Source: a bacterium (GTDB lineage Bacteria; Bacillota_I; Bacilli_A; Izemoplasmatales; Izemoplasmataceae). From it: a stretch of DNA of 57,519 nt. Shown one piece after another: positions 1 through 57,519 of this stretch. The stretch is from the NCBI GenBank assembly GCA_018400875.1, contig JAGYLV010000004.1, positions 1 to 57,519 of the forward strand, in the 5' to 3' direction. The number at the start of each line of letters is the position of its first letter. The first letter of the stretch is position 1. Made by a program: the position numbers and the translations under genes. Below the pieces are notes generated by a model, which saw only the letters and a list, made by a program, of their open reading frames with translations, was not told the DNA's origin and did not search any database.

Positions 1-1419
1 GCCCGTGACCATCACGGTAATAATGCCGCGTCGGTTTAATGTTTCAATCAACGATTTAGCATCGTCCCGAATTTGATCGGCGCATCCGTAATACCCGATG
101 ACTTGATTGTTTTTATAGATTCTGACAATGGATTCACCCTGGGCCATGCTGGCGTTGATTTTTTCTTGCATGACTTGGGATTCTTCCCCGTTGAACCGGC
201 CGACTTGGATTTTTTGATTTTGAAAGGTCGCTTCTAAACCTTGCCCTGGAATTTCATTTGAGGTAATGGCTTCATCTTTGGGGGCTTTAATATGTTTGAC
301 GATGGCTCTAGCCAGAGGATGAGTGGAATCTGATTCCATCGCTTTGACGATCGGGGCCAATAAAGCTTCATCTTCTTTATTTTCAAAGAAGCTGGATTGG
401 ACTTCCGGAATCCCATACGTCAAGGTCCCAGTTTTATCAAATAAGACGACTTTAACTTGGTTGATTCCCTCAATTTTGGAGCCACCTTTGATGAGTATTT
501 TTTGGCGGGACGCTTTTGAGAGTGTCGATAAAATAGCGGGCGATATCGAGGCCACAAGGGCACACGGTGACCCGACCACTAAGACGATAATCCCGCGGTA
601 AAAGGCATCGCTCCATGAGAGCCAATTAAATAGGGGCGGCACCACCATAAAGGCGATGGCTAAGGCAATCACCACATATACATAAATGCCTTCCACTCGG
701 TCAATCACCGTTTGACTTTGGGGTTGATCATCTTGGGCGGTTTGGACGAAGTCAATGATTTTTTGAACGGTGGATTCTTTCGGGTCTTTATCGGTCCTGA
801 CATGGATGACGCTTTGTTCATTTAAAGTGGACGCAAAGACTGCATCTTGCGTGGTTTTTTCCACCGGCACACTTTCTCCGGTAATGTTGGCTTCATTGAG
901 ACTGGTGGAACCTTTAATGATGGTCCCATCAACCGGCACTTGCTCGCCGACTTTTACGATGACAACATCGCCGACTGTTAACGATTCAACTGGGACGACC
1001 GATTCTTTCCCATCTTGCCACAAAATTGCTTCATTGGGCGCAAGATTTAACAGGGATGTGAGGGCCTTTTCACTTTTGGCCGTGGTATAGGTTTCTAACG
1101 CCCCACTGACAGAAAAAATGAGAATTAAAATAGCGCCTTCCGAAAAATTATTGGTGGAAAAGGCACCTAAAGCCGCCAGAATCATCAATATTTCTACGTT
1201 GAGCACTCTATTTTTTATGGTTTCGGTGACGCCCTCGTGGGCTTTATAATAACCCCCAATGATAAAAGATAATGCAAATAAAATGCGCACCACTAAGGCC
1301 GTATCTTCGACCCATATTTGAACGATGAAGGCACTCGCTATTAGAACCGCACCGATGAGTGCGAATAAACTTTCATAAAAAACCGATGGTTCGGTGAGTA
1401 TCTGTTTCAATTTTGTCAT
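1..1419 (-). CDS. P1B-type metal-exporting ATPase (SPC type, PfeT/ZosA-like), 3' end outside the window
   Basis: Open frame of 473 codons from ATG at 1419 with no stop before the window edge, so the C-terminal part of the nucleotide-binding domain and the last helices are missing. Visible P-type ATPase motifs: TGES (about residues 180-183, actuator domain), SPC in the metal-channel helix (284-286), DKTGT with the phosphorylated Asp (328-332), and STHPLARAI (the HP motif of the N domain). There is no N-terminal CxxC metal-binding domain. SPC instead of CPC is typical of the P1B-4 subgroup, which exports Fe(II), Co(II) or Zn(II). The start is supported by a GAGG ribosome site about 9 bases upstream. 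It is the last gene of the minus-strand pair with dusB, but has its own upstream palindrome. The substrate metal is not decided by sequence alone. Confidence 0.9.
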   Translation of the reverse strand, partial: MTKLKQILTEPSVFYESLFALIGAVLIASAFIVQIWVEDTALVVRILFALSFIIGGYYKAHEGVTETIKNRVLNVEILMILAALGAFSTNNFSEGAILILIFSVSGALETYTTAKSEKALTSLLNLAPNEAILWQDGKESVVPVESLTVGDVVIVKVGEQVPVDGTIIKGSTSLNEANITGESVPVEKTTQDAVFASTLNEQSVIHVRTDKDPKESTVQKIIDFVQTAQDDQPQSQTVIDRVEGIYVYVVIALAIAFMVVPPLFNWLSWSDAFYRGIIVLVVGSPCALVASISPAILSTLSKASRQKILIKGGSKIEGINQVKVVLFDKTGTLTYGIPEVQSSFFENKEDEALLAPIVKAMESDSTHPLARAIVKHIKAPKDEAITSNEIPGQGLEATFQNQKIQVGRFNGEESQVMQEKINASMAQGESIVRIYKNNQVIGYYGCADQIRDDAKSLIETLNRRGIITVMVTG

Positions 1420-1456
1420 AAAAAATAACCTCATAGATGTCTTGAGATTATTATAT

Positions 1457-1469
1457 TGTAATGATTACA
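1457..1469. promoter_or_regulatory. Fur-family (PerR/Zur-type) operator-like palindrome
   Basis: TGTAATGATTACA is a perfect inverted repeat of TGTAAT around one central base, 38 bases upstream of the metal ATPase start. Fur, Zur and PerR boxes of Bacillota share the core TAATNATTA, which is present exactly. In Bacillus subtilis the related iron exporter PfeT is under PerR control, which makes this placement sensible. Which family member binds here is inference. Confidence 0.6.
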
Positions 1470-1496
1470 CTTTTAAACCGTTTCACATTATAAAAA

Positions 1497-2477
1497 TTAT
1501 AAACGACGCGCTAAATCCGCTTGGTATTGGGAAATATGCGCATACACTTTTTCCATCGTTTTTAACGGCATCAACCCTTTTCTGAAGGTTGACGCATACG
1601 GGAGGTCTTTCACATAGTGGCTGGCTTGCGCCCGCATTTCTAACACCGCGATATGATCACCTTTGAGTGCTTCTAAATATTTTGCATGTTTAACTAATAC
1701 CGAAAAGCGTTCTTCCAAGGAAATATCTGCGTCATAAGTACCGGTCGTTAAATACGATTTTATCTGGGCAATGAGCCACGGATTTCCCATCAAACCTCGG
1801 CCAATCATGACACCATCGACTTTGGTTTCATCCAACATCCGTTTCGCATCTTCGGGCGTTTTAATATCACCGTTTCCAATGACGGGAATTTGAACCGCTT
1901 CTTTGATGGCCCGAATGGCGTCTAACGACGCATGACCGTTATATTTTTGGGCCCGCGTCCGGCCGTGCACCGCCACCCAAGAAACGCCCGCTTTTTCGGC
2001 CACTTGAGCCATCTCAATGCCAGTCATTAAATCATCATTCCAGCCGGTGCGAATTTTGACCGTCACCGGGGTATTGGATGTTTCAACCATGGCTTTTAAT
2101 AAGGTGTACGTCTTTTCAGGATTTTTCATCAACGCTGCTCCAGCTTCGGTGTTTACAACCTTAGGGACTGGGCATCCCGCATTGAGATCAATGATGGCCG
2201 CTTTTGAATTCGCATTGACGATTTGGACGGCCTCTTTGAGTGTCTTGATATCGTCGCCAAAAAGTTGGAGGGATACCAGCCCTTCATCGGCGTGGATTTC
2301 TAACATCTCCATGGTTTTTTGATTGCGATATTCTAACGCTTTGGCGGACGTCATTTCGGTGACCGAAAGCCCAATGCCAAATTCATGCATAATGCGCCGG
2401 TAAGCCCGGTTTGAAATGCCCGCTAATGGCGCTGCAATGATCGGATTATCCAGCGTGTAATTGCCAAGTTTTAACAT
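1497..2477 (-). CDS. dusB: tRNA-dihydrouridine synthase
   Basis: 326-residue flavoenzyme of the Dus family that reduces uridines in the tRNA D-loop with NADPH/FMN. Family marks seen: N-terminal PIIAAPLAGISNRAYR (FMN-binding start of the TIM barrel), DLNAGCPVPKV with the catalytic Cys, VAVHGRTRAQKYNG with the His-Gly-Arg motif, and PVIGNGDIKTPEDA plus VMIGRGLMGNPW near the C-terminal phosphate site. Length fits the DusB subgroup. It is divergent from hslO; in Bacillus dusB lies near the same replication and translation genes. Only about 28 bases precede the palindrome controlling the downstream ATPase gene. Confidence 0.93.
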   Translation of the reverse strand: MLKLGNYTLDNPIIAAPLAGISNRAYRRIMHEFGIGLSVTEMTSAKALEYRNQKTMEMLEIHADEGLVSLQLFGDDIKTLKEAVQIVNANSKAAIIDLNAGCPVPKVVNTEAGAALMKNPEKTYTLLKAMVETSNTPVTVKIRTGWNDDLMTGIEMAQVAEKAGVSWVAVHGRTRAQKYNGHASLDAIRAIKEAVQIPVIGNGDIKTPEDAKRMLDETKVDGVMIGRGLMGNPWLIAQIKSYLTTGTYDADISLEERFSVLVKHAKYLEALKGDHIAVLEMRAQASHYVKDLPYASTFRKGLMPLKTMEKVYAHISQYQADLARRL

Positions 2478-2483
2478 GAAAAT

Positions 2484-2512
2484 AGTGTAATCGATTTGCC
2501 CGACTTTCTCAA
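2484..2512 (-). promoter_or_regulatory. Promoter of dusB, placed so that the mRNA may be leaderless
   Basis: On the minus strand TTGAGA (2507-2512) and TACACT (2484-2489) are separated by 17 bases. Transcription would start within a base or two of the ATG at 2477, and no Shine-Dalgarno sequence lies between. Pattern match by eye. Confidence 0.5.
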
Positions 2513-2519
2513 TGGGCTA

Positions 2520-2528
2520 TGCTATAAT
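2520..2528 (+). promoter_or_regulatory. Extended -10 promoter of hslO
   Basis: TGCTATAAT is a full TGn extended -10 with consensus TATAAT, 17 bases before the hslO start; the ribosome site AAGGTGA follows at 2535-2541. No good -35 is present at the usual spacing, as expected for an extended -10 promoter. Confidence 0.6.
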
Positions 2529-2545
2529 GGCCGAAGGTGAAATGA

Positions 2546-3427
2546 ATGGATAAACTCATAAAAGCATACGCATTTGAAAAAATGGCCCGTATCTATGTGG
2601 CCGATACCACGGCTTTAGTTCAAGAAGCGAAAGACATTCACGATTTATGGCCCACCGCGTCGGCGGCCCTGGGTCGTTTTTTAACGGCCAGTGTCATCAT
2701 GGGGGCGATGTATAAAGGGGCTTTTGATCGGGATGACGCCGAACTCACATTGCGCATTGATGCGGATGGGCCAGTCGCGGGAATGGTCACCACAACGAAT
2801 ACCCACGGGGAAGTCCGGGGGTATGTCGGAAATCCACACGTCTTCTTGCAATACGATTCTGGAAAACTCAATGTTGGTAAAGCCGTCGGTAATGGTCAAC
2901 TGCACATCACAAAAGATTTGAAAATTCGCGATATTTTTACATCGAGTGTTGAGCTTTTAACCAGCGAAATTGGCGAAGATTTTGCCTACTACTTTAAATC
3001 CTCTGAACAAATCCCTTCGGTGGTTTCTTTAGGGGTGAAAGTCGATGAGAACAATAACATCATTGGCGCTGGGGGCATCATCTTACAAATGCTTCCAGGC
3101 TTTAAAGATGACCACCTTAATGCGGTGGAAGATGCCTTCAAAAAACTCCCCCATGTCTCGTTCATGTTAGAAGATGGACTGACGCCTGAAGATATTTTGA
3201 ATCAAATCACAAGTGATCATCAACTCTTAGAATCAATGCCACTTAAATATCACTGTGATTGCAACCGTGATAAGTTTGAACGAGGCTTAATTTCACTCGG
3301 AGAAAAAGAACTAAAAACGATGATTGAAGAAGACGGTCAGATTGAGACCGTATGTCACTTCTGTATGAAGAAATACACGTTTGATGAAATTGATATCAAC
3401 AGTCTCATCGAAGAAAGCAAAAAATAA
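2546..3427 (+). CDS. hslO: Redox-regulated chaperone Hsp33
   Basis: 293 residues, the usual Hsp33 length. Hsp33 is a cytoplasmic holdase switched on by oxidation of a C-terminal zinc centre. The four zinc ligands are present as CxC (HCDCN, about residues 236-238) and CxxC (VCHFC, about 270-273). The N-terminal domain shows the family pattern: LGRFLTAS, a Gly-rich loop with VAGMVTTTNTHGEVRGYVGNP, and the MLPG motif. The start follows an AAGGTGA site. It is a single-gene unit ending at a strong hairpin. Hsp33 commonly sits beside dus genes in Bacillota, which matches the divergent arrangement here. Confidence 0.95.
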   Translation: MDKLIKAYAFEKMARIYVADTTALVQEAKDIHDLWPTASAALGRFLTASVIMGAMYKGAFDRDDAELTLRIDADGPVAGMVTTTNTHGEVRGYVGNPHVFLQYDSGKLNVGKAVGNGQLHITKDLKIRDIFTSSVELLTSEIGEDFAYYFKSSEQIPSVVSLGVKVDENNNIIGAGGIILQMLPGFKDDHLNAVEDAFKKLPHVSFMLEDGLTPEDILNQITSDHQLLESMPLKYHCDCNRDKFERGLISLGEKELKTMIEEDGQIETVCHFCMKKYTFDEIDINSLIEESKK

Positions 3428-3431
3428 AAGA

Positions 3432-3464
3432 AACCCTCCATGGATTTATCATGGAGGGTTTTTT
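3432..3464. terminator. Bidirectional terminator between hslO and glyA
   Basis: Stem AACCCTCCATG / CATGGAGGGTT (3432-3442 with 3450-3460), flanked by a T-run on the plus side and an A-run on the other, so it can end the converging hslO and glyA transcripts. Confidence 0.85.
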
Positions 3465-3466
3465 AG

Positions 3467-4670
3467 TTAAGGTAAGGGAAATGGTTGCACCAAGGTTAAG
3501 ACTGTTTCTTTCACTCTTGAAAGTTCACCATCTTCGACCGTTAATGCTTGATGGATGAGGTCGGCCACTTGAATCATCTCTTTTTCTTTGAATCCTCGTG
3601 TGGTTAATGCAGGAGTTCCTAAGCGAATACCGCTGGATACAAAGGGGCTTTCATCATCGTTGGGGATGGAATTTTTTATTGCAGGTGATATTCACCGATT
3701 CTAACCGTTTTCAGCCCATTTGCCTGTCGTTTTAGCAGTGATATTGATTTCACGTCCACTAAAACCAGATGATTATCGGTGCCTCCGCTGACCGGAAGCC
3801 AGTTCACTGAGACGCTTGGCTAAAGGTTTGAAAGCGTTTGGATGATTTGGGCTTGATAGGTTTTAAATTCCTCACTCATGGCCTCTTAAAGGCAGCGGCT
3901 TTCGCCCCAATAATATGCATGAGCGGTCCGCCTTGAATGCCCGGGAAAACTTTAGGTTGATGGCTTTAATTAATGCTTTATCATTCGTTAAGATGAGTCC
4001 CCTCGAGGACCTCTTAAGGTTTGTGCGTAGTCCGTAGTGACCACATGCACACGCATGGGGGGAAGGGACAGGGTGAACCCCGGCCGCCTAAGCCCTGCAA
4101 TGCAGGCCCTCACCATCAGTTTAGCTCAACACATCATTATGGCTTTAAAGCCGTGCAAAGTCAATCGTTCGTGGGTATGAACTATGCGAGATAATCAGTT
4201 TAGGTTTGACCTTTAGAGGCCATCAGCTTCAATGGCATCATAATCCAACATTTCAGTGGTGAGGTCCATATAATGGGTGAATATATAATCTTCGCCGGAA
4301 AAACTCATGAAGTGACCATGCGTTAAATGGCCCCCGTGATCCAGCCCCCATCGATAAGACTTTATCCCCGTGATTTAAAATCGCCCGGAAAACAGCTTGA
4401 TTGGCACTGCTTCCAGGTGCCAGTTGAACGATGGCATATTGAACATTAAATAAGTGTTTGGCGCGTTCAATCGCTTTGGTCTCAATTTTATCGACAGCGC
4501 AGCCCCCATAGTAGCGTTTACCTGGGTACCCTTCCGCGTATTTATTGGTTAAAATGGACCCCCTCTTCTCTCACTGCAGGTGACGCAAAGTTTTCTGAGG
4601 CGATGAGTTCAAGGTGTTCAAATTGCCTGGTTTTCTCTTCTTCTATATAATCAAAGATAATATCTTTCAT
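3467..4670 (-). pseudogene. glyA: Serine hydroxymethyltransferase, frame broken by many indels
   Basis: Minus-strand similarity to GlyA runs from ATG at 4670 (MKDIIFDYIEEE...HLELIASENF, the SHMT N-terminus) to TAA at 3467-3469 ([18 protein letters not shown]...PFPLP). Between about 3650 and 4590 the frame changes repeatedly. The PLP-lysine region near 4010-4055 can be read as VTTTTHKTLRGPRGGL only after correcting an inserted G and lost bases in an A-run and a G-run. The total length, about 1.2 kb, is that of a full gene. SHMT converts serine plus tetrahydrofolate to glycine plus methylene-THF and would feed folD and fhs of this window. Codon content is well preserved, so this may be uncorrected sequence rather than true decay. 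Confidence 0.85.
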
Positions 4671-4700
4671 GATTTTACACGCTCCTTGTAAGACGCCTTT

Positions 4701-4709
4701 ATTGTATCA
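4701..4709 (-). promoter_or_regulatory. Possible extended -10 promoter of glyA
   Basis: Minus strand reads TGATACAAT, an extended -10, about 30 bases before the glyA ATG; AAGGAG follows as ribosome site. No clear -35 seen. Confidence 0.4.
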
Positions 4710-4752
4710 AAGTTTCACGGAAAAAACTTGACGCAAAAGCCCCGGAGATCGC

Positions 4753-5361
4753 ATGAAAAAATTATGGCTCAACCGTACGGATGAACGACTCCTTGAGTTA
4801 GAAAAAAAAGACGCCAAATTGACGCGTCTTTTTGACGATGTGGGGGATTTAGCCATCGAAATATCGTGGGAGATGTTTCCGTTTATGGTCTTCACCATTC
4901 TCGGTCAGCAACTCTCCGTAAGAGTCGCCCAAACCTTATTTCAAAGAGTGCGTGATGCCTGCTTTGGAACGCTTGATGCGGCCCGTGTTTTAAACATCTC
5001 CCATGAACGTTTAAGAGAACTGGGATTATCAAACCGAAAGGCTGAATATTTACATGCCTTATCTGAGGCTTCCTTAAAAGGTCACTTAGATGTCAAACGG
5101 TTTGATCTTACTCAGAAAGAAGCCCTCTTCAAACACTTCCAAACCATCCGGGGGATCGGGCCATGGTCGGTGGATATGATGCTGATGTTTGTCATGGATG
5201 ATATGGACCATTTTTCCAAGAAGGACTTAGGCCTCATTCATGGCTATAACCGCTTTTTTGATTTTCAGTTATCCCCGGATGACATAGAAAAGGACGCCTT
5301 AAATTGGCGTCCTTACCGGAGCATCGTGGCTCATTATTTATGGCACATCCACGATCGTTAA
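4753..5361 (+). CDS. DNA-3-methyladenine glycosylase, AlkA/HhH-GPD family
   Basis: 202 residues. It removes alkylated bases, starting base-excision repair. The helix-hairpin-helix is clear as IRGIGPWSVDMML (about residues 133-145), followed by the catalytic-Asp region FSKKDLGLIHGY (about 156-167), typical of AlkA-type enzymes. ILGQQLSVRVAQ (about 50-61) matches the conserved N-terminal helix of the HhH-GPD core. It lacks the extra N-terminal domain of E. coli AlkA, as do many Bacillota homologues. A GGAG site precedes the ATG. The stop overlaps the stop of the converging permease gene by four bases. The reading frame is intact although both flanking regions are full of indels. Confidence 0.88.
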   Translation: MKKLWLNRTDERLLELEKKDAKLTRLFDDVGDLAIEISWEMFPFMVFTILGQQLSVRVAQTLFQRVRDACFGTLDAARVLNISHERLRELGLSNRKAEYLHALSEASLKGHLDVKRFDLTQKEALFKHFQTIRGIGPWSVDMMLMFVMDDMDHFSKKDLGLIHGYNRFFDFQLSPDDIEKDALNWRPYRSIVAHYLWHIHDR

Positions 5362-6683
5362 AGAATTTCTAAGGCAAAACGTAAGACAAATACCACTAAG
5401 AGCGCCCACATCACAGGGTGAACATCTTTCGCCCTTTTGGAGGCGGCCATGGTAATCGGATAAAAGATAAAGCCCATGGCGATACCTTCCGCGATGGAGT
5501 ACGCTAAAATCATGAATACGATGGTGAAAAACGCCGGAATGACCGCGGCTTTATCATCGAAATCTAACTCTTTCAGTTGGCCAATCATGAGCGCCCCCAC
5601 CATGATCAAGGCCATGGCGGTGACGGGGGAATAGACAATGGCTTCACCGAAATCATTAAAGCCAACCACAACACCGTTCACCACGCTGAGTACCGGGTAT
5701 AAAAGCAATGCAAGTACAAATAGAAGTGCGACGGTCACACTGGTCAAACCGGTTCTTCCGCCTTGTTCAATCCCGGTGGTGCTTTCGACGTAACTGGTGA
5801 CGGTAGACGTTCCTAAAGCTGCCCCAATGACGGTGCCTAATGAGTCGGCGATGAGTGGCGCATTACCCCCTTCAAGCTCGCCGTCTTCGTTGATTAAATT
5901 GGCTTCTTTGCCAATCCCAATCAATGTCCCAGCGGTGTCGAAGAAGTCGACGAATAAGAATGTGAAAATGATCAGGAATGCTTCAGGGGATGATAAGAGT
6001 TCACCAAAGCCACTAAGGAACGAAAAGCTAATTTCCGAAAGTCCTGAAAATAAACCATCCAGGCCTTGAGCGGAATAAGCAGGCATGTATTCCACACCCA
6101 GTAATCCTAATACCACTCCGACTACGGTCGTCACGGCAATCGCAATGATGATGGAAAACTTATTGCCTGCGGCATAAAGTGCCACCGCAACCACCAGGCC
6201 GAATAACCCGAGTAAAACGGCGGGATTGGAAAAGTCTCCAAGCGCTACGAGTGTTGCGCCATCATCCACAATAATCCCCGCATTGGTCAGGCCAATAAAA
6301 GTAATAAAAAAACCGATCCCTGCGCCGACCGCAATTTTTAACGCATCGGGAATGGCATCAATCACAAATTTTCTCAGTCCACTGACAGAGATAATTAAAA
6401 ATAAAACCCCAGAAATAAATACAGCAGCAAGCGCGGCTTGATACGAAAGCCCATAGCCAAACACGACGGTGAATGTAAAGAATGCATTCACACCCATGCC
6501 AGGAGCAAGCGCGACGGGATAGTTCGCAAAAACCCCCATAATTAAAGTCGCAATGAGGGCCGAAAGCGCGGTGGCTAAAAAGACGCCGCCAAACGGCATC
6601 CCCGTTTGCGATAACATCGCCGAGTTGACTGGCAAGATATACGCCATCATAAAGGTGAGGCCTGCTAACACTTCAGTTTTCAC
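5358..6683 (-). CDS. NCS2 purine permease (guanine/hypoxanthine, PbuG/AzgA-like)
   Basis: 441-residue polytopic membrane protein of the AzgA branch of NCS2 transporters, which import hypoxanthine, guanine or adenine with a proton. Seen: VLAGLTFMMAYILPVNSAML at the N-terminus, PGMGVNAFFTFTVV (TM3 substrate region), FLFVDFFDTAGTLIGIGKEA (TM8 substrate site with conserved Asp-Thr), and STVTSYVESTTGIEQGGRTGLTS (TM10 signature). The frame as given opens with GTG at 6683. An ATG at 6718 (SFFKIMNADL) is one base out of frame, and family members normally continue from such a start into VKTEVLAGLT, so a single indel near 6690 probably splits the N-terminus. A guanine-type riboswitch precedes it, which supports purine transport. 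Confidence 0.88.
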   Translation of the reverse strand: MKTEVLAGLTFMMAYILPVNSAMLSQTGMPFGGVFLATALSALIATLIMGVFANYPVALAPGMGVNAFFTFTVVFGYGLSYQAALAAVFISGVLFLIISVSGLRKFVIDAIPDALKIAVGAGIGFFITFIGLTNAGIIVDDGATLVALGDFSNPAVLLGLFGLVVAVALYAAGNKFSIIIAIAVTTVVGVVLGLLGVEYMPAYSAQGLDGLFSGLSEISFSFLSGFGELLSSPEAFLIIFTFLFVDFFDTAGTLIGIGKEANLINEDGELEGGNAPLIADSLGTVIGAALGTSTVTSYVESTTGIEQGGRTGLTSVTVALLFVLALLLYPVLSVVNGVVVGFNDFGEAIVYSPVTAMALIMVGALMIGQLKELDFDDKAAVIPAFFTIVFMILAYSIAEGIAMGFIFYPITMAASKRAKDVHPVMWALLVVFVLRFALEIL

Positions 6684-6787
6684 TGAAGATCCGCGTTCAT
6701 GATTTTAAAGAAACTCATAATTCTTTCCAAAATAAAAAACCTCCTAATTTTGGCCAAGTATCATGGAACCACAAAAAGAAGATTTGC

Positions 6788-6857
6788 AGTATCATAGTCT
6801 CTTCATTTGGCGAAGAGGTGAAACAGTCGAGCCATATTCTCAGCCATATATGATACT
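6788..6857 (-). ncRNA. Purine riboswitch aptamer, guanine class
   Basis: Minus-strand RNA with a perfect 9-bp P1 (AGTATCATA with TATGATACT), the L2 signature AATATGG, the J2/3 core GTTTC-ACC (usual GUUUCUACC with one U missing), and P3 CTCTTC/GAAGAG closed by a GCCAAAT loop. The junction base before the 3' strand of P1 is C (plus-strand 6797), the residue that selects guanine or hypoxanthine rather than adenine. It lies about 70 bases upstream of the purine permease start codons. P2 pairs imperfectly, and the element sits inside a block rich in indels. A second copy of the P1 5' segment's partner (plus-strand AGTATCAT, 6758-6765) lies downstream in the leader and could form the alternative fold. 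Confidence 0.85.
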
Positions 6858-6865
6858 AACCTACT

Positions 6866-7570
6866 TTATTTAATCAAAAAGATGGCGTTTGACCTATCTT
6901 TTTGTAAAAATTTCCAGAAAACTTTACATTTTTTCCGGGTACTGGCTTCCCACGCGGAAGAACGTGAATTCCACCGCCGATAAAAAGACAAGAATAAAGA
7001 GGCCCAGAGACCATCCAAAACGGGGATGGTAGGTTGAATAGGGGACATCGTTCGATCTTAATATCCAATCGTCATTGGTGAAAAAGAGTTCGTGAAAAAG
7101 CGTAAATATCCGGGCGAAATCAATCCAAAAAAACCAGGTCCCGATAAAGGAGGTGTAACATCAAGGGATGACAAACATCGAGCGCACGGTTAAATAAAGT
7201 CTTTGGGACTCTTTCGGTATTCAAAGAATAAAAATTGCGCCGGCCATCGATCCACTGAAAACCGCCACAAATTCATAACATGTGGTAATAAATCTTTGAC
7301 ATCTTCCATATATGGCGGATTTCAATGTCTCGCATTAAAGACATCACTGGATTCAGGACTCGCCCCAAACGTGAGATCATCGTGCCGGTAATTGAGATAA
7401 TCAATCAATTCCACGAATTACAATATCCATGATCATAGGTGATGTCATTGTGGGATTCATACCGCCCTTCCGATACACTCAAATACCAGCGGCTGGTTAA
7501 AGTTGAGCGGCGAGCATTACGATAAATATCAGCGATAAGATTTGAATGAGAGTCGGTTAAGTTTACGCAT
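6866..7570 (-). pseudogene. DUF1461/TIGR01906 (Lit-like) membrane protein, frame broken
   Basis: No continuous frame, but pieces in successive minus-strand frames match this family of small integral membrane proteins: a hydrophobic N-terminal segment LSLIFIVMLAAQL, then DDLTFGASPESSDVFNA, an RHMEDVKDL-like piece, FFEYRKSPK, and a C-terminal FHELFFTNDDWIL followed by a last hydrophobic stretch. The total of about 700 bp equals the usual 210-240 residues. As far as I recall, this Pfam family includes Lit, which moves an acyl chain within lipoprotein N-termini; that would fit a genome with several lipoproteins. ATG at 7570 overlaps the end of the purB operon. The 3' end (6866-6876) is uncertain because two frames close there. 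Confidence 0.6.
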
Positions 7571-7574
7571 AAAG

Positions 7575-8840
7575 TCACAATCGTTGATAAATCGCATCGA
7601 CATGAACGAGCGCTTGGTGGGATCAAAACAGGCATCAATTTCGGCATCGGTGAGTAAAGGCTTGAATAGCGCTTTGTCGTTTTTAACACGTCTTTGAAAT
7701 GGCGGTCTTCATCGCGGGCTTGGAAAGGTGAGGGTTGAATCGTATCATCAGGCTTCTTCCGGGTCACCCTTTTTGGATGAGGGCGTGAATTTTATGCTGA
7801 AGAAAAGATCACCCCATTGGTCATTTGAATGTGTTCCAGCATTTTTCTTCGTACACTTCAATCCCATCTAAGACGCGTTCCATCGGTCCAGCATATAATC
7901 CACCAGACTGGCATCAGGGATGATGACGTTCCACCAGATGAAGTGGGAGATGTCTCTTTCGTGCCAAAAGCGCCTATCTTCTTCAGGCAGATCATGTCCC
8001 CGGACTAAGCAGGCCGTTACCCATAAGGTTTTCAGAAGCGATGGGGTTCCGTTTATGCGGCATCGCCGATGAGCCTTTTGGCGGAGGCCAAAGGCTTCTT
8101 TGGCTTCGCCGATTTTCACTGCGTTGGAGTGTCTAATTTCTAAAGCAGATTTGTTCAACACCGTCGCAATGAGGGCGGAGACATGCAAGTAATGCGCATG
8201 GCGATCGCGGTTAATGACTTGCGTTGGAAATCGATACGGGCGCTAAGTTTAAAAACCGGCACCTTGCTGCTTCCAGTTGTAATCCGGTGTGCGCATACGT
8301 GCCCACGGCCCCGGATACTTTTCCCACTTCGATGCCTCGTCTGGCTTCTTTAAAGCAGTCGTGGTGAATAAATCGCACCTAAGGCAAATTTTAAACAAGC
8401 TGGTGACATCCGCATGCATCCCGTGGGTTCGTCCGATGATGGGCGTCTTTTTATACGTCAGGGGCGTGCCGTTTTAAGGTCCCAAGTATCTTAACCAACC
8501 CGGCTTCTAAGCCTTGATTAGCGCTTTTAAACGCCAGTCCAAGGCCGTATCCACGATATCGGTCAGGCGTTAATCCATAATGAAACCATTTTTTTTCTTT
8601 GCCTAAGTTGCGTGTGACACTGCGGGTAAAAGCAATCACATCGTGATGCGTATCTTTTTCGATGCGTTCAATATCTTTCACGTCACATCGACGCCCCGCC
8701 GATTTTTCGTAATCTTCTTCGGGGACTTTACCGAGTTTGACGTAGGCTTTTAAGGCCGCAAGTTCCACCGTTAAAAAACGGTCATAGCGTTCATAATCCG
8801 GAAAATAAAGCGTCCAACAAGGACGTTGATAGCGATGCAA
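7575..8840 (-). pseudogene. purB: Adenylosuccinate lyase, frame broken by many indels
   Basis: Minus-strand pieces cover a whole PurB, which cleaves SAICAR and adenylosuccinate in purine synthesis. N-terminal piece: FLTVELAALKAYVKLGKVPEEDYEK...HHDVIAFTRSV...EKKWFHYGLT (8451-8840). Middle: VRGHDLPEEDRRFWHERDISH, the catalytic loop neighbourhood (7868-8188). C-terminus: LFKPLLTDAEIDACFDPTK then ALVHVDAIYQRL and TGA at 7575. After HYGLT the expected TSTDIVDTA can be read only by shifting frame (GATATCGTGGATACGGCC is present). Start assigned to TTG at 8840 with AAAAGGAG nine bases before it. It follows folD directly. Because the codons are well preserved, sequence error is a serious alternative to gene loss. 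Confidence 0.88.
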
Positions 8841-8872
8841 TCGTAGGCACTCCTTTTGCGCTTCGTAGGCGT

Positions 8873-9679
8873 CTAGTGTGTTTCTAATAACGCAGTAATC
8901 GTCATCGGACCGACCCTTTAGGAACCGGTGTTATGGCTGAGGCTATGGGTTCAGCACAAGGCAAAGTCCACATCGCCCTGTAGCGTCCCACACATCTAGG
9001 CCCGGTTGATTCCCATCAATGACCGTTCGCTTTCGGCCTCACATAATCGGCGGTGAGAAATTTTGCGCGGCTAATGGCGACCACTAAAATATCCGCTACT
9101 GAGAGTATGCGATTTTAAATCTTCGGTCTTGGAATGACAGACGGTCACGGTCGCATTTTTTTGTAAAAATAAATGGATGAGGGGAGTCCCCACAATTTGA
9201 CTGCGACCCACAATAACCACGTGTTTGCTTGCCACCTCAATGGCGTAAGCATCCAATAACATCATGATGCCTCTGGGTGTCGCTGGCACCAATCCTTTTC
9301 GGTGTTGAAATAGGGCAGCGACATTTAAAGGGTGAAACCCGTCCACATCTTTTTTCGGGTCAATCGCTTCCATCACGTAATCGACATTCATGCCTTCTTT
9401 TAACGGAAGCTGTACCAAAATACCATGCACACTGGGGTCGTTATTGAGTCTTTGAATGGTATCTAAAAGACCCGCTTCATCCAAGGATGTGTCGTGAATG
9501 ATGGTGGATTTAATGCCCACGTTTTGGGCGGCTTTTTCTTTGGCTTTTACGTAGGTCTGACTGGCGGGGTTTTCCGTTGTCAAAATGACCACCAAATGCG
9601 GGGGTTCACTGAAAGCTTCGACGCGTTTTTTAAGCGCGTCTTGACGGGTGATGGAAAGGGCTTTGCCATCTAAAATCAT
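8873..9679 (-). pseudogene. folD: Methylene-THF dehydrogenase/cyclohydrolase, 3' third broken by indels
   Basis: The first two thirds (ATG 9679 to about 9105) are an intact FolD frame: VKAKEKAAQNVGIKS with the catalytic Lys, LVQLPLKEGMN, and DPKKDVDGFHPLN, then the Rossmann motif VIVGRSQIVGTPL. The remaining third is recognisable in other frames: ADILVVAISRAKFLTADYV, a GDVDFA piece, and TPVPKG...VGPMTITALLET ending at TAG 8873-8875. The expected GGVGPM needs one extra G. FolD interconverts methylene-, methenyl- and formyl-THF, linking glyA to fhs. It is the third gene of the run fhs - M32 peptidase - folD - purB. The onset of frame breaks at about 9105 coincides with the start of the broken block. 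Confidence 0.88.
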
Positions 9680-9688
9680 GTCGGCTCC

Positions 9689-11176
9689 TTACTTCAGATA
9701 CAGGGGGCTATATTTTTCTTTCAAGTAGCGAATATAATACGCTGCGTCAAACGGTTCTCCGGTGACTTCCAGCAATACTTCTTCCGGAGATTTACGTTTC
9801 CCAAACCGGTGAATTTTATCTTTTAACCAGGCATTAATTTTCGGGATATCGTTGGCTTTAATCACGGCGTCAAGATCGAGTTCTTTGCGCATGGAATAAT
9901 AAATTTGTGCCGCATAAGCACTGCCTAAGGCGTAGGTGGGGAAATACCCAAAGGCACCGCCACTCCAGTGCACATCTTGCAAGAGTCCATCGGTATCTTT
10001 TTTCACAGTTAAACTCAGATAGTCTTTTACCTTTTGATTCCATACATCCGGTAACTCATCCAGCGACAGTCCCTCATTAAAAATCGCGCGTTCACATTCA
10101 TACCGGATCATAATGTGTAACGGATAGGTAAGTTCGTCGGCTTCCACGCGAATGAAGGATTGTTCAACCCAGTTAATGCCGAGATAAAACGTGTCCACGT
10201 CCACATCCTTTAAGGCGTCTGGGAATAAGGATTTTAACTTCGGATAATGGACCTCCCAAAAGGCTTTGGACCGACCGATGACGTTTTCATAAAAGCGCGA
10301 TTGTGATTCATGAATTCCCATCGATGTTCCGCCTTTTAAACGGGTATCGTTCAAGGCTTCATCAATCCCCATTTCATAGGTCGCATGGCCGAGTTCATGG
10401 ATGCCCGCAAAGATCGATGAAAAGACAAAATCTTCCAAGTATCTCACCGTGTACCGGACGTCACTGGGATGCGTATTCCAGGTAAATGGATGCACACTTT
10501 CTTTGAGTAATCCTTTATCTAAATCATAGTCAAAGACTTCGTTGAGATATTCGACAAATGCTTTTTGTCCGGCTTTTGGGAAATGCCGGTCGATAAACGC
10601 AGGTTTTTCGGGGCGATTGATTAAAACCGCTTGGACAAAAGGCACGAGATCTTTACGAATGACATCAAAGAATGCATCGTATTTTTCCATCGTCATGCCT
10701 TCTTCAAAATCATCCAATAATACATTGTAAGGTTCCGCGGTTTCCCCGCGGTAGGCAATCAATTTTTTTTGCGTCTCGATGATTTTTCCAAGCGTCGGTT
10801 TAAAGCTTTCGTAATCATCGTTTGCTTTTGCATCTTCCCAGGTTCTTTGCGCTAAGGTGAGTAGCTTATTGTAAGCCGCATATTCATCGGCAGGAATTTG
10901 ATTCACTTTGGATAATGCTTTATGGGCTTTTTGGAGACTTTTTTGATCAAGCTCTGAAAGACTTGAATCGTTCAATAAAGCTTCCAATAATTCACGGTAT
11001 TCATCACTCGTCCAGAGTTCAAAGGCTTCTTGAGAAATGATGCTTTGCATATCCGCCCGGCGTTTAAACGCTCCCTTAGGTGCTTCGGTAGAAGAATCCC
11101 ATCCCACCACATTGAGGACATATTGATACGCAGCGAGTTTCTTTTCTAATGCTTTAAACGATGCTAATTGAGTCAT
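9689..11176 (-). CDS. M32 metallocarboxypeptidase (carboxypeptidase Taq family)
   Basis: 495 residues, the normal M32 length. These cytoplasmic zinc enzymes remove C-terminal residues from peptides. The zinc site is present as HELGH within GIHELGHATYEMG (about residues 258-270) with the downstream Glu in GIHESQSRFYEN (about 286-297). The N-terminus has the family's VLNVVGWDSSTEAPKGA (the W-D motif, about 21-36), and the C-terminal part has the GYFPTYALGSAYAAQ motif. RBS AAAAGGAG precedes ATG at 11176. It lies between fhs and folD with short gaps (12 and 9 bases), so it is probably cotranscribed, although its role has no obvious link to folate metabolism. Confidence 0.92.
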   Translation of the reverse strand: MTQLASFKALEKKLAAYQYVLNVVGWDSSTEAPKGAFKRRADMQSIISQEAFELWTSDEYRELLEALLNDSSLSELDQKSLQKAHKALSKVNQIPADEYAAYNKLLTLAQRTWEDAKANDDYESFKPTLGKIIETQKKLIAYRGETAEPYNVLLDDFEEGMTMEKYDAFFDVIRKDLVPFVQAVLINRPEKPAFIDRHFPKAGQKAFVEYLNEVFDYDLDKGLLKESVHPFTWNTHPSDVRYTVRYLEDFVFSSIFAGIHELGHATYEMGIDEALNDTRLKGGTSMGIHESQSRFYENVIGRSKAFWEVHYPKLKSLFPDALKDVDVDTFYLGINWVEQSFIRVEADELTYPLHIMIRYECERAIFNEGLSLDELPDVWNQKVKDYLSLTVKKDTDGLLQDVHWSGGAFGYFPTYALGSAYAAQIYYSMRKELDLDAVIKANDIPKINAWLKDKIHRFGKRKSPEEVLLEVTGEPFDAAYYIRYLKEKYSPLYLK

Positions 11177-11188
11177 AGGTTTCTCCTT

Positions 11189-12859
11189 TTAAAAGAGTCC
11201 GTCAACACGGCCATCTTCATTGAGTTTCATGTGTACAGCAGAAGGAATTTTAGGCAGTCCAGGCATCGTCATCATATTCCCGGTAAGTGCGACGATGAAC
11301 CCAGCCCCTATCGAAGGTCTGAGTTCTCGGATGGTGAGCGTAAAATCACGAGGTCTTCCCATTTTTTTGGGGTCATCAGATAGACTCGATTGCGTTTTCG
11401 CCATACAGATGCGTAAGTCGTTCCACCCCGCTTTTTTAAAGGTTCTCAGTTGACGTTTAGCCACATCAGAAAACACAACATCACTTGCACCATATACGGT
11501 TTGGGCAATGGTTTTGATTTTTGTTTCAAGTGAATCACTGGGCGCATAAAGCGGTTTAAAATGACTGGGTTTTTCGAGGGCTTCTAAGACTTTGTGAGCG
11601 AGGTCAACGCCACCTTCACCGCCGTTTGCGAATACCCTTGATAAGGCAAATGGATGTTTTTTTTCTTCGAGTAAACGGCTGAGCGCTTCGACTTCTTTTT
11701 CCGTATCGGTAGGAAATTCATTGATGGCGACGACATAGGGTAGGCCGAATGATTGAATGGTTTCAATGTGTTTTTCAAGGTTCTCAAAGCCTTTTTCTAA
11801 GGTCTCAACATCTTCGTTTTTTAAATCATCTTTCCCCATACCACCGTGCATTTTTAAAGCCCGGATGGTGGCGACAATCACCACGGCATGCGGGGTGAGT
11901 TTGCCTTCTTGGGTTTTGATATTTAAGAATTTTTCAGCCCCTAAGTCAGCCCCAAACCCCGCTTCTGTAACCACGTAATCGGACAGTTTTAAAGCGAGTT
12001 TTGTGGCGATAATAGAATTACAGCCGTGGGCAATATTGGCAAACGGTCCCCCGTGCACTAAGGCGGGGGTGCCCTCTAAGGTTTGAACGAGGTTGGGTTT
12101 AATCGCATCTTTTAAAATCATCGCGACGGCCCCTTCCGCTTTTAAATCACCCACGGTAATGGGCGTGCGTGATTGGTTATATCCGATGACCATCCGTTTA
12201 AGTCTAACTTTTAAATCTTCCACATCTTTAGCCAGTGTTAAGACGGCCATGACTTCGGAAGCCACGGAGATGTTAAAGCCATCTTCTCGGGGGATGCCTT
12301 GACCAATTCCCCCAAGCCCAATGGTAATGTTTCTTAAGGCACGGTCATTCATGTCCATCGCCCGTTTCCAGGTGATTCGGTTCACATCAATACCGAGTTC
12401 ATTGCCTTGATAAATATGATTATCAATCATGGCAGCAATCAGATTATTAGCCGTAGTCACCGCATGAATGTCTCCGGTGAAATGAAGGTTCAAATCTTCC
12501 ATGGGAACCACCTGCGAATATCCTCCACCCGCTGCGCCACCTTTGACGCCAAAGACCGGACCTAACGAAGGTTCCCTGAGGGCAATCATCGTCTTTTTCC
12601 CCACTTTCGACAACGCTTGACCGAGGCCCACTGTGGTGGTGGATTTTCCTTCCCCAGCGGGGGTTGGATTGATCGCGGTGACTAAAATGAGTTTCCCGTC
12701 TTCCGCGGTTTTTAAGCGGTCAAAAATGGCTAAATCAATTTTGGCTTTGGTGGATCCATAGTACTCAAGTTCTTCAGGTTTTATTCCGGCCGATTCGGCA
12801 ATTTTTCCAATCGGTTGTGCGGTATGCGCCTGGACGATTTCTAAATCTGATTTGGGCAT
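11189..12859 (-). CDS. fhs: Formate-tetrahydrofolate ligase
   Basis: ATP-dependent synthesis of 10-formyl-THF from formate and THF. From ATG at 12859 the protein has 556 residues, the family norm. This ATG has a good AAGGAG site; longer upstream reading has no ribosome site and overlaps the divergent gene's leader. Family motifs: [24 protein letters not shown] (P-loop), [46 protein letters not shown], and near the C-terminus [20 protein letters not shown]. First gene of the minus-strand one-carbon/purine cluster. It lets the cell make formyl groups from formate without purU or the serine route. Confidence 0.96.
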
Positions 12860-12909
12860 AAATTCTCCTTTATTACAAGGTGATTTAATAGAGCAGGGTA
12901 GACTTCGTA

Positions 12910-12918
12910 TGATATACT
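12910..12918 (+). promoter_or_regulatory. Extended -10 promoter of the small membrane protein gene
   Basis: TGATATACT (TGn plus TATACT), 20 bases before the ATG at 12939; an AGGA ribosome site lies between. Confidence 0.45.
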
Positions 12919-12938
12919 TTACCCGTAGGAATGGTGTC

Positions 12939-13469
12939 ATGATAAAACAACAAATTCTTAAACATTCAGAACCCATTGTATTAATGCTAAGTTTCCTTTC
13001 GTTGATTGGAATCTTTTTTCAAGTGCGTGATGGATCCGGCATTTATAACGGCGTCTACATCGCTCTTTTTATGGTAACACTTATTATCTATCCTGGCTTG
13101 ATGGCATGGATTGGTCGCGATGTGATTGCCAAAGCAACGCCCAGAAGTATTCCAGTGATGACATTTCCGATTATATTTCTATATACGTTTGTCCCAACGC
13201 TTTACTTTTTAGTCCCTTACGTATTTTCCGGATACTTCAACAATAACTCCACCGAACTCTTATTTATTATGTTTGAGTTTTCTGTGTTCGCGGCCGGCCT
13301 GGGATTTTTTGGATTTCAAATGAAGAAAGTCAAAGATAAAAAAATTAAACGACGGGACTTCAGTTTATATACGGTGTACTTGTTTGGGGGATTGATTTAT
13401 TTTTACTTCATCCGGCTGACATTCATTGCCATGATTTTACTGCAATCCACTTTTGATATTTTGCCTTAA
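12939..13469 (+). CDS. Membrane protein of unknown function
   Basis: 176 residues from the ATG preceded by TAGGA eight bases upstream; a longer reading from 12852 would start inside the fhs leader. About five hydrophobic segments are visible: residues 10-28, 36-58, 68-92 (with [25 protein letters not shown]), 103-122 and 143-172. A basic cytoplasmic loop [11 protein letters not shown] lies near residues 125-135. No family recognised and no catalytic motif seen. It is a single gene between divergent fhs and convergent purA, with its own promoter and a shared terminator. Moderately confident that it is real because of length, hydrophobic pattern, promoter and terminator. Confidence 0.7.
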
Positions 13470-13497
13470 ACCATCCCCTTTACGGGATGGTTTTTTT
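13470..13497. terminator. Terminator between the membrane protein gene and purA
   Basis: ACCATCCC / GGGATGGT stem (13470-13477 with 13484-13491) followed by seven T on the plus strand; it begins right after the stop of the plus-strand gene. Confidence 0.85.
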
Positions 13498-13498
13498 A

Positions 13499-14749
13499 TT
13501 AGAATATGTTCGTCATGGAGATGGTTTGTCTGCGGTCGGGGCCGACTGAAATCATTCCGACGGGAACGCCCGTGATGTGTTCGATGGTTTTTAAATAATC
13601 TTTCGCAGTCTCTGGCAGTGCATTCCAATCGGTAAGATGGGAAATATCTTCTTTAAAACCAGGCAACGTTTGGTAGACAGGTTCACACTGACTGAGGGTT
13701 TCTAATTCTGCTGGGACATAATCAATGACGGTTCCGTTCAGGTTATAACCCGTCACTAATTTAAGTTCATCAAACGATGAAAGCACATCAAATAACGTAA
13801 TCGCAAAGGCATCAAAATGATTCACCCGGTGCGCGTGTTTTAAAGCGACCAAATCTAAGTACCCAATACGCCTGGGTCTTCCCGTTGTGGTTCCGTATTC
13901 GTTCGCAATCTTACGGATCACGTCGGCTTTAGCTTCTTCCATTTCAGAGACAAAAGGACCTTCGCCCACACGTGAATTGTAGGCTTTTACAATGCCCAAT
14001 ACTTTTTCAATATGTTTCGGCGCTACGCCGGCTCCTGCGGGAATGCCAGCCGCACTCGGAGACGATGAAGTAACGTACGGATAGGTGCCTTGTTCGATGT
14101 CTAACATCGTCCCTTGAGCCCCTTCAAATACAACGCGTTTATTTTTTTCAAACGCGCCTGCGAGGATTACACTGGTATCGGTAACTAAGTCTTTGAGTGT
14201 TTCAATGATGGGAAGATAAGTTTGAAATAACGCTTCCGGGGTCCCCTCATAATTCCCTTTGACCCCTTCAAAATGGGTGGCTAAATACGCCTTAAATAAC
14301 GCGGGGGTCACAAAGGTTCCCATACGAAGTCCCACACGGGCCGCTTTGTCTTGATAAGCCGGTCCAATCCCTTTGAGTGTGGTCCCAATGTTTTGGGTAT
14401 CTTCGGCGTTTTGATCACGCGTTTTATGGTACGGCATAATCACATGCGCCCGGTTTGAAATATAAATCGTAGGATTTTTCCCAAGGTTTTTGAGGACGTT
14501 TATTTCTTCCACTAAAGATTCGGGATTAATGACCATCCCGTTGCCTAAAATATTGATCGTTGTATCTCTTAAGACGCCGGAAGGTAATAAATGTAAAGAG
14601 TACTTTTCACCCTTTGAATGAATCGTATGTCCGGCGTTGTCACCGCCTTGAAATCGGACCACATAATCCGCAGTATCACTTAAAAAGTCGGTAATTTTCC
14701 CTTTTCCTTCGTCACCCCATTGGGCGCCGATAATGGCAATCGATGGCAT
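13499..14749 (-). CDS. purA: Adenylosuccinate synthetase
   Basis: 416 residues. Joins IMP and aspartate using GTP, the first step from IMP to AMP. Seen: GAQWGDEGKGKITDFL (P-loop and catalytic Asp), GGDNAGHTIH (catalytic His), GIGPAYQDKAARVG, VFEGAQGTMLDIEQGTYPYVTSS, TTTGRPRRIGYLDLV and the C-terminal SVGPDRRQTI. AAGGAG precedes ATG. Its partner purB lies 4.7 kb away in a broken state, which matters for whether AMP can be made from IMP. It is the last gene after mfd with a gap of 11 bases. Confidence 0.97.
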   Translation of the reverse strand: MPSIAIIGAQWGDEGKGKITDFLSDTADYVVRFQGGDNAGHTIHSKGEKYSLHLLPSGVLRDTTINILGNGMVINPESLVEEINVLKNLGKNPTIYISNRAHVIMPYHKTRDQNAEDTQNIGTTLKGIGPAYQDKAARVGLRMGTFVTPALFKAYLATHFEGVKGNYEGTPEALFQTYLPIIETLKDLVTDTSVILAGAFEKNKRVVFEGAQGTMLDIEQGTYPYVTSSSPSAAGIPAGAGVAPKHIEKVLGIVKAYNSRVGEGPFVSEMEEAKADVIRKIANEYGTTTGRPRRIGYLDLVALKHAHRVNHFDAFAITLFDVLSSFDELKLVTGYNLNGTVIDYVPAELETLSQCEPVYQTLPGFKEDISHLTDWNALPETAKDYLKTIEHITGVPVGMISVGPDRRQTISMTNIF

Positions 14750-14760
14750 AGTATCTCCTT

Positions 14761-17700
14761 TTATTGAATGCTTTCTAGTAGGGTAATCAAGATTTCTAGT
14801 AAGGGCTTTTGAATCTCTAAATGGGGGATCGATACTTTAATCTTACGGTCTTTGTAGGCCAGTTTAATTTTCGGTGAGATGCCTTCAGCCGCAGTGAATA
14901 GATGATCCCCTGCCACCCGGTCAGAGCCGGTTTCACTGATCCAGACAATCGTTTCCATTTTTTGCATGATAACTCGTTCGACATCCCTGGAGCGTGCGAG
15001 GTGTTCATAGACCTTAGAAAGCATGTACTCATAGACCGACTTGGGAAGTTTCCCAAACTGGTCTTCCATCTCTTCTCTTAATTGTATAATATCCCAGCTC
15101 GATGTCAGTGTACTGATTTTCTTGTGGTAGACCAGTTTGTCTTCTTCGCTTTCAATGTAGTCATTAGGGAAGGCTTTAGACACATTAATTTTCGCGAGTT
15201 TTTTGAGTGGGTTTTGCATTTTTTCAGGATCGTTGATGACTTTAATTTCATCGGATATCATCTGCATGAACATATCGATGCCCACCGTTTCAATAAATCC
15301 GGATTGTTCGGCCCCGAGTAAATCCCCGGCGCCCCGTATGGCTAGGTCCCTGGCCGCAATTTTATAGCCACTCCCAAGCGCCGTAAAATCACGAATGACA
15401 TTGAGTCTTTTGATCGCATCTTCTTTGAGCACTTTATGTTCATCGACCATCATATAACTATAAGCAATTCGGTTACTGCGTCCCACACGGCCTCTGATTT
15501 GATACATTTGGGCCAGTCCCAGTTGGTCGGCATCGTGCACGATGAGTGTGTTGGCTCTGGGGATATCGATGCCGGTTTCGATGATGGTCGTCGACACCAA
15601 TACATCAAATTTATAATCGACAAAATCATGGATGACTTTTTCTAAGGTTTGTTTGTTCATTTGACCGTGCGCAAACATGATGCGCGCATCGGGAATTAAC
15701 GTCTCTAACCGGTGCGTCACTTGGGCGATGGTTTCAACGCGGTTATACAGATAAAAGACTTGACCCTTGCGACCGAGTTCGCGTTCAATCGCTTCTTTAA
15801 TCACCCGGTCAGATCGTTTCATTACATACGTTTGAATGGGGTGTCTATTTTCTGGGGGGGTGTTGAGTAAACTCATCGATTTGATTCCCGATAAAGACAT
15901 CTGAAGGGTCCTTGGAATCGGGGTGGCTGTTAAAGTCATCACATCGATGTGATTGCGGAAGGATTGGATTTTTTCTTTGTGGTTGACTCCAAACCGTTGT
16001 TCTTCATCGATGACGAGGAGTCCTAAATCTTTATACTCGACATCCTTGGATAATAAACGGTGAGTTCCAATCACCACATCCACACTGCCATCCGCCAATC
16101 CTTTTAATATTTTTTTGGTGTTTTTAGTCCCCGTAAACCGGTTAAGTAAAGCGACGTTAATCCCATGCTTTTCCATCCGATTCAAAAACGTTTCATAATG
16201 TTGTTTGGTGAGAATGGTAGTGGGAGCTAAATAGGCCACTTGCTTATTATCTAATACTGCTTTGAATGCAGCTCTTAACGCGACTTCGGTTTTCCCATAT
16301 CCCACGTCCCCGCAAATCAAACGGTCCATCGGCATTTTAGATTCCATATCCGTTTTAACCGCCTCGATGGCACTCAACTGATCGGGTGTTTCTTGGTAGG
16401 TAAAATCCGCCTCAAAAAGATCGGTGAGATCGGTATCTGGACTAAACGCAAACCCTTTTTGCGATTTCCGTTCGGCGTATTGTTTGAGTAAATTAATCGC
16501 GATTTCTTTCGCTTTTTTCTTGGCTTTTTGTTTGGTCTTTTGCCACTCGGAAGACCCGAGTTTAGAAAGCTTCGGTTGGATGCCTTCATAGACATCGTAT
16601 TTTTGAATGGCGTAAAGATTCTCAACGGGAATATAAAGTTTATCCGTCCCTTGATATTGGATGACCATGTATTCGTTGGTAAGGTCTTTAAGTGTCATGG
16701 TTTCAATGCCTAAAAAACGCCCAATCCCATGGTCATAATGGACAATGAAATCGCCACGTTTTAAGGCCTTGGCAGAATCAATCCGTTGGGTATCTTTAAA
16801 GATGGATTTATACCGACTCTTTTTCTTTGTGGTCGACTTAAAGATATGGGCATCGTCTAAGAGTAAAAGTCTCGCATCAAACCAATCAAAGGCTAAGGGC
16901 GATTCTGTATGGACAAAGTTAATCCGGTGTTCCACCGGGACTTCGTCTTTGCCGATGATAATCGGTTTGATGTTTTTTTCTTCCAGTTGCGCTGATAACT
17001 GATCGATGGTTTGTTTTTGAGCGAGCTGAATGACCACGGTTTGATACTGATCAGCCTTCATTAAATCTTGATAGAACATCTGCATGTTTTGATGGTAATG
17101 AAAGCTTTCTTTCGCCCGTAAATGATAGGTCTTAATATCGGGTAAATGATCAAATGGATTTAGAAATATTTCTGGCGTTTTGGGTAACGTTTCAGGGACC
17201 CATTCAAGCCCTAGTTTTTTAAGTCCTGGTAAGCCTCTTAAATGATTAAAGATATCTTTTTTTAACGCTTCGATGTTACGCGTAGATTCACTGGGATTTA
17301 AATAAATCACGAGTGGATTATCCACCATATCTAAAAGGGTTTGAGCCGGTTCATCTAGTTCTGGTAAATATCTTTTAAGCCCGTCACCTTGTTCCGATGA
17401 AAGCGCAAGTAAATCTGTTTCAACCATTTCTTTTTCAACGTCCGTGAATTTAAGTGATTCGATCTTTTTCCGGACATTTTGCTCAATGGTGGTTAACCGC
17501 TCGGCATCGAGAACCATTTCACGGTTAGGAATTAACGTGAACTGTTTGAGCGTTTTAATCGAACGTTGGGTCAATGCGTTAAAGACTCGGATGGAATCCA
17601 TTTCATCGTCAAAAAAATCAATCCGAATGGGGTGTTCGTATTGAATTTGATAAATATCAATGATCGATCCTCGACGAGAAAATTCTCCCACATTCTCCAC

Positions 17701-18192
17701 GTGATCCACGGGTTGATAGCCGTATAACACCAGGCGGCCCAATAGACTTTCCATGGAAACAATATCCCCAGTTTGATAAGTTTGCATGAGTCCACTTAAA
17801 TAGGGTTTGGCATGCATCCATTGATGCATGGCAACCGGGTGGGTAATGACGGTATCAATCTTTCCTTGAAGCACTTGATAGAGGGTGTTTAATCGTTCGG
17901 TTTTTAACGTATCATTGAGGGATATTTGATCGAGCGTAACAAACTCATCGTGCGGATAAAACCCAACCTTATCAAAAACATCCAAACTCTTTTCATACCA
18001 TTTTTCCGCTTGAAATAAATTATGATTCACGACAATAAAGGGACGCTCAGTGAGCGTCCTTAACATGGCTAATACAAAAAGTGAAAAGTCACCTTCAGGG
18101 ATATTCAGTTGAAAAGACACTTCCTGATGAAGCGCGTTTTTAATGGGTTCAAACGATGGATGGTTCGCATAATGGTGAATCAATGAACGCAT
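14761..18192 (-). CDS. mfd: Transcription-repair coupling factor
   Basis: 1143 residues. Mfd removes stalled RNA polymerase and recruits UvrA. Domain order is normal: UvrB-like N-terminal domains (1 to about 340), RNA-polymerase interaction domain (FIVHYDHGIGRFLGIETMTL... near 480-540), the helicase core with Walker A CGDVGYGKTEVAL and DEEQRFG box, VVIGTHRLLSKDV, TLTATPIPRTLQMSL, then helicase motifs V-VI (STTIIETGIDIPRANT; GLAQMYQIRGRVGRSNR) and a C-terminal TRCF domain. Placement beside pth left of dnaA is the standard Bacillota order (pth-mfd). Confidence 0.97.
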   Translation of the reverse strand: MRSLIHHYANHPSFEPIKNALHQEVSFQLNIPEGDFSLFVLAMLRTLTERPFIVVNHNLFQAEKWYEKSLDVFDKVGFYPHDEFVTLDQISLNDTLKTERLNTLYQVLQGKIDTVITHPVAMHQWMHAKPYLSGLMQTYQTGDIVSMESLLGRLVLYGYQPVDHVENVGEFSRRGSIIDIYQIQYEHPIRIDFFDDEMDSIRVFNALTQRSIKTLKQFTLIPNREMVLDAERLTTIEQNVRKKIESLKFTDVEKEMVETDLLALSSEQGDGLKRYLPELDEPAQTLLDMVDNPLVIYLNPSESTRNIEALKKDIFNHLRGLPGLKKLGLEWVPETLPKTPEIFLNPFDHLPDIKTYHLRAKESFHYHQNMQMFYQDLMKADQYQTVVIQLAQKQTIDQLSAQLEEKNIKPIIIGKDEVPVEHRINFVHTESPLAFDWFDARLLLLDDAHIFKSTTKKKSRYKSIFKDTQRIDSAKALKRGDFIVHYDHGIGRFLGIETMTLKDLTNEYMVIQYQGTDKLYIPVENLYAIQKYDVYEGIQPKLSKLGSSEWQKTKQKAKKKAKEIAINLLKQYAERKSQKGFAFSPDTDLTDLFEADFTYQETPDQLSAIEAVKTDMESKMPMDRLICGDVGYGKTEVALRAAFKAVLDNKQVAYLAPTTILTKQHYETFLNRMEKHGINVALLNRFTGTKNTKKILKGLADGSVDVVIGTHRLLSKDVEYKDLGLLVIDEEQRFGVNHKEKIQSFRNHIDVMTLTATPIPRTLQMSLSGIKSMSLLNTPPENRHPIQTYVMKRSDRVIKEAIERELGRKGQVFYLYNRVETIAQVTHRLETLIPDARIMFAHGQMNKQTLEKVIHDFVDYKFDVLVSTTIIETGIDIPRANTLIVHDADQLGLAQMYQIRGRVGRSNRIAYSYMMVDEHKVLKEDAIKRLNVIRDFTALGSGYKIAARDLAIRGAGDLLGAEQSGFIETVGIDMFMQMISDEIKVINDPEKMQNPLKKLAKINVSKAFPNDYIESEEDKLVYHKKISTLTSSWDIIQLREEMEDQFGKLPKSVYEYMLSKVYEHLARSRDVERVIMQKMETIVWISETGSDRVAGDHLFTAAEGISPKIKLAYKDRKIKVSIPHLEIQKPLLEILITLLESIQ

Positions 18193-18215
18193 AACGACCT
18201 CAGGCGACTTCCCCC

Positions 18216-18770
18216 TTAGAGGGGGGAGTCGCTCATTTGAAAGTGATTCATTAAATAGTCAATGGATTGCCCCGATAAAAAGGCATCCAAGGCGCGTGTG
18301 ACATTTTCAAACGCAGCCTCAAAGAGAGGCCACTCTTTTTTAGGAATTTTCTTCAGCACATACGATTTGGCGTTGGCACTTTTCCCAATTCCGATGCGAA
18401 TGCGTACCAAGGCATCGGTTCCAGTAACATCAATGATGGATTGCATCCCTTTGTGTCCACCCGTTCCACCGTGCGAACGAATGCGACAGGCGCCGGGAGG
18501 TAAATCCAAATCATCATAGATGATGATGACATCGGAAGGATCAATGGAAAAGTAACGCATCGCCTCCCCCACAGATTCTCCGGATAAATTCATGAATGTA
18601 TGGGGTTTGAGATACATGACATCAGGGCCTTTATAAATGACCCCTTTAAATTTTTTGGTAGGTTTTAGGCCTTTATCTTTAAGATAATAATCCAGGGCCA
18701 TAAACCCCACATTATGTCTCGTACCCTCGTATTGCTCTGTGGGATTTCCCAGCCCCACAATTAACTTCAT
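18216..18770 (-). CDS. pth: Peptidyl-tRNA hydrolase
   Basis: 184 residues. Frees tRNA from prematurely released peptidyl-tRNA. Seen: VGLGNPTEQYEGTRHNVGF with the conserved Asn and catalytic His, YLKPHTFMNLSGESV, IIYDDLDLPPG with the Asp, and SHGGTGGHKGMQSI. The last motif usually reads GGHNG; here Lys takes the Asn position, a substitution I cannot rank as unusual without an alignment. The ATG overlaps the jag stop by four bases, so the two are translationally linked. mfd follows 23 bases downstream. Confidence 0.95.
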   Translation of the reverse strand: MKLIVGLGNPTEQYEGTRHNVGFMALDYYLKDKGLKPTKKFKGVIYKGPDVMYLKPHTFMNLSGESVGEAMRYFSIDPSDVIIIYDDLDLPPGACRIRSHGGTGGHKGMQSIIDVTGTDALVRIRIGIGKSANAKSYVLKKIPKKEWPLFEAAFENVTRALDAFLSGQSIDYLMNHFQMSDSPL

Positions 18771-19381
18771 TCTTTGGGTTTGATGACGAGATAACGATTG
18801 GGACGTTCACCTTCAGAAACCGTGGTGACATCTCGCCATTCCGAGAGTTTAGTATGGACAATCCGGCGTTCATACGCATTCAAATCTCTTAAGGTCGCCG
18901 GAATCTTAGAACGCGCCACTTCTTTGGCTGTTTTGGTCGCTAAAATTTCCAATTGACGTTCGCGGTTAGCCTTATAATCCCCAATATCTAAGACGACATT
19001 GACCCCTTCATCGCTGTATAAATTCATCAGGTTGCGCATGTAGGTTTGAAAGCCGTGTAAAGTCTTACCACTTTTACCAATGAGTAATGGATTTTCCTCG
19101 GAGTCGATGGTGTAATGAAAGGCTCCGGTTTCTGTGTTTTGTTCGGCTTCTAAGGTGGCTTCAATTTCTAAATCGCTGAGCGTTTGTTTGAGAAAGTCAT
19201 AGCCAAAATCAAGTAAATTTACGTTTACCGTTGCCGTGTATTGGACGGTTTTTTTAAGTCCCAACATCCCCTTTTTTTCTTCATGACTTAGGGCAATAAA
19301 CGTAGGGTTAACCCTTAATTCGCGCGCCGCATGAAGACGGGCTTCGTCATCATTTTTAGCTTCAAAAACGAGTGTTTTCAT
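18767..19381 (-). CDS. jag: RNA-binding protein Jag/KhpB
   Basis: 204 residues with the expected three parts: an N-terminal Jag domain (1-50, MKTLVFEAKNDDEARLHAARELRV and EEKKGMLGLKK), a KH domain (about 75-145, with the GxxG-like LLIGKSGKTLHGFQ), and a C-terminal R3H domain (about 150-204, with RRIVHTKLSEWRDV and NRYLVIKP). Linked to yidC in most Bacillota. It binds RNA together with KhpA and affects division and envelope growth in related bacteria. Its ATG lies at the yidC stop (one shared base), so translation is probably coupled. Confidence 0.93.
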   Translation of the reverse strand: MKTLVFEAKNDDEARLHAARELRVNPTFIALSHEEKKGMLGLKKTVQYTATVNVNLLDFGYDFLKQTLSDLEIEATLEAEQNTETGAFHYTIDSEENPLLIGKSGKTLHGFQTYMRNLMNLYSDEGVNVVLDIGDYKANRERQLEILATKTAKEVARSKIPATLRDLNAYERRIVHTKLSEWRDVTTVSEGERPNRYLVIKPKE

Positions 19382-20244
19382 TAATAAGCTCCCTTCATCG
19401 CTTCCATACGTTTGGCCGTTTTTTGGCGATTGATGTAGGCTTGAACGAATGAGAAAATGTTACCAATGAGCCAGTAATAAGAAATCCCTAAGTTCGTATA
19501 GGCCACGGTCATAATCATGAAGGTTAAAAAATACGTCATGTATTTCATCGTGTTTTGCGATTGATTTTGAACGGCGGTTTGGTATTTTTTGTTTTGCGCA
19601 TGTTCCGGTTTTTTCATGGAGTAACGTTGATACCCAAACATTGAGACTCCAACAATAATTGCGAATAAAATAAAGGTCCAGTTTTGTCCAATATCCAGCA
19701 AACTGTCGGTCGGTTGATCTTTAAAATCAAACCATAAGAAGGAAAAATCTAAATAGTCGTATTCGATGGTTAAAGGAATCCGGCGTACCGTTTGATACAT
19801 TGCGATAAAAATCGGCATCTGCAAGAACGGTAAGAAACACCCAAGAGGGTTAATGTTGTATTTTTTATAGATTTTCATGGTTTCTTGCTGCATCGCCCGG
19901 CGGGAAGCTTCATCGTTTTTACCCGCATATTTTTCTTGAAGTTTATTGAGTTCGGGTTGCGCAAATTGCATGTTGGTACTCATCCCCGTGGTTTTCGAAT
20001 AAATGGGCCATCCAATGACCCGGATTAAGACAGTAATAATGGTCAGACCAATCCAATAGCGTCCTCCAACAATATCACTGATTCGAACGATCGCATTGGC
20101 GATTTGTTCGACAATCCATTGCACCCAGCCGACCCCAATGCCATCAACTCCAATGGGTTGATCATAAACATCGGCACAGCCCGCTAAAGTAAGGACCAGT
20201 ACTAACATAACCCCGAGGGTTATTTTTTTCTTTAAACTAATCAT
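19381..20244 (-). CDS. yidC: Membrane protein insertase YidC (lipoprotein form)
   Basis: 287 residues, the short Gram-positive form (SpoIIIJ/YqjG type) lacking the large periplasmic domain. N-terminal signal with lipobox LAGC (Cys at about residue 23). Five membrane segments fit; RVIGWPIYSKTT shows the conserved Arg of the hydrophilic groove, followed by the cytoplasmic helical hairpin MQFAQPELNKLQEKYAG and CFLPFLQMPIFIAMYQTVR (TM2). Overlaps the end of rnpA by eight bases. Works with Sec and alone to insert membrane proteins. Confidence 0.95.
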   Translation of the reverse strand: MISLKKKITLGVMLVLVLTLAGCADVYDQPIGVDGIGVGWVQWIVEQIANAIVRISDIVGGRYWIGLTIITVLIRVIGWPIYSKTTGMSTNMQFAQPELNKLQEKYAGKNDEASRRAMQQETMKIYKKYNINPLGCFLPFLQMPIFIAMYQTVRRIPLTIEYDYLDFSFLWFDFKDQPTDSLLDIGQNWTFILFAIIVGVSMFGYQRYSMKKPEHAQNKKYQTAVQNQSQNTMKYMTYFLTFMIMTVAYTNLGISYYWLIGNIFSFVQAYINRQKTAKRMEAMKGAY

Positions 20245-20581
20245 GTGTCTCTCCTATGAGTTTGAGTTGGGTAAAACAGGTGTGTAGTGTTTGCGTTAAC
20301 ATCTCAAATGATTGAAACGAATAATCCGGCCGAACGATCACAAAAATATCATGCTTGGGCTTAACGGTAAACGTTCTAACAATTTCTCTTAAGCGTCGTT
20401 TCATCTGATTGCGTTTAACCGCATTCCCATATTTTTTGGGCACGGAAAACGCAATTCGAAAGGATTGGATGCTTGGATTTGGTTTTGCAAAAACCCCAAT
20501 TCCATGATAGAACCGTTTGTTTTGATGGTTTAATACTGCTTTGATATCTTCATTTTTCTTTAAACTATACGTTCGATTCAT
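20237..20581 (-). CDS. rnpA: Ribonuclease P protein component
   Basis: 114 residues, standard length. Binds the RNase P RNA and helps it trim the 5' leader of pre-tRNA. Seen: the N-terminal YSLKKNEDIKAVLN, the FRIAFSVPKKYGNAVKRNQMKRRLREIVR block with the RNR-type basic motif, and the following DIFVIVRPDY strand. Classic position between rpmH and yidC. A hairpin terminator lies between rpmH and this gene, so its level may be lower than that of rpmH. Confidence 0.96.
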   Translation of the reverse strand: MNRTYSLKKNEDIKAVLNHQNKRFYHGIGVFAKPNPSIQSFRIAFSVPKKYGNAVKRNQMKRRLREIVRTFTVKPKHDIFVIVRPDYSFQSFEMLTQTLHTCFTQLKLIGETHD

Positions 20582-20599
20582 AAACTCCCATCAAAATAA

Positions 20600-20637
20600 A
20601 AAAACACCTCAAACAATATCGTTTTCAGGTGTTTTCA
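20600..20637 (-). terminator. Intrinsic terminator/attenuator between rpmH and rnpA
   Basis: Minus-strand stem AAAACACCT / AGGTGTTTT (plus-strand 20628-20636 with 20600-20608) followed by a T-run. It lies downstream of rpmH and upstream of rnpA, so part of the transcripts would end after rpmH. Confidence 0.8.
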
Positions 20638-20648
20638 AGGGTTAACGA

Positions 20649-20783
20649 TTAAACAGCGATGCGTTTACGGCCTTTTTGACGGCGTCTCGCTAAGACCGCA
20701 CGCCCCGTAGGACTTGACATACGTTCTCTAAAACCATGCGTTTTTGCACGGCGACGTTTATTCGGTTGGTAGGTTCTTTTCAT
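20649..20783 (-). CDS. rpmH: Ribosomal protein bL34
   Basis: 44-residue basic protein: [18 protein letters not shown] at the start, then ...[19 protein letters not shown] and a short KRIAV tail. It is the textbook bL34 sequence and lies next to oriC as in most bacteria. Start ATG has AGGAGGTG eight bases upstream. Driven by a consensus promoter 41 bases upstream. Confidence 0.97.
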
Positions 20784-20824
20784 ACGTGGCACCTCCTAGT
20801 TCTATAACTCTAGATTGCTTGAAA

Positions 20825-20853
20825 ATTATAGTTGATATTCATAATCGTGTCAA
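20825..20853 (-). promoter_or_regulatory. Consensus promoter of rpmH
   Basis: Minus strand TTGACA (20848-20853), exactly 17 bases, TATAAT (20825-20830): a perfect housekeeping sigma-factor promoter, the strongest match in the window. Confidence 0.9.
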
Positions 20854-21146
20854 ACATAAGTTAAAACGAAAAAAAATCATCTTTTTTTCCACACTCAAAA
20901 ATGGCTTATTTTAGGACAATCCACATTCGGCTATGTGGAAAAGGGGAAATGGGGAAAACATGAATTGGGGAAATGTTTATAAATGGTTTAAACCCTTTTA
21001 AATAGACGTTTTTTGTCATATTTATTTTGTGTAAAGAATGTGTAAACTAATATTTTTCCACATTTTGTGTGGAAAAAAAAAGGTTTTTATCCCCATTTTT
21101 CTATGATAGACTACATTCACTTAAAACCTCAAATAAGGAGGACGCG
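20854..21146. other. oriC: Upstream part of the replication origin (oriC), DnaA boxes
   Basis: 363-base gap between rpmH and dnaA, AT-rich. DnaA-box matches to TTWTCCACA: 20885-20893 (+), 20917-20925 (+, CAATCCACA), 20934-20942 (-), 21054-21062 (+) and 21068-21076 (-), the last two forming a facing pair, plus TTATCCCCA at 21087-21095 (+). A cluster of three GGGGAAA repeats (20944-20974) includes TGGGGAAAA, a weak box on the minus strand. No other gene is present. Coding strands diverge around it. A possible dnaA promoter overlaps the last boxes (TGATAGACT near 21104), as in self-regulated dnaA genes. Confidence 0.88.
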
Positions 21147-22508
21147 ATGGATAACACAATCATGTGGGGAGAAATCAAATCTCAGCTATCTCACGAACTT
21201 GAACCCGATACATTTCAAGAGATTTTTTCCAACATTGACACCATTTATGAAATTAAGAATAACTTCATCTACCTGATTGTGGCCAATGAATTCATCAAAC
21301 GTCGCGTCGAGATGCTTTATTTAAAGAAAATGAACCGCATGCTTGAATCCTATGTGGAAGATAAACATGAATTTAGGCTGATTACCGAAGCTCAAGTCAG
21401 TGAAAAGATTAAATCCCAATCTGATTACGATGAATCAGACGACGAATATTCCTCCACCCAATCCAATTTAATACCCGGTTATACCTTTGACAACTTTGTC
21501 ATTGGAAATTCAAACCGGCTGGCTTACACCAGCGCCATTAAAGTCGCGGATCAGCCAGGGATTGTCGCTAACCCATTGTATGTTTTTGGTGACGTGGGAC
21601 TTGGGAAAACGCACTTGATGCACGCGATTGGAAATTACATCATCGAAGGGAATATTCACTCCAATGTCTTATACATCAAAGCCGATCAATTTGTCGAAGA
21701 TTATGTGAAACACGCCAACCGCAAAAAATATACCGAATTTACGAACCTCTATAAAAATATTGATGTATTACTCGTAGATGACATTCAATTTTTAGCCAAA
21801 AAAGAAAAATCGCAAGAAGAATTTTTTAAGCTCTTTGAAAAACTCTACCAACAGCAAAAACAAATTGTGATTTCATCCGACCGTAAGGCCTCCGATTTAA
21901 GAGATATCATGGCCCGATTAACCAGTCGTTTTGCCTGGGGCGTCAACGTGGATATCAACCGGCCGGATTTAGAACACCGCATCAAGATATTAGAGAAAAA
22001 ACTCAACGCGGAAACCAGCGAACGTGATCTCATTCCAAAAAAGGTTTTAGAATACATTGCCTCCGTGTTTGACAATAACGTCCGGGAACTGGAAGGCGCG
22101 TTAAAAAGAGTCCTCTTTTACTGCACCGCATTTAACTATGAGTTTAGCATTAAAAACGCGGAAATTGCTTTAGAAAATCTCATTAAACCCAAAGCCAGTA
22201 GTCGCGACTTTATGAAAGAAAAAATCACCAATGTGATGAGCGTAACTGCGGATTACTTTAAAATCTCGGTGAGTGACTTGGTCAGTAAAAAAAGGACCCG
22301 TAATTATCTCTATCCCAGACAAGTCGCGATGTACCTCATTAAGCATTTATATGACATTCCATACAAAAAAATTGGCGAGTATTTTTCCCACCGCGATCAC
22401 TCCACGGTCATGCATTCTGTCGAGAAAATTTATAACGATTTACACCTCGATGCAAACATCAAAGTGGATGTGGAAAAATTGTCGATTAAATGTGGAGAAA
22501 CCGATTAA
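21147..22508 (+). CDS. dnaA: Chromosomal replication initiator DnaA
   Basis: 453 residues from the ATG at 21147, chosen because AAGGAGG lies seven bases upstream; an in-frame ATG at 21069 lies inside the DnaA-box region without a ribosome site. Domain I (1 to about 80), linker II (acidic, ESDDEYSSTQS), then AAA+ domain III from YTFDNFVIGNSNRLAY with Walker A GDVGLGKTHLMHAIGN, Walker B LLVDDIQFL, and the sensor R-finger region MARLTSRFAWG; domain IV has the DNA-binding helix-turn-helix with YPRQVAMYL and HRDHSTVMHSVEKI. It unwinds oriC and loads the helicase. Confidence 0.97.
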   Translation: MDNTIMWGEIKSQLSHELEPDTFQEIFSNIDTIYEIKNNFIYLIVANEFIKRRVEMLYLKKMNRMLESYVEDKHEFRLITEAQVSEKIKSQSDYDESDDEYSSTQSNLIPGYTFDNFVIGNSNRLAYTSAIKVADQPGIVANPLYVFGDVGLGKTHLMHAIGNYIIEGNIHSNVLYIKADQFVEDYVKHANRKKYTEFTNLYKNIDVLLVDDIQFLAKKEKSQEEFFKLFEKLYQQQKQIVISSDRKASDLRDIMARLTSRFAWGVNVDINRPDLEHRIKILEKKLNAETSERDLIPKKVLEYIASVFDNNVRELEGALKRVLFYCTAFNYEFSIKNAEIALENLIKPKASSRDFMKEKITNVMSVTADYFKISVSDLVSKKRTRNYLYPRQVAMYLIKHLYDIPYKKIGEYFSHRDHSTVMHSVEKIYNDLHLDANIKVDVEKLSIKCGETD

Positions 22509-22629
22509 CGAAGGCATCGTTTTTTCGCACCACTATGGTATAATTATGTGAGAAAAAAAGACTTATCCACATTTCCACACGACATAACAATAATAATACT
22601 TAAAAAAGAATATATTAAGGGGTGAAATT
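22509..22629. promoter_or_regulatory. dnaA-dnaN spacer: tandem DnaA boxes, AT-rich unwinding region, dnaN promoter
   Basis: TTATCCACA (22563-22571, perfect box) followed at once by ATTTCCACA (22571-22579), both on the plus strand. Next comes a short GC step, then CATAACAATAATAATACTTA and an AT-rich run to 22619. The ATA-rich triplets resemble DnaA-trios that lie beside the boxes in Bacillus. An extended -10, TGGTATAAT (22536-22544), could drive dnaN. The layout is that of the downstream half of a two-part Bacillota origin. Confidence 0.75.
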
Positions 22630-23754
22630 ATGCGGTTTCAAATGAACAAAGATAAACTTCTTTATCATCTTGTAATTGTTCAAAAAGCGCTCTCTAATAA
22701 AACACCAAACCCAGCCCTCACTGGGATTAAGTTAGAAGCGTTCAAAGATCGTCTCCAACTCACCACCAGCAATGGTGAAGTTTCGATTCATAAAGTGGTC
22801 CAAGATCCGTCGCTTTCGGTCGAACAAGAAGGGTCCGCGTTAATTCCGGGTCGTTACTTAGTTGAAATCATCCGTAAACTCGATGGGCAAAACGTATTGC
22901 TTTCGGCCTTAGAAGACAATTTACTCAAAATCGAAGCCGACCACTCAGACATTACGCTGAATCTTTTGGACTTAGAAGATTACCCGCACCTCTTATTTAA
23001 AGAAAGTGCTGAAGTCATTAAAGTTAACGTGCGCGTATTTAAATCGTTGATTCGGCAAACCGCATTTGCGGCATCTTCGGTCGAAAACCGGCCCATCCTG
23101 ACGGGCGTTTACTTTAAACTCGAAGGCAACCAACTGACTGCGGTAGCCACTGACAGTTATCGCCTCGCGAAAAAATCGATTGAGCTCGATCAATCGTACG
23201 CCCCCACCGATGTCATTATTCCTTCAAAATCATTAGAAGAGCTCGTGCGGATTTTAGAAGATAACCAAAAAGAGGTGGAACTCCACTTTTCTCCATCCAA
23301 TGTGTTATTTAAATATGACGGAACCGTCTTCTTATCCCGCTTACTCGAAGGCAACTATCCTGAAACCTCTAAACTGATTCCCAAAGAATTTCCCACCGAA
23401 GTGGTTTTCAACAAAGAACAATTGTTGGTGGCCATTGAACGGGCCAGCTTACTTTCTATCCGCGATGGCCAAAATGCCATTGTCAAATGTGAAATTCGCG
23501 ACGACGATGTGGTTGAAATATCATCTTCTTCTCCTGAAATTGGCCGCGTATTGGAAGAATTAAACCCCGTTGAGGGTATTAAAGGGTCAGGGTTAAAAAT
23601 TGCCTTCAGCTCGAAATTTTTAATGGATGCGCTCAAAAGCTTCAATTCATCCGAAATTAAAGTGGGTTTTACCGGGGAAATTAGACCCTTTGTCATGACC
23701 GGTGAATACGATCCAGATTCCCTGCAACTCATCCTTCCAGTTAAAACCGATTAA
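22630..23754 (+). CDS. dnaN: DNA polymerase III beta sliding clamp
   Basis: 374 residues, standard beta clamp with three repeated domains: residues 1-120, 128-245 and 250-374. Seen: NPALTGIKLEA, RYLVEIIRKL, TAFAASSVENRPILTGVYF at the start of domain II, TDSYRLAKKSIEL, and the C-terminal QLILPVKT that closes the hydrophobic pocket for clamp-binding peptides. Start has AAGGGGTGA upstream. Single gene ended by a hairpin terminator before the yaaA promoter. Confidence 0.97.
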   Translation: MRFQMNKDKLLYHLVIVQKALSNKTPNPALTGIKLEAFKDRLQLTTSNGEVSIHKVVQDPSLSVEQEGSALIPGRYLVEIIRKLDGQNVLLSALEDNLLKIEADHSDITLNLLDLEDYPHLLFKESAEVIKVNVRVFKSLIRQTAFAASSVENRPILTGVYFKLEGNQLTAVATDSYRLAKKSIELDQSYAPTDVIIPSKSLEELVRILEDNQKEVELHFSPSNVLFKYDGTVFLSRLLEGNYPETSKLIPKEFPTEVVFNKEQLLVAIERASLLSIRDGQNAIVKCEIRDDDVVEISSSSPEIGRVLEELNPVEGIKGSGLKIAFSSKFLMDALKSFNSSEIKVGFTGEIRPFVMTGEYDPDSLQLILPVKTD

Positions 23755-23761
23755 GACACGT

Positions 23762-23790
23762 AAAAAGACCTTTAGATAGGTCTTTTTTTT
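23762..23790 (+). terminator. Terminator after dnaN
   Basis: AAAAAGACCT, six-base loop, AGGTCTTTTT with a nine-T tail; begins eight bases after the dnaN stop. Confidence 0.88.
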
Positions 23791-23803
23791 TGCCATTTCT
23801 AAA

Positions 23804-23832
23804 TTGTTTTTTGGAGGGTTATACGGTATAAT
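23804..23832 (+). promoter_or_regulatory. Promoter of the yaaA-recF-gyrB-gyrA operon
   Basis: TTGTTT (23804-23809), 17 bases, TATAAT (23827-23832), 32 bases before the yaaA ATG. Confidence 0.75.
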
Positions 23833-23864
23833 TAGGCATATATATAATATATGAAAGAGACTCC

Positions 23865-24070
23865 ATGACTCCGATTGAAATTAAGACCCCATTTATCACA
23901 TTAGGGCAACTTCTCAAGTACATCAATTTAGCATCGAGCGGTGGTGAGGTAAAAGCCCTCTTAGCCTCGACTCGTATTTTTGTGAATGATGAACTGGAAA
24001 ACCGGCGCGGAAAAAAATGCTACCCCGGTGACCGCATCCAAATCGACGATGACGTGTGGTGCATTGCGCC

Positions 24071-24080
<10 letters not shown>
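23865..24080 (+). CDS. yaaA: S4-domain protein YaaA
   Basis: 71 residues consisting almost wholly of an S4 RNA-binding domain: ITLGQLLKYINLASSGGEVKALL, then TRIFVNDELENRRGKKCYPGDRI, the classic S4 pattern. Found between dnaN and recF in most Bacillota. Its exact role is unknown; RNA or ribosome binding is inferred from the fold. Its stop overlaps recF by ten bases. Confidence 0.93.
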
Positions 24081-27053
<2,973 letters not shown>

Positions 27054-27062
27054 GAGCGTGCC

Positions 27063-29621
27063 ATGCAAGACGATCTAATTAAACGCGATAAGATGGATGA
27101 CATTAATATAAGCGACGAGATGCGCACATCGTTCCTTTCCTATGCGATGAGTGTCATTGTGGCACGGGCTTTACCCGATGTAAGAGATGGGCTTAAACCG
27201 GTGCATCGCCGGATTTTATACGGCATGGAAGAACTCGGCGTTCAGCCGGAAAAATCATACAAAAAAAGCGCCCGGATTGTGGGCGATGTCATGGGGAAAT
27301 ACCACCCCCATGGGGACTCGGCCATTTATGACGCGATGGTCCGTTTAGCCCAACCTTTTTCGACCCGCTACCCACTCGTCAATGGGCATGGAAACTTTGG
27401 GTCCATTGATGGAGACGGCGCCGCCGCGATGCGGTATACCGAAGCGAAAATGGCAAAAATTGCGGCCGAAATGCTCTCAGATATCAAGAAAAATACGATT
27501 GATTTTCAAGATAATTACGATGGGTCTGAAAGTGAACCGGTGGTCCTGCCTTCCAAATTTCCCAACTTACTCGTCAACGGTGCCACCGGGATTGCGGTCG
27601 GGATGGCCACCAATATTCCGCCCCATAACCTGAGTGAAATTGTCGATGGGCTTTTATTATTACTCGAAGACCCGGAGGCGGATTTGGATGCCCTCATGGA
27701 AAAAATTCCAGGGCCAGATTTTCCCACCGGCGGGATTTTAATCGGTAAAACCGGGCTTAGAGAAGCCTATGAAAACGGGAACGGATCAATCAAGATTCGA
27801 TCAAAAGCGGAAATCAGTGAAACCAAGACAGGAAAACAGATGATTACCGTCACCGAAATTCCCTATCAAGTCAATAAAACCCGGTTGTTAGAACGGATTG
27901 CGGAACTTGCCAAAGAAAAACGCTTAGAAGGCATCACTGACCTTCGGGATGAATCCAACCGAGAAGGCATTAAAATCATTTTAGAACTCCGTAAAGATGT
28001 CAGTGCGGAAGTCACATTGAATAATTTATTTAAATACACCCCACTGCAGACGTCCTACGGCATTAACATGCTGGCACTTGTTGACAATAAACCCGTGGTT
28101 TTAGGTCTCAAACAAGCATTGGTGCATTATTTGGACCACCAATTTGAAGTGTTGGTGAGAAAAACGGCGTTTGACTTAAAAAAAGCCGAAGAACGCAAAC
28201 ACATTTTAGATGGACTGGTCATCGCCTTAAATAATATCGATGCGATTATTGAAATCATCCGTGGAGCGTACGATGATGCTGAAGCGAAAATCATGGAGTC
28301 CTTTAAACTCTCCAGCGAGCAAGCCAAAGCCATCTTAGAAATGCGTCTGCGCCGCCTCAGTGGCTTAGAACGTGAAAAAATTGAGTCAGAACTCGAAGAT
28401 TTAGCGCTAGCCATTGAAGAATTCCAAGCCATCCTCAACTCTAAAGATAAACAAAAAGAAGTCATCACGGACGAGCTCAATACGCTGAAAAAAACGTTTG
28501 GCGATGACCGCCGGACCGAAATTTCTTTGGCGATTGATTTAGACATTGAAGACGAAGATTTAATACCTGTGGAAGATGTAATGATTGTCATTACCCAAGC
28601 GGGTTATACCAAACGGATGCCCATCGACTTAGCACGGACGCAAAACCGTGGTGGGGTTGGGGTGACCGGACTTAAAACCAATGACGATGATGTCTTAGAG
28701 CACATCATTTTAACGTCCACCCATGATTACTTACTCTTTTTCACCAACAAAGGGCGTGTCTACAAACTCAAAGGGTATAAAATCCCCAGTTATGGGCGCA
28801 ATTCCAAAGGACTCCCCTTGGTGAATATCTTAAACTTCGAAGCGGGGGAAACCTTACAATCGGTATCCACCATTCATGACTTTGATCACGATGAATACCT
28901 CTTCTTCGTAACCAAAAAAGGTCGGGTGAAAAGAACGTCTATCCGGGCCTACCAAAACATCCGGGCCAATGGGATCCGGGCCATTGAACTCAAAGAAACG
29001 GATGAACTTTTAGCTGTGCGCCACACAAGCGGTGACCAAGACCTCATTTTAGGGGCTTCCAATGGGAAAGCCATTCGCTTCAAAGAAACCGATGTCCGTG
29101 TCATGGGCCGCACCGCCGCCGGGGTTTCAGGCATGCGCTTAGCCGAGGACGTAGAAGTCATCGGGGCGGCCCAAATCACCGACGATGAACAAACCATTTT
29201 AGTGGTCTCAGAAAAAGGCTATGGCAAGCGGTCCAAAGCCGAACTTTACCGCCAACAAAAACGCGGTGGACGAGGCGTTAAAACCCTCCAAGTGACCGAT
29301 AAGAATGGCCCCTTAGTCAAACTTAGAAGCGTCAGCGATGACGATGATTTAGTCTTAGTTTCGAATAAAGGCATGATGATTCGTATCCCCATCATGCAAA
29401 TATCAGAATCGGGAAGAGCCACCCAAGGCGTGCGTTTAATGCGCATGCAAAAGGGGCAAAACGTAGCCAATATTGCCATTGTGAAACACGAAGATGAACC
29501 GGAAGAAACGTTACTCAACGGGCTGGAAAAAGCGCCACTCACAGTTCAAGAGACCCCACCGGAAGAAAAAAGCGAGTCCGCTCATCAAGAATCACTCTTA
29601 GATTTACTCGACGAAGAATGA
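27063..29621 (+). CDS. gyrA: DNA gyrase subunit A
   Basis: 852 residues. Breakage-reunion subunit. Seen: [16 protein letters not shown], the quinolone-resistance region [22 protein letters not shown] with the wild-type-like Ser and Asp, catalytic Tyr in [10 protein letters not shown], and the C-terminal beta-pinwheel with GyrA box QKRGGRG (near residue 735), which separates gyrase from topoisomerase IV ParC. The tail is acidic and low in complexity. RBS AGGAGCG precedes the ATG. Ends in TGA. Confidence 0.97.
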
Positions 29622-29651
29622 TTGAAAAGCGCACGCTAAGAGTGCTATACT
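29622..29651 (+). promoter_or_regulatory. Promoter of the serS T-box transcript
   Basis: TTGAAA (29622-29627), 18 bases, TATACT (29646-29651) with TGn extension. It begins within the last base of gyrA. Confidence 0.6.
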
Positions 29652-29657
29652 AAACCA

Positions 29658-29860
29658 AACAGTGAGACTAACGTCCCTCAACATGAATGTAAAAGAGACC
29701 TAAGAACCGGTGAAATCTTAGGAATTCATTAGGGATTTTCCACCTCACGTAGCAACCGGATCGCATCCGTTATCAGCGACTAAAGTGAACGAAACATTTC
29801 GTTAAACAGGGTGGCAACACGGGTACACTCGTCCCTACATAGGGGACGAGTGTTTTTTAT
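29658..29860 (+). ncRNA. T-box riboswitch controlling serS (Ser, UCC specifier)
   Basis: Stem I: GTGAG/CTCAC base, GTCCCT/AGGGAT helix, AGAGACC and the distal loop with GGTGA. The 3' side of the specifier loop reads ATTTTCCAC, giving UCC (serine) followed by A. The T-box core GGGTGGCAACACGGG lies at 29808-29822, whose GGTGGCA-type bulge pairs with uncharged tRNA ends. Terminator stem CACTCGTCCC / GGGACGAGTG (29826-29852) with a T-run precedes the serS RBS. The codon agrees with the downstream gene. Confidence 0.92.
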
Positions 29861-29875
29861 TATAAGGAGGCCAAT

Positions 29876-31147
29876 ATGTTGGATTATCATGCCCTTAGAG
29901 AACACAAAGAATCAATCATTAAGCGCTTAAATACGCGCGGCGAAGACTTTACTGAACGCATTGAGTCCATCGTTCAGATGGACGAAAATCGCCGGGTTAT
30001 TTTAGGGGAATTAGAAAGCCTAAAAGCGTCCCGAAACCAACTGTCTAAACAAATTGGTGAAGCAAAACGCAAAGGTGAAGATGTGGCCGCCATATTAGCG
30101 CAAGTGGAAGATTCCAAAGCACGCGTTCAAACTTTAGAAAAAGATGCGCAAGCCGTGACTGAACAGCTGCACGATGCGCTCCTTAGAATTCCCAATTTAC
30201 CGCATGACGCGTGTCCAGTCGGGCCCGATGAAAGTGCCAATGTCGAAATACGCCGGGAAGGCACGCCGCGCACGTTTGATTTTCCCCCCAAAGCCCACTG
30301 GGATATCGGGGTAGAAAAAAATCTATTAGATTTTGAAAGGGCCGCTAAAATCAGCGCGTCTCGGTTTGTGGTCTATAAAAATGATGGGGCGAAACTCGAG
30401 CGCGCGCTCATTCAATTTATGATGGACACGCATAGTGCGAATGGCTACCAGGAGTTAATGCTTCCGTATTTAGTCAATGCCGCCAGTATGACCGCGACCG
30501 GCCAATTCCCTAAGTTTAAAGATGACGCCTTTGAAGTCAATGATGAGCGTGGCCTATACCTTAATCCGACCGCGGAAGTCCCAGGGATTAATTTATACCG
30601 GGATGAAATTATTCCGCTGGCCGAGCTCCCGTTAAAATTTACCGCGTTTACCACGGCGTTTCGACAAGAAGCTGGCAGTGCAGGCCGCGATACACGGGGG
30701 ATTTTACGTCAACATCAATTCAATAAAGTGGAATTGATTAAATTTACCCATCCGGATACATCCTACGCCGAACTTGATGAAATGCTCACGTCCAGCGAAT
30801 CCATTCTTAAAGCGCTTAAACTGCCTTACCGAGTGGTGGAACTATGTACAGGCGATCTCGGATTTTCGATGCGTAAAACCTACGACATTGAAGTGTATTT
30901 ACCCGCTTATGAGACGTACCGTGAAATTGGTTCAATTTCCAATGCCGAAGATTATCAAGCCCGCCGCGGTAATATTCGCTTTAAAGCTGGGGCTAAAGAT
31001 AAGCCCGAATACGTTCATACCTTAAACGGATCGGGTTTGGCAGTCGGCCGGACGTGGATTGCGGTCGTTGAAAACTACCAAAACGCCGATGGAACAATCA
31101 CTGTTCCCGATGTGTTAATTCCTTACATGAAAAAAGAACAGTTTTAA
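29876..31147 (+). CDS. serS: Seryl-tRNA synthetase
   Basis: 423 residues. Charges tRNA-Ser. N-terminal long coiled-coil arm (residues about 28-100, LESLKASRNQLSKQIGEAKRK) and class II core with motif 1 region LPYLVNAASMTATGQFPKF, motif 2 FRQEAGSAGRDTRGILRQHQFNKVEL and motif 3 LNGSGLAVGRTWIAVVENYQ. AAGGAGG precedes ATG. It is a single-gene T-box unit. Confidence 0.97.
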   Translation: MLDYHALREHKESIIKRLNTRGEDFTERIESIVQMDENRRVILGELESLKASRNQLSKQIGEAKRKGEDVAAILAQVEDSKARVQTLEKDAQAVTEQLHDALLRIPNLPHDACPVGPDESANVEIRREGTPRTFDFPPKAHWDIGVEKNLLDFERAAKISASRFVVYKNDGAKLERALIQFMMDTHSANGYQELMLPYLVNAASMTATGQFPKFKDDAFEVNDERGLYLNPTAEVPGINLYRDEIIPLAELPLKFTAFTTAFRQEAGSAGRDTRGILRQHQFNKVELIKFTHPDTSYAELDEMLTSSESILKALKLPYRVVELCTGDLGFSMRKTYDIEVYLPAYETYREIGSISNAEDYQARRGNIRFKAGAKDKPEYVHTLNGSGLAVGRTWIAVVENYQNADGTITVPDVLIPYMKKEQF

Positions 31148-31182
31148 AAAAAGTGAGTGCATGGGTTATGCACTCACTTTTT
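31148..31182. terminator. Bidirectional terminator between serS and the HIT gene
   Basis: AAAGTGAGTGCAT / ATGCACTCACTTT (31150-31162 with 31168-31180) flanked by A- and T-runs. The last codons and stop of the HIT gene lie inside the hairpin. Confidence 0.88.
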
Positions 31183-31587
31183 AACGTGACGTTTGATGGA
31201 TGCTTGTAAAGCACTGAACGCCTGATCATCCACGGGAGGTATTCCTTTATCTAGACCTAGATAAAGGCCATCATCGGCAAACCGAGGGATTAGATGAAAA
31301 TGGAGATGAAACACACTTTGAAGCGGCTTATCATTATTATTTATGAGATTTAAACCGATCGGATTTAAAGCATCTTTTAAAGCTTGGGCCACAATGGGTA
31401 GCGCTTCATAAATCGGTTTGGCCACTTCGGGCGTCATTTCATACAAATTGTCGACGTGTTTTTTAGGAATGACTAACGTATGACCCGGTGTGACTTGAGA
31501 TATGTCTAAAAACGCGAGCACTTCTTCGGTTTCGTACACCTTATAAGCGGGAATTTTTCCGTCAATAATTTGGCAAAATACACACAT
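31174..31587 (-). CDS. HIT-family nucleotide hydrolase
   Basis: 137 residues from ATG at 31587 (MCVFCQIIDGKIPAYKVYE), which matches the conserved start of bacterial HIT proteins with a CxxC zinc pair; longer reading would extend into the HAD gene. The histidine triad is HLHFHLIPR (about residues 101-109). Family members hydrolyse AMP-lysine, adenosine phosphoramidate or dinucleotide phosphates. Its start lies just inside the end of the HAD gene region, and the pair is probably one transcript. Confidence 0.92.
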   Translation of the reverse strand: MCVFCQIIDGKIPAYKVYETEEVLAFLDISQVTPGHTLVIPKKHVDNLYEMTPEVAKPIYEALPIVAQALKDALNPIGLNLINNNDKPLQSVFHLHFHLIPRFADDGLYLGLDKGIPPVDDQAFSALQASIKRHVKK

Positions 31588-31588
31588 T

Positions 31589-32245
31589 TTACACCTCGAT
31601 TTTTTGGGAAATATAGTGAACGATATCATCCATCGTATCAAACACAACATCGGGATTTACTTGATTTAAAAAGGACTTCCCTTTGATACTCCAAGCGACC
31701 CCAGCGCCTTCAATCCCAGCATTTTTGCCAGAGAGAATATCGCCATGATTGTCCCCAATCATGATGGCATAATCGGCGCCACCCAATCTTTTTAGCGCGA
31801 CTTCTACAGGCTCTTTGTCGGGTTTAGGATGCTTCACATCGTCCAAAGCAACAAACGCGTCAAAGAAGGCATCCAATTGATAATGCGTAAAACTACGCCA
31901 GGCAGCTTCTTTAAATTTAGAGGTGACAATACTGAGTTTAACCCCGAGGTTTTTTAAGTCCATTAATCCTTTGACAACCCCTGGATAAAGCGTATGATGC
32001 AGGCCTTCATTCGCCACATAATAGGCCCTGTAGGTTTGAATCATCGGCGCAATTTGGTCTTCGCTTACATACTCTTTAAAGACCATTTCAAGCGTGGGTC
32101 CAATAAACGTGAGAACATCTTCACGACTTAAGTCTAAATCTGGCCGAAAGGTTTTAAACGCATGAAAGTAACTTTCGATGATGATTTCGTTTGAATCAAT
32201 CAACGTTCCATCTAGATCAAATAAGACTGCAATATTTTTTGGCAT
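31589..32245 (-). CDS. HAD-family phosphatase (PpaX/phosphoglycolate phosphatase-like)
   Basis: 218 residues. Motif I LFDLDGTLIDSN (nucleophile Asp), motif II SIVTSKF, motif III Lys near KHPKPDKEPVEVAL, motif IV MIGDNHGDILSGKNAG. The cap is the C1 helical type. Length and pattern fit PpaX (pyrophosphatase) or Gph; the substrate cannot be fixed by sequence. RBS GAGGTGA precedes ATG. Divergent from pta. Confidence 0.9.
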   Translation of the reverse strand: MPKNIAVLFDLDGTLIDSNEIIIESYFHAFKTFRPDLDLSREDVLTFIGPTLEMVFKEYVSEDQIAPMIQTYRAYYVANEGLHHTLYPGVVKGLMDLKNLGVKLSIVTSKFKEAAWRSFTHYQLDAFFDAFVALDDVKHPKPDKEPVEVALKRLGGADYAIMIGDNHGDILSGKNAGIEGAGVAWSIKGKSFLNQVNPDVVFDTMDDIVHYISQKIEV

Positions 32246-32287
32246 TTTTCACCTCGGATTCATTTTACCAAAGAATCGAACCCACCG

Positions 32288-32315
32288 TTGAAAAAAGCCC
32301 AAAAAACCTTATAAT
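32288..32315 (+). promoter_or_regulatory. Promoter of pta
   Basis: TTGAAA (32288-32293), 16 bases, TATAAT (32310-32315). Confidence 0.75.
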
Positions 32316-32338
32316 AATGACGAATAGAGGTGACGATT

Positions 32339-33286
32339 TTGGCCCAAATAATGAATGAATTAAAAGCAAAGATCAACGGAAAAAATATTCCCATTGTCTT
32401 TCCTGAAGGAAAGGACGAACGAATTGTCGCGGCGGTGAACCGTCTCGCGGAGGAATCTTTACTGCATCCGATCTTAATTGGTCCCGTTAACGGTGAAGTT
32501 CACTCCAACGTGGAAGTGATTGAACCGGACGATTACGCGGGAAAAGAAACGATGTTTGAAGCATTTATGGCGCGGCGCAAAGACAAACATACCGCAAGTG
32601 AAGCCCGTGAACTCCTCAAGCAACAAAACTACTTCGGGACGATGCTCGTGTATCAAGGCCTGGCTAAGGGTTTAGTCAGTGGAGCCATTCAATCCACAGG
32701 TGACACGGTCCGACCGGCGCTTCAAATCATCAAAACCAAGCCAGGGATTCAACGCGCTTTTGGTTATTTTTTGATGTTACGTGAAGACGAAAAATATTTA
32801 ATGGCAGATTGTGCCATTAACCCAAATCCAACGGCGGAAGAATTGGCTCAGTTTGCCGTTGAAACCGGTAAAATAGCATCCATGTACGACATCGACCCAA
32901 AAATTGGGATGTTGTCATTTTCAACGGATGGATCGGGAGTGACTGAAGAATCAATTAAGGTCAAAAAAGCCACAGAACTTGCCCAAGCGATGGCCCCTGA
33001 AATGGCCATTGATGGTGAAATGCAGTTTGACTCGGCGTTTGTCCCATCGGTGGCGAAAAAGAAATTTCCATCTTCCAGCGTGGCTGGGAACGTTAACGTG
33101 TTTGTTTTTCCCACACTTGATGCGGGAAACATTGGATATAAGATTGCTCAGCGATTGGGTCATTTTGAAGCCATCGGGCCGATATTAGCAGGCCTCAATC
33201 AGCCGGTGAACGATCTATCGCGAGGATGTGACGTGGACGATGTCTATCATTTAGCCATTATCACCGCCGCACAAGCGATTTATTAG
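32339..33286 (+). CDS. pta: Phosphate acetyltransferase
   Basis: 315 residues from a TTG at 32339, chosen because the only ribosome site, GAGGTGA (32327-32333), would overlap the GTG at 32330; the ATG at 32351 is 17 bases away from it. Converts acetyl-CoA to acetyl phosphate, normally with AckA to make ATP from acetate formation. Seen: IPIVFPEGKDERIVAAVNRL, VSGAIQSTGDTVRPALQIIKTKPG, YLMADCAINPNPTAEELAQ, MLSFSTDGSG, and the C-terminal GPILAGLNQPVNDLSRGC. Suggests acetogenic fermentation. Confidence 0.94.
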   Translation: MAQIMNELKAKINGKNIPIVFPEGKDERIVAAVNRLAEESLLHPILIGPVNGEVHSNVEVIEPDDYAGKETMFEAFMARRKDKHTASEARELLKQQNYFGTMLVYQGLAKGLVSGAIQSTGDTVRPALQIIKTKPGIQRAFGYFLMLREDEKYLMADCAINPNPTAEELAQFAVETGKIASMYDIDPKIGMLSFSTDGSGVTEESIKVKKATELAQAMAPEMAIDGEMQFDSAFVPSVAKKKFPSSSVAGNVNVFVFPTLDAGNIGYKIAQRLGHFEAIGPILAGLNQPVNDLSRGCDVDDVYHLAIITAAQAIY

Positions 33287-33308
33287 GGCTCATAAGGGCC
33301 CTTTTTTA
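33285..33308 (+). terminator. Weak terminator after pta
   Basis: AGGGC / GCCCT stem (33285-33289 with 33298-33302) followed by six T, starting inside the pta stop codon. Confidence 0.6.
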
Positions 33309-33321
33309 AAAGAGGTAAGGG

Positions 33322-34218
33322 ATGAAACAATGTAATATTATCTATAACCCCGACAGTGGACGGGGGACGTTCAAAAGCGAAATACATAGAGTCACCAATC
33401 ACTTGGAGTCTTTAGGTTACACGTGGAACATATATCCCACAAAATACCCCAAACATGCGACAAAACTCATGCACGATCACAATGATGCAGACATGATTTT
33501 GGTCAGTGGGGGTGACGGGACAATGAATGAAGTTTTACAAGCAGTGCCAGGCATGAAAACCATCCCTGTGATTGCGTATATCCCAAGAGGAACAGCCAAT
33601 GATTTTGGGAAAACCCTGGGACTCAGCAAAAACATTCAATCAAATCTCAATTTATTGAACACACCAACCATCAAGAAAAAAGATATCGTTGAGAGCTCCT
33701 TTGGGGTTTTTAATTACATTGCCGCCATAGGTAACTATGTCGATATAAGCTACAAAACCACCAAAAAAATGAAAAAAATATGGGGGTTTTTAGCATACAT
33801 ATTCTTTGGAATTAAAGCCTTTTTTACAGCACCGATGATTCAAGCGACCATCGAAACACCTGAACAGAGCATTCAAGGACGGTATTCATTGATTTTAATT
33901 GTGAACAGCGAATCGGTGGGTGGGTTTACTATTCTAAAAGACGCGAAGTTAGATGACCAACTCTTAGAGCTTGTCGTGCTTCCTTATGTGCCACTCCTCA
34001 ACAACGTGTACTTTGCCTTTGTGTTTTTGTTTAAAAGCTTCAATTTACCAGGAATCAAGCGGTTTAAAACATCTAAAGTTAAAGTCACGACTGATCATAA
34101 CCGGCCCTGGAGTCTAGACGGGGAAGTTGCCCAAAGCGGAACGTTTGAGGCCAGTGTTTATTCCACACAAGTGCCCTTTGTTATTGATCCTAAAAAAGCG
34201 TCTTTGTTTAATGAGTAA
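33322..34218 (+). CDS. Diacylglycerol/lipid kinase (DgkB/YegS family)
   Basis: 298 residues. Phosphorylates diacylglycerol or a related lipid at the membrane face. The DAGK catalytic domain shows NIIYNPDSGRGTFKSEI, DMILVSGGDGTMNEVLQAV (GGDGT ATP-binding motif), AYIPRGTANDFGKTLGL (PRGTAND), and a C-terminal domain with WSLDGEVA. RBS AAGAGGTAAGG. The stop overlaps rnmV by eight bases. Whether it is DgkB or a lipid kinase with another substrate is open. Confidence 0.92.
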   Translation: MKQCNIIYNPDSGRGTFKSEIHRVTNHLESLGYTWNIYPTKYPKHATKLMHDHNDADMILVSGGDGTMNEVLQAVPGMKTIPVIAYIPRGTANDFGKTLGLSKNIQSNLNLLNTPTIKKKDIVESSFGVFNYIAAIGNYVDISYKTTKKMKKIWGFLAYIFFGIKAFFTAPMIQATIETPEQSIQGRYSLILIVNSESVGGFTILKDAKLDDQLLELVVLPYVPLLNNVYFAFVFLFKSFNLPGIKRFKTSKVKVTTDHNRPWSLDGEVAQSGTFEASVYSTQVPFVIDPKKASLFNE

Positions 34219-34750
34219 GTCCATTATTTATGTCGTTGAAGGTCATCATGACCATGCAAAACTTAAAGAAATCGACCCAAACATTGAAGCATTTATCACT
34301 CATGGGTCTCACTTTAACCAAAAACACCTAAATCACTTGGTCAAATTAATGAGAACCTATCGATTGATTTTATTGCTCGATCCGGACGGAGCCGGCGCAC
34401 GGATTGAAAAACGCATCCGTCAAGTTTTACCGGATATTGAATCCATTCATGTCCCGCGCTCTAAAGCAAGGCGTGCAGACGGAAAAGTGGGCATTGAACA
34501 TATGGATGCTTCCGTCTTGTCGGCGCTTTTAGACCAAGGGGTTCATCCAAAGGTTACACGTGGAACCTGGACCAAAGAAAGTATGATAAGCATGCGGCTC
34601 ATGGGTCATCCAAACGCACGGATAAATCGCCGAATCATTGCTGAAAAATTGGCTATACCTTATACCAACGCCAAGCAATTTATCCATATCCTCAATCGCT
34701 ACGGAATTCTCAAAAAACAGGTGAAAGAAGGTTTAGATGAACACGCATAA
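34211..34750 (+). CDS. rnmV: Ribonuclease M5
   Basis: 179 residues from ATG at 34211. TOPRIM nuclease that matures 5S rRNA in Bacillota. Seen: IIYVVEGHHDHAKL (catalytic Glu), FITHGSHFNQ, ILLLDPDGAGARIEKRI (DxD), VPRSKARRADGKVGIEHM and the C-terminal domain with LMGHPNARINRRIIAEKL. Position directly before rsmA is conserved in Bacillota. Overlaps rsmA by 14 bases. Confidence 0.94.
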   Translation: MSKSIIYVVEGHHDHAKLKEIDPNIEAFITHGSHFNQKHLNHLVKLMRTYRLILLLDPDGAGARIEKRIRQVLPDIESIHVPRSKARRADGKVGIEHMDASVLSALLDQGVHPKVTRGTWTKESMISMRLMGHPNARINRRIIAEKLAIPYTNAKQFIHILNRYGILKKQVKEGLDEHA

Positions 34751-35558
34751 AGCCCAAAAGAAATGGGGACAAAACTTTCTTAAAGACACCACTATCATCG
34801 AAAAAATTATGGCCAGTGTGCCTCGCTCTAAGCATGCAGTCTATATCGAGATTGGACCGGGTAAAGGGGCATTAACGGAGGGTCTATTAGCACTCAATCG
34901 TCCGGTACTTGCCTATGAGATTGATCGAAATTTAGAATCCACACTTAATGCTCGATTCAATAAAGCCGAAAATTTTCACTTAATTATGGATGATTTTTTA
35001 ACCCGTGATATTTCCATTGACATTCGTGACCATCAATTTTCCGAGTTTGATGTTCATGTGGTGGCCAATTTGCCGTATTACATTACCACTCCAATCATTA
35101 GAAAATGCCTAGATTTAGCCAATCTAAAATCAATCACCATCATGGTCCAAGATGAAGTCGCTAAACGCTTGTCAGCTAAACCATCTACCAAAGATTATGG
35201 AGCTTTGACGGTTTTATCTCAATATTACGCCCAGATTGATTATTTATTTCAAGTACCTCCTCATGTGTTCCACCCAGCGCCTAAAGTTCATTCTGCGGTC
35301 ATTCAATTGACCATCAAACCAGAACGCATATTACCCGTTGATCAAGAAAAAACATTTGAAACATTCATTCACCAATGTTTTAAACAAAAAAGAAAAACAT
35401 TAATCAATAACTTAAGCAGTGAGTATGCGAACGCGAAAGATGTACTCACGAACTATTTTGATAAAGAAGGCCTTAATCCGCAAACTCGTGCGGAGGCTTT
35501 AAATTTGAATCATTTAGTCCATTTGTTTCAAAAAATTTCTCTAAAAACCCAACATTGA
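34737..35558 (+). CDS. rsmA: 16S rRNA dimethyladenosine transferase
   Basis: 273 residues (KsgA). Dimethylates two adenosines near the 3' end of 16S rRNA using SAM. Seen: KKWGQNFLKDTTII, EIGPGKGALTEGLL (SAM motif I), VLAYEIDRNLESTL, and VVANLPYYITTPI (the NLPYY catalytic motif). Basic C-terminal helical domain with CFKQKRKTLINNL. Start chosen to overlap rnmV with no room for a better start downstream. Ends in TGA. Confidence 0.96.
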   Translation: MNTHKAQKKWGQNFLKDTTIIEKIMASVPRSKHAVYIEIGPGKGALTEGLLALNRPVLAYEIDRNLESTLNARFNKAENFHLIMDDFLTRDISIDIRDHQFSEFDVHVVANLPYYITTPIIRKCLDLANLKSITIMVQDEVAKRLSAKPSTKDYGALTVLSQYYAQIDYLFQVPPHVFHPAPKVHSAVIQLTIKPERILPVDQEKTFETFIHQCFKQKRKTLINNLSSEYANAKDVLTNYFDKEGLNPQTRAEALNLNHLVHLFQKISLKTQH

Positions 35559-35603
35559 AACTGATATTTCCCTTGCTTATGCGGTGCATAGATTTTCAAA
35601 AGT

Positions 35604-35632
35604 TTGAATTGCATTTCCTCTTATGATATAAT
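35604..35632 (+). promoter_or_regulatory. Promoter of spoVG
   Basis: TTGAAT (35604-35609), 17 bases, TATAAT (35627-35632), giving a leader of about 40 bases with GGGGTGG as ribosome site. Confidence 0.8.
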
Positions 35633-35677
35633 GCAAGCGTATTCATACAACAAGTCATGTCCATGGGGTGGTCTAGT

Positions 35678-35950
35678 ATGGAAATTACGGATGTTCGCGT
35701 CAAAAAGTTTAATGGTGAGAATCGTCTTAAGGCGATTGCGGCCATTACGATTGACGATTGCTTCGTAGTCCATGAGTTACGCGTCATCGATGGTAAAGAG
35801 GGGCTCTTTGTTGCGATGCCAAGTCGCAAAATGCCGAACGGTGAATTCAAAGATGTAGCCCATCCAATCAATCAAGAAACACGCAATAAGATTGAAACCA
35901 TTGTCATCGAAGCGTACGAGAGTATTGAAGATGAAACTATAGAAGAATAG
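35678..35950 (+). CDS. spoVG: Nucleic-acid-binding regulator SpoVG
   Basis: 90 residues from ATG at 35678: [53 protein letters not shown] and DVAHPIN, an almost textbook SpoVG. In spore-formers it affects septation; in non-spore-formers (Staphylococcus, Borrelia) it binds DNA or RNA as a global regulator. No other sporulation gene is visible in this window. Single-gene unit with own promoter and terminator, just upstream of prs as in Bacillus (spoVG-glmU-prs), with glmU absent here. Confidence 0.96.
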
Positions 35951-35963
35951 ATTGCAAAAAATG

Positions 35964-35997
35964 AATGCAACTTTATCGCAAAGTTGCATTTTATTTT
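35964..35997 (+). terminator. Terminator after spoVG
   Basis: AATGCAACTTT / AAAGTTGCATT (35964-35974 with 35980-35990), then TTATTTT. Confidence 0.85.
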
Positions 35998-36010
35998 GGG
36001 CAATTTTAGT

Positions 36011-36016
36011 TATAAT
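36011..36016 (+). promoter_or_regulatory. -10 element of the prs promoter
   Basis: TATAAT at 36011-36016, 27 bases before the prs ATG, with an AAGGAG ribosome site between. No convincing -35 at the right distance. Confidence 0.45.
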
Positions 36017-36043
36017 GAATTTAGGGAATATTAAGGAGATCCA

Positions 36044-37006
36044 ATGGCAACCTTTAATGGTGAAAAAGTTAAATTATTTAGCCTTAATGCGAACCGCCCA
36101 CTGGCGGAAAAAATATCCAGCTATACCGGGATTTCATTAAGCGACTTAGAAGTCAAAAAGTTTGCGGACGGTGAAATTACCATCAATATTGCCGAGACCG
36201 TCAGGGGCCATCATGTATTTGTGGTTCAACCCACCCAAACCCCCGTCAACGAGCATTTGATGGAATTATTAATTCTCATGGATGCGCTTAAAAGAGCCAG
36301 TGCCCGGACGATCAACGTTGTTATGCCTTATTACGGGTATTCCAGACAGGACCGGAAAGCCAAATCTAGACAACCGATCAGTGCTAAACTCGTCGCGGAT
36401 TTACTCACCGTCGCAGGGGCCACTCGAATTGTCTCTATGGACCTTCACGCGGCACAGATTCAAGGATTTTTTAATATTCCGATTGATAATTTTAAAGCGA
36501 TGCCGATCATTGCCAACTACTTTGAAGAACGCTTAGCGGGGGAAGATTTAGTTATCGTATCGCCCGATCACGGAGGCGCTGGGCGTGCCCGTGAACTTGG
36601 AAATGCCTTACACGCTCCCATTGCCATCATCGATAAACGTAGACCCAGAGAAAATGAAGCGGAAGTCATGAATATCATCGGGGATGTCGATGGCCGGTGT
36701 GCCATCATCATCGATGACATCATTGATACGGCTGGCACCATCACTGCAGCGTCTGATGCCATTCGCACAGCAGGGGCTAAAGGCGTATATGCGGCATGTA
36801 CGCATCCGGTGCTTTCTGGAAAAGCCATTGAACGCATTGAAAAAAGTGCCATTAGCGAACTCATCTGCACCGACACCATCAATTTAAGGCCGGAACAAAA
36901 ATCGCCTAAAATTAAGCAATTATCCGTAGCAAACTTGCTCGGTCAAGGCATTTTAAACGTCATCAACAACGAATCACTAAGTGTTTTATTTGAAAGACAA
37001 GATTAA
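36044..37006 (+). CDS. prs: Ribose-phosphate pyrophosphokinase
   Basis: 320 residues. Makes PRPP, needed for salvage of purines brought in by the permease and for de novo synthesis. Seen: [53 protein letters not shown] (catalytic flexible loop), [28 protein letters not shown], and the PRPP-binding [19 protein letters not shown]. Class I bacterial type. AAGGAG eight bases before ATG. Confidence 0.97.
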
Positions 37007-37014
37007 TACGTTGA

Positions 37015-37212
37015 ATGGATAAGTAGTAAGATTCTCTATTACAAGCGACTTTGGGTGTGGTGAAAGCCAAAGAATAAGGTCTTATGAAAAACCCCATGAG
37101 TGATGAAAGAATAAAGTAAACTCATCCGTAACTCTGCGTTAAAGAGATTGAGTGATAAACCAAGGTGGTACCGCGTTTAAACGCCCTTATCTTTTTTAAG
37201 GGCGTTTTATTT
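37015..37212 (+). ncRNA. T-box riboswitch controlling asnS (Asn, AAC specifier)
   Basis: Stem I base ATGG/CCAT, AGTA loop motif (37033-37036 region), AAGA/TCTT helix, and a distal arm with GGTGTGGTGAAAG. The specifier loop reads ATGAAAAACC, which contains AAC (asparagine). T-box core AAGGTGGTACCGCG at 37162-37175. Terminator AAACGCCCTT / AAGGGCGTTT (37179-37207) with a T-rich tail. The codon fits the downstream asnS. Confidence 0.92.
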
Positions 37213-37223
37213 TGGAGGAAAAG

Positions 37224-38600
37224 ATGGATTTAAAGCAAATATTTGATAATTATGAGGCATTAGCCAATCAAGAAGTATCCATAGAAGGTTGGGTGAGAAA
37301 TCACCGTGACCAAAAAGCATTCGGATTTTTAATGGTCGCTGACGGGACCGATTTTCGTGTGGTTCAAGTCGTGTATGAGGAATCACTCAGTAACTTTGAC
37401 GCAGTCAAAAAAATCAAAGTAGGCGCGGCGGTCTCCCTGAAAGGGACGCTTGTACTCACACCAGATCTCAAACAACCTTTTGAAGTTAAAGCCCATGAAG
37501 TGGTTGAGGTGGGACCCTCACATGAAGATTATCCCATTCAACCCAAACGCCACACGCGGGAATTTTTAAGAACGCATCCTCATTTACGCTTAAGAACCAA
37601 TTTATTTACGGCGGTCTTCAAAGTAAGAAGCGTATTACACCACGCCATTCATCGCTTTTTTGAGGATGAGGGGTTTGTTCATGTGGCGGCGCCCATCATT
37701 ACCGGCAGCGATGCCGAAGGGGCGGGTGAGATGTTTAAAGTGACCACATTTGATTTGAACCGGGTGCCACTCCATGAAGGGACCATCGACTTTTCAGAGG
37801 ATTTCTTCGGAAAGGCAACGAACCTCACGGTATCGGGGCAACTCCAAGCCGAAGTATTCGCTCAAAACTTTAAAAAAGTCTATACATTTGGACCGACATT
37901 CCGGGCGGAAAACTCCAACACCAAAACGCATGCCTCCGAATTTTGGATGATTGAGCCAGAAATGGCCTTTACCGATCTGAAAGGGGCGATGGAGACAGCG
38001 ACCAAAATGGTCAAGTATTTAATTCAAGCGGTAATGGATAAAGCCCCTGAAGAAATGGCGTTTTTTGATCAGTTCGTGGAAAAAGGCCTCATTCAGAAAC
38101 TAAAAAGTGTGGTTGATAAACCCTTTGCAACGTTAACCCATCAAGCAGCGGTTGAAAAATTACTCGCCTCGGGCCGCCCATTCGAAAACCCCCCGAGCGT
38201 GCTTGAAGATTTATATACCGAGCACGAAAAAGCGCTCGTTGAACTGATGGACGGCCCGGTGTATATCATTGATTGGCCCAAAGATATTAAAGCGTTCTAT
38301 ATGCGACTCAACGACGATCAAAAAACGGTCGCCGCCATGGACTTACTGGTTCCAGGCTCAGGCGAGCTGATTGGTGGGTCGCAACGTGAAGAACGTTTAG
38401 AACCACTTAAAAAACGCATGCAAGCCTTCGGAATTGACCCTGAAGATATGGCATGGTATTTAGATTTAAGACGCTTTGGGACTACCCCGCATGCGGGGTA
38501 TGGCCTAGGCTTTGACCGGATGTTAATGTATGTCACGGGCATTGAAAACATTCGGGATGTGATTCCCTTTCCCCGTACGCCCAATAACTGTCAACTTTAA
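37224..38600 (+). CDS. asnS: Asparaginyl-tRNA synthetase
   Basis: 458 residues from ATG at 37224 with TTTGGAGG upstream. Charges tRNA-Asn. N-terminal OB-fold anticodon domain (EVSIEGWVRNHRDQKAFGFLMVADG), then class II core with FEDEGFVHVAAPIITGSDAEGAGEMF, GQLQAEVFAQNFKKVYTFGPTFRAENS (motif 2), and GYGLGFDRMLMYVTGIENIRDVIPFPRTP (motif 3). Its presence suggests direct charging of Asn instead of only the amidotransferase route. Confidence 0.96.
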   Translation: MDLKQIFDNYEALANQEVSIEGWVRNHRDQKAFGFLMVADGTDFRVVQVVYEESLSNFDAVKKIKVGAAVSLKGTLVLTPDLKQPFEVKAHEVVEVGPSHEDYPIQPKRHTREFLRTHPHLRLRTNLFTAVFKVRSVLHHAIHRFFEDEGFVHVAAPIITGSDAEGAGEMFKVTTFDLNRVPLHEGTIDFSEDFFGKATNLTVSGQLQAEVFAQNFKKVYTFGPTFRAENSNTKTHASEFWMIEPEMAFTDLKGAMETATKMVKYLIQAVMDKAPEEMAFFDQFVEKGLIQKLKSVVDKPFATLTHQAAVEKLLASGRPFENPPSVLEDLYTEHEKALVELMDGPVYIIDWPKDIKAFYMRLNDDQKTVAAMDLLVPGSGELIGGSQREERLEPLKKRMQAFGIDPEDMAWYLDLRRFGTTPHAGYGLGFDRMLMYVTGIENIRDVIPFPRTPNNCQL

Positions 38601-38608
38601 GGAGCCTC

Positions 38609-39934
38609 ATGGCACAGCGCAAAACGTTATTCCAACTCACATGGCCCACCTACATCGAATTTTCTTTCTTGATGTTCATGATGGTGGCCGATACTTTGAT
38701 GCTCTCACAATATTCAGACGCATCTGTGGCGGCGGTGGGCAATGCCAACCGGATCATATTTTTACTTACAGTCATACTCAATATTGTCGCCATTGGGGTT
38801 GGGGTGGTCGTCAGCCAATACATTGGGGCAAACCGGGAAAAAGACTCTCATAAAGCCCTGCAATCCGGACTGATTGGGGCCTTTTTGATGGCTTTAGTGA
38901 TTGGCAGTCTATTACAACTATTTGGCCCTTTATTGTTAAGACTCGTAAACACCCCCGATGCCATTGTTTCGGATGCCTTGATCTATTTACGCATCGTCGG
39001 GGTGGGCTTGATATTTGTGGCCATCTCACAAACCACTGGCAGTGGATTTCGCTCACTCGGGTATCCCAAACGGGTGATGATTGCCGGGGCGAGTGCCAAC
39101 GTATTAAACATCGTATTAAACAGTTTCCTTATATTTGGGCTCTTAGGATTTCCTGAACTTGGCGTCATGGGGGCAGCCATCGCGACGTTAATCGCCCGCA
39201 TCTTTAATGCGATGATTCTATTGGGCAGTCTCGTCTATGAAAAAATCGTGGATTTAACCATTTCATTCAAACGACTTACGAAATATTTAAAAGAGGTCCT
39301 GACGATTGGGTTTCCCAGCGCGTTAGAACAATTCATCTATCAAGTCAGTGAATTTATCATATTAATTATGGTTAACACTTTAGGCACTCTCGCGGTCACG
39401 ACGCAAATTTATGTGTTTAACTTGTCACTCCCTGTCTTGGTGTTTGCGATCGCCTTAGCGCAAGGCAATCAAGTCATTGTCGGGTGGCACATTGGAGCCA
39501 CCGAAGATGATGATGCATTCAAACGAACGATTCGGACGATGCTCATCGGCGTGTTGAGTGTTTTCGTCTTGACGCTCATCGTTTATTTTAATGCTCAACA
39601 TATTCTCAGAATTTTTACCGATAATCCGACCATCATTGAAACGGGAAAACGGGTTTTACTGGTCTTTATATTTTTAGAAATTGGCAGACTTTCAAATATT
39701 GTGGTGATTCAAGCGTTAAGAGCCACCGGCGATGTGAAGTACCCCGTTTATGCGGCCATTTTATCCATGGGACTGATTAAAATCCCCGTGGCTTACATCC
39801 TGGTCTTCATTTTTGATTTAGGGCTCATCGGCGTATTCATTGGGATTGCGGCCGATGAAATCGTCCGTGGACTTTTAGTCTTTAGACGGTGGTTTAAAAA
39901 ACCTTGGACCCTCAAGGAGCGGGTTATTTCGTGA
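38609..39934 (+). CDS. MATE-family multidrug/metabolite efflux protein
   Basis: 441 residues with 12 predicted membrane segments in two homologous halves. Seen: FQLTWPTYIEFSFLMFMMVADTLMLSQYSDASVAAVGNANR at the N-terminus (the MATE pattern; quoted in pieces here as WPTYIEFSF, MVADTLMLS, AVGNANR), GVVVSQYIGANREKD, and in the second half GFPSALEQFIYQ and ALAQGNQVIVGWHIGA. Exports cationic compounds with Na+ or H+; substrate unknown. AAGGAG upstream. Linked downstream to a small membrane protein by an overlap of four bases. Confidence 0.92.
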   Translation: MAQRKTLFQLTWPTYIEFSFLMFMMVADTLMLSQYSDASVAAVGNANRIIFLLTVILNIVAIGVGVVVSQYIGANREKDSHKALQSGLIGAFLMALVIGSLLQLFGPLLLRLVNTPDAIVSDALIYLRIVGVGLIFVAISQTTGSGFRSLGYPKRVMIAGASANVLNIVLNSFLIFGLLGFPELGVMGAAIATLIARIFNAMILLGSLVYEKIVDLTISFKRLTKYLKEVLTIGFPSALEQFIYQVSEFIILIMVNTLGTLAVTTQIYVFNLSLPVLVFAIALAQGNQVIVGWHIGATEDDDAFKRTIRTMLIGVLSVFVLTLIVYFNAQHILRIFTDNPTIIETGKRVLLVFIFLEIGRLSNIVVIQALRATGDVKYPVYAAILSMGLIKIPVAYILVFIFDLGLIGVFIGIAADEIVRGLLVFRRWFKKPWTLKERVIS

Positions 39935-40428
39935 AACGATTTACGCATTACTTTAAACGCTACAGTGTGATTTTTGTGAGTAACATCCTCATTGTTTTAC
40001 TCGCCTTTTGGCAGTTCACATCCGGTGAGGCTCTCACCGCATTCATCTTAATGTGGGGGCTGCCCATTAGCCGTATTTTCATGGTTGGAAAATTAAAATC
40101 ACGGCTTGTGAACGGCCTGACTTTTATCGTGATTTATCTCTATTTAATACTCGGGGTCCGCTTTGGCTGGTGGGATGAGGCCAGTTATTTATTGATGGCG
40201 ACACCGTACATTTCGATTGCGTTAAAGCCGAAACGGTCGTGGATTAAATACCTCACTGTAGGACTGACTACGGCCTATCTTATGTATGGACTCATCAGTG
40301 GCAACCAAGTGCCAGGGTATGTGAAAGTGCCATCCATTGGATTGGTGTATGTCATCTTTTTCCCAAGTATTGTAAAGGCTACATTTAAAAAAACGTTGAG
40401 CCGTCTAAAGGGTCAAAAAAGCGCATAA
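39931..40428 (+). CDS. Small membrane protein of unknown function
   Basis: 165 residues from GTG at 39931, whose GTGA overlaps the TGA stop of the MATE gene; AAGGAG lies 11 bases upstream. Roughly six hydrophobic segments (VSNILIVLLAFWQF, ALTAFILMWGLPI, LTFIVIYLYLILG, ASYLLMATPYISI, VGLTTAYLMYGLI, IGLVYVIFFPSIV) and a basic C-terminus. No family recognised. Overlap with the MATE gene suggests a shared transcript and perhaps a related role. Confidence 0.7.
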   Translation: MKRFTHYFKRYSVIFVSNILIVLLAFWQFTSGEALTAFILMWGLPISRIFMVGKLKSRLVNGLTFIVIYLYLILGVRFGWWDEASYLLMATPYISIALKPKRSWIKYLTVGLTTAYLMYGLISGNQVPGYVKVPSIGLVYVIFFPSIVKATFKKTLSRLKGQKSA

Positions 40429-40430
40429 AA

Positions 40431-40462
40431 AAAGCCCCTCACTTTCATCAAAGTGAGGGGCT
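40431..40462. terminator. Strong hairpin between converging transcripts
   Basis: AGCCCCTCACTTT / AAAGTGAGGGGCT (40433-40445 with 40450-40462). On the minus strand it is followed by seven T, so it mainly ends the slipin operon; on the plus strand the tail AATAATTT is weak. Confidence 0.88.
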
Positions 40463-40468
40463 AATAAT

Positions 40469-41425
40469 TTATTTAGGTTCGGGGGCTTTTTTGGATGGTT
40501 TTGCAGGAGTTTTTGCGGCTTCACTCGCACTGGTTAAACTCTCAGCAATGCTGGAAGTCAGACCCACGATGCCTTGCATATCGGATGGAATGATCAGTTT
40601 CGTTGCGTTTCCTTGGGACACTTTTTCTAACGCTTTATACGCTTCTAAACGTAAGAAGGCTTCGTCGGCCCCAGCTTTTTTAATAAACTCAATCCCTTGC
40701 GCAGTGGCTTGTTGGACCTTGAGAATGGCTTCGGCTTGACCTTGGGCTTCTAAAATCCGCGTTTGACGTTCCCCGTCTGCTTCTAAAATGCGGGATTCTT
40801 TTTCCCCTTCCGCATTCAAGATGGCGGCGCGTTTATTCCCTTCGGCAATCAAGATGGATTGACGTTTTTCCCGTTCCGCGCGCATTTGTTTTTCCATGGC
40901 TTCACGGATGTCTTTGGGGGGGATGATGTTTTTGACTTCCACGCGGTTAATTTTGATGCCCCAAGGGTCGGTGGCTTCATCTAAGATGCCGCGCATTTTT
41001 TCATTGATAATATCACGGGAAGTTAACGACTGGTCGAGTTCTAAGTCCCCGATGATGTTCCGTAACGTCGTCGAGGTTAAATTCTCGATCGCTTTAATCG
41101 GTTCATTGACCCCGTACGTATAAAGCTTAGGGTCGGTGATTTGAAAGAAGACCACGGTGTCAATTTGCATGGTGACGTTATCTTTCGTAATGACCGGTTG
41201 AGGATCAAAATCCACGACTTGTTCTTTGATTGAAACTTTTTGTTTCACGCGGTCAATAAAGGGGATTAAGAAGTGCAGTCCTACGTCCCACGTTTGGTAA
41301 TAGCCTCCTAAGCGTTCCACGATAAACCGGTTGGCCTGGGTGACGATGGAAAAACGAGTGGCGAGGTACGCAAGCACCACCAATACAATAATGATGAGTA
41401 AAATAAGTCCGAATCCAAATTCCAT
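40469..41425 (-). CDS. SPFH/stomatin-like membrane protein (slipin, QmcA type)
   Basis: 318 residues: one N-terminal membrane segment (5-24, LILLIIIVLVVLAYLAT), then an SPFH (band 7) domain with RFIVERLGGYYQTWDVGLHFLIPFIDRV and TKDNVTMQIDTVVFFQITD, followed by an Ala/Glu-rich coiled coil (about 180-250, MRAEREKRQSILIAEGNKRAA) and a Pro/Lys/Ala tail. Such proteins form membrane microdomain scaffolds. Pairing with an NfeD gene upstream is a known conserved association. Confidence 0.92.
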   Translation of the reverse strand: MEFGFGLILLIIIVLVVLAYLATRFSIVTQANRFIVERLGGYYQTWDVGLHFLIPFIDRVKQKVSIKEQVVDFDPQPVITKDNVTMQIDTVVFFQITDPKLYTYGVNEPIKAIENLTSTTLRNIIGDLELDQSLTSRDIINEKMRGILDEATDPWGIKINRVEVKNIIPPKDIREAMEKQMRAEREKRQSILIAEGNKRAAILNAEGEKESRILEADGERQTRILEAQGQAEAILKVQQATAQGIEFIKKAGADEAFLRLEAYKALEKVSQGNATKLIIPSDMQGIVGLTSSIAESLTSASEAAKTPAKPSKKAPEPK

Positions 41426-41439
41426 AATTTAATGTCCTC

Positions 41440-42048
41440 CTAAATGGGATATAGTGTGTCTTCGACGACCACTTTCGTTTTGGTAAGGTAATCTCGAATG
41501 GTTTTTCTTGAACTGGTCAAACTGATTAAGATGAAATCGATAAAGATGCCAAAGCCTAATGTGAAAACCCAGTAGATGGATTTCCAAAAAACTTCTCTAA
41601 GGAGCAAGGTCCACCAATTGATGGGGCCTGCGAGGCGCAATTTTGCAAAGCGCCGGCCGACGGTTCTCCCACGGGTAAACCCTTGATACAGATAGTTAAT
41701 TAAGGTGAGACTTAAAATAAAGTAAAGAGCACTGGTGTATAAAAACGTCGCGTATGCTTCGGTTTCTTCCGCGTAATTTGCGTTGTACGTCTCATCAATC
41801 TCATTGAGTCTTTCGGTGTATTCAGCCTCACTGATGAGGCCTGCGTCAAAGTCTTCTTGAACGAGAACGACGTCATTAAACCGGGTGTCTTGGGCTTCGA
41901 TGAAGGACGCATAAAGCGTATCGAAGTTATCGATGCTATTTTCAATCATCGGTCTGGCGATGAAACGGAATAAGAACACCACAATGGCTAAGATAAATAT
42001 GGTATCGATGAAGAAACTAAAGATGCGCTTGAAGATGGAGGCGTTCAT
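41440..42048 (-). CDS. RDD-family membrane protein
   Basis: 202 residues. RDD-like layout: N-terminal FKRIFSFFIDTIFILAIVVFLF (first helix with the Arg-Asp pair), a second helix SALYFILSLTLINYLYQG, then the TRGRTVGRRFAKLRL motif and a third helix. Unusual is an acidic insertion of about 60 residues (about 45-105, EAQDTRFND...EETEAY) between helix 1 and helix 2 that looks helical and would lie outside the membrane. It sits between nfeD and slipin and may be part of the same complex. Confidence 0.8.
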   Translation of the reverse strand: MNASIFKRIFSFFIDTIFILAIVVFLFRFIARPMIENSIDNFDTLYASFIEAQDTRFNDVVLVQEDFDAGLISEAEYTERLNEIDETYNANYAEETEAYATFLYTSALYFILSLTLINYLYQGFTRGRTVGRRFAKLRLAGPINWWTLLLREVFWKSIYWVFTLGFGIFIDFILISLTSSRKTIRDYLTKTKVVVEDTLYPI

Positions 42049-42509
42049 GCCTTTTTCACGATCAATTTAACGCCTTCAATGGCGAGAATCTCAACCGAAT
42101 CGTTTTCTAATATGTCCGAATCATCTTGACTGATGGCAGTCCATACTTGACTGCTCACTTTCACTTCTCCGCGGCCGCCTTTGAGGATGGATTTGGTACA
42201 TATCGCGGTTTTTCCGATCAACCGGTCTGAATTGGTCGACACCACATTGGTCCGAAAGTAGTTTTGAGCGAGTGGCCTCACACTGAGTAATAGGCCGATG
42301 GATATGACGATGAACACGATCAATTGAACCACAATGTTGACGCCGAGGATTCCCAAGATAAACGCGATGAGCGCGGCGAGGGAGAACCAGATGCTGGTCA
42401 AATCCAATGTGAGGGCTTCTAAGATGGCCCCAAAAATAATGATTCCAAACCATAAAATGATGAACCATAGTTCAATGCTTATATTGAGCTCTAATATATT
42501 ATCTATCAT
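42045..42509 (-). CDS. NfeD-type membrane protein (short form)
   Basis: 154 residues: three or four hydrophobic segments (IELWFIILWFGIIIFGAILEAL, TSIWFSLAALIAFILGILG, NIVVQLIVFIVISIGLLLSV) and a C-terminal OB-fold NfeD domain (about 100-154, LIGKTAICTKSILKGGRGEVKVSSQVWTA). This short form lacks the ClpP-like protease domain. It typically partners with a slipin/flotillin encoded next door, as here. AGGAGGAG before ATG; starts 11 bases inside the upstream gene. Confidence 0.9.
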   Translation of the reverse strand: MIDNILELNISIELWFIILWFGIIIFGAILEALTLDLTSIWFSLAALIAFILGILGVNIVVQLIVFIVISIGLLLSVRPLAQNYFRTNVVSTNSDRLIGKTAICTKSILKGGRGEVKVSSQVWTAISQDDSDILENDSVEILAIEGVKLIVKKA

Positions 42510-42891
42510 GACGCTCCTCCTCTAAGGAATGCAAGTCAACCACTAATACTTTTTCTGCATCATCCCATTCGGCGTTGAATTTATACATGGTATGAGTTTC
42601 AAAATCTAAGCCAAGTTTCTCAGCTAAGTGAGTCACAAAACTTTTGTTAGAGATGCGGGCGTAACTGCTTCTAAGGCTGATTTTATAGAGCATTTCTTCC
42701 CCAATATCACCGCGCTGGTATTCTTGTTTACTTAAGGGCTTGATACCCAGTTTTTTACCATCATTGCCCACCCCAAGCATGACGCTGTAGGCGTGATTAA
42801 AATGAGTGCTTGCGGGTTTATTTAGGGTAATATTGGTTTCATAAATGCTCACAAATTGTGTGCCTTGTTCTTTCGATTTCCATTTGAACAT
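42499..42891 (-). CDS. Unrecognised cytoplasmic protein heading the NfeD-slipin operon
   Basis: 130 residues from ATG at 42891 (GAGGTG six bases before; GTG at 42900 would overlap that site). No signal peptide or membrane segment. Begins FKWKSKEQGTQFVSIYETNI, with GVGNDGKKLGIKPLSKQEYQRG in the middle and an acidic C-terminus. No family recognised. It has its own promoter with a tandem repeat at the -35, and it overlaps nfeD by 11 bases, so it is probably translated together with it. Confidence 0.75.
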   Translation of the reverse strand: MFKWKSKEQGTQFVSIYETNITLNKPASTHFNHAYSVMLGVGNDGKKLGIKPLSKQEYQRGDIGEEMLYKISLRSSYARISNKSFVTHLAEKLGLDFETHTMYKFNAEWDDAEKVLVVDLHSLEEERHDR

Positions 42892-42909
42892 TGTTTTCAC
42901 CTCAGCCTA

Positions 42910-42964
42910 ATTATACGCTAAAATCCAAAATATTCAAAATAATTCAATTTTATTCAAAATAATT
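42910..42964 (-). promoter_or_regulatory. Promoter of the NfeD-slipin operon with a tandem 14-bp repeat
   Basis: Minus strand TTGAAT (42932-42937), 16 bases, TATAAT (42910-42915). The plus-strand sequence TATTCAAAATAATT occurs twice, at 42931-42944 and 42951-42964, one copy covering the -35 and the other 20 bases further upstream, that is two helical turns. The outer copy runs into the mnmE stop codon. Confidence 0.6.
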
Positions 42965-44312
42965 ATTTCCCCAAACAAAATTGAGAAAAGAGCGTGTCAA
43001 TTAAAGCATTGTCTGATACTTCCCCCATGACTTCTCCGAGTCTGAGCCACGCTTCTTTAAGATCCATTTCAATCATATCGACGGGGAAATCATTGTGGGC
43101 GGTTTCTAAGGCCTGATTCACTAAAGATAAAGCTTCCCTAAATTTCCCAATATGTCTCGCATTGGATAAATAGACCGTTTGGGTCGAATCTAAGTAGCCA
43201 CTCAGGTACATTTCATGGATGCGGGTTTCTAAGACATTTAAATTTTTCTTCAGCAAACTCGAAATGGGGATGGCATCCGGAAAATCATGATTCATTTTTT
43301 TCGGTAAATCATCTTTGTTTAATATGATGATACGTTCTTTGGATTCGGTCATGGATAAAAGCTTTTTATCATCATCATGAAGCGGTTGACTTTGGTCAAT
43401 GACGAGTAACACAAGTCGGGCACTTTCGATCGCCTTCACACTTTTTTCAATACCTATTTTTTCCACGTGATCGGCGGTGTCGCGAATCCCGGCAGTATCG
43501 ATTAAATTGAGGGTGACTCCCCCAATGGTCAAGCGACCTTCCACCGTATCACGCGTCGTGCCTTGAATGTCAGTGACAATCGCTTTTTCTTCGTTGATGA
43601 GGGCGTTAAGTAAACTGGATTTCCCCACATTTGGACGGCCCACAATGGCGGTTGAAATGCCGTCTTTAATGAGTTGACCATAAACGGCTTGATCGAGAAT
43701 TTTTTGAAGCATCGACTGGATGGTTTGGGTTTCGGGGATTAAAACGTTTTGCGTTAATTCTTGCACGTCATCATATTCGGGATAATCAATATTGACTTCA
43801 ATTTGGGCAATGACATTTAATAAGCGCGTTCTCAATGATTCGGTTAAATCTCTGATTTTACCTTCTAATCCTTGCGTTGCGAGTTTTAATGAAAGTTCAG
43901 ACCTTGATTCAATTAAATCAAGAACACTTTCCGCTTCCGTTAAATCAATCCGACCGTTTAAAAAAGCACGTTCCGTGAACTCGCCGTTTTCGGCCAAACG
44001 AGCCCCATGCGATAAGCACAGTCCTAAGACGCGTTCGGCTATATAAATGCCCCCATGCGTATTAATCTCTACCATATCCTCACGGGTGAAAGTTTTGGGA
44101 GCCTTAAAGTAACTGACCAAGACTTCATCAATCAGTTGATCACCGTCCATAATTTTCCCATACCGAATGGTATGCGAAGAAAACGGAGAAGTGTGCGTGG
44201 ATTGAAAAAATTTTCCTAAGATTTCTAATGCGTCTTCACCACTCATCCTAACGATACTAATGGCCCCTATTCCAGGGGCCGTAGAGATGGCGGCAATCGT
44301 CTCATTTTGCAT
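42963..44312 (-). CDS. mnmE: tRNA modification GTPase MnmE
   Basis: 449 residues from ATG at 44312 with GGTG just upstream. With MnmG it adds cmnm5 groups to wobble uridines. N-terminal THF-binding domain (SIVRMSGEDAL, DEVLVSYFKAPKTFTREDMVEINTHGG), helical domain, then GTPase with G1 GRPNVGKSSLLN, G3 DTAG and G4 NKDD, and the C-terminal FCLGK with the conserved Cys. THF binding links it to the one-carbon genes of this window. Confidence 0.96.
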   Translation of the reverse strand: MQNETIAAISTAPGIGAISIVRMSGEDALEILGKFFQSTHTSPFSSHTIRYGKIMDGDQLIDEVLVSYFKAPKTFTREDMVEINTHGGIYIAERVLGLCLSHGARLAENGEFTERAFLNGRIDLTEAESVLDLIESRSELSLKLATQGLEGKIRDLTESLRTRLLNVIAQIEVNIDYPEYDDVQELTQNVLIPETQTIQSMLQKILDQAVYGQLIKDGISTAIVGRPNVGKSSLLNALINEEKAIVTDIQGTTRDTVEGRLTIGGVTLNLIDTAGIRDTADHVEKIGIEKSVKAIESARLVLLVIDQSQPLHDDDKKLLSMTESKERIIILNKDDLPKKMNHDFPDAIPISSLLKKNLNVLETRIHEMYLSGYLDSTQTVYLSNARHIGKFREALSLVNQALETAHNDFPVDMIEMDLKEAWLRLGEVMGEVSDNALIDTLFSQFCLGK

Positions 44313-44328
44313 GTTTATCACCGCCTAA

Positions 44329-44361
44329 AGTATACCACAAAGGTATATCATCGTGTATAAT
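44329..44361. promoter_or_regulatory. Divergent promoters for mnmE and the 44379 gene
   Basis: Minus strand TGGTATACT (44329-44337), an extended -10 for mnmE. Plus strand TATAAT (44356-44361), 17 bases before the ATG of the next gene. No clear -35 elements. Confidence 0.5.
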
Positions 44362-44378
44362 AAGGCCAAGGAGCTTGC

Positions 44379-44873
44379 ATGAAAAAACCGACGTTCAAAC
44401 GCCACTTTATCTACTACATCGGAACCTTAATTTTGATGGTTCTTTTCATATCTGGGTATGCCCTTTTTGAACGGCTTGTGAATGATGTTTCATTTATGGC
44501 ATCGTTTCAACGGTTATGGATTGTTCCCCCGCTGGTTGTGACGCTTTTATTTGCCTATGAGTTTATCTTAGGAAGCATTGTCTTTTCCAAGAATCCAAAA
44601 CGCAATGAGAAAAACTATGTGCTGCATGTATCCAGTGTGGCTAAAGAAACGCTCGATTTAGACATCGAAGATTTTGAAACCCTCAGAGACAACAATAATT
44701 TTCAAGAATCGTTAAAAAAAATCTATCAACTATTCCAAGAGAAAAATACCCATGAGCCCGCGTATTTAGAAGCGCTCAAACCATTCAAAGAAGATTCATT
44801 AGGCTACAACGTCCTCACAATCATTATTCAAGAAACACGGTACTTGCTCAACGAGCCCAAACCCAATTCTTAG
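44379..44873 (+). CDS. Two-helix membrane protein of unknown function
   Basis: 164 residues. Two hydrophobic segments (about 10-30 and 46-70) followed by a charged helical cytoplasmic part (70-164) with KKIYQLFQEKNTHEPAYLEAL. No family recognised. AAGGAG precedes the ATG. It lies directly before dnaX with a gap of nine bases, so it is likely cotranscribed with dnaX, ebfC and recR. Reading frame and context support it being real. Confidence 0.7.
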   Translation: MKKPTFKRHFIYYIGTLILMVLFISGYALFERLVNDVSFMASFQRLWIVPPLVVTLLFAYEFILGSIVFSKNPKRNEKNYVLHVSSVAKETLDLDIEDFETLRDNNNFQESLKKIYQLFQEKNTHEPAYLEALKPFKEDSLGYNVLTIIIQETRYLLNEPKPNS

Positions 44874-44882
44874 GAGTTTAGT

Positions 44883-46907
44883 GTGTCATATACAGCGCTA
44901 TACCGAAAATACCGACCGGCCGATTTTACCGAAGTCGCCGGCCAAGAACATATCACGCAAACCTTCCAAAACGCGCTAAAATTGGATAAACTTTCGCATG
45001 CGTATTTATTCAGTGGACCGAGAGGGACCGGGAAAACAAGTATCGCCAAAATCATTGCGAAAGCTGTTAATTGTGAAAAAGCGCCAACGGCCAATCCGTG
45101 TAATCAATGTGACATTTGTTTAGGCATTCAAAACAACACCATCCACGATGTCATTGAAATCGATGCGGCGAGTAATAACGGGGTGGATGAGATCCGTGAA
45201 ATCCGGGACAAAGTTAAATATCTCCCGTCGCAAGGTCGCTTCAAAGTCTACATCATTGATGAGGTCCACATGCTTTCCATGGGGGCTTTTAACGCGCTCT
45301 TAAAAACCTTGGAAGAACCGCCTAAACATGTCATCTTTATCTTAGCCACCACCGAGCCGCATAAAATTCCAGCCACCATTCATTCACGGTGCCAACGGTT
45401 TGATTTTAGAGGGGTCTCCGAAAAAGAAATCACGGTCCGTTTAGAAGACATCATCGAAAAAGAGTCCATTCAAGTGGAAGAAGACGCGATCCATCTCATC
45501 GCTTCGAGTGTCGAAGGGGGAATGCGTGATGCGGTCAGTTTACTTGACCAAGCATTGTCATACGCTGACGGTAAAATAACCCCTGAAGATGTGCATGCCA
45601 TAAGGGGATCGGTGCAAGAAAAAGACCTCTTAATGATTGCCCAGGCACTCGGTGAAAAAAACGTGGTTGACGCATTGGATCATTTGGATAAGTTATTAGC
45701 CAAAGGCAAAGAAGTGCGCCGGTTTATCGATGACTTCATCATGTTTTACCGCGATGCTTTAATGCTTTTAAATATGCCAGGAAGTAGTCCCAAAAAAATC
45801 TACCAAGAAGAAGCGTATCAAACGTTTTTAAAGACGCTTCAAAACGATGAAATATTCTTCATTTTAGACTTATTGCATGAGACCAAAAATCAAATGCGAT
45901 TCACCACCAATCCCAAAATTGTGATTGAACTCTTATTCATGAAATGGGTGAGCGATCAAAAACAAGAATCCTTGCATCTTCTCAAAAAACAAACCGATAT
46001 GGAAACCACCATCAGCGCACTTAAAAAAACGGTGGAGTCCCTGCAAGACCAAGTAGACCGTGTCCCTGCCGTATCTCAATCCACGAGTGACCGCCCATTT
46101 ACAGAAAATGTAGAACTACCTAAATCTGATTTAAGAGAAGAAGAAAAAGTCTTGGTGAGTCCCCCGAAAGAAGCACCCTTTGAAGAAGGGTCAATCATCC
46201 GCAAACTCAAAGATAATGAGCAAGAAAAAAACGCATCAAATACGGACATTAAACCAGACCCAGAACCGATAACAAAGCCCGTTGAAACCGAAGCAAAAAC
46301 GACCGAAAAATTGGCCGAAAAACCAGCGGAAAAATCACCAGAAAAAAGTCATGAGATCCCGGCTCAATTTCAAACCTTTGTGGACCGTTTTTTCCACAAA
46401 AAATACGATACTTATGACATCCGTTTTGTGGAAGATATTTTAAACACCGGTGACCGTGAAGTACGAATCGACATGGTTAAAAAATGGTATGACATTGAGC
46501 GGTTTGCCACCGGTGAATCTCTCAAGTATGCTAAGCTCATCACCGAAGGCCAACTCGTCGCGACCAACGGTGTGATGATCATTATTACGTATGAGTCCCC
46601 TTCCACTTGCAACCGACTGATGAAACCTGAAGTTCATGACCCGCTCGTAAATCTATTAACAGATTACTACGGACGCCCGATCAAATTTGTTGCTTTACCG
46701 ACGGACCTTTGGGAGCATGTGTCGGATGAATTTGTGAAAAAATTCAGGATGAAAAAGAGCCCCGATGAATGGATTGAACTCACCCCCATTCACCATCCCA
46801 AACTTAAGTCAATTCCCGGGTCAGTTGAAACCTATTCCGACACGATTAACGAAACAGAAAAAGAGGCGATTGAACTCTTCGGTGAGTCGGTCGTTAAAGT
46901 GAAATAA
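44883..46907 (+). CDS. dnaX: DNA polymerase III tau (gamma) subunit
   Basis: 674 residues from GTG at 44883 (TAGGAG eight bases upstream). Clamp-loader ATPase. Seen: YRKYRPADFTEVAGQEHI, LFSGPRGTGKTSIAKIIAKA (Walker A), zinc site CEKAPTANPCNQCDIC, VYIIDEVHMLSMGAFNALLKTLEEPP (Walker B), HSRCQRFDFR and EGGMRDAVSLLDQ. A Lys/Glu/Pro-rich linker (about 400-490, with PAEKSPEKSHEIPAQ) precedes the tau-specific C-terminal domain. A classic -1 slippery heptamer lies at 46226-46232 in the linker. Confidence 0.96.
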   Translation: MSYTALYRKYRPADFTEVAGQEHITQTFQNALKLDKLSHAYLFSGPRGTGKTSIAKIIAKAVNCEKAPTANPCNQCDICLGIQNNTIHDVIEIDAASNNGVDEIREIRDKVKYLPSQGRFKVYIIDEVHMLSMGAFNALLKTLEEPPKHVIFILATTEPHKIPATIHSRCQRFDFRGVSEKEITVRLEDIIEKESIQVEEDAIHLIASSVEGGMRDAVSLLDQALSYADGKITPEDVHAIRGSVQEKDLLMIAQALGEKNVVDALDHLDKLLAKGKEVRRFIDDFIMFYRDALMLLNMPGSSPKKIYQEEAYQTFLKTLQNDEIFFILDLLHETKNQMRFTTNPKIVIELLFMKWVSDQKQESLHLLKKQTDMETTISALKKTVESLQDQVDRVPAVSQSTSDRPFTENVELPKSDLREEEKVLVSPPKEAPFEEGSIIRKLKDNEQEKNASNTDIKPDPEPITKPVETEAKTTEKLAEKPAEKSPEKSHEIPAQFQTFVDRFFHKKYDTYDIRFVEDILNTGDREVRIDMVKKWYDIERFATGESLKYAKLITEGQLVATNGVMIIITYESPSTCNRLMKPEVHDPLVNLLTDYYGRPIKFVALPTDLWEHVSDEFVKKFRMKKSPDEWIELTPIHHPKLKSIPGSVETYSDTINETEKEAIELFGESVVKVK

Positions 46908-46922
46908 AAGGAGTTAATAGTG

Positions 46923-47237
46923 ATGAATCCAGGCATGTTAAAAAAATTACAACAGATGCAAAAAGACATGGTCAATGCCCAAAAAGAACTAGAAGCATCC
47001 ACGTTCTTTGGCAGTGCTGGAGGTGGCAGCGTCACCGTGGAATTTACCGGCAATAAAAGAATGCAAAATATGACCATCAAAGAAGGGGCTTTTACCTTAC
47101 CGGACGATCAAGAGATTTTAGAAGATTCCATTCTAGCGGCCGTCAATGATTGCATGCAAAAAATCGAAGAAGAAACCGAAGCCACGATGGGCCAATTCTC
47201 TCAAGGCCTCGGGGGCTTACCTGGGATGGGTCGATGA
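46923..47237 (+). CDS. ebfC: YbaB/EbfC nucleoid-associated protein
   Basis: 104 residues from ATG at 46923; a GTG one codon earlier is an equally possible start, with GGAG nearby. Small DNA-binding dimer: MLKKLQQMQKDMVNAQKELE, GGGSVTVEFTGNKRMQNMTI and DSILAAVNDCMQKIEEETEATMG. It sits between dnaX and recR, the standard order. Its TGA overlaps the recR ATG (ATGA). Confidence 0.95.
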   Translation: MNPGMLKKLQQMQKDMVNAQKELEASTFFGSAGGGSVTVEFTGNKRMQNMTIKEGAFTLPDDQEILEDSILAAVNDCMQKIEEETEATMGQFSQGLGGLPGMGR

Positions 47238-47836
47238 ATTACCCAAGAGCCATCAATCAATTGATTGATCATTTCCGAAAAATCCCTGGAGTGGGTCAAA
47301 AAACCGCTGAGCGATATGCTCTGTTTATATTAACCCAACTCGATCCTGAAGATACTCAAGCGTTTGGTGCGACTCTCATGGATTTAAACGCATCCGTAAG
47401 ACCGTGCATGACGTGTGGTTTTTTAACGGAAAATGAAACGTGTGATATCTGCCGTGACACGACACGTGATGCAAAAACGCTCATTGTCGTTGAAGAGGTC
47501 AAAGATGTGATTGTCTTTGAAAATACTCATACGTTTAATGGCCGCTATCATGTTTTAAATGGGGCCTTATCCCCAAGTGAAGGAATCGCCCCCGAAGATT
47601 TAAACATCACCTCGTTAAAATCGCGAGTTGATTCTGAGTCCACTGAAGAATTGATCATCGCCACCAATTTTTCTGAAGCCGGAGAAACCACCGCGCTTTA
47701 CCTCAAGCACATCTTTGAAAATAACGCTGTAAACATCACACGCATTGGCTATGGATTACCTGCGGGTGGGAACATTTCTTATGCCGATGAAATCACTTTA
47801 AACAAAGCCTTAGAAGGCCGCAAAAAAATGAACTAA
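47234..47836 (+). CDS. recR: Recombination mediator RecR
   Basis: 200 residues from ATG at 47234. Forms a ring with RecO to load RecA. HhH motif FRKIPGVGQKTAERYALFIL, the zinc finger CMTCGFLTENETCDIC, TOPRIM domain IVVEEVKDVIVFENT and RYHVLNGALSPSEGI, and C-terminal Walker-like RIGYGLPAGGNISYADEITLNKALEGR. Translationally coupled to ebfC. An unusual long hairpin begins inside the stop codon. Confidence 0.97.
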   Translation: MNYPRAINQLIDHFRKIPGVGQKTAERYALFILTQLDPEDTQAFGATLMDLNASVRPCMTCGFLTENETCDICRDTTRDAKTLIVVEEVKDVIVFENTHTFNGRYHVLNGALSPSEGIAPEDLNITSLKSRVDSESTEELIIATNFSEAGETTALYLKHIFENNAVNITRIGYGLPAGGNISYADEITLNKALEGRKKMN

Positions 47837-47897
47837 ATCCACTTAACAAAACTTAAAGATTTAAAGGAGCGCTTTAGGTTGTGAAATAAGTGGATTT
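47835..47897. repeat. Long nested inverted repeat after recR
   Basis: Perfect 11-bp arms AAATCCACTTA (47835-47845) and TAAGTGGATTT (47887-47897), enclosing a second pair AACTTAAAG (47850-47858) / CTTTAGGTT (47872-47880) with one wobble pair. The hairpin begins at the recR stop and is followed by an AT-rich stretch without a clean T-run, so it may be a terminator of unusual form or a structured leader for the transporter operon. Confidence 0.6.
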
Positions 47898-47966
47898 ATT
47901 TATAATTAATCTGTAAAAAACCAAACAAATTTCCAAAAAAAACGCTTTCATCATGTATACTATACT
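47879..47966 (+). promoter_or_regulatory. Promoter region of the ABC transporter operon with a cre-like site
   Basis: TTGTGA (47879-47884), 16 bases, TATAAT (47901-47906). Further on, the reverse strand of 47937-47951 reads ATGAAAGCGTTTTTT, 13 of 15 positions of the CcpA cre consensus WTGNAARCGNWWNCA; it would act as a roadblock. TATACTATACT (47956-47966) may hold a second -10. Pattern matches only. Confidence 0.4.
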
Positions 47967-48000
47967 GTTAATAAATTTTTTCTCTAGGAGCCCGCTAAAA

Positions 48001-49062
48001 TTGGAAATTAGATTAGAAAATTTAACCAAAGTTTTCACCAATAAAAAAACCACAAACACCCTTGCGGTAGATCAGCTAGATGTCACCATACCCTCTGGAA
48101 AACTCATCGGTTTATTGGGCCCATCAGGTTGTGGTAAATCCACAACGCTTTACATGATATCTGGCTTATTAAAACCCACTGAGGGCAGTATCTATTTTGG
48201 AGACGATGATGTCACAACCGTACCCCCTGAAGAACGCGGGATTGGGTTAGTCTTTCAGAACTATGCACTCTATCCACACATGACGGTTTTACAAAATATT
48301 ATGTTCCCGTTAGAAAACTTAAAAGTGCCCAAAGAAGAAGCGATGGAGCGGGCTCAAAAAATCGCTGACTTAGTGGGCATCGGGGAATTGATGAGTCGTA
48401 AACCTGCGCAACTATCTGGGGGCCAACAACAAAGGGTCGCCATTGCCCGGGCACTTGTTAAAGAACCACGCGTTTTATTATTGGATGAACCGTTATCTAA
48501 TCTAGATGCGAGATTACGTTTACAAACCCGTGAAGAAATTCGCCGGATTCAAAGAGAAACGGGAATTACCACAATTTTTGTCACCCACGATCAAGAAGAA
48601 GCAATGTCGATTTCTGATGAAATCATCTTGATGGATTTCGGGGTCAAACAACAAATGGGAGCTCCCCAAAATGTCTATGACGAACCGGCCAATTTATTCG
48701 CGGCGAAGTTTTTAGGGACCCCACCGATTAACTTGTTTGACGGGAAGATCTCTGCGAAAAAAATCAAACTCGGTCAAAGTGTTTTAGGAGAAACCAAAGA
48801 GTCGCCTAAAGACATCGTGATAGGGATACGTCCGGAAGGCTTTATCGTTCAAAAAGAAGGACCCATTCAAGCAGATGTTGAATTTGTCGAAACCATCGGC
48901 CGTGATACAACACTCATCATGATTGATCCGACCGATGAAACGAAACGTTTTAGAGCCATCGTGGATTCCGATCATAAAATCGAAGCGGGCCAATCGATCG
49001 CCTTAAATATAAAACCTCATAAAATGTATATCTTTAATCAACAAACAGGAGAACGTCTTTAA
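48001..49062 (+). CDS. ABC importer ATPase (MsmX/UgpC type)
   Basis: 353 residues from TTG at 48001 with AGGAG ten bases upstream (upstream in-frame ATG at 47953 lies in the promoter). Walker A GPSGCGKSTTLYMISGL, Q-loop FQNYALYPHMTV, signature LSGGQQQRVAIARAL, Walker B VLLLDEPLSNLDA, H-loop TIFVTHDQEEAM, and a C-terminal MalK-type regulatory OB domain (from about 240, KFLGTPPINLFDGKI). First gene of the transporter operon; this subfamily energises sugar, polyol and glycerophosphodiester importers. Confidence 0.94.
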   Translation: MEIRLENLTKVFTNKKTTNTLAVDQLDVTIPSGKLIGLLGPSGCGKSTTLYMISGLLKPTEGSIYFGDDDVTTVPPEERGIGLVFQNYALYPHMTVLQNIMFPLENLKVPKEEAMERAQKIADLVGIGELMSRKPAQLSGGQQQRVAIARALVKEPRVLLLDEPLSNLDARLRLQTREEIRRIQRETGITTIFVTHDQEEAMSISDEIILMDFGVKQQMGAPQNVYDEPANLFAAKFLGTPPINLFDGKISAKKIKLGQSVLGETKESPKDIVIGIRPEGFIVQKEGPIQADVEFVETIGRDTTLIMIDPTDETKRFRAIVDSDHKIEAGQSIALNIKPHKMYIFNQQTGERL

Positions 49063-49988
49063 TGTTAGAAGATAAGAGTAATGTTAAAGCGTGGTTTTAT
49101 TTAGCACCGGCCTTATTTTTGCTCACCATTTTTATTTTCTATCCGATTTTTAACGCACTATTTTTAGTGTTTTTAAGAGACTACAATTATTTACAAGGGA
49201 CCTGGGAAGGGTTCACCTTGTTCGAAAACTTCTTATACGTATTTAGAAATCAAAACTTTACCCAAGCGCTCACCAACACCATGATTATTACGTTTGTGTC
49301 TGTCCCCATTTCGGTGATCATCGCCTTGCTCATCTCGGTCTGGTTGAATTCTGTGCTTAAGCTTCGCGGCTTTTTCCAAACGATATTCTTCTTACCCTAT
49401 GTGACCAATGCGATTGCCATCGGAATGGCCTTTGCCTTTTTGTTCAACCAAAACTACGGTCTGATTAACACGATGTTAGGGTGGGTCGGATTAAATCCGG
49501 TCAACTGGGTCGGTTTAGGGGCCACCTGGGGCAATGCCATGTTTAGCTTACTGGTTTATGTGGTATGGGCATCACTCGCATTCAAAATCATGGTGTTTTT
49601 AAGTGGACTCCAAAACATCGATAAACAATATTACGATGCGGCACGTGTGGACTCCACCAAACGCTACCGAATTTTTAGACGCATTACCATTCCCTTATTA
49701 TCCCCGATGATTTTTTACATCACGATTACCTCATTCATTGGAGCCTTTAAAGCCTACACCCAAGTCATCGGGATGTTCGGGGTAAGACTTGGGCCTCCGG
49801 GCAATGATAAATCTTTGATTACCATTGTGGCCCTCGTGTATGATGCACTCGATCGGTCCGGGGTACCCGGGGCTTTATCGGAAGCCGCGGCGACCGCCAT
49901 TGTCTTATTCCTCATTACGTTAGTATTTACACTGATTAACATGCAAGTCAGTAAAAACCGTGTACATTATTCAGGAGGGGGCAAATAA
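49062..49988 (+). CDS. ABC importer permease 1 (MalF/UgpA type)
   Basis: 308 residues, six membrane segments. N-terminal AWFYLAPALFLLTIFIFYPIFNALF, and the cytoplasmic EAA loop as YYDAARVDSTKRYRIFRRITIPLLSP (about 202-227), which docks on the ATPase. Starts on the last base of the ATPase stop codon and abuts permease 2. Family CUT1 importers carry oligosaccharides or glycerophosphates; the substrate here is open. Confidence 0.93.
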   Translation: MLEDKSNVKAWFYLAPALFLLTIFIFYPIFNALFLVFLRDYNYLQGTWEGFTLFENFLYVFRNQNFTQALTNTMIITFVSVPISVIIALLISVWLNSVLKLRGFFQTIFFLPYVTNAIAIGMAFAFLFNQNYGLINTMLGWVGLNPVNWVGLGATWGNAMFSLLVYVVWASLAFKIMVFLSGLQNIDKQYYDAARVDSTKRYRIFRRITIPLLSPMIFYITITSFIGAFKAYTQVIGMFGVRLGPPGNDKSLITIVALVYDALDRSGVPGALSEAAATAIVLFLITLVFTLINMQVSKNRVHYSGGGK

Positions 49989-50884
49989 TGGTTTTAGATA
50001 CCGTCATGTATGGCGATGAAAAACAAAATCGCCGCAAAGCCAGAATTCGCTTCTCTTTAGTTCTTACGATGCTCATCCTCTTTGGGATTTTTGTGGTCAT
50101 CCCGTTTTATTGGATGATTTTAACGGCGTTTAAGACGGAAGCCCAAGTCTTAACCTCTCCACCTATCCTTTGGTTAAATCCAGTCAATTGGCAGTTTTCC
50201 AACTTTGCAACGGCCATGGATACGGCCCCGTTTTTAAGGTATATGGCCAATACGGTTTTAGTCTCTTCCATCTCAACGGTTGGGACGGTCATTACCACGG
50301 TATTTGCGGCCTTCGCGTTTGCGAGACTCAATTTTAATGGCCGCGATTTCCTCTTTATGATTCTCATTTCAACGATGATGATCCCCGGTGAAATCTTTGT
50401 CATTACCAACTTCTTAACAGTGGTAGAGCTTGGATGGATTCAAAATCAAACGTACATGAACGCCATACTCGCCATGACGCTTCCGTTTATGACCAGTATC
50501 TTTTACATTTTCTTCTTAAGACAATCCTTTAGACAAATTCCCGATGAACTATACTACGCGGCGAAAGTGGATGGGACCACCGATCTCAAATATCTCTTTA
50601 AGATTATGGTGCCGATTGCTCTTCCCACCATCATCACAATTACAATTCTCAATGCGATGGGGACATGGAATGCCTACATTTGGCCACGCCTTGTCACTCA
50701 GCAACAGGAATTTAGATTGGTATCGAATGGCTTGCGCGATGCCTTTAGCAACATTGCAGGAAGGATTCTTTACAACGAGCAAATGGCCGCCGCCTTACTG
50801 GTCACCTTCCCGCTCTTAGTGGTTTTCTTGTTACTTAAAAAATATATCATTCGTGGCGTGTCACGAAGTGGTATTAAAGGATAA
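49988..50884 (+). CDS. ABC importer permease 2 (MalG/UgpE type)
   Basis: 298 residues, six membrane segments, with PFYWMILTAFKTEAQVL after the first segment and the EAA loop YYAAKVDGTTDLKYLFKIMVPIALP (about 193-217). C-terminus basic and short. Start overlaps the stop of permease 1 by one base (GGAGG upstream). Pairs with permease 1 to form the channel. Confidence 0.93.
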   Translation: MVLDTVMYGDEKQNRRKARIRFSLVLTMLILFGIFVVIPFYWMILTAFKTEAQVLTSPPILWLNPVNWQFSNFATAMDTAPFLRYMANTVLVSSISTVGTVITTVFAAFAFARLNFNGRDFLFMILISTMMIPGEIFVITNFLTVVELGWIQNQTYMNAILAMTLPFMTSIFYIFFLRQSFRQIPDELYYAAKVDGTTDLKYLFKIMVPIALPTIITITILNAMGTWNAYIWPRLVTQQQEFRLVSNGLRDAFSNIAGRILYNEQMAAALLVTFPLLVVFLLLKKYIIRGVSRSGIKG

Positions 50885-50916
50885 AACGAAATTAAAAAAT
50901 TTGTGGAGGAAATTTC

Positions 50917-52305
50917 ATGAAAAAAGGATTACTGTTAGCTGTAACCTTATTATTAGTACTCACCCTCAGTGCGTGCTTAGGGGGCGGGGGCCGCGAAGAA
51001 ACCACGGTCGATATTCCCGATGCACTCCCCAATGAACCCATTGAAATTGTCATTTGGCATGCGTTTGGCGAAGACAACCAAGCCTTGCTGCAAGAAATGT
51101 TTGATTCTTTCAATGAAGAATATCCTCAAGTCACCATCACTCAATTGGGTCAAGGGGGCTATGATGGTCTGAGAGAATCCACCATTCAATCGATCGTGGC
51201 GGGTACGACGCCAACCATCGTCTTTGGCTATCCCGATCACTTTGTAGAGTATTTGAACGGGAACGCCTTGGTGCCTCTCGATGAATACATTAACCATGAC
51301 GTTCATGGAGTCGATCTCGATGATTTTGTCGATGGATTCTTAGCCGAAAACCAACAATACTTAGACGGCAATCAGTATTCCATGCCGTTTGCCAAATCGA
51401 CCGAAATGGTGGTCTATAATAAAGATTTCTTTGACGCTCAAGGCGTTGAACTTTCCAGAACCACCCCGCTTACTTGGGATGAAGTCGAAGCGTTGGCAGA
51501 CACCATGGTGGGTAACGGCGAAAATCAATGTGACTTTATGTTTAACGCCGACAGTTCTTCAAACTTCTTCATCAATAGCTCACGTCAGTGGGACGCTGGG
51601 TATACAGACGGAGAAGGTAATATCTTAGTGGATAACGCCGACACCCGTGATATGCTCAATTACTTTAATGGTTTATTTGATGAAGGCATTATGAGTTTCC
51701 CCATTGAATGGGATGAAAACTATGGGTCAGAACCCTTCAAAGATGGACTCGTATGTATGTCTCAAGGCTCCACGGCAGGCACACGTTATAACATTCCCGA
51801 TGAAGAAAGTCCATTCAATGAGATGGGGATTGTGCCCGTCATTCAACGTGATTTAGACAACGCATCGGTCATGCAACAAGGACCCAACGTTGCCGTCATC
51901 TCAGATGCCGATAACAATCAACGCTTAGCAGCGTGGCTCTTACTTAAACATATGACTAACACTGAAAACACGGCCGACTTTGCGATGGCGACTGGGTATG
52001 TTCCAGTGAGAAAATCCGGCTTTGAAACCGCGGAATATCAAGAATTCTTAAGCATCGTCGATAAGTACGATGATGAAGGCCTAGAAGGATTAAGTCCTTC
52101 GGAACGTCTTGATTTACCCTTCGCGATGGCAGCAACCGTGGCCTTTGCGCAAGTCGATTGGTATCAATATGATCCAGCGTTTGTTGGCCGCGTAACCTCA
52201 TCAGGAGCCCGCCAAGAAGCAGGGCTTGCCTTTGAAGCAATTTATGCGGGCACACGAACGGTGGAAGAAGCCATCGAACGGATGTTGAATCAACTGGGTC
52301 AATAA
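50917..52305 (+). CDS. ABC importer substrate-binding lipoprotein (family 1)
   Basis: 462 residues. Signal peptide MKKGLLLAVTLLLVLTLSAC with lipobox LSAC (Cys about 20), then a Gly-rich linker and a family 1 binding protein: EPIEIVIWHAFGEDNQALLQ, TPTIVFGYPDHFVEYL, a MPFAKSTEMVVYNKDFF block and the WLLLKHMTN-type end. Captures the solute outside the membrane. The leader is AAAACGAAATTAAAAAATT plus TGTGGAGG, nearly repeated before the 53223 gene. Aromatic residues in binding sites cannot be assigned without a structure. Confidence 0.93.
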   Translation: MKKGLLLAVTLLLVLTLSACLGGGGREETTVDIPDALPNEPIEIVIWHAFGEDNQALLQEMFDSFNEEYPQVTITQLGQGGYDGLRESTIQSIVAGTTPTIVFGYPDHFVEYLNGNALVPLDEYINHDVHGVDLDDFVDGFLAENQQYLDGNQYSMPFAKSTEMVVYNKDFFDAQGVELSRTTPLTWDEVEALADTMVGNGENQCDFMFNADSSSNFFINSSRQWDAGYTDGEGNILVDNADTRDMLNYFNGLFDEGIMSFPIEWDENYGSEPFKDGLVCMSQGSTAGTRYNIPDEESPFNEMGIVPVIQRDLDNASVMQQGPNVAVISDADNNQRLAAWLLLKHMTNTENTADFAMATGYVPVRKSGFETAEYQEFLSIVDKYDDEGLEGLSPSERLDLPFAMAATVAFAQVDWYQYDPAFVGRVTSSGARQEAGLAFEAIYAGTRTVEEAIERMLNQLGQ

Positions 52306-52324
52306 CCCTTTAAGGATGATTTAA

Positions 52325-53191
52325 ATGAAAAAAATCTTCACACTTCTCATCATGATCTTTCTCAGTGGAATGCTTTTTGCGTGTGAAGAAGCTGAACCTG
52401 AAACACAAGTATATGAGATTTCCACCGAATGGTCGGATGCGCTTGACTTACAAGCGGTGGAATACGAAGGTAGAGAGTTCTTAAGAGATGGCATCGGTGA
52501 AGTGACTTTAGACCGGTGTGTAGACGGCGATACCACGTATTTTACCTACGGCTCAACGCGCCCATTTAGCGTCCGTTATTTAGGGATCGATACACCTGAA
52601 ATGACGGCGAAAGTTCAACCGTGGGGTCGCGCCGCATCTATTTATAATTGCGAAATCTTAGAAAATGCTGAAACCATTGTCTTAGAAATGGATGATTCAG
52701 CGGGAAGATTGGATAATTATGGCCGGTATCTAGCCTATGTATGGGCGGACGGAAAACTGGTCAATTTACAAACGGTCGAACAAGCCTACGCGCCGGCTGT
52801 AGGAACCGGTGGACTGAAATATGGCGACGAATTATTTGCGGCTCAAAGCCATGCCCGGTTAACCCAGTTAAGAATCTGGGGGGAAGAAGATCCGAGTTTT
52901 ATTGGAGAGCCGGTTGATCTGACCATTGATGAACTACTCAATAACCCGGAAGCTTATCTCGACCGATTTGTAAATGTCGAAGGAACCATCACTGCCCGTG
53001 AAGGTGGCGATTTCTACTTTGGGAATGATTCAGACAGTATTTTCGTGTATACCCAAGGTCAAATCACATCGATCATCGCGGATGAATTTGCGGTCGGCAG
53101 TGAATTGATACTCAATAATGTCTTCTTGACCGATTACAGTGGTCAGTGGCAACTAACTAATTTCAATATCCGGGAAGTCACTTTCCCATAA
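52325..53191 (+). CDS. Lipoprotein nuclease: SNase domain plus OB-fold
   Basis: 288 residues. Lipobox LFAC (Cys20). SNase (thermonuclease) domain about 57-186 with all catalytic positions of staphylococcal nuclease: VDGDT (Asp67, Asp69), SVRYLGIDTPE (Arg84, Asp89, Glu92) and NYGRYLAYVW (Arg134). Cys65 and Cys109 flank the active-site strand and could form a disulfide outside the cell. Residues about 196-288 look like an OB fold (DRFVNVEGTITAREGGDFYF...) of the kind found in secreted nucleases. It should cut DNA or RNA at the cell surface. AAGGATG upstream; 20 bases after the binding-protein gene. Confidence 0.9.
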   Translation: MKKIFTLLIMIFLSGMLFACEEAEPETQVYEISTEWSDALDLQAVEYEGREFLRDGIGEVTLDRCVDGDTTYFTYGSTRPFSVRYLGIDTPEMTAKVQPWGRAASIYNCEILENAETIVLEMDDSAGRLDNYGRYLAYVWADGKLVNLQTVEQAYAPAVGTGGLKYGDELFAAQSHARLTQLRIWGEEDPSFIGEPVDLTIDELLNNPEAYLDRFVNVEGTITAREGGDFYFGNDSDSIFVYTQGQITSIIADEFAVGSELILNNVFLTDYSGQWQLTNFNIREVTFP

Positions 53192-53222
53192 AAACGAATA
53201 TAAAAATTGTGGAGGAATGTTT

Positions 53223-55856
53223 GTGAAAAAATTATTATTAGCAATGGCATTAGTGGCAGGTGTGTTCACCCTCGCCGCCTGTGGTGGTGAAACCGAAGAA
53301 CCCGCCAATCAAGATTTAGAATTGGTGGAAGATGCACGGGATTCATTATTGCTTTCCGGGCTTGATTCTGTCACGAGTAACTTAAATTTACCCAGCTCTG
53401 GCCGTAATGACTCGACGATTACCTGGTCATCCAGTGACCCATCGGTGATTGCGAATGACGGAACTGTCACGCGTCCCGCTGAAGGTGAAGATAACGTCAC
53501 TGTAACGCTAACCGCGACGTTAACGCTCAACGATGAAAGTGTCACTCGCTCGTTTGAAGCGTTTGTCTTAGCGTTTGAGCCGAGTAATCTATTCACCGAT
53601 TACACCGAGCTTTATGAAGCGTCCAACATTAATGATTTGATCACCGCCGAAGGCGTCGTTTCAAGCGTCTTTGATGGGGGGTTCTTTGTCTATGATGGCG
53701 CTGAACATTTAGGCGTTTACATTGGCTCAGGCGGTACCGGTGGGGGCCTTGTTGAACTCGGCGATGAAGTCCGTGTTACGGGACTTTACGCACGCTATTA
53801 CACCTTGTATCAACTCGGGGATGTAGAAAACGTTGAAGTTTTATCATCGGGCAATTCGGTAGACGCTGAAGCGACCCCGATTACCATCGAAGAATGGAAT
53901 GCGCTTACCTTAGACGATCCGCTGATTCATGGGGATTTCTATGAAGTCACCGGAACCTTGGTTCAACAAGGTGAGTTTAACAACTTATTCTTAACATCCA
54001 GTGAATCCGATGATGAAATTTTAGTCTATTACTACTCCGACGCGGATTCCTTGGAAGCCTTAGAAGCATTTATTGGCCGCACCATTACTTTAGAACTCGT
54101 ATACTATACCAACCACGCATCCAACGGCATCATGGCCTCTTACTATGGGGATGGCACCGATGTGGTGGTCGCTGAACTGACCGACGCACAAAAACTTGAA
54201 CTTGACACCGAAGTGTTAGAAGGTATGTCCTTTGTGACCTATGGCGACGCGGTTGAACTCCCTGCCACAGGTTCTAACGGAACCACCTTCTCAAACTGGG
54301 CATCTGGTGATGCAGACCTCGTGGGGGATGACGGTTCTTATGGAACCACGCCGGCAACACCCACCGATATTACATTTACTGCAACCGCAACTTTGGGCGA
54401 TGAAACCTCTGAAGTTGAAATTACCGTACAATCCTTGGCTGAAATTAGCATTGAAGATGCCTTAGAAGTCGATCCCGGCGGATTTGTTTGGTTCTCAGGG
54501 AAAGTCGTTGACATTATTGATGGCAACAGTGGCTTCTTCTTATACGATGAAACCGGCATCATTTATGTGCGTGATACCGACTTCTATGATGAAAACGCGG
54601 ACGCCGTTGAAATGGGCGATTCATGGACCTTTGTCGGCGCACGAACGGATTACCGTGGACTGCCTCAAGTGGCGTCCATTGATTTCTTTGAAGCCAGCGA
54701 TGAAACCTTTGCCGATGAACCCGATCCAACCTATGCGACGGTTCAAGACATCGTGGAAGGTAACGTCGTACCTGGACAAAAATATCTCGTTTATGGAACA
54801 GCCACAACGGTTGAAGAACAATACACCAACTATGAACTTCAAGATGGCGATTTTGCCATTCAACTGCACTTCCAAACCAATAACTCAGCCATTGCCGATT
54901 ATGATGGCCAAGAAGTCATTTTAGAAGTCCGTCCCTTCCAATGGGATAATGATCCAAGCTATGTGGCATACTTCGGAACCGCCGATGATGTCGATGCCGA
55001 TATTAGTGATGATGAAAAAGCTGAAGTGGCCGCCAAAGCACTTCGTTTACCCTTCGATGAAAACGGCGACGGTGTCTCAGAAACTGTCTACACCGATGTC
55101 ACGCTCCCAGCCACCGGTAAATTTGACCTTGATTTATCTTGGAGCTCAAGCGCAACGGGAAGCTTAGCGAATGATGGAGCCGTCACCTTAGGCGCAGAAG
55201 CGGTTGATGTGGTCTTAACATTAACTGTCGGCACAGTCACCCGTGAATTCACCGTTGAAGTTGGACCTGAACCCATGGATGTCTCCAGTGCCCTTTTAGC
55301 CCCAGACGGCGATACCATCTTAGTGGAAGGTGTCGTGGTCAGTCTTGATCCTCACACCAATGGATTCTTTATCCAAGATGCCGATGGCACCGGAATCTAC
55401 GTCGGTGACTTTGGGGATGATGAACTCAAATCCCAAGTCGCAGTAGGCGATAAAGTATGGGTCTTAGGAACACGCGATGGCTATACGCAATATGGTAATA
55501 TGCAAGACCAAGTATGGGAAGCCGAATTCATCGCAAAAGCTTCAGAAGATAACGAAGTCTTTGTGACGAAAGATATGACGGGTGATCAAATCATCGCTGA
55601 TTTCCCGAATGCCAACTCAAGACGTTTTGAGGCGACTTTAACCGTGGATGAATACGATCAATATTCCCACGTATTCTTTGAAACCACCGATGAAAGTTTA
55701 GAAATGCGCCTCACCTTTGACATTCGTAATGTTGAAGGATGGGATGAAGATACCTATCCTGTAGGCACGGAAATCACCATTGCCTTCACCACGCAACGCA
55801 TTCACTTTGATAATTATCGTGTCGTGGATGTTGTGATTGTCCAAGGAGCCGAATAA
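53223..55856 (+). CDS. Large surface lipoprotein built of three Ig-OB-OB units
   Basis: 877 residues from GTG at 53223 (TGGAGG seven bases before; ATG at 53217 sits too close to that site). Lipobox LAAC (Cys about 20). Numbered from the ATG: Ig-like 30-118, OB 122-212, OB 218-320; Ig 322-406, OB 408-496, OB 501-592; Ig 595-683, OB 685-778, OB 779-878. The Ig parts share TWSSSDPSVIANDGTVTRP-type strands and LPSSG/LPATG turns; the first OB of each unit shares the pattern G-V-V, GFFVYD/GFFLYD/GFFIQD, then GVYI/IYVRD/IYVGD and GDxVxVxGxR. Very acidic, no catalytic motif. OB arrays commonly bind single-stranded nucleic acids or sugars. Confidence 0.85.
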   Translation: MKKLLLAMALVAGVFTLAACGGETEEPANQDLELVEDARDSLLLSGLDSVTSNLNLPSSGRNDSTITWSSSDPSVIANDGTVTRPAEGEDNVTVTLTATLTLNDESVTRSFEAFVLAFEPSNLFTDYTELYEASNINDLITAEGVVSSVFDGGFFVYDGAEHLGVYIGSGGTGGGLVELGDEVRVTGLYARYYTLYQLGDVENVEVLSSGNSVDAEATPITIEEWNALTLDDPLIHGDFYEVTGTLVQQGEFNNLFLTSSESDDEILVYYYSDADSLEALEAFIGRTITLELVYYTNHASNGIMASYYGDGTDVVVAELTDAQKLELDTEVLEGMSFVTYGDAVELPATGSNGTTFSNWASGDADLVGDDGSYGTTPATPTDITFTATATLGDETSEVEITVQSLAEISIEDALEVDPGGFVWFSGKVVDIIDGNSGFFLYDETGIIYVRDTDFYDENADAVEMGDSWTFVGARTDYRGLPQVASIDFFEASDETFADEPDPTYATVQDIVEGNVVPGQKYLVYGTATTVEEQYTNYELQDGDFAIQLHFQTNNSAIADYDGQEVILEVRPFQWDNDPSYVAYFGTADDVDADISDDEKAEVAAKALRLPFDENGDGVSETVYTDVTLPATGKFDLDLSWSSSATGSLANDGAVTLGAEAVDVVLTLTVGTVTREFTVEVGPEPMDVSSALLAPDGDTILVEGVVVSLDPHTNGFFIQDADGTGIYVGDFGDDELKSQVAVGDKVWVLGTRDGYTQYGNMQDQVWEAEFIAKASEDNEVFVTKDMTGDQIIADFPNANSRRFEATLTVDEYDQYSHVFFETTDESLEMRLTFDIRNVEGWDEDTYPVGTEITIAFTTQRIHFDNYRVVDVVIVQGAE

Positions 55857-55862
55857 CAGACT

Positions 55863-55893
55863 AAAAAGGGCTACTTCGGTAGCCCTTTTTTTC
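55863..55893 (+). terminator. Terminator after the Ig-OB lipoprotein gene
   Basis: AAAAAGGGCTAC, loop TTCG, GTAGCCCTTTTT and more T (55863-55892); a very strong hairpin with the stable TTCG loop. Confidence 0.92.
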
Positions 55894-55903
55894 TTGAAAC
55901 CTA

Positions 55904-55912
55904 TGATACAAT
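55904..55912 (+). promoter_or_regulatory. Extended -10 promoter of the PASTA-nuclease gene
   Basis: TGATACAAT, 25 bases before the ATG, with a T-rich stretch in the -35 area. Confidence 0.5.
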
Positions 55913-55937
55913 GGGCTGTTAATGAAAGGATGTATTT

Positions 55938-56855
55938 ATGTTTAGATGGATCATATTGGTCCTGGTTTTAACCTTAACTGCGTGTCAAAATCAGCCCCTA
56001 GTTTTACCCGATTTAGCGGGACAAACGCAAGAAGAAATCGAAGTAACTTTAGAAGCCCTTGATTTAGAAGTGGATTTTATTGAGCGAACCTTTGTGACAC
56101 TTGATGAATCGCGTGAGTTTATTGAATATGGTCAGCTTAAACGGATCGGTGACCCTTTTGAACCAGGGGATTATATTACCGTCATTGTGAGTGCGTCTAA
56201 AATTGATGAGACCATTTATTACGTGCCATCTTTATTGCCATACGATGGCCCTAGACTTTTAGAATCGTTCTTTGAATTTCCGTATGTGAGCGAACATCCG
56301 GATGGACTCAAAGGAGGCGGTAAAGTCTTTGAAGTCACCTTACAAGATAACAATGGGTGTGTGGATGGAGATACCGCCCGGTTTGAAGTCCCAGAGGATT
56401 TTCAATCGTATACAAACACCCCTTATATCAGCGTGCGTTTTCTGAATTTTGATACCGCGGAAACGTTCGATGGCGGGGAAGAAGTGTTTGGTAAACCGGC
56501 TTCCGTATTTACGTGCGATGCGTTAGAAGAGACTTCCGCCATTTACCTTCAAACCGACCCAGGAGATTTTCTCTTTGACCGCTATGGCCGGACCCTCGCA
56601 TGGGTCTGGATTGAAGTCGACGGCAATATCGAACTCCTCAATTATCACGTCGTCCGGGCCGGCCTCGGCGAAGTGATGTATTTATACGGAGCCGGTGAAA
56701 CCGACACGACCGTCGTGGATGGGTTAACTTACACCGAATGGATGTACGAAGCTGAACGCCTTGCTGAAAACGAATCCCTTGGGATTCATGGAGACTTACT
56801 GGATTATTATTGGGATTACGAAGCCGATGCCCCTAATCCATATACGTGGCCTTAG
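55938..56855 (+). CDS. Lipoprotein nuclease: PASTA domain plus SNase domain
   Basis: 305 residues. Lipobox LTAC (Cys16). Residues about 22-86 have the PASTA pattern (LPDLAGQTQEEIEVTLEALDL ... PFEPGDYITVIVS). SNase domain about 128-285: VDGDT (Asp143, Asp145), SVRFLNFDTAE (Arg167, Asp172, Glu175) and DRYGRTLAWVW (Arg218), so all catalytic positions are kept. Cys141 and Cys193 stand like the Cys pair of the other nuclease. C-terminus ends in a WDYEAD...TWP tail. PASTA normally binds peptidoglycan or muropeptides and could fix the nuclease to the surface. AAAGGATG upstream of ATG. Confidence 0.88.
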   Translation: MFRWIILVLVLTLTACQNQPLVLPDLAGQTQEEIEVTLEALDLEVDFIERTFVTLDESREFIEYGQLKRIGDPFEPGDYITVIVSASKIDETIYYVPSLLPYDGPRLLESFFEFPYVSEHPDGLKGGGKVFEVTLQDNNGCVDGDTARFEVPEDFQSYTNTPYISVRFLNFDTAETFDGGEEVFGKPASVFTCDALEETSAIYLQTDPGDFLFDRYGRTLAWVWIEVDGNIELLNYHVVRAGLGEVMYLYGAGETDTTVVDGLTYTEWMYEAERLAENESLGIHGDLLDYYWDYEADAPNPYTWP

Positions 56856-56863
56856 GAGAAAGT

Positions 56864-57519
56864 ATGATTACAACCATTAAGAATTGGATTGAATCCGCCG
56901 AAACGATTGTCATACACCGGCATCATGAACCTGATTATGACGCCTTAGGATCGCAGTGGGGACTCAAATATTTAATTGAGGATAATTATCCCGAAAAAAA
57001 GGTTTTCGTTTTAGGTTTAAATAATCATCTCAATGCCTTGCCGCCCATGGATGAAGTCGCAGATACGATATTTCAAGATGCCTTAGGGATTGTGGTGGAC
57101 GTGTCACAAACGCACCGCGTAGATGATGCGCGTGTTTTAAAAACACCTAAAAAAATGGTCATTGATCACCATCAAAATCCCTCCGATTTTGCGGATCTTT
57201 TTTATCATCAACCTCAGTCGATTGCCGCCGCTGAAGTCATTACACTTTTAGCGTTGGAACTCGGTTGGAAGATTACTTATCAAAGCGCCCACGCATTGAT
57301 GCTTGGCATCATTTCTGACAGTGGCCGTTTCTTGTATAAAGGTGTCACGGATAAAACGTTTGAAGCCGCCAGTATATTAATGAAAACGGGACTTGATTTA
57401 AATGCGATGTATGAATCCATGTATACGGATTCCCTGAGTTATAAACGATTGAGGGGTTACGCGCTGAGACAATTTCAAGTCTTAAAAAGTGGCGTGGCGG
57501 TTTTAAGAAATGGGAAAGA
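56864..57519 (+). CDS. DHH-family phosphoesterase (NrnA-like oligonucleotide hydrolase), 3' end outside the window
   Basis: 218 codons visible from ATG at 56864 (AGGAG upstream), still open at the window end. Motifs: HRHHEPDYDALGSQ (motif I, His/Asp metal ligands), DVS (motif II), IDHHQNP (DHH motif III) and GIISDSGRFLY (motif IV). Members such as NrnA degrade 2-5-mer RNA or DNA and pAp to mononucleotides. The missing C-terminal DHHA1 domain cannot be judged. It starts nine bases after the PASTA-nuclease stop, so both are probably one transcript. Confidence 0.9.
   Translation, partial: MITTIKNWIESAETIVIHRHHEPDYDALGSQWGLKYLIEDNYPEKKVFVLGLNNHLNALPPMDEVADTIFQDALGIVVDVSQTHRVDDARVLKTPKKMVIDHHQNPSDFADLFYHQPQSIAAAEVITLLALELGWKITYQSAHALMLGIISDSGRFLYKGVTDKTFEAASILMKTGLDLNAMYESMYTDSLSYKRLRGYALRQFQVLKSGVAVLRNGK

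Follow-up and report, generated by a model that had tools for sequence, protein, structure and literature searches.

A surface lipoprotein with three Ig-OB-OB units, a probable nucleic-acid-binding component of the DNA-degradation operon of Izemoplasmatales

The window analysed here, a stretch of 57,519 nucleotides (contig JAGYLV010000004.1 of the Izemoplasmataceae assembly GCA_018400875.1), ends in an operon that encodes a large lipoprotein, here termed the array protein. Our main conclusion, to which we assign a probability of about two in three on the basis of gene neighbourhood and fold, is that the array protein is a non-catalytic, nucleic-acid-binding surface lipoprotein of an operon that scavenges DNA or RNA, and that it serves the importer of that operon. 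Its anatomy is real and well supported, while the function is proposed with moderate confidence. The operon is already known and the role of the array protein has probably been mis-stated in print; the repetition of the Ig-OB-OB unit and an occurrence that extends to other families of the class are new relative to the published locus. Neither the operon and its publication nor the OB pair shared with an SNase had been noticed in the preliminary description of this DNA.

Anatomy of the array protein

A GGAGG motif lies 7 nt upstream of GTG 53223 but 2 nt upstream of ATG 53217, which makes the GTG the better start (Table 1). The preliminary description had called the product a surface lipoprotein, and both the open reading frame and its LAAC lipobox are present. 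Three matches to Pfam aBig_2 (PF20578; 135 bits against a cut-off of 27) mark the Ig domains, and a profile of the whole unit, built without the window protein and without its three genus siblings, matched residues 33-304, 322-578 and 598-866 with 256, 153 and 136 bits and gave no match in 500 shuffles. The AlphaFold2 model of the whole chain (alignment of 23 sequences, mean pLDDT 87) reads Ig, OB, OB three times over, each unit containing two predicted five-stranded barrels with the strand order b1-b2-b3-alpha-b4-b5, and the first OB pair modelled alone (98 sequences) reached a pLDDT of 92 and a pTM of 0.87. Sequence and model thus bear out the threefold Ig-OB-OB division and the OB folds proposed earlier, and the shared signature was located in the first OB of each unit as described (GFFVYD at 155-160, GFFLYD at 439-444 and GFFIQD at 716-721, numbered from the ATG).

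BLASTP comparison between the units gave 4.8e-13 for units 1 and 3, 2.5e-7 for units 1 and 2 and 2.1e-7 for units 2 and 3, a similarity above background between diverged copies that agrees with the earlier view of an old triplication. Diagonals about 270-290 residues apart had been expected, and those at 291 and 277 were found: the best ungapped self-diagonals have offsets of 572, 291 and 277 residues and scores of 88, 55 and 46, where 30 shuffles reached 45 at most, so that the 277 diagonal by itself is barely above chance, whereas the gapped unit comparisons are well above it.

A strong hairpin with a TTCG loop and a run of seven T separates the array gene from the SNase2 gene (55863-55892; the terminator listing has it for the minus strand only). 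Lying directly 3' of the lipoprotein gene, it suggests, as far as sequence can tell, that the SNase2 and DHH genes may form a separate transcription unit.

Table 1. Coordinates of the operon genes and of the parts of the array protein in the window
Feature	Position	Strand	Basis or remark
ABC ATPase, MalK/UgpC type	47953..49062	+	Pfam, NCBIfam
ABC permease 1	49062..49988	+	Pfam, NCBIfam
ABC permease 2	49988..50884	+	Pfam, NCBIfam
Solute-binding lipoprotein (SBP_bac_8; weak match to mycoplasma lipoprotein P68 family)	50917..52305	+	
SNase lipoprotein 1 (SNase1), C-terminal OB of the same family as the array	52325..53191	+	
Array protein, non-catalytic lipoprotein with three Ig-OB-OB units, 877 aa	53223..55856	+	from GTG 53223; 879 aa from ATG 53217
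Lipoprotein signal peptide ending in LAAC, Cys20 from GTG	53223..53282	+	sequence
Unit 1 Ig domain (aBig_2)	53313..53576	+	Pfam, AlphaFold2
Unit 1 tandem OB pair (GFFVYD in first OB)	53577..54170	+	comparison with relatives, AlphaFold2, Foldseek
Unit 2 Ig domain	54180..54440	+	Pfam, AlphaFold2
Unit 2 tandem OB pair (GFFLYD)	54441..54986	+	comparison with relatives, AlphaFold2
Unit 3 Ig domain	55005..55268	+	Pfam, AlphaFold2
Unit 3 tandem OB pair (GFFIQD)	55269..55853	+	comparison with relatives, AlphaFold2
Putative intrinsic terminator, GGGCTAC-TTCG-GTAGCCC and seven T	55863..55892	+	sequence; directly 3' of the lipoprotein gene
SNase lipoprotein 2 (SNase2)	55938..56855	+	
DHH phosphoesterase, cut by window end, without signal peptide	56846..57517	+	

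The operon and its distribution

The gene order is ABC ATPase, two permeases, solute-binding lipoprotein (SBP), SNase1, array protein, SNase2 and two DHH phosphoesterases, and the genes upstream of the array gene lie on one strand with small gaps. The match of the SBP to the P68 family (2e-8) is below the cut-off. The reading frames of the DHH proteins leave no space for a signal peptide, which places their action inside the cell; in relatives, the 3' side of the locus carries two DHH/DHHA1 genes followed by a Na/Pi cotransporter with PhoU. A phage or plasmid origin was rejected, as tblastn gave no match. The SNase2 lipoprotein (55938-56855) has a PASTA-like N-terminal stretch that is weak in the window (15.5 bits) and scores 25.7 bits in L041.

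Sequences similar to the array protein were found in 55 of the 61 genomes searched among relatives, and a collection search with a five-sequence alignment gave six loci. The operon arrangement spans Izemoplasmatales and other families of the class. Among loci chosen by score, so that the counts are not unbiased frequencies, ABC/SBP genes stand just upstream of the array gene in 52 of the 58 with visible upstream genes, and outside the order the operon occurs in all of the 20 best-scoring loci and in 10 of 17 weaker ones, two of the remainder being cut by contig ends. Intact main proteins usually have three OB pairs, with a range of two to five.

The same OB pair stands C-terminal to the SNase domain in SNase1 of relatives, where the SNase1 of the window has one OB; in L142, an SNase1 with OB pair is followed by DHH, with no array protein. 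Conversely, SNase1 is absent and the array gene directly follows the SBP gene in eight operons (L065, L105, L108, L112, L113, L130, L131 and L145; in L108 the two are separated by a broken initial piece of the array gene), and this retention without SNase1 indicates that the array gene belongs with the importer and not only with the nuclease. OB-pair proteins also occur outside the operon in some members of the class (L132, L136, L138 and L139), and two loci (L062 and L066) encode, likewise outside the operon, large proteins that join OB pairs with collagen-like repeats.

In a genome of the same genus as the window (L036, G003:C38:58001-75307), the SBP, SNase1, the array lipoprotein and the second DHH have broken frames, with dnaX, recR and SNase2 apparently whole, which may reflect loss of the system or assembly errors. 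Elsewhere in the window's own genome, an S41 peptidase lipoprotein with aBig_2 (L054, C13, 601-2739) is the source of a second weak match.

Capture of nucleic acids and the alternatives

Foldseek searches of the PDB with the whole chain ranked the p204 HINab-DNA complex first and also returned CST, Cdc13/Stn1 and other HIN-200 domains, while the OB pair alone matched Teb1, HIN-200, POT1 and RPA at TM-scores between about 0.3 and 0.46, and a sequence search of the PDB with the OB-pair profile gave YgiW, RPA subunits, Stn1 and an EEP nuclease. HIN-200 proteins (IFI16, p204, AIM2) likewise carry two tandem OB folds, theirs being DNA binders, and together with POT1, Teb1 and RPA they are the best structural matches of the window pairs; however, they are eukaryotic and share about 10% identity with the window pair at a TM-score of about 0.45. 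Judged from these low scores of the model, the folds are the same but their mutual arrangement differs.

The preliminary description had stressed that the protein is very acidic and had taken this to argue against DNA. The acidity is confirmed (pI 4.05; 167 D+E and 32 K+R), but the conclusion drawn from it does not hold, given that the SBP (4.05), SNase2 (4.05) and SNase1 (4.09) are just as acidic, with the cytoplasmic ATPase at 5.78, and that higher values occur among the orthologues from other families of the class (pI 4.5-5.1; L103 5.1, L106 4.8). Acidity common to all surface proteins of the operon and reduced in orthologues is not a functional trait, and we rejected it as a clue to the ligand, since it extends to all secreted operon proteins including the nucleases. 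Across 166 OB pairs, the aromatic positions of F157, Y168 and Y194 are conserved at 83-86%, and there is no conserved basic column (K/R exceeds 29% in none). Nucleic acid, if it is a ligand, would more likely be held by stacking or by bridging cations; the cation-bridged binding raised earlier is possible, and the conserved aromatics could also be core residues.

In the capture model that we favour, the array protein would be tethered by its lipid anchor to the only membrane that a wall-less cell has, the Ig domains would act as spacers between the OB pairs, and the pairs would hold extracellular DNA, RNA or oligonucleotides, mainly single-stranded, through the conserved aromatics and not through basic residues. 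The SNases would cut the polymer held there, the fragments would be handed to the SBP and the ABC importer, and the cytoplasmic DHH phosphoesterases would finish the short oligonucleotides that enter. The hand-over and the import of oligonucleotides are the least certain steps. The presence in the operon of DHH genes, whose products are cytoplasmic, suggests that short oligonucleotides enter the cell, which would go further than the import of nucleosides proposed in the literature.

Several observations support the model: the synteny with ABC/SBP genes, the downstream DHH genes, the OB pair fused to SNase, the nucleic-acid-binding fold relatives, the conserved aromatics and the induction of the orthologous zrk13 and zrk29 loci (see below). 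By analogy, so does the match of the OB part to ExeM/NucH, taken with reports that deleting the two-OB region of ExeM, or the OB of Xds, abolishes nuclease activity (PMC6085458, PMC6746945). PurF and PyrB (aspartate carbamoyltransferase) had no match in four genomes of the window's genus (G000-G003), one of them 96% complete, which fits salvage as the purpose of the operon, and the operon may accordingly be the main nucleotide supply of the genus. Nucleotide auxotrophy is likely in this genus, whose genome measures roughly 1 Mb at most. Against the model stand the facts that proteins, sugars and metals are OB-fold ligands too, that the net charge is strongly negative, that the TM-scores of the pair to HIN-200 are about 0.4-0.45, and that some OB-pair proteins lie outside the operon.

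The main rival reading is that the OB pairs bind the nucleases or the SBP of the operon and assemble them on the membrane, with little or no contact to nucleic acid. Proteins are frequent ligands of OB folds, SNase has a fold of OB type as well, several partners could be taken up by repeated units, and both the co-location with nuclease and SBP genes and the lack of conserved basic residues would suit such a scaffold. We nevertheless consider it unlikely: SNase itself can bear this OB pair as a direct fusion, an arrangement in which docking of a protein is less needed, the nearest folds are nucleic-acid binders, and the operons that keep the array gene without SNase1 weaken it further.

Binding of a polysaccharide or another glycan, with the ABC importer taking up sugars, is far less probable. 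Oligosaccharides can be ligands of OB folds, the Ig domain has its best match in a domain of the GH43 arabinanase AbnA (43% identity, rmsd 1.1 over 88 columns in Foldseek), and both importer and SBP fall into the sugar/glycerol-phosphate class, but the identified operon genes include no glycoside hydrolase, and two nucleases and two DHH phosphoesterases stand in conserved order. Carbohydrate binding, which the preliminary description had left as a question, thus found no support in a neighbourhood of nucleases, DHH phosphoesterases, phosphate transporter and ABC importer. In mycoplasmas, moreover, an importer of the same class lies beside an SNase, and nucleic-acid precursors are its assigned substrates (PMC3585158). 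The described SNase-ABC operons of mycoplasmas (MAG_5040, mhp379, MG_186; binding lipoproteins P80/MslA) combine an SNase lipoprotein, a sugar-class ABC importer and an SBP lipoprotein as here, but unlike the window they have no Ig-OB array, and the match of the SBP to P68 is weak. In L125, from a mycoplasma-like genome, SNase is present with one TGA in its frame and the adjoining genes had no match to ABC profiles, so the parallel rests on the published descriptions.

Surface glycan-binding lipoproteins of the SusE/SusF type are non-catalytic, combine an Ig spacer with tandem binding domains and are encoded next to hydrolases and an importer. If the capture model is right, the array protein would work alike, although the two are not homologous and the array protein differs in having OB folds in place of glycan-binding domains, a wall-less Gram-positive lineage and an ABC importer in place of SusCD. 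Conceivably, though we would sooner bet against it than for it, the whole family is the nucleic-acid counterpart of such lipoproteins, a tethered OB array that captures extracellular DNA or RNA and passes the oligonucleotides made by the nucleases on to an ABC importer of short oligonucleotides rather than nucleosides, to be finished by DHH enzymes of nanoRNase type, in several families of reduced wall-less bacteria and their relatives.

Published loci and the nuclease annotation

The operon is the published DNA-degradation locus of Ca. Izemoplasmatales (Wasmund et al. 2021, PMC8289736), in which an ABC importer, extracellular nucleases and DHH-type 3'-5' nucleases occur together with a large secreted protein carrying a nucleic-acid-binding domain; the window likewise holds importer, extracellular nucleases, DHH nuclease and large protein in one locus. 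The large protein is listed there with a nuclease domain and a lamin-tail domain (PMC8289736), whereas the window orthologue has neither. Length and content point to a 1,049-aa open reading frame of L043 as that large protein, and by Pfam and NCBIfam it has three aBig_2 domains, a lamin tail and OB pairs but no nuclease domain. Two further loci belong to the cultured strains zrk13 (L047) and zrk29 (L145, genome G040), and both loci are reported to be induced by nucleic acids (PMC8397711, PMC10470597), the zrk13 cluster with a gene named EddB by about 20-fold with DNA (Zheng et al. 2021, PMC8397711). This EddB is likely the array gene of L047, whose product is the only ExeM-like protein among those scanned there.

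No catalytic domain was found in the window protein by Pfam, NCBIfam, PDB sequence search or AlphaFold2 and Foldseek, as the preliminary description had held, and a hidden one was ruled out, the model consisting of Ig and OB domains only. The NCBIfam ExeM/NucH profile matches the OB part at residues 166-229, immediately behind the GFFVYD motif (2.1e-6, profile positions 35-97 of 546). This match falls far short of the 300 bits set as cut-off for the family, and the EEP catalytic domain of ExeM/NucH is absent, as is a lamin tail, which is common in orthologues and C-terminal in many. The zrk13 orthologue matches ExeM at 5e-38, but at profile positions 23-174 of 884, the lamin tail alone. From these alignments, the resemblance appears confined to the non-catalytic OB and lamin-tail parts. 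The array proteins share with ExeM, NucH, Xds and EddB the extracellular location, the tandem (YhcR-like) OB region, required for activity in ExeM, and in many orthologues the lamin tail; the window protein differs in lacking an EEP domain, in having three OB pairs with Ig domains between them and in being a lipoprotein. That the array protein is itself an EddB/ExeM-like nuclease, as the published annotations and the 5e-38 match would have it, is therefore the least probable reading, already contradicted at the sequence level by the placement of these matches, by a model made of Ig and OB domains and by the absence of EEP or other catalytic domains from the window protein and the orthologues scanned.

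Extracellular DNA is a large source of phosphorus and carbon in marine sediment, and Izemoplasmatales are reported specialists. If the large protein, possibly the most strongly induced gene of the locus, turns out to be a receptor rather than a nuclease, the annotations in print will have to be corrected, and the question arises whether the importer takes oligonucleotides.

Some related loci carry additional genes. In the bacterial family f3, endonuclease I genes with a Big_3 Ig domain lie on the opposite strand inside the operon region (L145:8100-9383 and L060:11383-12540), one of them where SNase1 is missing, and in some relatives a lipoprotein that joins a metallo-beta-lactamase fold to an Ig domain is inserted between the array lipoprotein and SNase2 (L044:7835-9082).
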